Below, one piece after another: positions 1 through 49,658 of a stretch of 49,658 bases of DNA (its first letter is position 1; each line of letters starts with the position of its first letter). A program made the translations under genes and the position numbers. This stretch comes from Odoribacter sp. OttesenSCG-928-L07 (GTDB lineage Bacteria; Bacteroidota; Bacteroidia; Bacteroidales; BM520), in contig JAJDHA010000006.1 in assembly GCA_030265965.1 (NCBI GenBank), forward strand, positions 1-49,658, given 5' to 3'. A model generated the notes under the pieces. It did not search any database. It was given only the letters and a program-made list of their open reading frames with translations, and was not told the origin of the DNA.

Positions 1-849
1 GCTGAATACATGTTGTGGCCTCGTCTTGCGGCATTATCGGAAGTTGCATGGTCGCAAAAAGAAAAGAAAGATTGGTACCGTTTCCGCGAAAAAGTTGAAG
101 GCACAAAACAACGTCTTGGTTATCTCGGATACAATTATTGTGATGGTAATTTTAAACCGACAATAAATACCATTAATGAAGGTAATCACCATCTTGTCAC
201 CATCGAATCTGATGTTTTAGGCACAGAAGTTTATTATACGACGGATGGAAGCAATCCTACAGATAAGTCAAAAAAATACACGCAACCATTTAAAGTTGAG
301 AATTTCACAATTATCAAAGCACAAACATATTACAATGGCGAACCGCGCGAATCAGTAGCATCTACAAGCGTTTCGTCTTCTAATCTTACCGGAAAAAACA
401 TTACCTTAACTCCGAAACCCAACGAAAAATACGCAGCAAATTACGAATATACGCTTGCTGATGGAATTTTAGCTTCAACAACGCATACTGATGGTCGCTG
501 GCTCGGTTTTCAAACAGATAAAGTAGAAATCGTCATCGAGAACGAATATGATAAAATTAATGAAGTTGTCTTCTACAACAATGTTTGTCAAGCTTCTTGG
601 GTTTTTGAACCAATAAGAATTGAACTTTACACTTCTGACAATGGAAAAGATTTTACTTTGATTTCATTTAAAGAAAATGCAGTAATTAAGAATGATAATA
701 TTTATAACGCTGAAACTACTTTTAAATTCGATGAAGTGATTAAGCCGAGATTTATTAAAATATCATTAATTGGATTAGATGCGCTTCCTGAATGGCACGA
801 ATATTCAGGACAGCCTTGGATTTTTATTGATGAAGTAATTTTGAAATAG
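1..849 (+). CDS. beta-N-acetylhexosaminidase (GH20), C-terminal part
   Basis: The gene is open at the window's left edge; only the last 282 residues are visible and the frame runs to base 1. The first residues (AEYMLWPRLAALSEVAW) match the end of the GH20 catalytic barrel. After this come a chitobiase/hexosaminidase-type C-terminal domain (about residues 55-110, with the phrase YYTTDGSNPT) and a discoidin-like (F5/8 type C) carbohydrate-binding domain to the end. Family enzymes remove terminal N-acetylhexosamine from glycans, in Bacteroidetes usually in the periplasm or at the cell surface. The catalytic Asp-Glu pair lies upstream and cannot be checked. cutC follows after 3 bases, so the two may be co-transcribed. 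Confidence 0.85.
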   Translation, partial: AEYMLWPRLAALSEVAWSQKEKKDWYRFREKVEGTKQRLGYLGYNYCDGNFKPTINTINEGNHHLVTIESDVLGTEVYYTTDGSNPTDKSKKYTQPFKVENFTIIKAQTYYNGEPRESVASTSVSSSNLTGKNITLTPKPNEKYAANYEYTLADGILASTTHTDGRWLGFQTDKVEIVIENEYDKINEVVFYNNVCQASWVFEPIRIELYTSDNGKDFTLISFKENAVIKNDNIYNAETTFKFDEVIKPRFIKISLIGLDALPEWHEYSGQPWIFIDEVILK

Positions 850-852
850 CTT

Positions 853-1590
853 ATGCCACTTTTTGAAATCTGTTCCAACTCTTTTGAATCGGCGAAAAAT
901 GCTCAGACCGCAGGAGCCGACAGAATTGAATTATGCGCAAATCTTGAAGCCGGCGGAACTACACCTTCGTACGCAAGTATCAAACTTTGCAGAGAAAATT
1001 TAGATATTCCGATCAATGTACTTATTCGTCCGCGATCTGGCGATTTTCTTTACAATGAATTTGAGTTCCAAGAAATTATTATGGATGTCAAGAAATGTAA
1101 AGAACTTGGTATCAACGGTATTGTGTGTGGATTTTTAAATAGTAACGGCACAGTTGATATCGACAAAACAAAAAAGATTATTGAGCTCTCCTACCCGCTT
1201 TCTTTCACTTTCCATAGAGCTTTTGATGTTTCTCGCGATCCTTACGAAAGTTTGGAAAATATTATTTCATGCGGCGCAACAAGAATACTAACATCCGGAA
1301 CAGCGCCGAAAGTTATTGAATCCACAGAGATTCTTTCAAAACTTGTTGAACAAGCAGGAGAAAGAATAATTATTATGCCCGGAAGCGGCATCAACGAAAA
1401 TAATATTGTAGAATTACATTCAAAAGTTAAAGCTAAAGAATATCATTTCTCCGGAACTGTAAGAGAAGACTCTCAAATGACATTCAGAAAAAATAATATT
1501 ATCAGCACAGAAAAATTCGATTATACCAAGCAAATTTCAAACATAGAAAAAATAAAAGAAACAATTAAAAAAGTAAAAGCTAAAGAATAA
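853..1590 (+). CDS. cutC: CutC family protein
   Basis: A 245-residue protein that matches CutC over its full length: an N-terminal FEICSNSFESAKNAQTAGAD segment, then RIELCANLEAGGTTPS, a middle NVLIRPRSGDF motif and FTFHRAFDV. These mark the TIM-barrel CutC family. The family was first linked to copper tolerance in E. coli, but its biochemical role is still unsettled, so the symbol records homology and not a proven function. The protein is cytoplasmic, with no signal peptide. It starts 3 bases after the hexosaminidase stop codon, which suggests co-transcription. Confidence 0.9.
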   Translation: MPLFEICSNSFESAKNAQTAGADRIELCANLEAGGTTPSYASIKLCRENLDIPINVLIRPRSGDFLYNEFEFQEIIMDVKKCKELGINGIVCGFLNSNGTVDIDKTKKIIELSYPLSFTFHRAFDVSRDPYESLENIISCGATRILTSGTAPKVIESTEILSKLVEQAGERIIIMPGSGINENNIVELHSKVKAKEYHFSGTVREDSQMTFRKNNIISTEKFDYTKQISNIEKIKETIKKVKAKE

Positions 1591-1667
1591 ATTTGTTCAA
1601 AGTTCAAGGTTTAATGTTCAAAGTTGTAACGTTCAAATCATTAATCATTAACCACTAACCATTATTT
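1591..1667 (+). repeat. Short direct repeats of GTTCAAAG type
   Basis: The gap between cutC and the prolyl oligopeptidase holds four copies of a GTTCAA-led octamer at 1595, 1602, 1616 and 1631, followed by ATTAATC/ATTAACC/ACTAACC variants. A similar phrase occurs near 4635. Similar low-complexity arrays recur elsewhere in this window. No clear promoter element is visible here. Confidence 0.6.
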
Positions 1668-3791
1668 ATGAAAAATCTAATTTTAATTACAGTAATCATT
1701 TCTATTATGACAACATTTAGTTCTTGTAATCAGAATAAAGGGATAAAATATCCTGAAACGAAAAAAATCGACCATGTTGATGAATATTTTGGCACTCAAG
1801 TCGCTGATCCGTACAGATGGTTGGAAGACGATATGTCGGATGAAACGGCGGAATGGGTAAAAGCTCAAAATGAAGTTACTTTTGCTTATTTAGATCAAAT
1901 TCCTTTTAGAGCCAAGATGAAGGAAAGACTTACCGAGCAGTGGGATTATCCGAAACATTCGTCGCCATTTAAAATCAGCGAAAGATGGATGATGTACAAA
2001 AACACCGGATTACAAAACCAAAGTGTTCTGTATCTTTTAAATGATATTGACGACAAAGAAGGCACAATATTATTGGATTCTAATACGCTTTCAGAAGACG
2101 GGACAATTGCTTTATCGGGCATCAATATTACAAAAGACGGCAAAACACTTATTTACAGCATATCAAGAGGCGGCAGCGACTGGCGAGAGTTCTATTTCAT
2201 GGATATCGATTCTCGCAAATTACTCGACGACCATTTGAAATGGATAAAATTCTCCGGAATAACACCTTTCGAAGATGGCGTTATTTACAGTCGTTTCCCA
2301 GAACCTAAAGAAGGCGACATGCTCAAAGGAACTAACGAAAATAGCATGCTTTATTTCCATAAAATAGGAACTCCACAAGAACAAGACATTCTTGTATATT
2401 CCGAGCCACAACATCCGGAACGCTCTTTCAGTCTTGATGTTACTGACGATGACAAATATATGTTCTTATATACAACAGAATCAACAACAGGAAATTCTCT
2501 GGCATTCAAAAAAAGCAATGATAAAGAATTTACGCATATCATTACAGATTTTGACAAAGAGTACACTGTATTAGATGTTATTGGCAATGATTTGTACATA
2601 ATTACAAATTATGATGCACCAAATAACAGATTAATTTCCGTTCCATTGAAAAAGGCTGCCGACAAAAAACATTGGAAAGATGTAATTCCTGAAAGAGACT
2701 ATGTTTTAAACGGCGTTTCATACGTTGGAAAAAAATTAATTGCTAATTATTTGAAAGATGCACACAGCTACATTGAAATCTTTGATACTAAAGGAAAAAA
2801 TTCTTATATACTTGACATTCCTATCGGATCAGTTGGCGGTTTCGGAGGCAAAGCAGATGATAATATCACTTTCTATAGTTATACTTCATACAACACTCCA
2901 TCAATCATTTACAAATACGATATCAAAAATAATATATCTACAGAATACTCAAGAACACAAATCAAATTTGATTCTGATAAATATGTTACAAAACAAGTAT
3001 TTTATGAATCTAAAGACGGCACTAAAGTTCCTATGTTCTTGACTTACAAAAAGGATTTGGAATTAAACGGACAAAATCCAACTTTACTTTATGGCTATGG
3101 TGGATTTAATATTAGTTTAACACCGAGTTTCTCAATCTCGAGAGTACCTTTGTTGGAAAACGGTTGTATTATTGCTGTTGCTAACTTACGTGGCGGAGGC
3201 GAATATGGTGAGAAATGGCATAAAGCCGGTACTTTGATGCAAAAACAAAATGTTTTCGACGATTGTATTGCTGCTGCTGAATATCTTATTGCAAACAACT
3301 ATACATCGCCGGAATATCTTGCATTACAAGGTGGCTCAAACGGCGGATTGCTTGTTGGCGCTGTCGTCAACCAACGTCCTGATTTATTTGCAGTAGGATT
3401 ACCTGCTGTTGGTGTTCTCGACATGCTACGTTATCAACACTTTACAATTGGAAGATACTGGGCTACAGATTACGGAACAAGTGAAGACAGCAAAGAAATG
3501 TTTGAGTATCTCTACAAATATTCTCCTTTGCATACTATTAAAGAAGGGGTTGAATATCCTGCAATTTTAGTAACTACAGGCGATCACGACGACCGTGTTG
3601 TTCCTGCACATTCGTTCAAATACGCCGCAACTTTACAAGAAAAATATTCCGGTGAAAATCCTGTTATGATACGCATAGAAACCCAAGCCGGACACGGCGC
3701 CGGCAAACCAACATCAAAGGTAATTGACGAAATCGTTGATGAGTGGGCTTTTATGTTTTATAACATGGGTGTGGAACCGAAGTTTGAATAA
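1668..3791 (+). CDS. Prolyl oligopeptidase family protein (S9A), lipoprotein
   Basis: A 707-residue serine peptidase. The first 20 residues form a lipoprotein signal ending FSSC, so the protein is probably lipid-anchored in the envelope. The N-terminal beta-propeller starts with the family phrase DPYRWLEDD. The C-terminal alpha/beta-hydrolase domain carries GGSNGG (nucleophile Ser557), the DHDDRVVP acid loop near residue 640 and the catalytic His676 in QAGHGAGKP. Length and triad spacing match prolyl endopeptidases, which cleave short peptides after proline. The triad is intact, so activity is expected. It is followed at once by a perfect palindrome that could end the transcript. Confidence 0.93.
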   Translation: MKNLILITVIISIMTTFSSCNQNKGIKYPETKKIDHVDEYFGTQVADPYRWLEDDMSDETAEWVKAQNEVTFAYLDQIPFRAKMKERLTEQWDYPKHSSPFKISERWMMYKNTGLQNQSVLYLLNDIDDKEGTILLDSNTLSEDGTIALSGINITKDGKTLIYSISRGGSDWREFYFMDIDSRKLLDDHLKWIKFSGITPFEDGVIYSRFPEPKEGDMLKGTNENSMLYFHKIGTPQEQDILVYSEPQHPERSFSLDVTDDDKYMFLYTTESTTGNSLAFKKSNDKEFTHIITDFDKEYTVLDVIGNDLYIITNYDAPNNRLISVPLKKAADKKHWKDVIPERDYVLNGVSYVGKKLIANYLKDAHSYIEIFDTKGKNSYILDIPIGSVGGFGGKADDNITFYSYTSYNTPSIIYKYDIKNNISTEYSRTQIKFDSDKYVTKQVFYESKDGTKVPMFLTYKKDLELNGQNPTLLYGYGGFNISLTPSFSISRVPLLENGCIIAVANLRGGGEYGEKWHKAGTLMQKQNVFDDCIAAAEYLIANNYTSPEYLALQGGSNGGLLVGAVVNQRPDLFAVGLPAVGVLDMLRYQHFTIGRYWATDYGTSEDSKEMFEYLYKYSPLHTIKEGVEYPAILVTTGDHDDRVVPAHSFKYAATLQEKYSGENPVMIRIETQAGHGAGKPTSKVIDEIVDEWAFMFYNMGVEPKFE

Positions 3792-3799
3792 AGTAGATG

Positions 3800-3841
3800 G
3801 ATATTAGTAAAGACGCACGGCCGTGCGTCTTTACTAATATC
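3800..3841. repeat. Perfect 42-nt palindrome (REP-like hairpin)
   Basis: Two 21-base arms pair perfectly around a central CGG|CCG; the core reads AGACGCACGG/CCGTGCGTCT. It starts 9 bases after the prolyl oligopeptidase stop and ends 15 bases before the methyltransferase start. It could act as a bidirectional or attenuating terminator, or be a copy of a REP/MITE-type element. No adjacent transposase is seen. Confidence 0.85.
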
Positions 3842-3856
3842 TATGAAAAAATTTCC

Positions 3857-4624
3857 ATGAAAAAAATAATCTCATTTATCACCTCTCGCTTCTCTCGCCA
3901 AACCCTCATAAGGTTTAGCAAAATTTTCGGATTTCTTGTGCGTCCTTTTTATTGGGGTAAGAAGGTGTACTGTCCGGTTTGTGAAACTTCTTTCAGAAAA
4001 TTTATGCCCTACGGTTATGGTGAAGCTAAGGAAAACCGTTTGTGTCCGAAGTGTTTGTCGCTCGAGCGTCACAGGTTGATGTACCTTTATTTGAAAGAAA
4101 AAACTAACTTTTTCACCGGTGAACTTAATGTATTGCATATTGCTCCGGAACAGCCATTTCTTAAACGTTTCAGAGCTTGCAAAAATCTGCATTATACTAC
4201 CGCCGACCTTGACTCTCCTATCGCTGACATAAAATTAGATGTCATGAAAATTGACTTGCCCGACAATAGTTACGATTTCATTATTTGTAATCACGTTTTA
4301 GAACATGTTGAAGATGCAAATATTGCTCTGGGAGAATTACACAGAATATTAAAACCTAACGGTCAAGCTATAATGTTAGTGCCTATTAATCCTGATATTG
4401 ACACTTTTGAAGATCCAAGCATTACAGATCCAAAGGAAAGAGAGCGTTTATTCGGGCAGTATGATCATGTGCGGCAATTTGGTAGAGATTATTCCGATTA
4501 TATTCGCCGTGCAGGTTTTGATGTTATTGAAGACCAAATTTATTACGAGATTCCTAAGGAGAAACGTGATAAAATGAATTTAGCAAGATATGGTGAAGAA
4601 GTGATTTATGGTGGGGTGAAATAG
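3857..4624 (+). CDS. SAM-dependent methyltransferase with N-terminal zinc-ribbon-like motif
   Basis: A 255-residue protein. I chose the ATG at 3857 over the upstream in-frame ATG at 3797, because the extra 20 residues would be encoded by the palindromic repeat. Residues about 35-75 contain two CxxC pairs (YCPVC and LCPKC), a likely zinc ribbon. A class I methyltransferase core follows: LHIAPE (degenerate SAM-binding loop), DNSYDFIICNHVLEHV and LKPNGQAIMLVPI, typical of Methyltransf_11. The substrate is unknown. Similar proteins often sit in glycan or envelope loci, but the neighbours here give no strong pointer. Confidence 0.78.
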   Translation: MKKIISFITSRFSRQTLIRFSKIFGFLVRPFYWGKKVYCPVCETSFRKFMPYGYGEAKENRLCPKCLSLERHRLMYLYLKEKTNFFTGELNVLHIAPEQPFLKRFRACKNLHYTTADLDSPIADIKLDVMKIDLPDNSYDFIICNHVLEHVEDANIALGELHRILKPNGQAIMLVPINPDIDTFEDPSITDPKERERLFGQYDHVRQFGRDYSDYIRRAGFDVIEDQIYYEIPKEKRDKMNLARYGEEVIYGGVK

Positions 4625-4698
4625 ATGGAATATTTGTTCAAGGTTTAAGGGTTGATTTGTAGTTACATTATACATTTAAATTAATAATTTAGATTCTT

Positions 4699-5154
4699 AT
4701 GAAAAAACTAACTATTGCTCTTGTAGCACATGACAAAAGAAAATTTGATTTAATTGAATGGGCAATTTTTAATGCGGAATTTTTATCCAAACATAATCTA
4801 GTTTGTACCGGAACTACAGGAACCCTTCTCGAAGAAACTTATAAAGAAAAGGGACTAAAAGCAAATATTACAAAAATGCATTCAGGACCTTTAGGCGGTG
4901 ATGCAGAAATCGCAGCAATGGTTGTCAGAAAAGAAATTAATCTTGCAGTTTTTCTCATTGATGATTTGAATCCGCAACCGCACGAAGCCGACATACAGAT
5001 GCTACTTCGTCAATGTCGTATTCATAATGTACCAATTGCTTGCAATAGGTATAGCGCCGATTTAATGATCACAAGTTCGCTATGGGGAGACAAGAATTAC
5101 AAACCAATGGAACCAAAGTATATTGCATTTGATAGAGAAAACCTTGAAATTTAA
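4699..5154 (+). CDS. mgsA: Methylglyoxal synthase
   Basis: A 151-residue protein that matches MgsA throughout: LVAHDKRK near the N-terminus, TGTTGTLLEE in the phosphate-binding loop, and GPLGGDAEIAAMV with the catalytic Asp at residue 68. The later FLIDDLNPQPHEAD and VPIACNRYSADLMI segments are also family-typical. The enzyme converts dihydroxyacetone phosphate to methylglyoxal and phosphate, a cytoplasmic bypass of lower glycolysis under phosphate limitation or carbon excess. It lies just before the polyene locus, but a promoter-like element separates the two, so it is probably not part of the pathway. Confidence 0.95.
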   Translation: MKKLTIALVAHDKRKFDLIEWAIFNAEFLSKHNLVCTGTTGTLLEETYKEKGLKANITKMHSGPLGGDAEIAAMVVRKEINLAVFLIDDLNPQPHEADIQMLLRQCRIHNVPIACNRYSADLMITSSLWGDKNYKPMEPKYIAFDRENLEI

Positions 5155-5178
5155 CCTTAAACTTTGAACAAATTAAAT

Positions 5179-5186
5179 TATCTTTG
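5179..5186 (+). promoter_or_regulatory. Bacteroidetes -7-like element (TATCTTTG) before the polyene locus
   Basis: The octamer matches the Bacteroidetes TAnnTTTG -7 consensus and ends 14 bases before the first ACP start codon. A TTTG lies at 5163-5166 but is closer than the usual 17-23 base spacing for a -33 element, so only the -7 part is convincing. A transcript starting here would have a very short leader. Confidence 0.5.
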
Positions 5187-5200
5187 CACAAAAAAATTTT

Positions 5201-5458
5201 ATGGAAGAGTTAATACTTAAATTAAAAGGTGAAATTATTGAAGTTTTAAACCTAGACGGTATGTCGCCAAACGACATTGATGATGATGCTCCACTATTTG
5301 GCGATGGTTTGGGATTAGATTCCATTGATGCTCTTGAGCTGATTGTTATATTAGAAAAAAATTACGGCATCAAAATAAATGATCCGTCAAAAGGAAAAGA
5401 AATATTTAAATCTGTGAGAACAATCGCAGAATTTATTAGTAAAAACAGCACAAAATAG
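5201..5458 (+). CDS. Acyl carrier protein (first of three)
   Basis: An 85-residue acidic ACP. The phosphopantetheine serine is Ser41 in GLGLDSIDALEL. It is close to the ACP at 14332 (same length and almost the same motif region), so the two are recent paralogs, while the ACP at 12680 is more distant. The double GLGLDSID context is common in Bacteroidetes aryl polyene/flexirubin loci. It would carry the growing polyene or the aryl starter as a thioester. It is the first gene of the block, directly behind a promoter-like element, with the SMR-like gene 15 bases downstream. Confidence 0.92.
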   Translation: MEELILKLKGEIIEVLNLDGMSPNDIDDDAPLFGDGLGLDSIDALELIVILEKNYGIKINDPSKGKEIFKSVRTIAEFISKNSTK

Positions 5459-5473
5459 CTATTTAATATTCTC

Positions 5474-5839
5474 ATGTTTAAATTAATTTGTCTATCAACA
5501 ATACAAAGTTTATTTCTTGTTTCAGCACAAATATTTTTAAAATTTGCAATGGCAAGAATGGGTGCTTTTAGTTGGACAAAAGCTTTTTTCAAAGATTTAC
5601 TTGTAAATTGGCCTCTATTGTTTTCAGGAATCTCAATAGCTACTGCAACAATTTTGTGGATGCACATATTAAAACACTATCCATTTAGCATCGCATACCC
5701 GTTAATTTCAATTAGTTACATCTTCGGGATGTTAGCTGCAGTTTTTATTTTCCATGAAACAGTTCCACTAACAAGATGGATTGGCGTGTTTTTTATTATT
5801 CTTGGCGTAATTTTTATTCAAATCCAGCAACCATCGTAA
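5474..5839 (+). CDS. Small multidrug-resistance/EamA-like membrane protein
   Basis: A 121-residue, four-helix membrane protein of the drug/metabolite transporter superfamily (EmrE/ArnE-like). Visible features are a hydrophobic first helix with SAQIFLKFAM, a central HYPFSIAYPLISISY segment, and a last helix FFIILGVIFIQI. Relatives flip undecaprenyl-phosphate sugars or export small cations. Inside a polyene/lipid locus and two genes before a GT2 glycosyltransferase, a lipid-linked substrate flippase is a reasonable inference, but the substrate is unknown. Such proteins act as dimers. Confidence 0.75.
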   Translation: MFKLICLSTIQSLFLVSAQIFLKFAMARMGAFSWTKAFFKDLLVNWPLLFSGISIATATILWMHILKHYPFSIAYPLISISYIFGMLAAVFIFHETVPLTRWIGVFFIILGVIFIQIQQPS

Positions 5840-5840
5840 A

Positions 5841-6461
5841 ATGTTAAATAAAATTAAGTATATATTATTTTTAGCTTTCATTATTTCTTCTATAGACATT
5901 AATGCGCAGGAAAATAATATTCTGGATAAAATATCAAAGACATCAGAAAATACTAAAACAATGCAATGTTCATTCACTCAGACAAAGAATATTAGTATTT
6001 TAGCTGAAGAATTTGTTTCGAAAGGATATATGTTTTTTTCAGCACCTGATAAGTTCAGATGGGAATATGCTTCGCCTTATGAATATATTTTTATCATGAA
6101 TGAAAAAGACATTAGCATAATAACAGAATCATCTCAAAATAATTTCAATACAGATCAGAATAAACTTTTCGCTGAGATAAGTAAGATTATGATTGTTGGT
6201 ATAAATGGAAGCGGCTTAGAAAAGAACGAAAGCTTTAATGTTGATTTACAGTCAGAAAATAACAATGAATACATTTTCAAATTAACTCCCAAACAAAAGG
6301 AAATAAAAAAGATATTTTCTTACATACTTCTAACATTTGACAACACATTTACTGTTTCCAAAATTGAAATGATTGAAGATACTGGAGACAATACGGTCAT
6401 CAAATTTTCTCCACGAATTATTAATGAACCTATTAATGATGAAGTTTTTAAAATTCGCTAA
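5841..6461 (+). CDS. LolA-like outer-membrane lipoprotein carrier protein
   Basis: A 206-residue periplasmic protein with a signal peptide ending near INAQ. The mature part has the LolA pattern: MQCSFTQTKNI near its start, GYMFFSAPDKFRWEY, and a C-terminal DNTVIKFSP region. LolA-fold proteins ferry hydrophobic cargo across the periplasm. Copies inside aryl polyene loci are thought to help move the polyene lipid to the outer membrane, working with the MMPL exporter encoded downstream. Its end overlaps the next gene by 23 bases, so the two are translationally linked. It is probably a pathway-specific paralog and not the housekeeping LolA. Confidence 0.82.
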   Translation: MLNKIKYILFLAFIISSIDINAQENNILDKISKTSENTKTMQCSFTQTKNISILAEEFVSKGYMFFSAPDKFRWEYASPYEYIFIMNEKDISIITESSQNNFNTDQNKLFAEISKIMIVGINGSGLEKNESFNVDLQSENNNEYIFKLTPKQKEIKKIFSYILLTFDNTFTVSKIEMIEDTGDNTVIKFSPRIINEPINDEVFKIR

Positions 6462-6903
6462 TTTTTTGTTGATCATTTGTTTGCTGTGCAATTCTTGTTC
6501 TAAAAAACCCTTACTAACAAGCACAAACAACTGTTGGTTTCCCGTTTACGGATGTGAAAAACAGGAAGTTATCAAGTTCAACTCCGAATTCAAATTTCGA
6601 GATATTGAAATAACCGGAATTACAATTATAAAAAAAAATGACAACAATATTGTTGGTACTGTCATGAATGAATTTGGCATTAAGGCATTTGATTTTGAAA
6701 TAAAAAACGGTAAGTGCAAACTCATAAATGTTGTAAGCTACATAAATAAATGGTATATTAAACAAACAATACAAAAAGATTTAATATTCATTCAGAGTAA
6801 TGTAAACATAACAGAAACTAATCATTATAAAAGCGGAAGCAATGACGGATATTGGGTTTTTAACAAAAGAAGAAATATTAAATATCATTTTAGAATAATT
6901 TAA
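6439..6903 (+). CDS. Small lipoprotein, possibly DUF3261-like
   Basis: A 154-residue protein from the ATG at 6439. Longer in-frame starts (6373, 6436) exist, but only this one puts a compact hydrophobic stretch right before a lipobox ending at Cys20 (LCNSC). The mature part is beta-rich with a GTVMNEFGIKAFDF segment. Position between LolA and MMPL genes, lipoprotein signal and length fit the DUF3261-type lipoproteins of aryl polyene loci, but the sequence match by eye is weak. A role in outer-membrane delivery of the product is inferred from context only. Confidence 0.6.
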   Translation: MKFLKFANFLLIICLLCNSCSKKPLLTSTNNCWFPVYGCEKQEVIKFNSEFKFRDIEITGITIIKKNDNNIVGTVMNEFGIKAFDFEIKNGKCKLINVVSYINKWYIKQTIQKDLIFIQSNVNITETNHYKSGSNDGYWVFNKRRNIKYHFRII

Positions 6904-6910
6904 AATCAAT

Positions 6911-7696
6911 ATGTCTATAGAAAATAATTACTCAGATAGAAATGTTGAAAAGGAGCATGTTGATACAAAAGTTTGTATAATAATTCCAACTTACAATAAT
7001 TCGAAAACTTTAGCTAAGGTTATAGATTCTGTAAGTATCTACTCCACTCATATATATGTCGTAAACGATGGTTCAACCGACAACACTTCTGAGATTCTAA
7101 ATGACTATCATTCAAAGGTTTCAATTATTAATATTGAAAAAAATCGTGGTAAAGGTAATGCTTTAAAACAAGGTTTTAAAAGAGCATATCAAGATGGATA
7201 TGATTATGCAATTTCCATTGATTCCGACGATCAGCATGATGCGAAATACATACCTATGTTTTATAACGGCATAGCAAAAAATCCACATTCAATTATTATT
7301 GGTAGCCGCAATTTAAGTCAAGAAAACAAACCAACAAAAAATACTTTTGCGAACAAATTTTCTAATTTTTGGTTTAATTTGCAAACTTTGTCCAAAGTAA
7401 AAGACACTCAATCGGGATACAGAGCTTATCCTTTAAAAAAGATATCAAAAATGAAGCTAATAACAACTCGATATGAATGTGAGTTGGAAATACTTGTGAG
7501 AATGGCGTGGAAAAACACTAAAATTATTGAAATACCTATTGAGGCTTATTATGCACCTAAAGAAGAACGTGTTACACATTTTAGAAATGTGGATTTTTTA
7601 AGAATAAGTTTGATGAACACTTTGCTTACAATTCTTGCCTTAACATACGGATATTGGTCAATGTTAATTCTAAAGATATTCAAACATAATGGATAA
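6911..7696 (+). CDS. Glycosyltransferase family 2
   Basis: A 261-residue GT-A glycosyltransferase. Motifs in order: IIPTYNNSKTLAKVI, VVNDGSTDNT, NRGKGNALKQGFKRA and ISIDSDDQHD, the last giving the metal-binding acidic motif. A hydrophobic C-terminal stretch (about 235-255) suggests membrane association. This dolichol-phosphate-mannose-synthase-like type often uses a polyprenyl-phosphate or lipid acceptor. It may glycosylate the polyene lipid or its carrier. The stop overlaps the MMPL start by 8 bases. Confidence 0.88.
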   Translation: MSIENNYSDRNVEKEHVDTKVCIIIPTYNNSKTLAKVIDSVSIYSTHIYVVNDGSTDNTSEILNDYHSKVSIINIEKNRGKGNALKQGFKRAYQDGYDYAISIDSDDQHDAKYIPMFYNGIAKNPHSIIIGSRNLSQENKPTKNTFANKFSNFWFNLQTLSKVKDTQSGYRAYPLKKISKMKLITTRYECELEILVRMAWKNTKIIEIPIEAYYAPKEERVTHFRNVDFLRISLMNTLLTILALTYGYWSMLILKIFKHNG

Positions 7697-10600
7697 AATA
7701 TTTTCACTCATATATCAGTATTTTAACAAACATCGCAATATAATGATCATTGCATTGATTGTAATAACATTATTATCAGCTTTTTTCGCATCTAAGATTA
7801 AGTTTGATGAAGATATCTCCGGTTTTTTACCTAAAAGTAAAGAAACAGAAGATATCAATTTCATAATGAATAATATTGGTATTTCCGATAAGATAATTGT
7901 AAGAATAAGTGACAACAACAATGATATGGATGAGTTGGAAGATGCATCCGAAAGATTTGTTTACCTTGCTGATTCCATTATTGGTTCTGAACATATTTCA
8001 AAAATTTTCTATAAAGTCGATCAAAGTCTAATTTTTTCAGTTTCTGATTTCATAAGTTCAAATTTTCCTTATTTTCTTAATGATGATGATTACTCACATC
8101 TTGCTGAAAAAATCAGCAAAGAAAGTATCAATAAAACATTGGAAGGCAACAAACAATTACTAACTTCACCTATTGGTGCTGTTATGAAAAAGACTATCGT
8201 GAATGATCCTCTTCATTTTGCTACGCCGATATTACAGGACTTACAAAAATTTCAAATAAGTGATGAATTTATTAATATCGATGACTATATCTTTACAAAA
8301 AACGGAAAAGAACAAATTGTACTGATTACATCTACACATCCATCAAGCGAAACTGCACAGAACAAAATAATGATTACTAAACTCAAAGAATGTATCAAAA
8401 TTGTTAGCTCAGAGTTTGACGATAATATTTCAATAAGATATTTTGGTGCAGCAGATATTGCTGTTACAAATGCCAGCAGGATAAAAAAAGATTCAATCTT
8501 ATCAATAATCATAGCATCAATATTAATCATAGCCTTAATGATATATTTTTTCCGAAGATTCAACTCGATAGTTTTGATAATACTTCCGATAATCTTCGGT
8601 GGAATATTTTCTTTAGCAATGATGTATTTTTTCAAAGGAAATATTTCTGCAATTGCAATTGGTGCCGGTTCAATAATTTTCGGAATAGCAATAAATTATT
8701 CACTACATTATTTGGTTCATGTAAAATATGTTAGCAGTAATATTCAAGTAATCAAAGACATTTCCAGTCCTTTAATAATAGGTGGATTTACTACAATCGC
8801 CGCATTTCTAAGCTTAATATTTATCAGTTCAAAGTCAATGAGCGATTTTGGTTTATTTGCAGCATTTACACTTATAGGAACATCATTATTTGTTCTTATC
8901 TTCTTACCACATTTCCTTAGCAATAAAATATATTTAAAAAAGCAAAATAAAACTTTCCTTGAACGCATTTCTGAATATAATCTTCATCAGAACAAAGCAT
9001 TAATTGCATTCATAACTGTCATTACAATCATATTGCTATTCTTCACGCCTAAAACAACATTTGAAGGTGATATGAATGCAATAAATTATATGACAACTGA
9101 ACAAAAAACTAATTTTGAAGATTTTGCCGGAGTAACAAACATTTCAAAAACAAGTTTATACAATATATCTGAAGGGAAAAATTTAGATGACGCTTTATGC
9201 AAATATGAATCTAATATAGGAATTATAGATTCTTTGATTGTTAATGGTGACCTAAGCGGATATACTGGAATCAGAAACTTTCTCCCATCCAAGGAGATGC
9301 AAACTCATCGATTAAAAAAGTGGAATGAATTTCTCGCAGAACACAAGACTAATCTTACTGAAATCCTTGCTTCCGAATGCAAAGAAATTGGATTTAAAAC
9401 AGATGCTTTCAATAATTTCTTAAATACTTTAGATAAAAATTTCGAAATTCAAGACCCTGAGTATTTTTCCATTCTTATTGAAAACTTTCTCAAAGATTAT
9501 CTAATAAGCACAAAAGATAGATCTATGGTAATAAGCTTATTATATTCAGAACCGACAAAAGTTGAAAATATTAAAAGCGTTCTTGGCGGATTTACATTCG
9601 ATTCTGGGACTATGATGAGAAACATGATTAATACCTTGTCAAAAGACTTTGATTTTATTGTGTATATATGTGGAATAATTGTGTTCTTCTTTCTTATAAT
9701 TTCTTTTAAGCGAATTGAATTAAGTGTTATTGCATTTCTCCCAATGCTAATAAGTTGGGTTTGGATTTTGGGAATTATGGGTATTTTTGATATACGATTT
9801 AATATTGTTAACATAATACTTGCTACATTCATTTTTGGTTTAGGAGACGATTATACAATCTTTATTGTTGACGGTCTGATGAGCGAATATAGTTATGGCA
9901 AAAAGAAAGTTGATTCGTTTAAAAGCGCTGTAAGCTTATCAGCAATAACAATGTTTATTGGTATTGGGTCATTAATCATTGCAAAACATCCTGCAATGCA
10001 ATCATTGGCGCAAGTAACAATTATTGGAATGTTGTCTGTTGTGTTGATGGCTTTTGTTATCCCTCCAATTTTCTTTAATGCAATAACAAAAAAGAAAGGA
10101 AAAACAAGAAAAACACCAGTTACATTAACAAATTGGTTGGCGACTTTTGCTGCTTTCGTTTTTTTCTTATTCGGAAGTTTGTTTATTACAATTTCCGGTT
10201 TTTTCCTGCTAACAATTGGTGGAAAAACAGAAAAACATAAATTAAAATATCACAAATTACTTCAAAAGTTTTCAAAATTTTGCTTTGATAATCTCTTATT
10301 AAACAAAACAACACTTATTAATTATTACAAAGAAACTTTTGACAAGCAAGGAATTATCATATCAAATCATCAATCGCATCTTGATTTGATAATAATCATG
10401 ATGCTGAATCCCAAAATAATTATTTTAACTAATGAGTGGGTTTGGAAATCTCCATTTTATGGCATACTAATAAGATATGCAGATTACTTACCAATACATA
10501 ATGGCATAGAAGACAATGTGGATAAACTTAGACATCTGTACAATGCAGGATATTCTATAATGGTTTTTCCAGAAGGAACAAGATCTGAAGACTGCTCAAT

Positions 10601-11165
10601 ATTACGTTTCCACAAAGGCGCGTTCTATTTGGCAGAACAATTGAAAGCCGATATAATTCCAATATTAATTCACGGCGCCGGTCATACATTACCAAAATCT
10701 GAACTATTGCTAAGAAAAGGTAAGATTACTGTAGAAATATTAAACAGGATCTATTCTGCTAACCAAGAATATGGAAAAGATTATACTGAACGTACAAAAT
10801 CTATTCGCAAAATGTATATCAATGAATATCAAAGATTATCGAATGAAATTGAAACACCACAATATTTCCATAATTTAGTTATCGGAAATTACAAATACAA
10901 AGTTAATAATCTTGAAAACATTGTACGTAAACAATTAAAAGATAACAATAATTTTACTGAAGAAATCGCAAAGTTGCCAAAAAACGGCACAATCTGTATC
11001 GATAATTGTAATTACGGTGTTTACCCTTTAATTGCGGCATTAGTTAATAAAAATCTTCAAATTATTGCAACAGACAAAGATGATGACAAAGTACTAATTG
11101 CGCAAAATTGTGCATCAGTGCCAAAAAACCTCAGCTTTGTATTTAAAGACAGCGAGAGTAAGTAA
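7689..11165 (+). CDS. MMPL/RND exporter fused to an acyltransferase and a methyltransferase-like tail
   Basis: A 1158-residue fusion. Residues 1-800 form an RND/MMPL exporter: an N-terminal helix (about 17-35), a periplasmic loop, a helix bundle with GIAINYS at 332, then a second half with GLGDDYTIFIVDG from 717. Residues about 860-1060 are a PlsC-type lysophospholipid acyltransferase with HQSHLD at 894-899 (HX4D) and FPEGTR at 960. The last 65 residues look like the start of a Rossmann methyltransferase fold (ICIDNCNYG, IIATDKDDD) that stops early and lacks the glycine-rich loop. Acylation and export of the polyene lipid by one polypeptide is the natural reading. Confidence 0.88.
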   Translation: MDKIFSLIYQYFNKHRNIMIIALIVITLLSAFFASKIKFDEDISGFLPKSKETEDINFIMNNIGISDKIIVRISDNNNDMDELEDASERFVYLADSIIGSEHISKIFYKVDQSLIFSVSDFISSNFPYFLNDDDYSHLAEKISKESINKTLEGNKQLLTSPIGAVMKKTIVNDPLHFATPILQDLQKFQISDEFINIDDYIFTKNGKEQIVLITSTHPSSETAQNKIMITKLKECIKIVSSEFDDNISIRYFGAADIAVTNASRIKKDSILSIIIASILIIALMIYFFRRFNSIVLIILPIIFGGIFSLAMMYFFKGNISAIAIGAGSIIFGIAINYSLHYLVHVKYVSSNIQVIKDISSPLIIGGFTTIAAFLSLIFISSKSMSDFGLFAAFTLIGTSLFVLIFLPHFLSNKIYLKKQNKTFLERISEYNLHQNKALIAFITVITIILLFFTPKTTFEGDMNAINYMTTEQKTNFEDFAGVTNISKTSLYNISEGKNLDDALCKYESNIGIIDSLIVNGDLSGYTGIRNFLPSKEMQTHRLKKWNEFLAEHKTNLTEILASECKEIGFKTDAFNNFLNTLDKNFEIQDPEYFSILIENFLKDYLISTKDRSMVISLLYSEPTKVENIKSVLGGFTFDSGTMMRNMINTLSKDFDFIVYICGIIVFFFLIISFKRIELSVIAFLPMLISWVWILGIMGIFDIRFNIVNIILATFIFGLGDDYTIFIVDGLMSEYSYGKKKVDSFKSAVSLSAITMFIGIGSLIIAKHPAMQSLAQVTIIGMLSVVLMAFVIPPIFFNAITKKKGKTRKTPVTLTNWLATFAAFVFFLFGSLFITISGFFLLTIGGKTEKHKLKYHKLLQKFSKFCFDNLLLNKTTLINYYKETFDKQGIIISNHQSHLDLIIIMMLNPKIIILTNEWVWKSPFYGILIRYADYLPIHNGIEDNVDKLRHLYNAGYSIMVFPEGTRSEDCSILRFHKGAFYLAEQLKADIIPILIHGAGHTLPKSELLLRKGKITVEILNRIYSANQEYGKDYTERTKSIRKMYINEYQRLSNEIETPQYFHNLVIGNYKYKVNNLENIVRKQLKDNNNFTEEIAKLPKNGTICIDNCNYGVYPLIAALVNKNLQIIATDKDDDKVLIAQNCASVPKNLSFVFKDSESK

Positions 11166-11193
11166 ATAAAAAGATTAAGTCAATATAAAATTT

Positions 11194-12492
11194 ATGGATT
11201 TTTTACCTAAAATTGAACAAGAGCCCATTGATATAATAAAAAAATATCAAGATGAAAGATTAATCAAAAATTTGGAATATATAAATGCTAAATCAGACTA
11301 TTACAGAAATGTTTTTAGTAAAAACAAAATTGACATCAAAAAGATAAAATCTGTAGAAGACTTAAAACATATCCCTGTTACAAATAAAGAAGATTTGCAG
11401 TTATATAACAAAGATTTTATTTGCGTTGATAGCAGTAAAATTGTTGATTACATTACAACATCAGGCACTCTTAGCACTCCTACAACTTTTGCCATGACAG
11501 ACAAAGACCTCGACCGCTTAGCATATAATGAAGCCATTTCATTCATTTGTGCCGGAGGAAGTCAAAGTGATATTTATCAATTAATGACAACTATTGATAA
11601 AAGGTTTATGGCAGGACTTGCGTATTTTTTAGGCATCAGAATGATGGGAGCCGGCATTATTCGCGTTGGCAATGGAATGCCTGAATTACAGTGGGATACT
11701 ATTCAACGGATATCACCAACATCAATCATTTGTGTTCCTTCTTTTATTTTAAAAGTGATAAAATATGCTGAAGAACATAATATTGATTACAAAAATTCAA
11801 GCATTAAGAAAGCAATATGTATCGGTGAAAACTTGCGTAACGACGACTTCTCGCTCAATCTCTTAGGTTCCAAAATTAAAGAAAAATGGAATATCGATTT
11901 ATATTCAACTTACGCATCAACAGAAATGGGAACAAGTTTCTGTGAATGTCAAGAAGGGAAAGGCGGGCATCATCATCCCGAACTTATTATTTGTGAACTA
12001 TTGGATGAGAATGGCAATATAGTACCGGAAGGAGAATTCGGAGAACTAACAATCACAACATTAGGCGTTGAAGGAATGCCTTTACTTCGATTTAAAACAG
12101 GCGATATTGCAAGATTTCATTACGAGCCATGCAAATGCGGTAGAACTACTATAAGAATTAGTCCGATTATTGGACGAAAGAACCAAATGATAAAATATAA
12201 AGGAACAACCTTATATCCTGCTGCAATATTTGACATATTAGACAATATTGATTTTATAGAAAATTATGTTGTTATAGTTTCAGAAAATGAGCTTGGTACA
12301 GACGAACTTACAATTCGCATAGGTTGTCATATTCATGATAATAACACAATAAAAGAAGTTAAGGATTTCTTTCGAGCGAAGATTAGGGTTGCGCCGGAAA
12401 TAATTATTGACAGCATTGAAAATATTAGAAAACTTCAAGATCCTGAAAACAATCGGAAACCACGAAAATTTATTAACAATAAGAAGTCATAA
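11194..12492 (+). CDS. Adenylate-forming ligase, phenylacetate-CoA ligase (PaaK)-like
   Basis: A 432-residue ANL-superfamily enzyme of the PaaK type. It has the phosphate loop TTSGTLSTPTTF, the aromatic/Glu motif STYASTEMG, a Cys/His cluster (CECQEG then HHHPE) typical of PaaK relatives, RFKTGDIARF and CKCGRTTIRISPIIGRK before the C-terminal lid. It probably activates an aryl acid as the adenylate and loads it onto CoA or an ACP. With a tyrosine ammonia-lyase in the locus, 4-coumarate is the obvious candidate. About 190 bases separate it from the next gene, the only large gap within the first plus-strand block. Confidence 0.85.
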   Translation: MDFLPKIEQEPIDIIKKYQDERLIKNLEYINAKSDYYRNVFSKNKIDIKKIKSVEDLKHIPVTNKEDLQLYNKDFICVDSSKIVDYITTSGTLSTPTTFAMTDKDLDRLAYNEAISFICAGGSQSDIYQLMTTIDKRFMAGLAYFLGIRMMGAGIIRVGNGMPELQWDTIQRISPTSIICVPSFILKVIKYAEEHNIDYKNSSIKKAICIGENLRNDDFSLNLLGSKIKEKWNIDLYSTYASTEMGTSFCECQEGKGGHHHPELIICELLDENGNIVPEGEFGELTITTLGVEGMPLLRFKTGDIARFHYEPCKCGRTTIRISPIIGRKNQMIKYKGTTLYPAAIFDILDNIDFIENYVVIVSENELGTDELTIRIGCHIHDNNTIKEVKDFFRAKIRVAPEIIIDSIENIRKLQDPENNRKPRKFINNKKS

Positions 12493-12542
12493 TATTTTAA
12501 TAAATATCTAACACAAAACCTTTACAATATAAGAAAATTCCT

Positions 12543-12550
12543 TATCTTTG
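12543..12550 (+). promoter_or_regulatory. TATCTTTG -7-like element, internal promoter candidate
   Basis: This is an exact match to TAnnTTTG in the 187-base gap after the ligase gene. It would give a 5' leader of about 125 bases before the ACP at 12680 and split the first block into two transcription units. No clean -33 element was found. Confidence 0.5.
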
Positions 12551-12563
12551 TATTGTTTATTGA

Positions 12564-12591
12564 GTGTAATATTTTCATGCATATTTTACAC
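12564..12591 (+). promoter_or_regulatory. Imperfect dyad GTGTAA...TTACAC in the ACP leader
   Basis: Outer arms GTGTAA (12564) and TTACAC (to 12591) pair fully, with partial pairing inside around CATG. It sits about 14 bases after the -7-like element, so it could be an operator or a leader hairpin. No regulator gene lies nearby. Confidence 0.35.
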
Positions 12592-12679
12592 CCACATAAA
12601 CTAATATATTATAACACAACACTTTTATCTTTAATATCAAAACAATTTTATTAACAAAATAGTTAAATACTGATTTAAT

Positions 12680-12937
12680 ATGACAAGAAAAGAAGTTGAA
12701 AAGAAAGTTAATGATTTTTTAATTGAAGAAATTGAAATCGACGAAGCACTTTTAAATGATGATGCATTACTAAAAGAAGACCTTGGAATTGATAGCCTTG
12801 ATTTTGTTGACATTGTTGTAATTGTAGAAAACATTTTCGGATTTAAAATTAGACCTGAAGAGATGACAAATATTAAAACATTGTCACAATTTTACGATTA
12901 TATAGAAAGTAAATCTAAGGAAAAGAAAAATGACTAA
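12680..12937 (+). CDS. Acyl carrier protein (second of three, divergent)
   Basis: An 85-residue ACP with phosphopantetheine Ser39 in DLGIDSLDFVD. It is clearly different from the other two ACPs here and closer to ApeF/ApeE-type or 'phosphopantetheine-binding' ACPs of aryl polyene loci. Two ACP types in one pathway would allow one to hold the aryl starter and the other the extender or product. The acyltransferase gene begins before this stop, an 8-base overlap. Confidence 0.9.
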   Translation: MTRKEVEKKVNDFLIEEIEIDEALLNDDALLKEDLGIDSLDFVDIVVIVENIFGFKIRPEEMTNIKTLSQFYDYIESKSKEKKND

Positions 12938-13844
12938 AGAGTCGCGACAATGGAAAGGGAAAACAGGCGGAGGCTCCTTTGGTCAAAAAAGTCTGTTCTT
13001 TATTTTTAAGTTCGTTGACGTAACTATTATTTACCCTACTCTATTGCTCGTTGTTCCATTCTATATGCTTTTCAACAGAACAGGATATTTATCTATTATC
13101 CGCTATTTCAAACAAGCATACAATATGTCCTCAATGAAAGCTTTTATGCAAACTTTTAAGAATCACTTGATCTTCGGACAAGTTGTCTTGGATAAATTTG
13201 CTATCATTGCAGGAAGAAAAAATTTCTTTTCTACAGAAGTAGAAGGAGAAGAATATATCAAAGAGTTGCTTTCGAAGAAGACCGGATTTATTATTGCAAG
13301 TTCACATATCGGTAATTTTGAAGCTGGAGGCTTTGTTACTCAACAAGATGTGAAGAAAATACATGCGTTAATATACGATGGAGAATCTGAAGCAATAATG
13401 AAAAAAAGAAAACAAACTCTAAAAGATGTTAACATCAACGCAATATCAGTAAAAAAAGATATGTCGCATTTATTTTTAATTAAACAAGCTTTGGAAAATG
13501 GAGAAATAATCACAATCCCTTGCGACAGAGTTTATGGTAGCAACAAAAATATCAACAGAGTATTTTTAGGTAAAGAAGCTTCGTTTCCCCTTGCTCCTTT
13601 TCGCTTAGCTGCACAAATGAATGTGCCAATTGTTGCTTTATTTATGATGAAAGATAGCGCAAAAAAATATCACGCATATATTAACCCTATCGAAGTCAAA
13701 ACAGAGGTTCAAAACATTGCAAAAAAGGCAGAACTCCTTGCTACTGAATTTATTCGCAAATGCGAAGAGATTGTATTAAAATATCCACACCAATGGTTTA
13801 ATTTCTATAATTTTTGGGCAACAGAAAACATACAACACAACTGA
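12930..13844 (+). CDS. LpxL/HtrB-like lysophospholipid acyltransferase
   Basis: A 304-residue membrane-associated acyltransferase. An N-terminal hydrophobic segment (about 30-48) is followed by the HX4E motif SHIGNFEAGG (His126, Glu131), ITIPCDRVYG and the FLGKEASFPLAPFRLAAQ segment seen in LpxL-like acyltransferases. Such enzymes move an acyl chain from ACP to a lipid acceptor at the inner membrane. In aryl polyene loci a protein of this type is the usual candidate for joining polyene to its lipid or glycan anchor. It is translationally coupled to the ACP before it and to the dehydratase one base after it. Confidence 0.85.
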   Translation: MTKESRQWKGKTGGGSFGQKSLFFIFKFVDVTIIYPTLLLVVPFYMLFNRTGYLSIIRYFKQAYNMSSMKAFMQTFKNHLIFGQVVLDKFAIIAGRKNFFSTEVEGEEYIKELLSKKTGFIIASSHIGNFEAGGFVTQQDVKKIHALIYDGESEAIMKKRKQTLKDVNINAISVKKDMSHLFLIKQALENGEIITIPCDRVYGSNKNINRVFLGKEASFPLAPFRLAAQMNVPIVALFMMKDSAKKYHAYINPIEVKTEVQNIAKKAELLATEFIRKCEEIVLKYPHQWFNFYNFWATENIQHN

Positions 13845-13845
13845 T

Positions 13846-14307
13846 ATGACAGCGCAAAAAACATTATCACAATTACAATTCCCATATAAAGAAAATGAAA
13901 TCTTGATGCTAATTCCTCAGCGTCCACCATTTGTTATGGTTGATGAATTAGTTTATTGTGACGATACTCATACTTTATGCACTCTTAATATTAAGAACAA
14001 TAATATCTTTATTGAAAACGAACATTTCTCTGAAGTAGGAATATTAGAAAATATTGCACAAAGCTGCGCTGTTCGATTGGGTTATCTCAATATAAATCAG
14101 CCTGTTAAAATAGGGATGGTTGCTTCAATAAGTAATTTCGAATTATTTGAACTACCAAAAGTAGATGAAAAAATTTCAACAGAAATCATTATTGATGAAA
14201 GTTTTATGAACGTTATTATGTTCAAAGCAACCGTCAAATCCAAAAATACAATTATTGCAACATGTAACATGAAAGTAATTTTAACTGATATAGATATTGA
14301 AGAATAA
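13846..14307 (+). CDS. 3-hydroxyacyl-ACP dehydratase, ApeP/FabZ-like hotdog protein
   Basis: A 153-residue hotdog-fold protein. The N-terminal helix leads to LIPQRPPFVMVDELV, matching the LPHRYPFLLVD region of FabZ, and then EHFSEVGILENIAQS. The candidate catalytic pair is His60 and Glu68. The His-Glu gap is about six residues shorter than in FabZ (HFPxxPIxPGVLxxE), as in the ApeP-like branch of aryl polyene dehydratases. It would dehydrate 3-hydroxyacyl-ACP during polyene growth, probably with the second dehydratase at 16872. It is tightly spaced within the operon. Confidence 0.8.
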   Translation: MTAQKTLSQLQFPYKENEILMLIPQRPPFVMVDELVYCDDTHTLCTLNIKNNNIFIENEHFSEVGILENIAQSCAVRLGYLNINQPVKIGMVASISNFELFELPKVDEKISTEIIIDESFMNVIMFKATVKSKNTIIATCNMKVILTDIDIEE

Positions 14308-14331
14308 CGTAAAACAAATTTAACGAATAAC

Positions 14332-14589
14332 ATGAAAGAATTAATCGAAGAATTAAAAAAACAAATTATTGAAGTATTAAACTTAGAAGGAATTCAACCT
14401 GATGATATTGATGAAACTGCACCTCTATTTGGAGAAGGCTTAGGATTAGATTCTATTGATGCTTTAGAACTAATAGTTTTAATGGAAAAGAATTATGGCA
14501 TTAAGCTATCAAATGCATCAGAAGGTAAAGATGTCTTTAAGTCAATTACAACAATGGCTGAATATATAACAAATCATAGAATAAAATAA
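14332..14589 (+). CDS. Acyl carrier protein (third of three)
   Basis: An 85-residue ACP with phosphopantetheine Ser41 in GLGLDSIDALEL. It is a close paralog of the ACP at 5201, sharing IIEVLNL, DDID, APLFG and EKNYGIK segments. It sits directly before the ketosynthase, whose ATG follows the stop codon with no gap, which points to it as the working carrier for that condensing enzyme. The duplication inside the locus suggests division of labour or simple gene dosage. Confidence 0.92.
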   Translation: MKELIEELKKQIIEVLNLEGIQPDDIDETAPLFGEGLGLDSIDALELIVLMEKNYGIKLSNASEGKDVFKSITTMAEYITNHRIK

Positions 14590-15792
14590 ATGAGGAATAT
14601 CTTTGTTACCGGAATGGGAATTATTACCAGCTTGGGGATTGGGAAGGATAGGACTTTGCAAGCTCTGCAACAAAAAAAATCTTCCATTGGTGCCATGAAA
14701 TATCTTCAAACAACACATAACAATTTTCCCGTTGGCGAAGTTCAACTCAGCACTGATGAGATGGGTGATTTTCTAAATGTTCCCGACGGCACATATACAC
14801 GCACCGCATTACTTGGACGAATTGCGCTTAAAGAAGCTTTACAAGAATCCGAGATTAATGAGAAACGACCAAAACGTTTGGCTTTAATCTCTGGAACAAC
14901 TGTTGGTGGAATGGATAAAAGCGAAATTTTTTACAATGATTTTTTATCTGGCGATAAGCATACAGAATATATTGAAACTCATGACTGTGGTGCTACAACT
15001 GATTTAATTTCAAAAGAATACCAAGGGAAATTTGATGTCATTACCACAATTTCAACCGCATGTTCTTCTGCAGCCAATGCCGTAATCCTTGGTGCAAATC
15101 TTATTAAAACAGGTCGCGTTGATGCAGCTATAGTTGGTGGCAGTGAGTGTTTAAGCAAATTTCATCTCAACGGATTTAAAACCCTAATGATATTAGATTC
15201 AGAACACAACAAACCATTTGATAGAAATAGAAATGGTTTAAATCTTGGCGAAGGCGCTGCTTTTATCGTAATTGAGTCTGAAGAGTCTGTTAATGAACGT
15301 AATGTTAACCCAATCTGCAAACTATCAGGTTATGCAAATACATGCGATGCTTTTCATCAAACCGCCACTTCACCTAATGGAGAAGGCGCCTTTTTGGCTA
15401 TGGAAAAAGCAATACAAGAAAGCGGTTTAAAAAAGTCAGATATCGATTATATTAATGCACACGGTACTGGAACCGACAATAATGATTTAACAGAAGGAAT
15501 TGCAATAATGCGCGTTTTTGGAGATAAAATTCCTCCTGTATCATCAATTAAATCATTTACCGGTCATACTACTAGCGCAGCAGGAAGCGTCGAAAGCGTA
15601 ATATCTATCCTTGCTTTAAAACATAATTTTATTCCGGTTAATTTAAACTTCACCGAACAAATTGAAGAATTGTCTTTTAAACCTGCAACAGAGATGATTC
15701 CCAATAAAGATTTAAAACATGTTATCACCAACTCATTTGGTTTTGGAGGTAACGACTCATCATGTATTTTCTCCCAAATAGATTTATCATGA
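14590..15792 (+). CDS. Beta-ketoacyl-ACP synthase (KAS II type), elongating
   Basis: A 400-residue condensing enzyme with the full catalytic triad: Cys158 in STACSSAAN, His291 in NAHGTGTDNND and His326 in FTGHTTSAAG, plus the C-terminal NSFGFGGND. Length is typical for FabF. It catalyses decarboxylative Claisen condensation of malonyl-ACP with an acyl-ACP. Its stop codon overlaps the start of a Cys-less partner (ATGA), the classic layout of a KS/chain-length-factor heterodimer as in ApeO/ApeC-like pairs, so this is probably the polyene-building KS. Confidence 0.92.
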   Translation: MRNIFVTGMGIITSLGIGKDRTLQALQQKKSSIGAMKYLQTTHNNFPVGEVQLSTDEMGDFLNVPDGTYTRTALLGRIALKEALQESEINEKRPKRLALISGTTVGGMDKSEIFYNDFLSGDKHTEYIETHDCGATTDLISKEYQGKFDVITTISTACSSAANAVILGANLIKTGRVDAAIVGGSECLSKFHLNGFKTLMILDSEHNKPFDRNRNGLNLGEGAAFIVIESEESVNERNVNPICKLSGYANTCDAFHQTATSPNGEGAFLAMEKAIQESGLKKSDIDYINAHGTGTDNNDLTEGIAIMRVFGDKIPPVSSIKSFTGHTTSAAGSVESVISILALKHNFIPVNLNFTEQIEELSFKPATEMIPNKDLKHVITNSFGFGGNDSSCIFSQIDLS

Positions 15793-16859
15793 GCATATAT
15801 ATAAATTCAATAGCACATATTTCTATTCAAGAACCGATGTCAGAAAATTGGTTTCACTCCCCTATTATGTATCGTGAAAATTATGTGCGTTCAATAGAAC
15901 CTGACTATTCTGCATTTATTCCAATGATGACCGCTCGCAGAATGGGACTCGTAATGAAAAGAGCAATTGCAACTGCATTAAAAACTATAAGAGAAACAGG
16001 AATCGAAAATCCTGACGCAATTATCACCGGCACAGGGCTCGGTTGTATAGAAAATACCGAAAAGTTTTTAATCGCAATGATTGAAAACAATGAAGAGTTG
16101 CTCCCACCAACAGCATTTATGCAATCGACACATAATACTATCGGATCTCAAATTGCAGTTTTCTTAAAATGCAACGGATATAACAGCACATATTCTCATC
16201 GAGGTACATCTTTCGATAGCGCTTTATTTGATGCCGTAATGCAATTTGAGTTAGAAAAAATTTCTTCAGCTTTAATAAACTCTCATGATGAAATGACTCC
16301 AAATTATTTCAAATTATTAAGTAAATTAAATTATTGGAAAGAAGGTGAAATTTCAGAAGAAGTGTTAAGAGATGGGAAATCAAAAGGTTCATTCTCCAGC
16401 GAAGCGTCGGTAAGTTTTATGTTGGAAAACTCAAAGTCTAAAAATACAATTTGTGAGTTAAAAGGCATGGAGATGATGTATGAACCGGATATCGAACAAA
16501 TAGAGGTTTGCCTTAACAAAATATTACGACGAAACAATCTGAACATCAACAATATAAACGCAGTAGTTGTTGGAGTAAGCGGGGATAAAGATAACGACGA
16601 TATTTACACAGAATTATTATCATCTATTTTACCTCAAAAACCCGTTGTTTGGTATAAACATATTTTTGGGGAATCTTATTCTGCTTCCGGATTGGGAATG
16701 TATGTTGCTGCAACAATTTTAAAAAAAGGGATTTTACCTAAACATCTTTTATATAGCAAAACATGCACGGATGCATCAACTCCACAAAACATATTGGTAT
16801 ATAATCATTTTCAAAACAAAGATCATTCATTGGTTTTATTATCATCATGTAACAATTAA
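15789..16859 (+). CDS. Chain-length-factor-like beta-ketoacyl synthase partner, no active-site Cys
   Basis: A 356-residue thiolase-fold protein from the ATG at 15789, which overlaps the KS stop as ATGA; the in-frame ATG 27 bases upstream lies inside the KS gene and is unlikely. The fold is recognisable from MTARRMGLVMKRAI, ITGTGLGCIENTE and STHNTIGSQIA. Where a KS has its Cys loop this protein has SHRGTSFDSAL, with no Cys. This matches the 'beta-ketoacyl synthase chain length factor' family of aryl polyene loci. It would dimerise with the upstream KS and set chain length without catalysing condensation. Confidence 0.85.
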   Translation: MSIYINSIAHISIQEPMSENWFHSPIMYRENYVRSIEPDYSAFIPMMTARRMGLVMKRAIATALKTIRETGIENPDAIITGTGLGCIENTEKFLIAMIENNEELLPPTAFMQSTHNTIGSQIAVFLKCNGYNSTYSHRGTSFDSALFDAVMQFELEKISSALINSHDEMTPNYFKLLSKLNYWKEGEISEEVLRDGKSKGSFSSEASVSFMLENSKSKNTICELKGMEMMYEPDIEQIEVCLNKILRRNNLNINNINAVVVGVSGDKDNDDIYTELLSSILPQKPVVWYKHIFGESYSASGLGMYVAATILKKGILPKHLLYSKTCTDASTPQNILVYNHFQNKDHSLVLLSSCNN

Positions 16860-16871
16860 ATTTTAAGAATT

Positions 16872-17246
16872 ATGTTGATAAATGACTTTTTCTCAATCAC
16901 AAATTATTCACATACTGATTATTCAGCAGATTTTAAAATTTGTTTAAATAATAATCATGCCATTTATCAAGCACATTTCCCTAATTATCCTATTACACCC
17001 GGAGTATGTACCATTCAAATTGCTAAAGAGTTATTCAATTTTCTAAAACAATCTGAATCCACAATAAAAAAGATTAAAAATTTAAAGTTTACGCATCCTT
17101 TAATTCCAACAACACATTCGGAAGTTAACTTCCATTTAATTTGGGAAGACATTGATGATGAAAACTTAACACGAATTAAAGTTGTTGTTAAAAAAGATGA
17201 CATCATTTTTTCTAAAATGAATATGCAACTAATGATAACCGACTGA
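16872..17246 (+). CDS. ApeI-like 3-hydroxyacyl-ACP dehydratase (hotdog)
   Basis: A 124-residue hotdog protein with the signature AHFPNYPITPGVCTIQIA. The catalytic His is present (His35), but the partner acid of FabZ (Glu) is Gln49 here. Short single-hotdog proteins of this kind are the ApeI-like dehydratases of aryl polyene loci. They are thought to act as dimers or with an ApeP-like partner; the protein at 13846 is that candidate. With Glu missing, it may depend on the partner for the acid residue, or be structural. It sits 12 bases after the CLF gene. Confidence 0.8.
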   Translation: MLINDFFSITNYSHTDYSADFKICLNNNHAIYQAHFPNYPITPGVCTIQIAKELFNFLKQSESTIKKIKNLKFTHPLIPTTHSEVNFHLIWEDIDDENLTRIKVVVKKDDIIFSKMNMQLMITD

Positions 17247-17275
17247 TAAGAAATTTATAACAAACCTTAACTATT

Positions 17276-18400
17276 ATGAAAAAAAATGATTTCGAAGACA
17301 TCAGACCTTATCACGATGAGGAAGTGCCTGCTGCAATACAGCGTATTTCAGAAAATGTGCATTTTTTAGAAGTTGTCAACTATCTCTTTCCAAATATTGA
17401 TAGTAAAGATTTTATTAAAGAATTTAAAGGCATAAAAACAAAAGAAGCTTTTCAGACTCATATTATGCACAAGGTTATAAGGACGATTATTGATAAGACA
17501 ATGTCTAATTTTACTTTTAATGGATTTGAACCGCTAAATAATGACATAAGCTATATGTTTATTTCAAATCATCGCGATATTGTTTTAGATTCCGCCCTTT
17601 TAGAAGTTGCATTATATGAGTCAGGAATAAAAACTTCTGAAATAACTTTTGGAAGCAATTTAATGTCTTCTCAATTCATCATTGATATCGGTAAAGTTAA
17701 CAAAATGTTTAAAATTTCTCGTGGAGGCACATTAAGAGAAATATTTGCAAATTCGATAAAAGTATCCAACTATATGCGTTACGCAATCACTGAGAAAAAT
17801 GAATCTGTATGGATAGCACAACGTAACGGTAGAACAAAAGATGGCAACGACATAACAGATATGGCTGTACTAAAAATGTTTTCAATGAGTAGCGAAGCTG
17901 ATTTTGTTCCCAATCTTATGGAGCTAAACATTACGCCAATGGTTATTTCTTACGAATATGAACCTTGTGATTTTTTCAAGACTCGGGAAATGTACATTTC
18001 AGTAAACCAAAATTATGTAAAACAAGCTGATGAGGATTTTGTGAGCATACTTCATGGCATTAGACAATGGAAAGGCGGTGTTAATCTTCATATTTGCGAA
18101 ACAATTACAGAAGACGAATTGGTTTACTGTGATAGCTTTCCTAAAAAAGAAAAATTCAAACAACTTGCACTGTTAATTGATAAACGCATTCACAAAAACT
18201 ACAAACTGTGGAAAACTAATTATATTGCAAACGATTTACTTCACAACCACTCTAAACACGCGGATAAATATACTACTGCGGATAAAGATAAATTTGTTGA
18301 TTATATGGAGCAGAATTTAAAGATTATTGAAGGCGACAGAGAAAAATTGAAAAAAATATTTTTAGAGATTTATGGTAAAGCGGTTGATAATTGTTGTTAA
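17276..18400 (+). CDS. 1-acyl-glycerol-phosphate/PlsB-like acyltransferase
   Basis: A 374-residue soluble-looking acyltransferase. The motif ISNHRDIVLDSALLE (His99, with Asp101 and Asp105) and AQRNGRTKDG (about 184-193, the FPEGTR-equivalent block) place it in the PlsB/PlsC superfamily. An N-terminal region of about 75 residues precedes the domain. It is the third acyltransferase domain in the locus. The acceptor is unknown: a glycerophosphate backbone would give a phospholipid-like polyene ester. It is the last gene of the first plus-strand block and converges on a minus-strand esterase. Confidence 0.78.
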   Translation: MKKNDFEDIRPYHDEEVPAAIQRISENVHFLEVVNYLFPNIDSKDFIKEFKGIKTKEAFQTHIMHKVIRTIIDKTMSNFTFNGFEPLNNDISYMFISNHRDIVLDSALLEVALYESGIKTSEITFGSNLMSSQFIIDIGKVNKMFKISRGGTLREIFANSIKVSNYMRYAITEKNESVWIAQRNGRTKDGNDITDMAVLKMFSMSSEADFVPNLMELNITPMVISYEYEPCDFFKTREMYISVNQNYVKQADEDFVSILHGIRQWKGGVNLHICETITEDELVYCDSFPKKEKFKQLALLIDKRIHKNYKLWKTNYIANDLLHNHSKHADKYTTADKDKFVDYMEQNLKIIEGDREKLKKIFLEIYGKAVDNCC

Positions 18401-18478
18401 TTTCTTAAAACTTTTTGTAACGCAACAAACATTTGTGCTAATCCTTGAGAAAGAAAATTGGAGTTCGTTTTTAAAATA

Positions 18479-19357
18479 TTAATCAAGCTCTTCTATCAGG
18501 CCAATTTCACGCAACCAAGCTTTAAAACTAATTTTCCATTGTGCCGCTTCGCCGCCGCGTTTTTCATTCATTCCAAAACCATGCCCACCTGTTTCATAGA
18601 GCAAAAATTCATTAGTAATACTCTTATCATCAAGAGCATCTTTTAGTACAAGGCAATTTCTATAATCAACAACAGGATCATCTTTTGTTGCAACTAAGAA
18701 AACTGGTGGCATCTCATTAAAAACCTGAAGTTCCATGGAGAATTTGTCTTTTTTATCCTGATCAAACTTTTTTCCTAAAAGATTCTTTCGCGACCTTGCG
18801 TGTACAATACTATCTTGCATTGACACAACAGGATAAACAGGAACAACAAAAGCAGGTCTGAGGGAAACATCGTGAGTAATATTTAAGTTCTTAAGATAGT
18901 CGTCGTTATAAAAAACTCCAGCCATTAACGAAAGATGACCACCAGCCGAAAACCCCATTACTCCAACTTTGTCAGGATCTATATTATATTCTTGGTAATT
19001 TTCTTTTATTAATTGCATTGCACGCTGAACATCTTCAATCATTGCTGGGTGATGATTTCCGTCTTTCCCAACACGATATTGTAGCACAAATGCAGTAATC
19101 CCATTATCATTAAGCCATTGTGCTACTTCAAAGCCTTCCCATTTAATTCCGTACAAATGAGCATAACTGCCACCCGGACAAACAATCACTGAAACATCAG
19201 AAACATTCTGTTGTTCAGGTAAGTAAACATACATTTTGCTCTTCTTTTGTTTACATGTAATGTCTGTACCTTCCCAAATCTTAATCGGATTTTGAGCAAA
19301 TACATATAATCCAACAAGTAAAAAAAAAAAAGATAAAATACTTTTTTTAAATACCAT
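18479..19357 (-). CDS. Secreted alpha/beta hydrolase, acetylxylan-esterase-like
   Basis: A 292-residue protein with an N-terminal signal peptide ending VFAQ. The core has CPGGSY (oxyanion hole), the nucleophile elbow GFSAGGH with Ser137, an acid loop ATKDDPVVD near residue 226 and GGHGFGM with the catalytic His near 262. This matches the BD-FAE/carbohydrate-esterase type of alpha/beta hydrolases, which act on acetylated or feruloylated glycans in the periplasm. It lies among the polyene genes but on the other strand at the end of the minus-strand block, and I see no pathway role for it. A lipid esterase is an alternative. Confidence 0.8.
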   Translation of the reverse strand: MVFKKSILSFFFLLVGLYVFAQNPIKIWEGTDITCKQKKSKMYVYLPEQQNVSDVSVIVCPGGSYAHLYGIKWEGFEVAQWLNDNGITAFVLQYRVGKDGNHHPAMIEDVQRAMQLIKENYQEYNIDPDKVGVMGFSAGGHLSLMAGVFYNDDYLKNLNITHDVSLRPAFVVPVYPVVSMQDSIVHARSRKNLLGKKFDQDKKDKFSMELQVFNEMPPVFLVATKDDPVVDYRNCLVLKDALDDKSITNEFLLYETGGHGFGMNEKRGGEAAQWKISFKAWLREIGLIEELD

Positions 19358-19374
19358 AACTAAATTTCAAATTT

Positions 19375-19932
19375 TTATTTTAAAACTTTAACGAGTTTTT
19401 CGCCAACCTCTTCTCCCATTTCCCCAAAAGCAAGGTACATTCTATCAAAGTCAATTGGCGTTCCAACAGCTGAGAAAGGGTTTTGAGATTCCTTTAATGT
19501 AATAGATGCAAGCACCTCTGTAGCACCGGTCTTAACAATTTTGATTGTGCATTTAAGTTTAGCTGGAACTGACATTGGCCCAGCAAAAGCACCAAAATCA
19601 CAATCTAAAACTTCAACAATCATAGTATATTGTGAGTTAGGGTAATCTCCTACTAATATATTACATTTTTTTAACTCATCATTAATATCAGAAATGTACG
19701 AATTAGAGTTTTCGGTTCTTCTTTTACCCTCCCACTCTTCTACCCATTCATCACCTTTATACTCATAATAGTCACTTTTGGCATCTCCATCAAAAACGAC
19801 ATTACTGTAATCAAACAATACGTTAATTTCCGTTTGTCCTTTCAAAAAATCTGGGGTTGGTTTAAATTTTTGCGCATTTGCAAATCCTATTAATACAAAT
19901 AGAGATATTGCTACTATTACTAACCTTTTCAT
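19375..19932 (-). CDS. Secreted protein of unknown function
   Basis: A 185-residue protein I do not recognise. Residues 1-20 form a signal peptide ending FANAQ, so it is periplasmic or exported. The mature part has an acidic middle (DEWVEEWEGKRR), a YTMIVEVLDCDFGAFAGP segment and a CTIKIVKTGATEVLASI beta-rich end; it resembles small periplasmic beta-sandwich proteins common in Bacteroidales. It is 17 bases upstream of the esterase on the same strand, so they are probably co-transcribed. Confidence 0.65.
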   Translation of the reverse strand: MKRLVIVAISLFVLIGFANAQKFKPTPDFLKGQTEINVLFDYSNVVFDGDAKSDYYEYKGDEWVEEWEGKRRTENSNSYISDINDELKKCNILVGDYPNSQYTMIVEVLDCDFGAFAGPMSVPAKLKCTIKIVKTGATEVLASITLKESQNPFSAVGTPIDFDRMYLAFGEMGEEVGEKLVKVLK

Positions 19933-19981
19933 GATACTTGTTTTTTAATTAATAAATATTTATGTTAATAGCTGTTTTCAA

Positions 19982-20353
19982 TTAAGTTAAAAAGAAATTA
20001 ATTTGTTCCTTGGATAATTGTGTCCACTTAGGGTTGACGAATTCATTCTCAAGAATTTCAAATTCCACCATATAAAACTCCTCATTATAAAATGATAATT
20101 TTGAATTCATTCCCGGGTTATGTTCGATATAAATAATTTCATTCATAGGGATTTGGAAAGCATCACAAATTTGTTTTGCCAAAGAACATGAAGCTTGTGT
20201 AACAGAAGTTCCGGGGTTATCCTGATATAGTTCCGAAACAAGAACAATATATTTATTATCTTTCTTATGAATTTTCAATCCACATTTTGAGTGAATATCC
20301 CACAATCCTTTAAATTCGAAAATTTCATCTATATTATTAAATGAAGTTTGCAT
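19982..20353 (-). CDS. Hypothetical cytoplasmic protein
   Basis: A 123-residue protein I do not recognise. It has no signal peptide or membrane segment. Visible stretches are GLWDIHSKCGLKIHKKDNKY near the start and IPMNEIIYIEHNPG in the middle; the layout looks like one alpha/beta domain. It starts 12 bases after the radical SAM gene stops, so it may be the next gene in that minus-strand unit. Base composition is like that of its neighbours. No function is proposed. Confidence 0.6.
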   Translation of the reverse strand: MQTSFNNIDEIFEFKGLWDIHSKCGLKIHKKDNKYIVLVSELYQDNPGTSVTQASCSLAKQICDAFQIPMNEIIYIEHNPGMNSKLSFYNEEFYMVEFEILENEFVNPKWTQLSKEQINFFLT

Positions 20354-20365
20354 AAAAATATAATT

Positions 20366-21652
20366 TTAATTATCAGAATTATTAATATTTCTAACTACAT
20401 CTTTCCCAAAAGTTTTATTTGCAAGATTACGATTTCGTGGGATATAAGTACCATTTTCCATTTCGCGAAGCATAACTTTAGTAAAGAGCTTAAACATTTT
20501 TTCTTCCTGGCTTTCATCCTTATAGAATGATTCCCAAGCGTAATCATACAGTTCTTGCAAACGTTCGGCAGTCATATTTTTAGGATGATAAACCACTTGG
20601 CCGGCATTATAATGATTCCAATCATGATCAAAAATTCTATTTTGACGAACCAAATCATCATAAGCTTTTGTATGAGGAAAAGGAGAAAGAACAGTAAATT
20701 CAGCCAAATCAAGATCTATTTCCAAAAGAAAATCTATCAACCTCAAAATATCGTCTTCAGTTTGATTATCTAAGCCTAACAGAATTGTGCCTTCAACCCC
20801 AATTCCGTAATCATGATAACGTTTAATACGTTCTTTTATATAATCAGAAGTATCAAAAACAGCTTGATAAACATACCAAGCACCTGCTTGCGCTGCAAGA
20901 TCGAGTATTTTCGGATCATCATCAATAGTATGGCTTATCCATTGTTTTTTTAATGGAATCATTGCGCGGAAAAGATCTTCCTCCCATTTTTTATCTTGCG
21001 CCAATGAATTATCAACAATAAAAAGACGGTTGTTTTCAATGGTTTCTAATTCTTCAATTGCTTTATGAACAGGGCGTGGGCGAAATTTTCTCCCTCCAAG
21101 ATATGAAACTGCGCAAGGATAACAACTAAAACGACAACCGCGCGAGGCATGAAATAAATCAACCATTTGCACACCTTTATGATTATATAAGTCTCTTTTA
21201 TACAAATCTCTTCTTGCAGGACCTACCAACTCGATACTCGGATGATCGGTCATAAAATTATATACTTTTTTTAGTTTACCTGTCCTCCAATCACTTAGTA
21301 CTTCTTCCATTCTACCTTCAGCTTCGCCTAAGAAAATTGAATCTGCATATTGCATCGTTTCTTCTGCATGAAGCATGGTTGAGATACCTCCAAATATTAC
21401 TTGTTTACCATTTTCTCTGAACTTTGTTGCAATCTCCCAACCTCTTTTTACTTGTGTACTCAGCATCATTGAAATACCAACGAAGTCACAATCTTCATCA
21501 AAATCAATGACATCAACATTTTCATCAGTAAAAGAAACCTCAACATATTCGGGTAAAGTTGCAGCAAACACAACAGGACCGTGAGGTGGCAAATTAAACG
21601 TCGTTTGACCTGGTAATTTATTCCATTTTGGATAAATGAGTTTGAATTTCAT
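20366..21652 (-). CDS. B12-binding-domain radical SAM protein
   Basis: A 428-residue protein. The N-terminal 160 residues form a Rossmann-like cobalamin-binding domain (DFVGISMML, VIFGGISTMLHAEET, ADSIFLGEAEG); the usual DxHxxG His motif is absent, as in many class B radical SAM enzymes. The radical SAM core starts with RGCRFSCYPC, giving the 4Fe-4S cysteines 173, 177 and 180. Relatives methylate unactivated carbons or carry out other lipid and pigment radical chemistry (hopanoid, bacteriochlorophyll and ladderane-associated types). It follows the CrtI-like gene by 14 bases, so it probably acts in the same pathway. Substrate unknown. Confidence 0.85.
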   Translation of the reverse strand: MKFKLIYPKWNKLPGQTTFNLPPHGPVVFAATLPEYVEVSFTDENVDVIDFDEDCDFVGISMMLSTQVKRGWEIATKFRENGKQVIFGGISTMLHAEETMQYADSIFLGEAEGRMEEVLSDWRTGKLKKVYNFMTDHPSIELVGPARRDLYKRDLYNHKGVQMVDLFHASRGCRFSCYPCAVSYLGGRKFRPRPVHKAIEELETIENNRLFIVDNSLAQDKKWEEDLFRAMIPLKKQWISHTIDDDPKILDLAAQAGAWYVYQAVFDTSDYIKERIKRYHDYGIGVEGTILLGLDNQTEDDILRLIDFLLEIDLDLAEFTVLSPFPHTKAYDDLVRQNRIFDHDWNHYNAGQVVYHPKNMTAERLQELYDYAWESFYKDESQEEKMFKLFTKVMLREMENGTYIPRNRNLANKTFGKDVVRNINNSDN

Positions 21653-21666
21653 ATTTCTATTTTTTG

Positions 21667-23172
21667 TTAACTATTAGCTTTTTCAATATCTTTTATAATT
21701 TCATTAATTCCTAAAAACTCAGAACAGGTAATCATTGCGCCAATTGTTACCCCTAAGATACCATGCGAATTAATATTTTGACCTGTCATAAACAGATTAG
21801 GTAGTTTTGTTCTTTGGGAAATAAGAGTTTGCGTTGGAAAGTTTTTATCACGAATAATACCATACATCGAACCGTGTTTTGTAGCAGTATAATCACGATA
21901 TGTCAATGGGGATGAAGTATAAACACTTTCGATTTTTTCTTTTATACCCGGAAAAGATTCTTCCAGTTTATCAAGCATTTTTTTTGTTTTTTCAACTTTA
22001 AACGCCTCATATTCTTTGCCGCGTTTGCCCACAGTTGTATTTTCCCATTGTTTGATTTCATCCCATTTCATATATGCAATCACCTGAGCACTTTCAGCAA
22101 ATTTAGCATTTTCTTCAACGCTTTGATGCATATATAAGTAACTTTGTGGCCATGCCTCTACATCGTAATCATTAAATGCCCAAACATCATCATTATCATA
22201 ATAATAAAAATTATAATTCAAATAAGGTGTAGCATTTTTCTTAAATTTAATAAAGACAGTAAAATTAGATATAGTATTATCAAGATTAGCAATTCTTTCT
22301 CGATAAACTTTGCGAATAAGTTTTGAATTAATTTTATCTAATGTAACTTGAGGATGAACATTAGAAATAAAATAATCTGCTTCAATCCTCTTGCCATTTT
22401 TAAGTAAAACAGCAACAACCTTTTTATCATCACACACAAATTCTTCTACTTCAGCATTATTCATAACTTTTCCGCCAAAAGACTCAATCGATTTTGTCAA
22501 TGATTCTACAATACTATCACTTCCTCCTACAATTCTATAAGCGCTTTGAATATAGAAGTTATTGATTAATGCGTGGATGTAAGTTGGTGTTTTATCTTTT
22601 ACACCCGCGTAAAGCGGCAAGTTTCCTGCAAGAACAGCTTGCAACCGTTTATTTTTAGTGCATGATTCTACAAATTCATTAACACCGGTTTTTATATAAT
22701 CAGCTTCTATAAAAACGTGTGTATTAATTGTTTGCAACTTATATAAAGGCGATGCATCAGCAATCTCTTTTACACGACGAACATACTCCTCAATATCATT
22801 AATGTTTTCCGGAAATTTTTTCGCAAGCTCGTCTGTAAAATTTTCAAATCCGGAAGCAAATTTATACTTCTCACCATTAATAGATATAACATCATAACCA
22901 TCCTTATCTAAGCGACTTAGCGGCACATCATCCAATAAATTAAAATATTTAAAGAAACGGTATAAAACTTGACCTTCCTCCATACTTCCAATATAATGCA
23001 TACCGGTGTCAAATTTCACTCCATCGCGTTTAAAAGTTTGCAAACAACCTCCTTTCTGTGAATTTTTTTCAACAATAAGTACTTTATACCCATTTTTTGA
23101 TAAAATATATCCACAGACAAGACCACCTAATCCACTTCCTACGATGATAACATCATGTTTATCATTTCCCAT
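21667..23172 (-). CDS. CrtI/retinol-saturase-like FAD oxidoreductase
   Basis: A 501-residue flavoprotein. Residues 8-40 are a dinucleotide-binding fold (VIIVGSGLGGLVCGYILSKN, then an acidic VEK and GGCLQTF). DTGMHYIGS and a C-terminal LPNLFMTGQNINSHGILG FAD motif complete the phytoene-desaturase/all-trans-retinol-saturase family pattern. Family members oxidise or reduce conjugated polyenes. Homologs are frequent in flexirubin and aryl polyene loci and in ladderane candidate clusters. It is divergent from the tyrosine ammonia-lyase gene and leads the minus-strand unit. The reaction direction (desaturase or saturase) cannot be read from the sequence. Confidence 0.87.
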   Translation of the reverse strand: MGNDKHDVIIVGSGLGGLVCGYILSKNGYKVLIVEKNSQKGGCLQTFKRDGVKFDTGMHYIGSMEEGQVLYRFFKYFNLLDDVPLSRLDKDGYDVISINGEKYKFASGFENFTDELAKKFPENINDIEEYVRRVKEIADASPLYKLQTINTHVFIEADYIKTGVNEFVESCTKNKRLQAVLAGNLPLYAGVKDKTPTYIHALINNFYIQSAYRIVGGSDSIVESLTKSIESFGGKVMNNAEVEEFVCDDKKVVAVLLKNGKRIEADYFISNVHPQVTLDKINSKLIRKVYRERIANLDNTISNFTVFIKFKKNATPYLNYNFYYYDNDDVWAFNDYDVEAWPQSYLYMHQSVEENAKFAESAQVIAYMKWDEIKQWENTTVGKRGKEYEAFKVEKTKKMLDKLEESFPGIKEKIESVYTSSPLTYRDYTATKHGSMYGIIRDKNFPTQTLISQRTKLPNLFMTGQNINSHGILGVTIGAMITCSEFLGINEIIKDIEKANS

Positions 23173-23203
23173 TAAAACAATTACTAATTAATATTTTTTA
23201 AGA

Positions 23204-23211
23204 CAAAGATA
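23204..23211 (-). promoter_or_regulatory. -7-like element for the minus-strand unit
   Basis: CAAAGATA on the plus strand is TATCTTTG on the minus strand, an exact TAnnTTTG match about 30 bases before the CrtI-like start. It shares the 165-base divergent region with the element at 23287, so both units may be controlled together. Confidence 0.5.
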
Positions 23212-23286
23212 TAATATTTTTTCAAATAATATAAGCTCAAGTTAATTAATTTTACATCTAAAATATGAGTTTTAAAATATTTTTTA

Positions 23287-23294
23287 TATCTTCG
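23287..23294 (+). promoter_or_regulatory. -7-like element (TATCTTCG) before the ammonia-lyase
   Basis: One mismatch from TAnnTTTG, about 43 bases upstream of the ammonia-lyase start. This would be the promoter of the second plus-strand block. Confidence 0.4.
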
Positions 23295-23337
23295 TGGAAA
23301 TTTTTTATTTTACTTTATTTTTTCTATAAGGCTAATA

Positions 23338-24882
23338 ATGAACACAATAAACATCAGCAATTCTATTAATATCAATACATTTGAAGATATTATATTAAGA
23401 AACAAAAAAGTTTGCATTGAAAAAAACATTTTAGATGAAGTAAATAATTCATATCATTTTTTAGAAAGTTTTTCAAAAGACAAATTGATTTATGGCATCA
23501 ATACAGGCTTAGGACCTATGGCTCAATACAGAATTAGTGATGAAAAACGCATTGAATTACAATACAATCTTATTAGGAGTCATGCGGCAGGTACAGGGAA
23601 GCATTTGAGAAAAGATTTTGTAAAAGCAGGTATGTTGTGTCGTTTAGTAAATATTTTACAAGCAAAATCAGGCGTTCATGTTGAATGCGCAGAATTACTT
23701 CGTGATTTTATTAACAATGATATTATTCCCGTCATTTTTGAACATGGTGGCGTTGGGGCTAGTGGAGATTTGGTTCAACTGGCGCATCTTGCATTAGCAA
23801 TGATTGGTGAAGGCAATGTATATTACAGAGATGAACTGATGCCTGCGGCTGATGCAATGAAACAATGCGGTCTATCACCTATTAAAATGAGAATAAGAGA
23901 AGGATTATCATTGATAAACGGAACATCAATAATGACAGGGATTTCTATTGTAAATTTGCTTTATGCCAAGAAACTATTTCAACTTTCGGTGATGGCATCA
24001 TCAATGATAAATGAAGTTGTTGAATCTTATAGCGATTCCTTCTCCAAAGAATTGAATCAAACCAAATTGCATAAAGGGCAGAATGTTGTCGCAGGAATAA
24101 TGAGAGAAATTTTGAAAGATAGTTCTTTGATTAAACAAAGAGAAAGCACTTTATACAATCAACAAGTTACGGAAAATGTTATTAAAGAAAAAGTTCAAGA
24201 ATATTACTCCATACGTTGTGTTCCTCAAATATTAGGACCAATAAGTGATGCTATTGAGAATGCCGAGATACTTATTATTAATGAAGCAAATTCTGTAAAT
24301 GATAATCCTGTGGTAGATAAAGATTCGCAGAATGTTTATCATGGCGGAAATTTTCATGGCGATTACGTATCTTTTGAAATGGACAAACTCAAAACCGCAA
24401 TCACCAAACTAACAATGATTAACGAGCGCCAATTAAACTATTTGCTTAATCCTAATCTTAATCAGAAGCTTCCTCCATTTGTAAATCTTGGAGTAAAAGG
24501 ACTGAATCTGGGCTTGCAAGCAGCACAATTTACTGCGACATCAACAACTGCTGAATGTCAAACATTATCATTTCCTAATTATGTACATTCCATCCCAAAC
24601 AATAACGATAATCAAGATATCGTCAGTATGGGAACAAACTCAGCCTTAATTACAAACAAGATTATTGAAAACGCATACGAAGTTCTGTCTATTCATTATA
24701 TTGCTCTACTTCAAGCTATAGACTTTTGTAAAAATCAAAATAAAATGTCATCATCAACTAAAAAGACTTACGAAGAATTAAGGGAAATTATTCCTGTTTT
24801 CCATGAAGATGATGCAATGTATATAAAGGTGAATAAAATGAAAGATTATCTTATTGACATAAAAGATAAAAAACAGAATTAA
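23338..24882 (+). CDS. Tyrosine ammonia-lyase (aromatic amino acid lyase)
   Basis: A 514-residue aromatic amino acid lyase. The MIO cofactor triad Ala141-Ser142-Gly143 lies in GGVGASGDLVQLAHLAL. Other family blocks are YGINTGLGPMAQY, NLIRSHAAGTG (Ser81-His82), FHGDYVSFEMDKL and NNNDNQDIVSMG. The Ser-His pair at the selectivity site resembles histidine lyases, but as I recall it the characterised Flavobacterium johnsoniae tyrosine lyase of the flexirubin locus has the same RSH context and is alike throughout. With FabG, ketosynthases and a ligase around it, deamination of tyrosine to 4-coumarate as aryl starter is the best reading; histidine catabolism is unlikely because no hut genes are present. 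Confidence 0.88.
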   Translation: MNTINISNSININTFEDIILRNKKVCIEKNILDEVNNSYHFLESFSKDKLIYGINTGLGPMAQYRISDEKRIELQYNLIRSHAAGTGKHLRKDFVKAGMLCRLVNILQAKSGVHVECAELLRDFINNDIIPVIFEHGGVGASGDLVQLAHLALAMIGEGNVYYRDELMPAADAMKQCGLSPIKMRIREGLSLINGTSIMTGISIVNLLYAKKLFQLSVMASSMINEVVESYSDSFSKELNQTKLHKGQNVVAGIMREILKDSSLIKQRESTLYNQQVTENVIKEKVQEYYSIRCVPQILGPISDAIENAEILIINEANSVNDNPVVDKDSQNVYHGGNFHGDYVSFEMDKLKTAITKLTMINERQLNYLLNPNLNQKLPPFVNLGVKGLNLGLQAAQFTATSTTAECQTLSFPNYVHSIPNNNDNQDIVSMGTNSALITNKIIENAYEVLSIHYIALLQAIDFCKNQNKMSSSTKKTYEELREIIPVFHEDDAMYIKVNKMKDYLIDIKDKKQN

Positions 24883-24883
24883 T

Positions 24884-25612
24884 ATGAAGTACGCATTAGT
24901 AACAGGTGGATCGCGAGGAATAGGACGTGCAGTGTGTATTGAATTAGCACAAATGGGATATCCCGTGATAATCAATTACAATAATAACGATGTTGCCGCA
25001 AAAGAAACAAAAGAAATTATTGAGAAAAATGGCGGAACAGCAGAATTGATGCAATTTGATATTGCAAATGCAGAACAAGTTGATGTAACTTTAGAAAATT
25101 GGATAGACTCACATCCTGATGACTATATCGCAGTATTGGTCAATAATGCAGGAATACGCAATGATGTAACAATGCTTTGGATGAATAATGAACAATGGAG
25201 TGAAGTTATTGACACTAATCTCAACGGATTTTTCTATGTAACGCGCAGACTTTTAAAGGATATGCTCACAAAACGCTGGGGAAGAATTATCAATGTTGTA
25301 TCTTTATCTGGAATAAAAGGATTACCCGGACAAACCAATTACTCTGCATCAAAAGCCGGAGTAATAGGCGCAACAAAAGCACTTGCACAAGAGACAGCAA
25401 AAAGAAATATTACTGTCAATGCTGTTGCTCCCGGTTTTATAAAAAGTGATATGACAAAAGATTTTGATGAAAAAGCATTTAAAGACATAATTCCTGTAGG
25501 CAGATTTGGAGATGCCGAAGAAGTTGCGCATGCCGTGGCTTTCCTTGCGTCAGAAAAAGCGTCATACATCACAGGAGAAGTAATATCAATAAACGGAGGA
25601 TTACATACATGA
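24884..25612 (+). CDS. fabG: 3-oxoacyl-ACP reductase (FabG-like SDR)
   Basis: A 242-residue short-chain dehydrogenase. NADPH binds at TGGSRGIG (8-14), NNAG is at 88-91, and the catalytic residues are Ser140, Tyr153 and Lys157 (NYSASKAG). The C-terminus has VAPGFIKSDMT and ends with the FabG-typical ISINGGLHT. It would reduce the 3-keto group after each condensation in polyene growth. It starts one base after the ammonia-lyase stop and overlaps the next ketosynthase by 4 bases. It is the only ketoreductase in the locus. Confidence 0.92.
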   Translation: MKYALVTGGSRGIGRAVCIELAQMGYPVIINYNNNDVAAKETKEIIEKNGGTAELMQFDIANAEQVDVTLENWIDSHPDDYIAVLVNNAGIRNDVTMLWMNNEQWSEVIDTNLNGFFYVTRRLLKDMLTKRWGRIINVVSLSGIKGLPGQTNYSASKAGVIGATKALAQETAKRNITVNAVAPGFIKSDMTKDFDEKAFKDIIPVGRFGDAEEVAHAVAFLASEKASYITGEVISINGGLHT

Positions 25613-26832
25613 GAAGAGTAGTTGTAACAGGTGTCGGCATTTATTCATGCATTGGCAAAAATATTTCGGAAGTCACGGAATCATTAAAAATAGGTAAATC
25701 TGGTATCGGCATCGATGAAAAAAGAATCGAATACGGATACCGTTCACCATTAACAGGAATCGTAGAAAGACCAATATTAAAAGGCATACTCGACAGACGA
25801 ACACGTGCATGTTTAGCGGAAGAAGGTGAATACGCATATATGGCAACAAAAGAAGCACTTGATAATGCCGGTGTTAATGATGAGTACCTCGACAATAATG
25901 AAATTGGTATCTTCTACGGTAATGACTCATCTGCAAAAGCAATTATTGAGGCTCACGCAGTTGCAGTGGAAAAGAAAGATACGATGCTTATGGGTTCCGG
26001 AGCTATCTTTCAATCTATGAACTCAACTGTAACTATGAACCTGGCAGTAATCTTCCGATTAAAAGGCATAAGCATGACAATAAGTGCGGCTTGTGCAAGT
26101 GGTTCTCATTCTACTGGATTAGGCTATATGTTTATAAAAAACGGATTGCAAGATATGGTTATCTGCGGTGGCGCTCAAGAGACAAATTTCTATTCTATGG
26201 GTAGTTTTGATGCATTAAGCGCTTTCTCAGTAAGAGTTAATGAACCGGAAAAAGCATCTCGTCCATTTGATTCTTCACGCGATGGACTCGTTCCAAGTGG
26301 TGGCGCCGCAACATTAATACTCGAAGAGTACGAGCACGCTGTAAAGCGTGGCGCTAACATTATTGCTGAGATTACAGGATACGGATTTTCATCGAATGGA
26401 ATTCATATTTCGCAACCTAATAATGTAGGCTCCGCAATTGCAATGGATAGAGCGATGAAAGATGCAAACATCAACGCAAAAGACATAGATTACATCAACG
26501 CTCATGCTACTTCTACCCCACTTGGTGATATGTACGAAGCAATGGCTATCGACAGTATATTCAACAAATACAAAACTCCCGTTAGCTCAACAAAATCTAT
26601 GACAGGACACGAGTGTTGGATGGCAGGTGCCAGCGAATTGATTTACTCATTAATTATGATGAGAAACAACTTCATCGCTCCTAATATAAATTTTGAAACT
26701 CCAGATGAGTATTCTGCCAAAATAAATATTATTTCTGAACCAACAAAGAAAGAATTGAGAACAATTATTTCAAACTCATTCGGTTTCGGTGGTACTAATA
26801 GCGCAATTATTTTAAAAGATTTGGATAAATAG
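25609..26832 (+). CDS. Beta-ketoacyl-ACP synthase (FabF-like)
   Basis: A 407-residue condensing enzyme with an intact triad: Cys162 in SAACASGSH, His299 in NAHATSTPLGD and His334 in MTGHECWMAGASE, ending with NSFGFGGTN. It overlaps fabG by 4 bases (ATGA), so the two are coupled. It differs from the KS at 14590 and lacks an adjacent CLF, so it may start chains or act in priming, like the second KS of aryl polyene loci (ApeR-like). Confidence 0.9.
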   Translation: MRRVVVTGVGIYSCIGKNISEVTESLKIGKSGIGIDEKRIEYGYRSPLTGIVERPILKGILDRRTRACLAEEGEYAYMATKEALDNAGVNDEYLDNNEIGIFYGNDSSAKAIIEAHAVAVEKKDTMLMGSGAIFQSMNSTVTMNLAVIFRLKGISMTISAACASGSHSTGLGYMFIKNGLQDMVICGGAQETNFYSMGSFDALSAFSVRVNEPEKASRPFDSSRDGLVPSGGAATLILEEYEHAVKRGANIIAEITGYGFSSNGIHISQPNNVGSAIAMDRAMKDANINAKDIDYINAHATSTPLGDMYEAMAIDSIFNKYKTPVSSTKSMTGHECWMAGASELIYSLIMMRNNFIAPNINFETPDEYSAKINIISEPTKKELRTIISNSFGFGGTNSAIILKDLDK

Positions 26833-26847
26833 ATAAGCTGAGAGTTA

Positions 26848-28206
26848 ATGGCAAATGTTTTATTAATAGCAGCAAACAACTACAAAGACCCCTATCCCGT
26901 ATATCCTCTCGGTGTAGCATATTTGAGTAAATATCTAAAAACTCATCTGCCTAATGATATAATTTCGGAGTTTGATTTTAACTTGCAGTCGTACGAAAAC
27001 TTGAAATCTTTACTTCAAAAACAAACTTTTGATATTATTGGAATATCTTTAAGAAATATTGACGACACAAATATTTTTGCAAAAAATTCATTTATTGAAC
27101 ACTATAAAAGAATCAACGATATTGTTCGTTCTCTTTCTAAATCTAAAATAATTTTGGGCGGCTCGGGATTTTCCATCTTTCCTGAAATAATTTTTCAAGA
27201 GTTAAACCCTGATTACGCAATACATGGAGAAGGTGAAGATTCTCTTTTGCAACTTATTAATGCCATAAAAAATCAGGAAGACACGCAAAACATTCCTGGT
27301 TTGGTTTTTTACAATAAGCTTTCAAATTCAATCAAAATTAATGAAAAAGGAAATTACATAGACAAACCTGAATTGGAAATTGGGAAAAATGAGGCTGAAT
27401 ATTATTGGAATGAAAGCGGAATGTTAAACATTCAAACCAAAAGAGGTTGTCCATACAACTGTATTTATTGCAGCTATCCGATTATTGATGGTAAAAAAGT
27501 TCGTACACTCGAACCTCAAAAGGTTTTAGAAAACATTATTCATTTAAACAAAACTTTAGGAATAAATTATCTGTTTTTCACCGATTCTATATTCAACATT
27601 AACAATGAATACAACAATAAACTTTGCAACTTAATTATTGACAGCAAGCTAAATATTAGTTGGGGTGCATATTTTTCGCCTAATAATCTAACTTATGAAG
27701 ATTTAAAACTATACAAACAAGCAGGTTTAACGCATATAGAATTTGGCACAGACTCATTATCCGACACACAATTAAGAAATTACCAGAAGAATTTTACTTT
27801 TGAAGATATTTAAAGAGCAAGCAATTATTGTTACGATTTGGGAATTTTTTATGCACATTTTCTGATTTTATGTGGTTTTTGCGAAACTGAGGATACTTTG
27901 AAAGAAACTTTTGAAAATTCAAAAAAAATTGAGCATTCTGTTTTTTTCCCTTACGTTGGAATGAGGATTTACCCAAAAACAAAACTTTGTGAAATTGCCA
28001 TCAAGGAAGGAATAATTACAAATGTTGACGAGCTTATCAATCCTATTTATTATGTAGCTAAAAGCGTTGATATTAATAAACTTGAGATGATGGCAAATGA
28101 AACCGGGAAAAAATGGATTTTCCCAAATTCTGAAGTTGATCCTATGATGTGTAAACTTAGACAGCGAGGAAGAAAAGGTCCTTTGTGGGAATACTTACGA
28201 TATTAA
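26848..28206 (+). pseudogene. B12-binding radical SAM protein interrupted by an in-frame stop
   Basis: The reading frame encodes about 451 residues with one TAA at 27811-27813 (codon 322). Upstream is a cobalamin-type domain (MANVLLIAANNYKDPYPVYP, FDIIGISLRN, ILGGSGFSIFP, YAIHGEGED) and a radical SAM core with Cys201, Cys205 and Cys208 (KRGCPYNCIYC). Downstream the same frame continues with YAHFLILCGFCETEDTL, typical of the end of such enzymes, so nothing but the stop breaks it. One base change from TTA, AAA or CAA gives TAA. It resembles the lipid-biosynthesis/ladderane-associated B12 radical SAM family. I see no usable restart codon just after the stop. It could be a recent null allele or an assembly error. 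Confidence 0.82.
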
Positions 28207-28230
28207 TATTTAGAGACGTTAATTTCTTAG

Positions 28231-28238
28231 TATATTTG
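28231..28238 (+). promoter_or_regulatory. TATATTTG -7-like element before the thioesterase
   Basis: This TAnnTTTG match lies 11 bases before the ATG at 28250, in the 43-base gap after the radical SAM frame. It may give the last three genes their own promoter with a nearly leaderless transcript. Confidence 0.45.
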
Positions 28239-28249
28239 CAAAATTATTT

Positions 28250-28678
28250 ATGATGACTGATTTATTTGCACAAATTAACACACGAATTCGTTTCAATGAA
28301 GTTGATTCCATGGGAATTGTGTGGCATGGCTCATATATTAAATATTTCGAAGACGCACGCGAAGAATTCGGCAGGAAATTCGAGCTCGGATACCTAAAGA
28401 TCTTTAGTGAAGGGTTTTATGCTCCATTAGTTAATATTGATTTTAGCTTTAAGTCGCCTCTTAAATACGGTGACATCGCTCGCATTGAAATAAAATACAA
28501 TGATAACGAAGCTGCTAAAATAGAATTCAGCTATAAAATTTATAATTCTGAAACAGACATACTTATAGCTACAGGCGCCAGTACTCAAGTGTTTCTTGAT
28601 AAAGACTTCAAACTTATGCTTTATCCTCCCGATTTTTTTATTCAATGGAAAAATAAATATCTTAATGAAAGTAAATAA
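28250..28678 (+). CDS. 4-hydroxybenzoyl-CoA-type acyl thioesterase
   Basis: A 142-residue hotdog thioesterase. The key phrase is RFNEVDSMGIVWHGSYIKYFEDAREEF, with the catalytic Asp of the YbgC/4HBT group. It would hydrolyse acyl- or aroyl-thioesters on CoA or ACP. In the locus it could release or edit the aryl polyene chain, or recycle the aryl-CoA starter. The next KS gene starts 14 bases before its stop codon. An alternative start is the adjacent ATG at 28253. Confidence 0.85.
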   Translation: MMTDLFAQINTRIRFNEVDSMGIVWHGSYIKYFEDAREEFGRKFELGYLKIFSEGFYAPLVNIDFSFKSPLKYGDIARIEIKYNDNEAAKIEFSYKIYNSETDILIATGASTQVFLDKDFKLMLYPPDFFIQWKNKYLNESK

Positions 28679-29825
28679 AATAATTGCACACAATATTATT
28701 TCATCGTTAGGTATAACAACCGAAGAAAATTACAACAATGTCATTTCAGGAAATAGTGGAGTAAAGAAATACGAAAAAAACATCTGGAGTATTCCCGAAC
28801 CTATCGCTGTTGCTAATGTAGATAAAATTCGTATATACAACGAATTTATTAATAAAGTCGGCATCAACCCTAATGACTACACATTATTAGAAACAATAGG
28901 AATACTCTCTTCATTTCAAGCAGTTAATCAAACCGAAGTTGACTTAAAATCCGAAAGAACAATATTTATTTTCTCAAGCACAAAAGGAAATATTGAACTT
29001 TTGGAATTAGATAATTCAACACAAAATGAAAAATTATTTTTATGGAATACTGCATCATTAATCAGTAACTTCTATTCTAACCCCAACAAACCAATTGTTA
29101 TATCAAACGCCTGCATTTCAGGCTCATCGGCTATGATTGTTGCTGACAAATTATTAAATGCCGGGATTTATGATACTGCTATAATAATTGGATTTGACGT
29201 TCTATCTAAATTTGCCATATCCGGGTTTCAGTCATTCCAAGCATTATCGCCGGAAAGGTGTAAGCCTTTCGATATCAACCGTATAGGATTAAATTTAGGA
29301 GAAGCCGCCGCAACAATTGTAATGCAATCTTCAAAAGATGAACATAAAAGCGGAGATATAATTTTTCATTCGGGAAGTATTACTAATGACGCAAATCATA
29401 TTTCTGGTCCATCAAGAACGGCTGAAGGCTTGTATAAAGCCATCGAGAAAACAATAATTGCAAGTACTAATAGCGATATTGATTTTCAGATTGATTTTAT
29501 CTGTACTCATGGAACATCAACGCCATACAATGACGATATGGAGGCTCTGGCAATTACACGCAATAATCTAGAAAACATACCTGCGTTCAGTTTAAAGGGA
29601 TATTTCGGTCATACTCTCGGTGCTGCTGGAATACTTGAAAATATTATTTCAATAGAATTATTAAAAAACAATATGATTATCAAAAGTTTGGGATATGAAA
29701 TATGTGGAGTGAAAAATCCAATAAATATCTCAACGACAACTCACAACAATACGAACAAATCTTTTTTAAAAACGATTTCCGGGTTTGGCGGGTGTAATGC
29801 AGCTACAATAATAACAAAAATCTGA
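28665..29825 (+). CDS. Beta-ketoacyl-ACP synthase family protein
   Basis: A 386-residue condensing enzyme from the ATG at 28665; the longer in-frame start at 28596 would lie deep inside the thioesterase gene. The triad is present: Cys150 in SNACISGSS, His282 in CTHGTSTPYND and His316 in YFGHTLGAAG. The C-terminus is ISGFGGCNAAT. It is more divergent than the other two ketosynthases of the locus and is followed immediately by a truncated Cys-less thiolase-fold protein, an arrangement like an alternative KS/CLF pair. Confidence 0.88.
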   Translation: MKVNKIIAHNIISSLGITTEENYNNVISGNSGVKKYEKNIWSIPEPIAVANVDKIRIYNEFINKVGINPNDYTLLETIGILSSFQAVNQTEVDLKSERTIFIFSSTKGNIELLELDNSTQNEKLFLWNTASLISNFYSNPNKPIVISNACISGSSAMIVADKLLNAGIYDTAIIIGFDVLSKFAISGFQSFQALSPERCKPFDINRIGLNLGEAAATIVMQSSKDEHKSGDIIFHSGSITNDANHISGPSRTAEGLYKAIEKTIIASTNSDIDFQIDFICTHGTSTPYNDDMEALAITRNNLENIPAFSLKGYFGHTLGAAGILENIISIELLKNNMIIKSLGYEICGVKNPINISTTTHNNTNKSFLKTISGFGGCNAATIITKI

Positions 29826-29826
29826 T

Positions 29827-30384
29827 ATGAATATCATTTCTAAATGTCAAATATTTGACGGCAAAATAATTCTCAATGATAAAGAAGTGTTCATTAATAA
29901 GAACAATGATACTATAAAAGATTTTCTTATTGCATCTTATAGATATTTTAACATTTCATATCCCAAATTTTTTAAAATGGATAATTTGTCGAAAGCTGGA
30001 TTTATCGCATCGGAACTCATTTTAAAAGATTTTTTTGAAGCAAATAAAATCGATAAAGAAAAATTCGGAATGATTTTTTCCAATAGCGTATCTTCCTTAG
30101 ATACTGATATCAATTTTCAAGAAACAATAAAAAATCCCGACAATTATTTCCCTAGTCCGGCTATTTTTGTTTACACATTAGCAAATATTGTAATGGGAGA
30201 AATTGCAATTCGGCATTCTATCACAGGCCATAACACATTCTTCATTGATAATGAATTTGATTATAAAAAACTTATGCAATACACCCAAATACTTAAATCT
30301 AATACAATCATCTCTCATTCATTGTGCGCATGGATAGATTGTATTGGTGAAAGACTGGATGTTAATATGTTTTTAGTAGAATAA
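29827..30384 (+). CDS. Truncated, Cys-less thiolase-fold protein
   Basis: A 185-residue protein matching only the N-terminal half of a ketosynthase: SKAGFIASELILKDFF, FGMIFSNSVSSLDTD and NYFPSPAIFVYTLANIVMGEI, then HNTFFID where the Cys loop should be. No Cys nucleophile or His residues are at the expected places. Similar small proteins (often called '3-oxoacyl-ACP synthase') occur next to full ketosynthases in Bacteroidetes polyene loci. A CLF-like or structural role with the protein at 28665 is inferred. It is the last gene of the locus, with 6 bases between its stop and the stop of the convergent M64 peptidase gene. Confidence 0.7.
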   Translation: MNIISKCQIFDGKIILNDKEVFINKNNDTIKDFLIASYRYFNISYPKFFKMDNLSKAGFIASELILKDFFEANKIDKEKFGMIFSNSVSSLDTDINFQETIKNPDNYFPSPAIFVYTLANIVMGEIAIRHSITGHNTFFIDNEFDYKKLMQYTQILKSNTIISHSLCAWIDCIGERLDVNMFLVE

Positions 30385-30390
30385 CCCTCA

Positions 30391-31665
30391 TTACCTATAA
30401 CTCTCAATCATCCTAACAATCGCATCTTGGCATGCACCACAGAAAACATCTCCTCTGAAAGTGTGCATTAAGCAATCGTAAGATGGTCGGTAAATCCCTT
30501 TGGCAGAATAACCGGCGCCTTCGAATACTCCGAGTTTATCAATGTATTTCTTTTCAACCGGCGTAGGAATCGGAGTTTTTTTATCCAATTGATGTTTCCA
30601 TTTAGAGTCGAAATCGACAAGCGTTGTGATATTATATTCCCAAGGTTCAACATCAAAAGGATAATAATCGCTGTACGATACTTCACTGTCGAAATACTCA
30701 TCTGCAAGTCCTGCAAACGCGTGACCAAATTCATGAATGATAACTTTTGCCGACGCCATATTTCCAGATGTACTGACGGAGTAATAGTTGTAGATTCCGC
30801 CGCCGCCGTAGATAGTACTATTTACCAAAATATAAATTTGATCGTAGGGTGCGTTGGCAGCAACATCTTTAATAGCAAAATAACTTGGGGAGGTACAATA
30901 TCTATCGCTTCTAAAAGTATCGAAATGACAATCGAGAATTGTATTTTTCCAATCATGCTTTCTCGGCACATCAACGCCGTTCTCTTTTGATGGAGCAAGA
31001 ACGCCGCGAACATTAAAATCATTGATATGTGATTTGAAAGGCTCAAAAGTTTTTAATACTTCCACAAAAGCATCACAATCTTGTTTGAATTTATCCATTT
31101 CACTTTCAGTATATCCATCAGGAAGAATTAAAACATCTACCTTCGAAGCCGGATCGCCGTTTATCATCGCATCATAAACTTGAAAAGTATATTTTTGTTC
31201 CGTAGTAACAAACATATCATCAGGAACAAAGAGTGTTGAAAAACTTTTCTCAAACTCTCCCCTATTATTTCTAACGAATATTTCGACTATTGCCTTTGAT
31301 TTAGGTAGCGGCATCGAAACAGATTCTTCGTAACAACGATTCATTTCCTTTGCCTCGTCTGTCGTTTGCCATTCTTGAAATAAGGTACAATAACCATGTG
31401 AATAAATAAGCTCATTCGTCTCGAAATCAAAAACCTTCAACATATTTGTCCCGTAGTTGAATTCGTCGATTAGATTAACTTTTGAACCTGCCCAATATTT
31501 CTCTACAATAAATTTATGGAGAACATATTCGGCACTCTCGTGATTACCACAATGGTAAACATCCATTCTTAATGATTTGTTTTCAAAGAAATTATCGAAC
31601 TTCTGTGCGTTAAGATTGATCACAGAAGCGATAATTAATGCTGTAATTAAAATTGTTTTTTTCAT
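30391..31665 (-). CDS. Secreted M64 family metallopeptidase
   Basis: A 424-residue secreted peptidase. A signal peptide ends near NLNAQ. The middle has VDVLILPDGYTESEM and the zinc motif HEFGHAFAGLADEY (His311, Glu312, His315, with a later Asp ligand). This matches the IgA peptidase M64 family, common in Bacteroidales. The name derives from a Clostridium IgA protease; the target in this organism is unknown. It closes the region downstream of the polyene locus, with both genes ending within 6 bases of each other. Confidence 0.88.
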   Translation of the reverse strand: MKKTILITALIIASVINLNAQKFDNFFENKSLRMDVYHCGNHESAEYVLHKFIVEKYWAGSKVNLIDEFNYGTNMLKVFDFETNELIYSHGYCTLFQEWQTTDEAKEMNRCYEESVSMPLPKSKAIVEIFVRNNRGEFEKSFSTLFVPDDMFVTTEQKYTFQVYDAMINGDPASKVDVLILPDGYTESEMDKFKQDCDAFVEVLKTFEPFKSHINDFNVRGVLAPSKENGVDVPRKHDWKNTILDCHFDTFRSDRYCTSPSYFAIKDVAANAPYDQIYILVNSTIYGGGGIYNYYSVSTSGNMASAKVIIHEFGHAFAGLADEYFDSEVSYSDYYPFDVEPWEYNITTLVDFDSKWKHQLDKKTPIPTPVEKKYIDKLGVFEGAGYSAKGIYRPSYDCLMHTFRGDVFCGACQDAIVRMIESYR

Positions 31666-31702
31666 TTTATATATTTTTATAACACACTTTATATTATATA
31701 TT

Positions 31703-31724
31703 GAGACGGGGCATGCTCCGTCTC
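31703..31724. repeat. 22-nt palindrome GAGACGG...CCGTCTC
   Basis: Eleven-base arms around GCATGC pair with one G-T wobble, in the gap upstream of the M64 gene. It resembles the 3800-3841 palindrome in ending (AGACG...CGTCT), so both may belong to one class of dispersed palindromes. Confidence 0.65.
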
Positions 31725-31740
31725 TACATTCACTACATCA

Positions 31741-31812
31741 TTTTGCCCCTAAATCCCCTAAAGGGGACTTTGCATTTTCATCACATTATCACATTATCAA
31801 ATCATCAACTAA
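31741..31812 (-). repeat. CCCCTAAATCCCCTAAAGGGG element, copy 1
   Basis: This copy lies directly 3' of the C69 dipeptidase stop codon and reads, on the minus strand, as short GTGATAAT runs followed by the C/G-rich core and a TGATG end. The core contains TCCCC/GGGGA arms that could form a small hairpin. Related copies are at 33443, 39407 and 45594. Confidence 0.75.
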
Positions 31813-31815
31813 TTC

Positions 31816-33399
31816 CTACCAAAGTTCATCATATTTTGTCCATAGATGATCACCTAAATCCCAAGCTTTCTCAACTGCTTCGGAACATTTTTGATTAGAA
31901 TAATCGGTTAAGAATTTGATACATTTCTTTTTATTTGATTTCAATAATTCCAAAGCTTGTGTTTCAATATCTTTTTGATTAGAAATCATTTCTTTTTGAA
32001 ATGGTACCCAAACTTCATCAAGATCGTGTTGCATATCGCCCCATCTATGAGCCGATAAAGTTCCGAGACGATTAAAAGCCCACCAAGCAGCTTTTCTACT
32101 GAAACCGGTTTCTCTACCGCAAGTTTTGTATTCAGCAGGTAAATCGGTAACGCATCCGTAAACCGGAACATAAACCGAAGATGCAACATTATCTAAAGCA
32201 AGCCAAACGAGTCCGCCTATTTCATCAGGCAAAAAGTTTCTACATTGGATGATCGTTGCATACATCGTGTACCAGCGCGAAATTGTGCGTTCTCCAAGCT
32301 CGCCCCAGCCGCCGTTTAATCTCAACATCTTTGTCATATCGTAAGGCATTTGAGGATTTGCCAAAGGAGAAATAACCATTTTGCCTTCTTTATCTGGAAC
32401 CAACAAAGTTTTTCTCATATCAAAATCAGTACCTTCATATTGATCCTTAAAAACAGCAATTAAATCCTCAAGAGTAACCGGTTTATCAGGTTTTACAGAA
32501 AAGGGATAATTTTCCGCGTTAGGATCTAATTTCAATGATGGAGCAAGTAGATCAAAAACTCTCCATTCTCTGCGACGAGCAGCAATAGAAGTACGAGTTT
32601 CAGGAGCATAAACATAACAAAATCTGAAAGTTTCTCCTTCTTTCCACCAATTATTTTCAAGTGCAACACTAAATAAATTATCAGAAAACATAAAATGGTC
32701 GAGATCATCAACATCAACTTCTTTGATTGTGCTTGCATTAGCATTAACCGAAACATGATTATCCGGTACTCGTTGAGCAACCCAGATAGCGCCCTTTTTA
32801 TCTTTTCCCGGACCAACTATTTCAAGATGCCAAACTTCATTTTTATCAGCAATTGTCAGACATTCACCTTCATCAATCCAACCATATTCCGCTAAAAGTT
32901 CTCCGGCAGTAGTAATCGCTTGTCTTGCCGTCGAGCAACGCTCAAGCATAAGCTGACACAGACGCTCACAATCTATTAATCCGATGGAAGAAACTAATTC
33001 GGGTCTGCCACCAAAGGTAGATTCACCAATTGCAAGTTGCTTTTCATTAATACAAGGATATGCAGAATTGATATAGCCGTAAGTATTTTTCAATTGTGGA
33101 ATCTCACCGACTTTTATATAGGAATAAGTTGGCATTTTCGTTGTATCACATCTTCCTCTTTTAAACATTTCAACAGTTGCATCATCTTTATGAGTTCTGT
33201 TAGGTTCAATAAGAATATTTGAGCGTGTTCTATGACTATCGTCTGTATGTGAAGTATATACAGAGCCATCAGAAGAAGCAAGTTTTCCAACAGTAATTGA
33301 AGTGCAACCATCAGCAAAACCGTTTATCCAATCCGATTTATCAATTTGAGCGATAAGGATGTTGGGAATTAAAAGAATAAAAAAGAATAGTTTTTTCAT
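31816..33399 (-). CDS. C69 family dipeptidase
   Basis: A 527-residue secreted peptidase from the ATG ending at 33399; an upstream start exists but would put 16 extra residues before the signal peptide. The signal is followed by ADGCTSITVGKLASSDGSVY, where the Cys is the N-terminal nucleophile after processing, as in PepD-type C69 dipeptidases. Other conserved phrases are THTDDSHRT (read TSHTDDSHRT), EVWHLEIVGPGKDKKGAIWVA and RREWRVFDLLAPS. It would digest dipeptides in the periplasm. It lies upstream of the M64 gene on the same strand. Confidence 0.88.
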   Translation of the reverse strand: MKKLFFFILLIPNILIAQIDKSDWINGFADGCTSITVGKLASSDGSVYTSHTDDSHRTRSNILIEPNRTHKDDATVEMFKRGRCDTTKMPTYSYIKVGEIPQLKNTYGYINSAYPCINEKQLAIGESTFGGRPELVSSIGLIDCERLCQLMLERCSTARQAITTAGELLAEYGWIDEGECLTIADKNEVWHLEIVGPGKDKKGAIWVAQRVPDNHVSVNANASTIKEVDVDDLDHFMFSDNLFSVALENNWWKEGETFRFCYVYAPETRTSIAARRREWRVFDLLAPSLKLDPNAENYPFSVKPDKPVTLEDLIAVFKDQYEGTDFDMRKTLLVPDKEGKMVISPLANPQMPYDMTKMLRLNGGWGELGERTISRWYTMYATIIQCRNFLPDEIGGLVWLALDNVASSVYVPVYGCVTDLPAEYKTCGRETGFSRKAAWWAFNRLGTLSAHRWGDMQHDLDEVWVPFQKEMISNQKDIETQALELLKSNKKKCIKFLTDYSNQKCSEAVEKAWDLGDHLWTKYDELW

Positions 33400-33442
33400 A
33401 TAAATTAGATTTTTGATAGACAGAATGACATAATTTGCAAAA

Positions 33443-33478
33443 CACACCTAAACCCACTAAAGGGAACTTTGTATTTCT
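33443..33478. repeat. Degenerate copy of the CCCCTAAATCCCC element
   Basis: CACCTAAACCCACTAAAGGG followed by AACTTTGTATTT resembles the core of the 31741 element with several changes. It lies between the divergent C69 and MATE genes, so the 3'-end position seen for other copies does not hold here. Confidence 0.5.
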
Positions 33479-33480
33479 TC

Positions 33481-33503
33481 GATGAAGTAATTTCTACTTC
33501 ATC
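33481..33503. repeat. Perfect inverted repeat GATGAAGTA/TACTTCATC
   Basis: Nine-base arms pair perfectly around a 5-base loop in the 220-base region between the divergent C69 and MATE genes. It could be an operator or a hairpin. Confidence 0.5.
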
Positions 33504-33540
33504 AGAAAAAGTCCACAAATTTACAATATTTTTTTATTCT

Positions 33541-33593
33541 AAAAAATTTTCAACTTTCAACTTTCAACTCTCAACTATTTGCTATCTTTGCAA
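33541..33593 (+). repeat. Promoter-bearing cassette, copy 1 (TTTCAAC heptamers)
   Basis: Four heptamers of TTTCAAC type are followed by TATTTGC and the -7-like TATCTTTG at 33583-33590. The 53 bases recur at 37606-37658 with a single mismatch. This copy lies 27 bases before the MATE start codon and probably contains its promoter. Confidence 0.75.
33583..33590 (+). promoter_or_regulatory. TATCTTTG -7-like element for the MATE gene
   Basis: Exact TAnnTTTG match 29 bases before the MATE start codon, inside a repeated 53-nt cassette. Confidence 0.55.
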
Positions 33594-33619
33594 ACTTTTT
33601 TGAGTCCAAAAAATTTACC

Positions 33620-34996
33620 ATGAAAGAAGATTTAAGCAATCCTTTGTCATTAGGTACTGCAAAAGTATCTAAACTGCTGATGCATTACGCATTACCAGCA
33701 ATAATTGCAATGATTACATCATCGTTATACAACATTGTCGATAGTATTTTTATCGGGCATGGTGTTGGTGCTATGGCTATATCAGGACTTGCTATTTCTT
33801 TCCCTTTAATGAATATTTCTGCCGCATTAGGAAGTATGATTGGTGTTGGCGCAGCATCACTGATGTCTATAAAAATGGGGCAAAAAGATTTCGCAAGTGC
33901 AGAGAAGATTCTCGGAAACACGGTGATATTAAATATATTTATCGGTATTCTTCAATTAATTTTCTTTTTGATCTGGTTAAAGCCCATTTTAATACTTTTC
34001 GGCGCCGGCGAAGAAACATTACCTTACGCATACGATTACATGAAAGTTTTGGTAATCGGTAATGTAATAACTCATTTATATTTCGGATTAATTGCATTGC
34101 TTAGAAGCTCCGGCTATCCGAGAATGGCAATGAATGTTCCTATAATTACAATTATTTTTAATTGTATAATGGATGCTTTATTCATTTTTGTTTTCAAAAT
34201 GGGAATCTTTGGTGCTGCTTTGGCAACAATTCTTGCACAAGTCTTAGGTTTATCTATTTCTGTATATCATTTCTCAAAGAAAAGTTCTTTTGTACATTTC
34301 AAAAAAGGAATATTTAAATTTGAACCGCGATTATCAAAAGAAATTATTGTTATTGGCACTGCGCCCTTCTTGCTTAATCTGTGCTCAAGTGTTGTTGTAA
34401 TATTCATTAACAACTCATTAAAGAAAATTGGCGGCGACATAAGTATCGGTGCATACGGCATCGTAAATCGTTTCGGAATGTTATTCGTAATGATTATCAA
34501 CGGAATATCTCAAGGCATGCAACCGATTATCGGATATAATTATGGCGCAAAGAAATACGACAGACTAAAATCGGTAATGAAAATGGGAACCACTATTGCA
34601 ACAATTGTTGTTTGCATAGGCGCATTCCTGAGTATTGTATTTCCTTACTCTATAGCGAGAATGTTTACTACAGACCCAACATTACTTGAAGTTTCAAAAC
34701 AAGGACTTAGAATTACGAATATGGCTTTTCCTGTTGTCGGATTCAGCATTGTAATCTCAAACTTCTTCCAATCAATTGGCAAACCAACACAAGCGATATT
34801 TTTATCTCTTACACGCCAAATGATATTCTTGGTACCGTTGTTGGTTATTTTACCTCCCCTTTTCGACAGTACTCTCGGCGTATGGTTGTCAATTCCTATC
34901 TCAGATGTTGCATCATCAATTCTTGCAATAATTTTAGTTACAAGACAGATGAGGAAACTTGATGCGGAAGGGTTAAGGGTGACGAGTGACGAGTGA
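33620..34996 (+). CDS. MATE family efflux transporter
   Basis: A 458-residue, twelve-helix membrane protein. The N-terminal LLMHYALPAIIAMITSSLYN and SIFIGHGVGAMAISGLAI segments and the mid-protein NGISQGMQPIIGYNYGAKKY are characteristic of MATE transporters of the DinF/NorM group. They export cationic compounds using a sodium or proton gradient at the inner membrane. The last residues (RVTSDE) are encoded by a heptamer repeat array that runs through the stop codon, so the native C-terminus may have been rewritten by the repeat. Confidence 0.92.
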   Translation: MKEDLSNPLSLGTAKVSKLLMHYALPAIIAMITSSLYNIVDSIFIGHGVGAMAISGLAISFPLMNISAALGSMIGVGAASLMSIKMGQKDFASAEKILGNTVILNIFIGILQLIFFLIWLKPILILFGAGEETLPYAYDYMKVLVIGNVITHLYFGLIALLRSSGYPRMAMNVPIITIIFNCIMDALFIFVFKMGIFGAALATILAQVLGLSISVYHFSKKSSFVHFKKGIFKFEPRLSKEIIVIGTAPFLLNLCSSVVVIFINNSLKKIGGDISIGAYGIVNRFGMLFVMIINGISQGMQPIIGYNYGAKKYDRLKSVMKMGTTIATIVVCIGAFLSIVFPYSIARMFTTDPTLLEVSKQGLRITNMAFPVVGFSIVISNFFQSIGKPTQAIFLSLTRQMIFLVPLLVILPPLFDSTLGVWLSIPISDVASSILAIILVTRQMRKLDAEGLRVTSDE

Positions 34997-35009
34997 CGGG
35001 TGACGAGTC
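34979..35009 (+). repeat. GTGACGA heptamer array, 4.4 copies
   Basis: Tandem GTGACGA/GTGACGG units run through the MATE stop codon (34994-34996). The related array at 37534-37601 reads in the opposite orientation, so the FtsX-type gene is bracketed by an inverted pair of arrays. Confidence 0.8.
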
Positions 35010-35026
35010 AAAAAAACATCCACTTT

Positions 35027-35043
35027 TGTCAAATTATTTGACA
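35027..35043. promoter_or_regulatory. Perfect palindrome TGTCAAA-TTA-TTTGACA
   Basis: Seven-base arms pair perfectly around a 3-base spacer, about 100 bases before the FtsX-type start. The size and symmetry suit an operator for a dimeric regulator; a loosely matching TATATTGC lies near 35107. Confidence 0.45.
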
Positions 35044-35142
35044 GTAATATTTTTATTTTTCTTGCAACATTCTGAAAGTCAGCAAAATTATTTTTTGGCA
35101 CAAATTTATATTGCACGCCATGCTTTACGATAATTAAATTGA

Positions 35143-37533
35143 ATGATGAGAAAAAATATTTTACTAAGCATAAGACATTTATTAAGCAATAAAGTTAATA
35201 CATTGATTAATTTGTTTGGATTGATTTTAGGACTAACAGTTGTAACTATTGTTACTGTTTTTGTTATCAATGAAACAGGCTATAATCGTTCTTTTAAAAA
35301 TCATGATAGAATTTATCGTGTATTGAATAACGACAATAACAGTGTTTGGGCTCATACTCCTTTTGTTCTTGGCGAAACGCTACACGACAACTTTGCAGAA
35401 GTTGAATCATACGCACATCAATATAATATTCCGAATTTTGATGTACATCACGATGAAAATATTACAAGTGAAAATAATTTACTATGTACAGAAAGTTCAT
35501 TCTTTGATATGTTTGGAATAAAAATTATTGAAGGTGATTTGCAAGGTTTTGGTGATGTTGGAAACAAAATTTTAATCAGTCAAGATATTGCTTCGAGATA
35601 TTTTAACGACATAAATCCTATCGGCGAATTAATGACCATTAACATCTCAGGAAATGAGTATGAAATGGAAATTATCGCCGTATTTAACAATTTCAAGTCT
35701 AACGTTACAATTAAAGCATCTGTAATTGCTAATACTGATATTGCCTTTAAACATTTAGAAAAAAACATTATTACTCTTGGTGGCAATAATCTGGAAATTA
35801 CTGATTATCAAAAATCATGGATTAACAGTCAATTCTTTACCTGTTATCTTTTATTGAAACAAGGAACAAATCTTAGCGATTTCTCCGAAAAATTAACAAA
35901 ACTCGGAAATGAATATTCAAATGATGATATAAATTTAAATCTATCATTACAAAAATTAGATGATGTGTATTTTAAATCAGCAAATATATTCGACAACAAC
36001 AATGCTGAAAAAGGTAATTCTCAAATGTTATTTATCTTGATATCTGTTGGTTTATTAATTCTATTTATTGCAATTATCAATTACATAAATCTTACTACAT
36101 CTCAAATCATCACACAGACAAAAACACTTGCAATTCAATCAATTTGCGGCGCATCACGTTCAAGTCTTATCATTCAAATGATTTTCGAATCAACATTACT
36201 AACACTAATTGCTCTTCCAATTGCAATGCTTCTGGCAAATTCGCTCTTACCCTTGATTAGCACTTTACTTAGCAAGTCATACGAACTGAATATTAATTCA
36301 TCTTTTTTGCTTATCATAAGTTGTTTAATATTAATTACAATTTTAGTAGGAGTTTTTTTAGGGTTAATTATTTCTGTTCGTGCCACATCCTTTAATCTTA
36401 TTGAAGTATTAAAAAACAATATTGCAAAAAAATCCGGCAAACGAATTATCAGCAAACTAATGGTTGGATTTCAAATTGTGATTTTTATCGTACTTATTTC
36501 TTGTGTAATTGTTATGCAAAAACAAATAAACTACGCGTTTAATATGGATATTGGAATTAATAAAGATGGATTGATAAAAGTTAATGCCGAAGATGTTAAC
36601 TACGAACTTTTCAAACAAAAGATTCAAGAAAACCCTGATATCATTTCAGTTTCCGGAGCGCTTTGGGTGCCGCCGTGTAATAACAAAATGCTGGTCAGTA
36701 TCAAGAAAGCTAATGAACCAACTGAACTTGCAAAATTGTATTATAATTTCGTCGATTACAATTTTTTTGAAACAATGGGAATAGATATTATAGATGGGAA
36801 TGCTTTTGATATTGAAAAAAATAAATCAGGTGTAATGGCAAATTTATCGGCAATCAGTGAGTTGGGACTAGAAGAAGATAATGCTATTGGAGAAAATGTT
36901 GCTTTAGGTAAAATTATCGGAATCTTTTCTGATTTCAACATGTATTCCATTTACGAACCTATTCCACCGATGGTTATCGCATTGAATCCTCAGATGGCGC
37001 GTGAGCTTGCTATTAGAATAAATACTCAGAATTTTTCAGAAACATTAGATTACTTAAAAAAGACATGGAAAGAGTGCGATGCAACATCAGATTTCAGTTT
37101 TTCATTTATTGATGAAGTGCTTAATCAATTTTATGAATCGGACATTAGATTTTCTAAACTTATCGGATTTTCTGCAATCATAGCTATAATAATTACATGT
37201 ATGGGATTATTCGGATTATCATTATTGGTTAGCAAACAAAGAACAAAAGAGATAGGAATACGCAAAATCAACGGTGCTACTGAATTCGAAATAATTAAAC
37301 TCTTAGATACAGGATTTCTTTTACAAACAATAATTGCATTTATTATTGCTGCACCAATAGCTTGGCATCTTATGAGTAAATGGTTAGACAACTTCGTTTT
37401 TAAAACAAATCTAAGTTTTTGGATATTTTTATTAGCAGGATTATTTGCTTTACTGATAACCTTAGCTACTGTTAGCTGGCAAAGTTGGCGCGCCGCACGT
37501 CGGAACCCGGTTGAAGCTTTGAAGTATGAGTGA
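35143..37533 (+). CDS. MacB/FtsX-type ABC transporter permease
   Basis: A 796-residue permease. Two halves are visible: an N-terminal helix (about 20-40) and a MacB-like periplasmic domain, three helices around residues 290-420 with the TKTLAIQSICGASRSS phrase, a second N-terminal-type helix near 445, a second periplasmic domain and a final three-helix bundle with RTKEIGIRKINGATEFEI. The end RAARRNPVEALKYE is the family's usual C-terminus. No ATPase partner is in the window, so it relies on one encoded elsewhere. ATG at 35143 and 35146 are both possible. Both flanks carry inverted heptamer arrays. Confidence 0.9.
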   Translation: MMRKNILLSIRHLLSNKVNTLINLFGLILGLTVVTIVTVFVINETGYNRSFKNHDRIYRVLNNDNNSVWAHTPFVLGETLHDNFAEVESYAHQYNIPNFDVHHDENITSENNLLCTESSFFDMFGIKIIEGDLQGFGDVGNKILISQDIASRYFNDINPIGELMTINISGNEYEMEIIAVFNNFKSNVTIKASVIANTDIAFKHLEKNIITLGGNNLEITDYQKSWINSQFFTCYLLLKQGTNLSDFSEKLTKLGNEYSNDDINLNLSLQKLDDVYFKSANIFDNNNAEKGNSQMLFILISVGLLILFIAIINYINLTTSQIITQTKTLAIQSICGASRSSLIIQMIFESTLLTLIALPIAMLLANSLLPLISTLLSKSYELNINSSFLLIISCLILITILVGVFLGLIISVRATSFNLIEVLKNNIAKKSGKRIISKLMVGFQIVIFIVLISCVIVMQKQINYAFNMDIGINKDGLIKVNAEDVNYELFKQKIQENPDIISVSGALWVPPCNNKMLVSIKKANEPTELAKLYYNFVDYNFFETMGIDIIDGNAFDIEKNKSGVMANLSAISELGLEEDNAIGENVALGKIIGIFSDFNMYSIYEPIPPMVIALNPQMARELAIRINTQNFSETLDYLKKTWKECDATSDFSFSFIDEVLNQFYESDIRFSKLIGFSAIIAIIITCMGLFGLSLLVSKQRTKEIGIRKINGATEFEIIKLLDTGFLLQTIIAFIIAAPIAWHLMSKWLDNFVFKTNLSFWIFLLAGLFALLITLATVSWQSWRAARRNPVEALKYE

Positions 37534-37601
37534 CACTCGTCACCCGTCACTCGTCACTCGTCACCCGTCACCCGTCACCCGTCACTTGTCACCCGTCACG
37601 C
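37534..37601 (+). repeat. CACYCGT heptamer array, 9.7 copies
   Basis: Units alternate between CACCCGT, CACTCGT and one CACTTGT, starting directly after the FtsX-type stop codon. It is the inverse of the GTGACGA array at 34979. Confidence 0.85.
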
Positions 37602-37605
37602 ATCA

Positions 37606-37658
37606 AAAAAATTTTCAACTTTCAACTTTCAACTTTCAACTATTTGCTATCTTTGCAA
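37606..37658 (+). repeat. Promoter-bearing cassette, copy 2
   Basis: One base differs from copy 1 at 33541-33593 (TTTCAAC where copy 1 has TCTCAAC). The -7-like TATCTTTG is at 37648-37655, only 7 bases before the next start codon. It follows the heptamer array directly. Confidence 0.75.
37648..37655 (+). promoter_or_regulatory. TATCTTTG -7-like element for the 37663 gene
   Basis: Exact TAnnTTTG match 7 bases before the ATG at 37663. Transcription from it would be close to leaderless for that ATG, or have a short leader if the ATG at 37672 or 37684 is used. Confidence 0.5.
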
Positions 37659-37662
37659 GATT

Positions 37663-38211
37663 ATGAAAAAAATGCTGACAACAATGAAAAACTTCTTGGG
37701 AAAGAAGTACTTTCAGCAGGATTTAGCTAACCGTCAAAAGAGAAATATCAAATATACAGCTGTTGACGATGCTAAATCTATTGCTATTATTAGCGATTTG
37801 AGCAATGATTACACCTTCAATAATATAATTAATTTCTCAACCAGATTTTCTTCCGAAGGAAAATTGGTGACAACTTTTTTTTGTAATGGTGATAAAGATG
37901 TGCCGAATTTTTATAATCTCGAACCAACTTTAATTGACAAATCGATGATAAATCGTTACGGAATTCCTAATAAAAATGTAATTCAAAATTTTATTGATAC
38001 TGAATACGATTTCCTCTTCGATTTTTCTGATAATAATATTTTCACAATTGAATATATTTTTGCCTTATCTTCTGCAAGATTAAAGGTATCCAAATCTTCT
38101 TTAAATTCTTCCAAATATGCTGATGTATGTTTAGCTCTGCAAGATAAAAATGAAGTTCAAGATTACTTGAATGCAATAAACAATTATTTGAATATTTCAA
38201 TGAAGAAATAA
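37663..38211 (+). CDS. Conserved Bacteroidales protein of unknown function, before dapA
   Basis: A 182-residue cytoplasmic protein. It looks like the DUF6913-type proteins seen in front of dapA in Bacteroidales, but this is a recollection and not a checked match. The middle has KSIAIISDLSNDYTFNNI and FDFLFDFSD-like segments (YDFLFDFSDNN) typical of a small Rossmann-like domain. No catalytic motif is visible. The start could be 37663, 37672 or 37684 because the promoter-like element lies only 7 bases before the first. A link with dapA through co-transcription is possible (75-base gap). Confidence 0.7.
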   Translation: MKKMLTTMKNFLGKKYFQQDLANRQKRNIKYTAVDDAKSIAIISDLSNDYTFNNIINFSTRFSSEGKLVTTFFCNGDKDVPNFYNLEPTLIDKSMINRYGIPNKNVIQNFIDTEYDFLFDFSDNNIFTIEYIFALSSARLKVSKSSLNSSKYADVCLALQDKNEVQDYLNAINNYLNISMKK

Positions 38212-38286
38212 CAAACTTATTAATAATCACATACAAACAAACATCATTCTATATTACAAGCAAAGTACATTAATCTATAATTAGTT

Positions 38287-39192
38287 ATGAAAAATTCAAA
38301 ATTTCTTAGAGGTACAGGAGTAGCAGTGGTTACACCTTTCAACGATGACCAAAGCATTGACTATGTTTCTTTTGAAAAAATTATTGAAAACTTGATTGAA
38401 AACAATGTAAATTATATTGTTCTACTCGGTTCTACTGGAGAAGCAACTACTCTATTTCTTAACGAACAAAATGAATTAATAAAATTTGCTTCTCAAGTCA
38501 TTAACTCTCGTGTTCCTTTAATTGTTGGATGCACAAGCAATTCAACAGCCTATGCAGTAGAAAGAGTTAAAGAAATATCGAAATTCAAAGTTGATGGAAT
38601 TTTATCCGCAGCGCCTTATTATAACAAACCTTCGCAAGAAGGAATTTTCGAACATTTTTATGCAATTGCAAAAGCTACGAGTTTGCCAATTATCATCTAC
38701 AATGTTCCGGGAAGAACTTCCTCAAATATTCTACCCGACACATGCTTAATGTTGGCTGAAAGCTTGGAAAATATCGTTGCAATTAAAGAAGCTTCGGGAA
38801 ATATTAATCAGGTTATGGAAATAATCAAAAATAATCATATTAAAGACTTCCTTGTTATTTCCGGTGAAGATGCTTTAAACGTTCCTTTAATGTCTATTGG
38901 CGCCGCAGGAACAATATCTGTTATTGGAAATGCATTCCCTCATCAAGTTTCTGAAATGATTAGACATTGTTCGGAAGACGATATCCATCAAGCTTCTACC
39001 ATTCATTACGATTTATTAAACATTACTAATTATATTTTCAGCGAAGGTAACCCCGCCGGAATCAAAGCGCTATTATCATATATGGATATGTGCAATAATG
39101 TATTAAGATTACCGTTAATGCCTGTGAGTCAAATCTTAAACGAATTATTAGCTAATGAATGTGATAAAATATTAGAAAAATATGAAGACTAA
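38287..39192 (+). CDS. dapA: 4-hydroxy-tetrahydrodipicolinate synthase
   Basis: A 301-residue class I aldolase-type enzyme. GSTGEATTL (48-56) binds the substrate carboxylate, Tyr138 lies in YNVPGRTSSN, and the Schiff-base lysine is Lys167 in AIKEASGN. It condenses pyruvate with aspartate semialdehyde, the first step of the diaminopimelate/lysine pathway. The length and motifs are standard, with no signs of damage. Its stop codon overlaps the next small gene by 11 bases. Confidence 0.96.
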   Translation: MKNSKFLRGTGVAVVTPFNDDQSIDYVSFEKIIENLIENNVNYIVLLGSTGEATTLFLNEQNELIKFASQVINSRVPLIVGCTSNSTAYAVERVKEISKFKVDGILSAAPYYNKPSQEGIFEHFYAIAKATSLPIIIYNVPGRTSSNILPDTCLMLAESLENIVAIKEASGNINQVMEIIKNNHIKDFLVISGEDALNVPLMSIGAAGTISVIGNAFPHQVSEMIRHCSEDDIHQASTIHYDLLNITNYIFSEGNPAGIKALLSYMDMCNNVLRLPLMPVSQILNELLANECDKILEKYED

Positions 39193-39409
39193 ATCTGCAA
39201 AATATTTTATTATTACCATATTGAGCTTCTTGATAATCTGTTTTTCTGGATGTGCTTCTTCGAAAAACACCGGCAGAGGCACACAACAACCTAAAGCATA
39301 CAGAGATAAACAATCTGTAAGTACACAAAAAAAATCACAGCCACCAAACAAAAACTATGTTATAAAAAAATACAAACATAATTCAAAACCGGTGGGAAAA
39401 AGAAGATGA
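39182..39409 (+). CDS. Small basic lipoprotein
   Basis: A 75-residue protein with a type II signal: hydrophobic helix and lipobox FSGC at residues 24-27. The mature part is 48 residues, rich in Lys, Gln, Ser and Asn and ending GKRR, so it is basic and probably unstructured. It overlaps dapA by 11 bases and is probably co-transcribed. I do not recognise a family. Similar tiny lipoproteins are common in Bacteroidales and often bind the cell wall or the outer membrane. Confidence 0.65.
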   Translation: MKTKSAKYFIITILSFLIICFSGCASSKNTGRGTQQPKAYRDKQSVSTQKKSQPPNKNYVIKKYKHNSKPVGKRR

Positions 39410-39484
39410 TGTGATGATATGATGAGTGATGAAAATGTAAAAGTCCCCTTCAGGGGATTTAGGGGCAAAATGATGTGATGATCG
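39407..39484 (+). repeat. CCCCTAAATCCCC element, copy 2
   Basis: Starting at the lipoprotein stop codon, GTGATGAT-type units lead into AAAAGTCCCCTTCAGGGGATT and then GGGGCAAAATGATG. The order and orientation relative to the upstream gene match copies 1 and 3. Confidence 0.75.
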
Positions 39485-39497
39485 TAAAACAATTAAT

Positions 39498-40262
39498 ATG
39501 ATGCAAATAAATATTTTAAATAAACAAATTTTTAAAAAATTCCATTTGTGGGATTTAGGGATAATTAAAAAATCCACATTAATTATATTTTCCTTCTTCA
39601 TTACTCAATTATTGAGTGCGCAGAGTTCAGGAAGCTTCAACAGAGACAAGAGCAACACTACTTATAGCGGAAGTTCTAAGTTTGAAATATCTGTTAGTCC
39701 GGGATTTTTTCTCGGTGGCAAAATGGATAATTTTAAAATAGGTAATTCTGCAAATTTTAATTTGGGATTTAGTTTTAAATTACCAACAAGAAATGCAGAT
39801 GTAGAACTTAGCTATACAGGAGCCTTTCCGAAAGGAACATTAATTCATCACAATAATCATATTGACAACAACTTAAATATGAGCAGTTATGTCAGTTTTA
39901 TTCAAATTGGATATAGAAATTATTTATTAACAGGGAACTTCAAACCATATTGGTTGTTTACTGTCGGTGCATTTAATATTAATTCAAAGCTTGTTGATAC
40001 GCCAATTCTACTTGAAAATCCTGACGACTATAACATAAATCAATGGATGTTTGCAGCAGCACTTGGTGTAGGATGTAAATATGATATCAATGATAATATC
40101 GCATTAAAATTGCAAGCGAGATTATTGATGCCTATGATGTTTACATTTTCTGGAGTAGGCATTAATGTTGGTTCTGGTGGTATTTTCCCAAGTTTAAATA
40201 TAAATTCTTCGACACCGATCATGGAAGGCGACTTCAGCCTTGGCATTGTTTTTAAATTATAA
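39498..40262 (+). CDS. Outer-membrane beta-barrel protein
   Basis: A 254-residue predicted porin-like barrel. The signal peptide is unusually long (about 42 residues, ending LLSAQ), so a later start is possible, though no in-frame ATG is seen nearby. The mature part alternates hydrophobic and polar residues with segments such as FEISVSPGFFLGG, YRNYLLTGNFKPYWLFTVGAF and ALGVGCKYDINDNIALKLQARL and ends FSLGIVFKL, as OmpA/porin-like small barrels do. The ligand is unknown. It lies 15 bases before lpdA. Confidence 0.78.
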   Translation: MMQINILNKQIFKKFHLWDLGIIKKSTLIIFSFFITQLLSAQSSGSFNRDKSNTTYSGSSKFEISVSPGFFLGGKMDNFKIGNSANFNLGFSFKLPTRNADVELSYTGAFPKGTLIHHNNHIDNNLNMSSYVSFIQIGYRNYLLTGNFKPYWLFTVGAFNINSKLVDTPILLENPDDYNINQWMFAAALGVGCKYDINDNIALKLQARLLMPMMFTFSGVGINVGSGGIFPSLNINSSTPIMEGDFSLGIVFKL

Positions 40263-40277
40263 ATAAAAAATTAATAT

Positions 40278-41663
40278 ATGTACGACATTGTAGTTATTGG
40301 CAGCGGTCCTGGTGGTTACGTTGCCGCTATTAAAGCAGCGCAATTAGGATTTAATGTTGCAATTATTGAAAAATCTGAATTAGGCGGTACTTGCTTAAAT
40401 TGGGGTTGTATTCCAACAAAAGCATTATTGAAAAGCGCAACCGTTTACAAATACGCCACACATTCAAATAATTACGGAATTAAAGTTGATAGCGTTGAAG
40501 CTGATTTTAATGCTATTATAAATCGTAGTCGAGGCGTTGCCGATACAATGAGCAAAGGTGTTCAGTTCTTGCTAAAGAAAAATAAAGTTGAAGTAATTAA
40601 TGGTTTCGGCAAACTTGTTACAAAAAACACTATCGAAGTTGACAAAACCGACGGTACAACTCAGATTGTTGAAGCCAGCAAAATAATCTTAGCAACAGGT
40701 ACCCACTCTCGTGATCTACCTAATATTATCAAAGACGGCAAAAAAATTATCGGATACAGAGAAGCAATGACTTTGCCTGAAAAACCGGAAAGCATGCTTG
40801 TTATCGGCTCGGGAGCTATAGGAATGGAATTCGCTTATTTCTATCAAACACTCGGCACAAGTGTTACTCTCGTGGAATTTATGCCGGATATTCTTCCTTT
40901 GGAAGACAAAGAGATAACAAAACTTCTCGGTAGAGAATTAAAGAAAATGAAGATGAAAGTTTTAACCGATTCTGCCGTTACAGAAGTTGATACTAAAGGT
41001 GAAAAATGTATTTCTAAAGTAAAAACTCCAAAAGGAGAAGAAGTCTTTGAAACTGATATCGTTCTTTTAGCAGCAGGTGTTACAACAAATATTGAAGGAA
41101 TCGGATTAGATAAAGTTGGCGTTAATGTCGATCGCGGCAAAGTTGTAGTGGATAAATTCTACAAAACTTCTGTCGATAATATTTACGCTATTGGAGATAT
41201 CGTCTCAGGTCCTGCACTTGCTCATGTTGCTTCAGCCGAAGCAATCTGTTGCATTGAAAATATCGCAGGATTATCACCCGAACCGATTAATTACGATATA
41301 GTTCCGTCATGTGTTTATTGTAGTCCGGAAGTTGCATCCGTAGGACTTACGGAGGAGCAAGCTATTGCAGCAGGTTACACATTGTCTATCGGTAAGTTTC
41401 CATACACAGCATCAGGAAAAGCAACAGCTTCGGGAAGTCGTGAAGGAATGATAAAAATCATATTAAACGCTGATAATGATGATATTTTGGGCGCACATTT
41501 CTTAGGCGAAGGCGTTACTGAAATGATTTCTTCTATTTCTGTTGCAATGAAAAACAATCTTAAAGGTAAAGATATCATTAAAAGTATTCACCCACATCCT
41601 ACAATGTCGGAAGCAATTATGGAAGCAACTGAAGTTGCACACGGAAGTTGCGTTCATTTATAA
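40278..41663 (+). CDS. lpdA: Dihydrolipoyl dehydrogenase
   Basis: A 461-residue flavoprotein. FAD binds at GSGPGGYVAA (8-17), the redox disulfide is Cys39-Cys44 in GGTCLNWGCIPTK, NAD binds at VIGSGAIGMEF, and the C-terminal HPHPTMSEAIMEA holds the His-Glu pair that activates water or thiolate. It reoxidises lipoamide in the pyruvate and other 2-oxoacid dehydrogenase complexes or the glycine cleavage system; no partner subunit is in the window. The rfbC start follows its stop by a few bases. Confidence 0.95.
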   Translation: MYDIVVIGSGPGGYVAAIKAAQLGFNVAIIEKSELGGTCLNWGCIPTKALLKSATVYKYATHSNNYGIKVDSVEADFNAIINRSRGVADTMSKGVQFLLKKNKVEVINGFGKLVTKNTIEVDKTDGTTQIVEASKIILATGTHSRDLPNIIKDGKKIIGYREAMTLPEKPESMLVIGSGAIGMEFAYFYQTLGTSVTLVEFMPDILPLEDKEITKLLGRELKKMKMKVLTDSAVTEVDTKGEKCISKVKTPKGEEVFETDIVLLAAGVTTNIEGIGLDKVGVNVDRGKVVVDKFYKTSVDNIYAIGDIVSGPALAHVASAEAICCIENIAGLSPEPINYDIVPSCVYCSPEVASVGLTEEQAIAAGYTLSIGKFPYTASGKATASGSREGMIKIILNADNDDILGAHFLGEGVTEMISSISVAMKNNLKGKDIIKSIHPHPTMSEAIMEATEVAHGSCVHL

Positions 41664-41667
41664 TATT

Positions 41668-42216
41668 ATGGAGATAATTAAAGAGTTAACTAAAGGATTG
41701 TATTTAATCAAACCAAAGGTTTTCGAAGATGAACGCGGCTATTTTATGGAGTCGTATCAGAAAAAAGTTTTTGAAAATATCGGATTAAATATTGATTTCG
41801 TTCAAGACAATGAGTCTTGTTCTAAAAAAGGAGTAATTCGCGGATTACATTTTCAAAATCCGCCATTTTCACAAATCAAACTGATTAGAGTAGTTTCTGG
41901 ATCTGTTTTCGATGTCGCTGTTGATATTAGAAAAGACTCCCCTACTTATGGTCAATGGTTTGGAGAAGTAATTAGCGCTGATAACAAATTAATGTTTTTA
42001 ATCAGCGAGGGTTTCGCTCATGGATTTCAAGCGCTTGAAGACAATACTATTTTTCAATATAAATGTTCCAACTATTATAATAAAGAAAGTGAAGATTCTT
42101 TATTATGGAATGATGAAAATATTAATATTGAATGGAAAGATATTTCTCCAACATTATCCGCTAAAGATTTAGAAAGCAAAACATTAAAAGATTTTAATTC
42201 AAAATTTAGATATTAG
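41668..42216 (+). CDS. rfbC: dTDP-4-dehydrorhamnose 3,5-epimerase
   Basis: A 182-residue cupin epimerase from the ATG at 41668; the in-frame ATG 33 bases upstream overlaps lpdA and is unlikely. DERGYFMESY, the catalytic His in GVIRGLHFQNPP, DVAVDIRKDSPTYG and GFAHGFQALED are classic RfbC/RmlC blocks. It converts dTDP-4-keto-6-deoxyglucose to the L-lyxo epimer for dTDP-rhamnose. No other rml genes are in the window. uvrA starts 12 bases later. Confidence 0.93.
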   Translation: MEIIKELTKGLYLIKPKVFEDERGYFMESYQKKVFENIGLNIDFVQDNESCSKKGVIRGLHFQNPPFSQIKLIRVVSGSVFDVAVDIRKDSPTYGQWFGEVISADNKLMFLISEGFAHGFQALEDNTIFQYKCSNYYNKESEDSLLWNDENINIEWKDISPTLSAKDLESKTLKDFNSKFRY

Positions 42217-42227
42217 GAGAGAAATAT

Positions 42228-45032
42228 ATGTCCTTGAAGGAAATAAAAATTTCTGGAGCACGAGTAAATAATTTAAAAAATATCGACTTAGCAATTCCGC
42301 AAAAAAAACTCGTAGTAATAACAGGTTTGAGCGGTAGCGGTAAATCGTCATTGGCTTTCGATACAATCTATGCCGAAGGTCAACGTAGATTTATGGAAAC
42401 TATGTCGAGATATGCGCGTCAATTTATCGGCAACTTAGAAAGACCTGATGTTGACTCAATTACCGGACTGTGCCCCGCGATTTCCATAGAACAAAAAACT
42501 ACAAACAAAAATCCGCGCTCTACGGTAGGTACAATCACCGAAATATACGATTTGCTTCGTTTGTTGTACGCACGTATCGCTGATGCTTACTCGCCGGCAA
42601 CAGGAAAACTGATGGTCAAATACAATGAAAATCAAATCATAGACCTAATTTCTACAGAATACAACAACAAATCAATATTAATTCTCGCACCTCTTATTAA
42701 AGGTAGAAAAGGACATTATAGAGAATTGTTCGAAAATATGCGGCGACAAGGATTTCTAAAGGTTATGGTTGATGGAGAAATTATTGAATTAACGCCAGGA
42801 ATGCATGTTGATAGATATAAAATTCATGATATCTTTCTTGTTGCAGACAAACTTACCATCAATGAAAAATCAAAAATCCGTTTAAAAGAAAGTGTAAAAA
42901 CAGCTTTTCGATTAGGCAAAGATAATCTATTAATCATTGATAATGAAAATAATGAACAACGTAATCTAAGCAAAAGATTAGTTTGTCCCGATACCGGAAT
43001 TTCATACAGTGACCCTGAACCAAACTTATTTTCTTTTAATTCACCTTATGGCGCATGCGAAAAATGTAACGGATTAGGATATATTAAAGAAGTTGATATT
43101 GATAAAATTTTCCCAAACAAAACATTAAGCATTAAAAAGGGAGGTATTGCTCCTTTGGGTGAGTACAAAAAAAACTGGATTTTTAATCAAATTGAAGCTA
43201 TCGGTTTAAAGTTTGGATTCACGATGAATTCAACAATTGAAGAACTTTCCGAAGAAGCTATAAATGTAATTTTGTTTGGTGCAAAAGAAAAATTCTCAGT
43301 AAAAAATTCATATATAGGAATCAATTTAGATTATGATGTTAATTTCGATGGAATTGTAAATTTTCTCGAAGAACAGGAAAAAATGCCTGATTATCTTTCA
43401 TTAAAGAAATGGGTAAATTCTTATATGAACGAAATACCTTGTCCGGATTGTCATGGTAAACGCTTGAATGATGAAGCATTACACTTCTTGATTAATGAAA
43501 AGAATATTGCCGAAGTTGCTCATCTCGAATTAACTGATTTGAAAAAATGGATTGAAGATGTTCAAATTTCAATTGATGAAACGAAGCGAACTATCGCTAA
43601 TGAGATTTTCAAAGAAATTTCGCATCGACTAAATTTTATCATTGATGTTGGATTAGATTATCTCTCATTAGATAGATCGGCGCCCTCTTTATCAGGTGGT
43701 GAATCGCAACGTATAAGACTTGCAACGCAAATAGGTTCCAAATTAATTGGAGTATTATATATTCTTGACGAGCCAAGCATCGGACTGCATCAAAAGGATA
43801 ATTACAGATTAATCCAAGCATTAAAAGATTTGCGCGATATAGGAAATTCGGTAATAGTTGTTGAACACGACGAAGCTACAATGTATGCTGCAGATCAAAT
43901 AATTGATATCGGTCCGGGCGCCGGAAGGCTCGGTGGGCGTGTTGTAGCTCAAGGAAATGTTGATGACATTATCAAGTCAGGCTCTATCACAGGAAAATAT
44001 CTTAGTAAAGAATTGGAAATACTTCCTCCGGATGAAACTAGAAAAGGTAATGGAAAATTTATTACCATAAAAGGTGCAAAAGGTCATAATCTTAAAAATA
44101 TTGACGTTGATATTCCGCTTAATAAACTAATCTGTGTTACAGGCGTTTCGGGAAGCGGTAAATCTTCTTTGATAAATCAAACTTTGTATCCTGTTTTGGT
44201 TAACAAATTGCATCATGGCAAACGAAACGCATTAGAATATGACGAAATCATCGGTATTGAAAATATCGACAAAATAATTGATATCGATCAATCACCGATA
44301 GGAAGAACTCCGCGCTCAAATCCCGCAACTTACACAAATGTTTTCAGCGATATTAGAAATATTTTTGCAGATACGCCGCAAGCGAAAATTCGCGGATATA
44401 AAGCAGGCAGATTTTCTTTTAATATCAAAGGCGGACGATGCGAAGAATGTCAAGGTAGCGGCGAGCGCATAATTGAAATGAATTTCTTACCGAGCGTTCA
44501 TGTTAAATGCGAAAAATGTCAAGGAAAAAGATACGATAGAGAAACTTTGGAAGTACGTTATCGTGGAAAATCTATTTCAGATGTTTTAGATATGACAATA
44601 AATCAAGCTGTTGAGTTCTTTGAGAATATTCCGAATATTACTAGAAAAATTAAGGTTTTGCAGGATGTCGGATTAGGATATTTGAAGTTGGGACAGTCAT
44701 CAACAACCCTCTCCGGAGGCGAAGCGCAAAGAATAAAGTTAGTTTCCGAATTAAATAAACGCGATACAGGAAGTACGCTTTATATTTTAGATGAACCTAC
44801 AACAGGATTACATTTCGAAGATGTAAAAGTATTGCTTCAAGTTATTAATCATTTGATAGACAAAGGCAATACAGTAATTATCATCGAACATAATTTAGAT
44901 GTAATTAAATCGGCAGATCATATCATTGATATGGGACCAGGCGGCGGATATAAAGGCGGCGAAATTATTGTTACAGGCACACCACAAGAAGTCAAAGAAT
45001 CAGGAAAAGGTTACACATCACAATATTTATAA
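42228..45032 (+). CDS. uvrA: Excinuclease ABC subunit A
   Basis: A 934-residue DNA damage sensor of nucleotide excision repair. It has two ABC ATPase halves: Walker A GLSGSGKSS at 33-41 with a signature LSGGESQRIRL near 488, and Walker A GVSGSGKSS near 640 with LSGGEAQRIKL near 827. Zinc-binding CxxC pairs appear in both halves (CEKCNG near 280, CEECQGSG and CEKCQGKR near 740-760). Length and order are standard. It works with UvrB, encoded elsewhere. It starts 12 bases after rfbC. Confidence 0.97.
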   Translation: MSLKEIKISGARVNNLKNIDLAIPQKKLVVITGLSGSGKSSLAFDTIYAEGQRRFMETMSRYARQFIGNLERPDVDSITGLCPAISIEQKTTNKNPRSTVGTITEIYDLLRLLYARIADAYSPATGKLMVKYNENQIIDLISTEYNNKSILILAPLIKGRKGHYRELFENMRRQGFLKVMVDGEIIELTPGMHVDRYKIHDIFLVADKLTINEKSKIRLKESVKTAFRLGKDNLLIIDNENNEQRNLSKRLVCPDTGISYSDPEPNLFSFNSPYGACEKCNGLGYIKEVDIDKIFPNKTLSIKKGGIAPLGEYKKNWIFNQIEAIGLKFGFTMNSTIEELSEEAINVILFGAKEKFSVKNSYIGINLDYDVNFDGIVNFLEEQEKMPDYLSLKKWVNSYMNEIPCPDCHGKRLNDEALHFLINEKNIAEVAHLELTDLKKWIEDVQISIDETKRTIANEIFKEISHRLNFIIDVGLDYLSLDRSAPSLSGGESQRIRLATQIGSKLIGVLYILDEPSIGLHQKDNYRLIQALKDLRDIGNSVIVVEHDEATMYAADQIIDIGPGAGRLGGRVVAQGNVDDIIKSGSITGKYLSKELEILPPDETRKGNGKFITIKGAKGHNLKNIDVDIPLNKLICVTGVSGSGKSSLINQTLYPVLVNKLHHGKRNALEYDEIIGIENIDKIIDIDQSPIGRTPRSNPATYTNVFSDIRNIFADTPQAKIRGYKAGRFSFNIKGGRCEECQGSGERIIEMNFLPSVHVKCEKCQGKRYDRETLEVRYRGKSISDVLDMTINQAVEFFENIPNITRKIKVLQDVGLGYLKLGQSSTTLSGGEAQRIKLVSELNKRDTGSTLYILDEPTTGLHFEDVKVLLQVINHLIDKGNTVIIIEHNLDVIKSADHIIDMGPGGGYKGGEIIVTGTPQEVKESGKGYTSQYL

Positions 45033-45034
45033 AC

Positions 45035-45484
45035 ATGAATCACAAAATCAAATTATTAACAATAGATGGTCTTGACGACAGAAATGGTTCGTTAAGATAT
45101 ATCAGCGCAAAAATCAACAGAAAGAATGTTTTGTTTTTAATCGATACAGGCGCAACACGCACTTGCATCAACGAGGAAAGCTTAGAATATTTTTTGAGCA
45201 AGAAAGAATTAAAACAGATTAAAGAAGGTGCAGACATTATGGGACTTGGCACATCATCACATAAGAGCCAAGAGTGCATTGTAAACAAAATACATTTCAA
45301 CAGAATGACATTACACGATTTTCCCTTAATAATCACAAATTTATCCGATATCTTCGCAGCATTAGAAGCCGCATCCAATATCAAACTCCACGGTATAATC
45401 GGCAATGATTTCCTTGCAGAACACAATGCCGTAATTGATTACAAGAAGGAAATTTTGAGAGTGACGGGTGATGTGGTGATTTGA
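45035..45484 (+). CDS. Retropepsin-like aspartic protease domain protein
   Basis: A 149-residue single-domain protein. LIDTGATRTCI carries the catalytic Asp37-Thr38-Gly39, and LHGIIGNDFLAEHNAVIDY near the end is the usual second family block. Such one-domain proteins act as homodimers. No signal peptide or membrane anchor is visible, so it is probably cytoplasmic. It starts 2 bases after uvrA. The 3' end runs into GTGACGGGTGATG repeat DNA through the stop, so the last residues (VTGDVVI) may be repeat-derived. Confidence 0.8.
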   Translation: MNHKIKLLTIDGLDDRNGSLRYISAKINRKNVLFLIDTGATRTCINEESLEYFLSKKELKQIKEGADIMGLGTSSHKSQECIVNKIHFNRMTLHDFPLIITNLSDIFAALEAASNIKLHGIIGNDFLAEHNAVIDYKKEILRVTGDVVI

Positions 45485-45511
45485 TGATTAATCATTTTAT
45501 ATGTCTTTCGT

Positions 45512-45580
45512 CGCACACCTACGGTGTGCGGGGGCGTGTTGACATTTATCGGGCTACCGTTCGGAATCCCCTTTGGGGAT
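45512..45580. repeat. Composite palindromic intergenic element
   Basis: Two perfect inverted repeats lie here: CGCACACC-TAC-GGTGTGCG (45512-45530) and ATCCCC-TTT-GGGGAT (45566-45580), joined by GC-richer sequence than the surroundings. An open frame runs through but looks fortuitous. Together with the following tandem element it fills the gap between the convergent retropepsin-like gene and glycosyltransferase gene. Confidence 0.6.
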
Positions 45581-45593
45581 AATCATCATATCA

Positions 45594-45688
45594 TTTTGCC
45601 CCTAAATCCCCTAAAGGGGAGTTTGTATTTTGCCCCTAAATCCCCTAAAGGGGACTTTGTATTTTCATCACATCATCACATCATCAAA
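45594..45688 (-). repeat. CCCCTAAATCCCC element, copy 3, tandem duplicate
   Basis: Two 34-base units (45594-45627 and 45628-45661) differ at one base, followed by ATCACATC runs up to the glycosyltransferase stop. On the minus strand it begins right after that stop codon, as with copies 1 and 2. Confidence 0.8.
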
Positions 45689-47674
45689 TTACCAAATTCC
45701 AAACCAGAAATCATCAAAATAAATTCTTGATTTTCCGGGATTATAGAGGTAAATAGCAAACTCATAGTTGGTGAGGTCTATTCTGGGAATTTCAAATCCT
45801 ACCGAGATGTTTTCCCATTCTTGGGTACATGCAAGGGCGTCAGCTAAGCTGTAATTTTGATAATAAATGTTTTGATTATTATGTACAACGGATAATACCA
45901 AATGAAAATCATCAATATATTGACACAAAAACTTCGCGTTAAAGAAAACAAAATTATTTGTTTCAGAAAGGATTGTCATATCTTTTGACTTATAAGTCAA
46001 TCCGTAAAGCATATCTTGAGTTACTAATCCTGTGTGAGAACCGGAAAAACTGACTTCTGTTGATTTTAAAACATTAGTCCAAATATCGGAAATCTCAGAT
46101 TCAAAATCTGTGAATGTTTCAAAATACGGCGCTTTCTCTTCCAAAACAAAGATTGAAATTTTATCATCCCCACCAATCTTATTTATTTTATGGATAATCT
46201 CAGGACAACGCGGATAGATTCTCGACAAATAATATTCATTTTGCAAAACAATATAATCATAATTCCAATTCAAAGCATCTAAAATATTTTCTTCATTCAC
46301 TCTCATCACAACAAAACCTTTTCTATCCATAAGAATAAAAGGCATATTAGGAGCAGGACAATCAATTACAAGTATTTTTGCATCTTTCGAAATGCCAAGA
46401 TTATCCATTAATGTTTTAGAGTTCAAAAAGCTATTGTATGTTTTCTCAGTCCTACTCCAATCTTTTTCAGAATATCTTTCGACTTGCGATGCTAAAGCTT
46501 TATTACTTAGCGGATAAATCATTACAAGAGTTAGCGCTAACCAAACAATTTCATTAACATTTTTATTTTTAAAATCTGGAATAACCGACAGAAAGAATAT
46601 CATTAATAAGATTATCGGAAAATAGAAAGAATCCAAAAAATAATAATCGTGTGCAGGAAATTGTTGTATTAATGCAAAAAGAAACATGGCACAACCAATA
46701 AATATAGTTGTAATATAAAGAATGAAATACGAATCTTGTTTAACAATTTTCTTTTTTCTTGTTGCAATAATGTAAATTGAGACTAAAGCAATACCTATAA
46801 ATATTATATAATGATAATTAGAGAAATACGCTCCGTTCCAATTGTTTAAACTTAACTTTATTAGTGAAATAAACTCAGAGAAACTTTCTGCAGGCATAAG
46901 CTGACTTAAAAAAATGGAACCAAAATTATCTCTAAGAATTTTATTGTAAACAAGATTAAAAAACACAAAAATCAATGAAATAAATACCGGCGCTAACTTG
47001 GGCAATAACTTTGAATCTTTTTTGATTATTCTGATAAATTCTACACAAAAAACAGCAATCAACGGAATGACGAAAGTAGAACGCGACATAGCAGCCAAAG
47101 TAAAAAAGATTAATGAAACATTAAAATTCTTATTTCTATTATTAACTAAAAACAGATAATAAAAATAAACACCAATAATTGTATTTGTTAAGGATGGAAT
47201 TGTTGGTAAAAACCCTGCCTGATAATAAACAAAAATTGGCGATGTGGCAGCTATCAAAATTATCATTATTGACTTAAAGAAATTTTTTGTACATAAATAC
47301 GATAATTTAAACAGAAAGAATAAACCAAGAAAACTGTAAATCAAAATATAAACGCGCGAAATAGTAAAGGAGTTATTATGCAATAATTTCATTATTACTG
47401 CAGGAATATAATCGTGCATAGGAAATTCAACAGCGGTAACAGTTGTTTCCGAAGGATTTTGCCATTTGTCAGGAAATTGGTGATTATACAAATAAGTTTG
47501 TGGTTTAAAAAAATTCAAATCATTTTCAACAAAACCAAGTGAAAGAGCAAATCTATCAGATTGCGCCCACGCATGTATTTGATACGGAAAAGTGTTTAGA
47601 TATTTATGATTAAAAAGCAATCCTAAAAAAACAATAAAAATAATTGCAATCAAATTTTTGTATAAATCTTTCAT
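45689..47674 (-). CDS. Membrane glycosyltransferase, GT39/PMT-like
   Basis: A 661-residue integral membrane protein with about ten or more helices in residues 1-400 and a soluble C-terminal domain of about 260. An N-terminal loop after the first helix has HAWAQSDRFALSLGF, which carries the acidic residue used by ArnT/PMT-like lipid-dependent transferases. A later helix cluster (ISLIFVFFNLVY and similar) fits the fold. Such enzymes take a sugar from a polyprenyl carrier. Substrate and acceptor are unknown. The gene converges with the retropepsin-like gene and diverges from the LRR protein gene. Confidence 0.75.
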   Translation of the reverse strand: MKDLYKNLIAIIFIVFLGLLFNHKYLNTFPYQIHAWAQSDRFALSLGFVENDLNFFKPQTYLYNHQFPDKWQNPSETTVTAVEFPMHDYIPAVIMKLLHNNSFTISRVYILIYSFLGLFFLFKLSYLCTKNFFKSIMIILIAATSPIFVYYQAGFLPTIPSLTNTIIGVYFYYLFLVNNRNKNFNVSLIFFTLAAMSRSTFVIPLIAVFCVEFIRIIKKDSKLLPKLAPVFISLIFVFFNLVYNKILRDNFGSIFLSQLMPAESFSEFISLIKLSLNNWNGAYFSNYHYIIFIGIALVSIYIIATRKKKIVKQDSYFILYITTIFIGCAMFLFALIQQFPAHDYYFLDSFYFPIILLMIFFLSVIPDFKNKNVNEIVWLALTLVMIYPLSNKALASQVERYSEKDWSRTEKTYNSFLNSKTLMDNLGISKDAKILVIDCPAPNMPFILMDRKGFVVMRVNEENILDALNWNYDYIVLQNEYYLSRIYPRCPEIIHKINKIGGDDKISIFVLEEKAPYFETFTDFESEISDIWTNVLKSTEVSFSGSHTGLVTQDMLYGLTYKSKDMTILSETNNFVFFNAKFLCQYIDDFHLVLSVVHNNQNIYYQNYSLADALACTQEWENISVGFEIPRIDLTNYEFAIYLYNPGKSRIYFDDFWFGIW

Positions 47675-47696
47675 ATCAAAATAATTTATTTGATTG

Positions 47697-47704
47697 CAAA
47701 TATA
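47697..47704 (-). promoter_or_regulatory. -7-like element for the membrane glycosyltransferase
   Basis: CAAATATA on the plus strand is TATATTTG on the minus strand, 22 bases before the start codon. Confidence 0.45.
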
Positions 47705-47773
47705 CGTTAAATAGATGGAATGTAACGAGTCACAATTTTCTCATAAAATTTACTTTTATATATAAAAATTTAT

Positions 47774-47781
47774 TACATTTG
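47774..47781 (+). promoter_or_regulatory. TTACATTTG -7-like element for the LRR gene
   Basis: TACATTTG matches TAnnTTTG about 90 bases before the LRR start codon. The gap of 198 bases between the divergent genes holds this and the minus-strand element at 47697, and nothing else I can name. Confidence 0.4.
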
Positions 47782-47872
47782 CCGCTGCTAAAAAATGATG
47801 TTCTTGGAAGGATAAAGAGCATAAATGTATTTCAATTGATTGAAAAATAAATATTAACAAAATTATAATTAA

Positions 47873-49658
47873 ATGAGAAGACCTATTACACTTCAGTTTT
47901 TAAAATTTTCTCAAACAATAATTCTTTTTATATTATTGTTTTCTTCAACAAGTTTATTAGCCCAACAACAAATAATCACTTTCGAATGGGCAGGCAATGG
48001 TAATCAAACAAAATCGTTCATGATTACACTCACTTCCGGTACCGGCACTATTACAGTGTCTTGGGGAGATGAAGCAAATACTACAATTGTATTAGAGCTA
48101 CAATTGTATCATGATCTTGAAATTTGTAATATTAATCCTTATAACGATTTCAATAATCATGAAGTAACAATTACAGCTGATGTTGGTACTGATATCCAAC
48201 GTTTGGAAGTTAACAATAAACAAGTTTCAAAATTGGATGTAAGCCGAGCAACTGCTTTGGCATATTTGCAATGCAATGACAATCAGTTGACAAGTTTGGA
48301 TATAAGCAAGAATTTTGCATTGGAAGGCCTGGATTGTTCTTCCAATCAATTAACAAGTTTGGATGTAAGCAACAATATTGCATTGGAAGGCCTAGGTTGT
48401 TCTTCCAATCAATTAACAAGTTTAGAGGTAAGCAACAATATTGCATTGGTAGGCCTGGGTTGTTCTTCCAATCAAATAAAAAGTTTGGATGTAAGCAATA
48501 ATGTGAATTTGATTGAATTATCATGTTCTTCCAATCAATTAACAAGTTTGGATGTAAGCAACAATACGGCGTTGGCTTTTTTGTCTTGCTCTGCCAATCA
48601 ATTAACAAGTTTGGATGTAAGCAACAATACTGCGTTGATTTATTTGTATGCTAGAGATCAAACTCCAACAATGCTGCAAGAAACAGCAACAAACGGAAAT
48701 CTTAGCATTGTTAATCCGCTATATTTTAATGGCAGCGCTATAACAGACATTACCGGCGCAACTGTTTCGGGAGATAATATTGAATGGACCGGGTTAAGCG
48801 GTGAAAGCGGTACTGCCTCATGTACCTTTGCTACCACACTTCCTTCCGGCGTTAGTGGCACTGCTTTCTCCGGCACGCTAAATCAGCCTTGGGAAGCTGC
48901 ACCGCCGCAAAGCATCACTTTCAAATGGGCAGGTATTGGAGGCGGCACAGAATGGTTTATTATTAACGCGACCACCGGTACCAACAATATTACAGTATCT
49001 TGGGGAGATGATGCAAATACTACCGAAACATTCAATGGAAGTAGTGATCTTATATTAATTTCTCCCGTTTATGGCGATACCGAATCCCATGAGGTAGTAA
49101 TTACCGCAGCCATAGGTACAGATATCACACGTCTTCATTTTACTGACAACAGGCAGGTTTCCGAAATAGATGTAAGCGGCGCAACAGCATTGACTGAGTT
49201 GACTTGCTACAGAAATCCATTAATAAGTTTGAATGTAAACGGTGCTATTGCTTTACAGACTTTAAATTGCTACAGAAATCAATTAACAGATTTGGATGTT
49301 AGCGGCTCAACTGCTTTACAGACTTTAAATTGCTACAACAATCAATTAACAAATTTGGATGTGAGCAATAATGCTGCTTTGACTCATTTGGCTTGCGAGT
49401 ACAATCAATTAACAAGTTTGGAGATAAGCAACAATACGGATTTGTCACATTTGAATTGCTCTTCCAATCAATTAACAAGTTTGGATGTAAGCGGCGCAAC
49501 TGCTTTAACAGCATTAGAGTGCTCTTCCAATCAATTAACAAGTTTGGATGTAAGCGGCGCAACTGCTTTAACAGCATTAGAGTGCTCTTCCAATCAATTA
49601 ACAAGTTTGGATGTAAGCGGCGCAACTGCTTTAACAGCATTAGAGTGCTCTTCCAATC
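47873..49658 (+). CDS. Secreted leucine-rich-repeat protein, 5' part (open at the right edge)
   Basis: The frame runs from the ATG at 47873 to the end of the window (595 residues seen) with no stop. An N-terminal signal peptide ends near LLAQQ. Two modules follow: each begins with a beta-sandwich-like segment (ITFEWAGNG / ITFKWAGIG, then TVSWGD) and continues with 21-residue leucine-rich repeats of the pattern CSSNQLTSLDVSNNTALxxL. About seven repeats lie in module 1 and at least eight in module 2. The three last full repeats are identical at DNA level. Bacteroidetes proteins of this sort are exported or cell-surface proteins, often with a C-terminal sorting domain, which here would lie beyond the edge. 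Confidence 0.85.
   Translation, partial: MRRPITLQFLKFSQTIILFILLFSSTSLLAQQQIITFEWAGNGNQTKSFMITLTSGTGTITVSWGDEANTTIVLELQLYHDLEICNINPYNDFNNHEVTITADVGTDIQRLEVNNKQVSKLDVSRATALAYLQCNDNQLTSLDISKNFALEGLDCSSNQLTSLDVSNNIALEGLGCSSNQLTSLEVSNNIALVGLGCSSNQIKSLDVSNNVNLIELSCSSNQLTSLDVSNNTALAFLSCSANQLTSLDVSNNTALIYLYARDQTPTMLQETATNGNLSIVNPLYFNGSAITDITGATVSGDNIEWTGLSGESGTASCTFATTLPSGVSGTAFSGTLNQPWEAAPPQSITFKWAGIGGGTEWFIINATTGTNNITVSWGDDANTTETFNGSSDLILISPVYGDTESHEVVITAAIGTDITRLHFTDNRQVSEIDVSGATALTELTCYRNPLISLNVNGAIALQTLNCYRNQLTDLDVSGSTALQTLNCYNNQLTNLDVSNNAALTHLACEYNQLTSLEISNNTDLSHLNCSSNQLTSLDVSGATALTALECSSNQLTSLDVSGATALTALECSSNQLTSLDVSGATALTALECSSN
49457..49658 (+). repeat. Identical 63-bp tandem repeats in the LRR gene
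   Basis: Copies at 49457-49519, 49520-49582 and 49583-49645 are identical, and 13 bases of a fourth reach the edge. Each encodes one 21-residue leucine-rich repeat, so gain or loss of units keeps the frame. Confidence 0.9.

Follow-up and report, generated by a model that had tools for sequence, protein, structure and literature searches.

A half methyltransferase retained on an MMPL–acyltransferase fusion protein of aryl-polyene/flexirubin-type gene clusters

Why does a membrane exporter fused to an acyltransferase end in what looks like an interrupted methyltransferase, and is such a tail a decaying remnant or a small domain put to a new purpose? The question is raised by a gene on contig JAJDHA010000006.1 of Odoribacter sp. 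OttesenSCG-928-L07, within the window, that is, the whole stretch of 49,658 nucleotides that was analysed. The gene (7689..11165, plus strand; ATG at 7689, TAA at 11163-11165) is a single open frame encoding 1158 amino acids and, except for one weak 25% match, it is present as a single copy in its genome bin (1.67 Mb, 74% complete).

The fusion gene and its neighbourhood

Pfam searches, motifs and hhalign agree with the first-pass annotation in reading this one frame as an MMPL exporter, a PlsC acyltransferase with intact HX4D and FPEGTR motifs, and a methyltransferase-like tail. The exporter part (residues 1-815, an approximate boundary; 7689..10133, plus strand) matches Pfam MMPL (PF03176) in two stretches (3.3e-10; 39.9 bits against a gathering score of 20.5). 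Its relatives in the PDB are structures of the hopanoid RND transporter HpnN (5khn, 6wu0), which belongs to the same exporter family and is not known to carry an acyltransferase or methyltransferase domain; the window protein remains far below the cut-off of the NCBIfam HpnN equivalog (90 bits against 751.85). The acyltransferase core (residues 885-994; 10341..10670, plus strand) matches PF01553 (6e-20; 71.8 bits against 23) and the PlsC structure 5kym (1.6e-14), and its fold is matched at Z 24.7. Together with the HX4D motif HQSHLD (residues 894-899; 10368..10385) and the FPEGTR motif (residues 960-965; 10566..10583), both on the plus strand and read from the translation, these matches identify a PlsC-like lysophospholipid acyltransferase. 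The H and D of the former and the P, E and R of the latter are invariant in 58/58 aligned rows. Against TIGR00530 (1-acylglycerol-3-phosphate acyltransferase) the protein scores 65 bits, below the curated cut-off of 102.95.

On the same strand, a LolA-like carrier gene (5841..6461; PF03548, 5.7e-18) and a GT2 glycosyltransferase gene (6911..7696; PF00535) lie upstream, the latter overlapping the fusion gene by 8 bases; a GT2 gene stands immediately upstream of the fusion gene in most clusters. The next gene downstream, separated from the fusion stop by 28 bases, encodes an AMP-binding (PaaK-like) ligase (11194..12492, plus strand; PF00501). Further on, the pigment cluster has a ketosynthase paired with a chain-length-factor-like protein (14590..16859, plus strand; PF00109/PF02801 and PF13723) and an ammonia-lyase-like gene (23338-24882), named from its translation and not from a family search. 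With the ACPs also found among the neighbours, type II ketosynthases, LolA, GT2, ammonia lyase and acyl ligase occur together, and the accessible portions of PMC8253772 and PMC3992019 describe a comparable gene set for aryl-polyene and flexirubin clusters. Judged from this gene content, the cluster around the fusion gene is a pigment cluster of the aryl-polyene/flexirubin type. As described in the available text of PMC8253772, E. coli has separate apeM (RND transporter), apeD (acyltransferase) and apeB (methyltransferase) genes in its aryl polyene cluster. The fusion would unite these steps of the pathway: three genes there, one frame here.

The named relatives of the fusion protein come from Bacteroidales or Bacteroidia draft genomes and share 40-43% identity with it. 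A recent frameshift or an assembly cut was considered as the cause of the short tail and rejected, as two homologues from the same genus (L003 and L004, 54% identity) have the same end point as the window protein, and the next gene starts at the short distance given above.

Homology and fold of the tail

Searched by itself, the window tail (residues 1053-1158; 10845..11162, plus strand) is matched by none of the Pfam methyltransferase families. An hhalign comparison of 33 tails from the clade of the window protein (the half clade, described below) with 36 complete tails of homologues gave a probability of 99.5%, with columns 1-108 falling on columns 2-109 of 233. AlphaFold2 predicts a beta-alpha-beta-alpha-beta fold, with a pLDDT of 85.4 for the tail alone and mostly 94-96 for the tail in a PlsC+tail model (pTM 0.87), from input alignments that contained complete methyltransferases and could favour a methyltransferase fold. 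VIA-align of the tail model retrieved many class I methyltransferases (Z 10.2 to 6.5). A PDB sequence search with the half profile returned only matches of E 0.012 and weaker, in part methyltransferases, and the best Foldseek E-value for the half was 0.014. The hhalign match and VIA-align contradict an unrelated fold and point to a class I methyltransferase fold by descent. Profiles and models thus identify the tail as the N-terminal half of a class I SAM methyltransferase. This confident prediction supports the methyltransferase start proposed by the first-pass annotation; the length given there, about 65 residues, has to be extended to about 105, as the helical lead-in with its Y-K-G motif is part of the methyltransferase.

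Specifically, the lead-in bears a Y-x-Y-K motif common to full and half forms (NYKYK, residues 1067-1071; 10887..10901, plus strand), of which Y1070 and K1071 are found in 100% of 23 non-redundant half-clade rows and in 95% of 41 full rows. In the model, beta1 (residues 1100-1105; 10986..11003, plus strand) leads into a degenerate motif I and is followed by beta2 (residues 1123-1129; 11055..11075, plus strand). The final conserved element ahead of the stop is a clade signature, C-x3-P-x-N-L, with beta3 (11106..11144, plus strand). What characterizes an active class I SAM methyltransferase, namely a D/E-x-G-x-G motif I and the beta4-beta7 half, is missing from the window tail: the five motif I columns read I-D-N-C-N in place of D-x-G-C-G, and the frame stops after beta3, so that the beta4-beta7 half with its D-x-L-H-Y is absent.

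Complete and half forms among homologues

Homologues, gathered by relatives, order and phylum searches and a scan of named contigs, form two classes, proteins of about 1270-1340 residues with a complete methyltransferase and shorter forms that stop early. Two of the complete tails, checked by Pfam, match Methyltransf_31 (1.8e-14 and 4.2e-15). Tails reach 214-229 residues past position 1056 in 43 of the 103 analysed rows, with D-x-G-C-G kept in 43/43, and 95-175 residues in 58 of the 103, with D-x-G-C-G in 0/58 and a G-C-G without the D in three; the remaining tree rows are one without tail and one cut by a contig end (L065), which was not counted. The label "full" combines motif and length, and length alone gives the same split. 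Duplicates (L103, L104, L107) and one row at a contig end (L101) were dropped before counting, frames without PlsC (L089-L093, L099, L100) were treated apart, and about 28 homologue matches (most of 1278-1312 residues) and one further match were left out of the tree.

The complete fusions (L009, L053, L106 and others, from Bacteroidota pigment clusters) share with the window protein the domain order, lead-in included, and with its clade the LolA, GT2 and CrtI-like neighbours. The entire domain, with motif I and D-x-L-H-Y, is preserved in them, whereas the window clade keeps the first ~105 residues only. RefSeq probably names such fusions "trifunctional MMPL family transporter/lysophospholipid acyltransferase/class I SAM-dependent methyltransferase", which would make them known at least as annotation. 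A literature search returned no paper under the name "trifunctional MMPL"; wider searches, judged from their listings, returned none on an MMPL-PlsC-methyltransferase fusion, and none of the papers searched described an exporter on which the first half of a methyltransferase is repeatedly retained under selection.

In a tree built on the MMPL and PlsC columns, the window protein falls in the half clade, a 34-row clade (SH-aLRT 100) with zero full forms. A second clade without full forms comprises 23 rows, probably Flavobacteriia; L086 and L088 are single further cases, and the tree shows four state changes altogether. In a tree on MMPL columns, rooted with E. coli ApeM (a long branch, which gives the root limited weight) and with L091-L093 as near outgroups, the half clade nests inside paraphyletic full forms, indicating that the full form is ancestral and that catalysis was lost. 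Methyltransferase catalysis has thus apparently been lost in the window clade, and also in the Flavobacteriia and the two single rows. The once longer three-part protein suspected by the first-pass annotation, which had suggested looking for homologues with a complete C-terminal methyltransferase, is recovered in the 43 full rows among which the window clade nests; the clade members end near the same place and have a methyltransferase fold. A coupling between loss of DUF2062 from the GT2 and loss of the methyltransferase was examined and discarded: the former is a trait of the window clade only, and the Flavobacteriia and L086/L088 retain long GT2s.

A first half that is present alone and has a confidently predicted fold would suit a split methyltransferase, its C-terminal half being provided by another protein. 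A C-terminal-half profile, which gave E below 1e-42 in 3/3 control genomes, detected no convincing partner in 20 half-clade genomes (two weak 38-40-residue matches, 6e-4 and 8e-4) or in 4 Flavobacteriia genomes. SAM motif I is gone as well, and we regard a split enzyme as very improbable. Replacement by a separate ApeB-type methyltransferase was also assessed. ApeB belongs to Methyltransf_2 and carries a dimerisation domain, an architecture unlike that of the fused methyltransferase, and its homologues co-occur both with and without the latter: they were found in 20/27 half-clade genomes, 22/39 full genomes, 2/12 Flavobacteriia genomes and both the L086 and L088 genomes, in a count that did not extend to 4 of the full genomes, 11 of the Flavobacteriia genomes and the named contigs L032-L038. 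No ApeB homologue was found in the window's own bin (74% complete) or in two genomes of the same genus. With no clean complementarity across genomes, such a replacement is unsupported.

Selection, rearrangement and possible role of the half

Across residues 1096-1150, six disjoint pairs of close half-clade members differ at 33 non-synonymous and 76 synonymous positions. The pooled pN/pS is 0.129 (binomial p 5e-25 against neutrality), compared with 0.084 for MMPL and 0.076 for PlsC, and five Flavobacteriia pairs gave 0.151 for the half, all values being raw, uncorrected for multiple hits and in some pairs near saturation. The half changes about 1.5-2 times as fast as the rest of the protein, which suggests that part of it is relaxed. 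Median pairwise identity among the 23 non-redundant half rows is 37% for the core of the half, 40% for MMPL and 42% for PlsC. Six residues (A1117, L1118, C1141, P1145, N1147 and L1148) are conserved in 87-96% of these rows, and the same columns reach 51% or less in the 41 full rows. Purifying selection, combined with such clade-specific columns, indicates that the constraint was re-set and not simply lost.

Natural rearrangements show what the half stays with. In L089 (genome G239, 950 residues) and L090 (G061, 946 residues), both nested in the half clade, PlsC is gone and the half sits directly on MMPL (half-profile scores of 44.7 and 41.2 bits, respectively). G239 encodes in the same cluster a separate GT2-PlsC protein of 719 residues that bears its own half (59 bits), and in G061 PlsC lies within a GT2-PlsC fusion without half. 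Three further MMPL-pseudo-methyltransferase frames of about 1000 residues without PlsC (L091-L093) fall outside the half clade. In the MMPL relatives L099 and L100 both PlsC and the half were lost, and L007, a half-clade member, kept PlsC and lost the tail; these losses indicate that some lineages can do without the half. When 393 genomes of the order were scanned with the half profile, 103 gave matches. The matches that lacked a clear fusion-type frame and were opened included no recognisable stand-alone half: they comprised the GT2-PlsC-half protein of G239, PlsC-methyltransferase frames with partial MMPL (G173, G393, G053), contig-edge pieces (G192, G335) and a short, probably broken frame of 179 residues just downstream of an MMPL-PlsC frame (G162). 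In conclusion, the half appears to track the exporter more than the acyltransferase, and it is found on both partners once these were split in G239.

These data bear on the reading of the tail as a passive remnant, in which the methyltransferase was lost and the half only erodes slowly, being retained because the preceding PlsC helix would be destabilised by a shorter C-terminus. Tail lengths across homologues do form a series from complete to none, and the tail has roughly double the pN/pS of MMPL and PlsC. However, non-synonymous changes in the half are about eight times rarer than the neutral expectation, clade-specific conserved residues lie at its far end, and the half persists where PlsC is gone; we therefore consider a passive remnant unlikely. 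"Vestigial", the term used by the first-pass annotation, does not fit a tail that appears to be under purifying selection, has conserved residues of its own and survives the loss of a neighbouring domain. For the same reasons our data favour the other option raised there, a small domain with a new use.

One such use would be that of a ligand sensor: the half would gate the exporter on binding a nucleotide or lipid in place of SAM. Half-Rossmann folds often bind nucleotides, and the loop after beta1 contains an invariant glycine, G1110. Against this, the acidic residue after beta1 is lost, that at the end of beta2 is down to 52%, and the half shows no recognisable binding motif of a different type; we consider a sensor improbable.

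We consider it rather likely that the first half was kept and re-tuned as a non-catalytic structural or docking module on an aryl-polyene lipid exporter after loss of the catalytic half. As the cluster and the protein families suggest, the fusion protein would serve an aryl-polyene (flexirubin-like) lipid pathway as its export station in the inner membrane. On the cytoplasmic side its PlsC part would acylate a lipid acceptor, and its MMPL part would move the acylated product towards LolA-type carriers. The ancestor would have borne a complete class I methyltransferase, of which the catalytic half was presumably deleted and the SAM site degraded in the window clade; the lead-in helices and beta1-alphaA-beta2-alphaB-beta3 would have been retained and re-tuned. 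To the origin of the tail, the loss of its catalytic part, ongoing selection and persistence on the exporter, which the sequences document, we add the proposal that the module acts by protein–protein contact. The C-terminus may pack against PlsC and the exporter, or protomers or pathway partners may dock via the edge of beta1, the former pairing site of beta4. A docking or assembly role is preferred mainly because the half follows the exporter, and both split partners in G239. A more speculative and rather doubtful possibility is that halves self-associate, the beta1 edges freed by the loss of beta4-beta7 pairing into a six-stranded sheet that joins exporter protomers or, as in G239 with its half on each separated protein, the split acyltransferase and exporter; if so, a dead enzyme would have been turned into a coupler through which a lipid pigment passes from acyl transfer to export.

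A dead methyltransferase retained in a multidomain lipid enzyme has a counterpart in the pseudo-methyltransferase of animal fatty acid synthase, described in the accessible parts of PMC10764717 and PMC10258763 as structurally important and catalytically inactive. Protein, fold context and origin differ, however: here the domain is cut after beta3, and its host is an exporter. Within one protein family, an enzyme domain appears to have lost catalysis about four times, with intermediates present and the first half kept by selection. For the acylation and export of aryl-polyene lipids, the scheme in the available text of PMC8253772 is only a proposed one, and the module, being small, well delimited and placed on the exporter, may offer a testable handle on both steps, through the question of what it touches.

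The upstream glycosyltransferase

The glycosyltransferase (GT2) encoded directly upstream of the fusion gene, at 6911-7696 of the window, does not carry a C-terminal DUF2062 domain. This domain was present at the C-terminus of the three GT2s tested from full-form and Flavobacteriia clusters. Short GT2s are a mark of the window's clade, with one exception, judged by length, in the relative L058.

Fused, long and short frames

A GT2-PlsC-half-methyltransferase fusion of 719 aa (L175:1979-4135) shares its cluster with an MMPL-half protein. Within pigment clusters, two ketosynthase-type frames (L038:3042-5396, 785 aa; L144:5098-7305, 736 aa) and two CrtI-type frames of about 1000 aa (L143:11772-14786 and L144:12868-15852) are long enough for gene fusion to be possible. 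The B12-binding radical SAM frame at 26848-27813 of the window (321 aa) seems to be missing its C-terminal third, if compared to its 477-aa homologue (L146:186-1616).

Exporters without PlsC

A second exporter type, in which MMPL is fused directly to a pseudo-methyltransferase (about 160 aa) without PlsC, was observed in three relatives (L091, L092 and L093). In L091 and L092, the corresponding gene has an ApeK-like thioesterase on one side and a CrtI-like gene on the other, and the genomes of these two additionally hold either the three-part gene or the half form of it.
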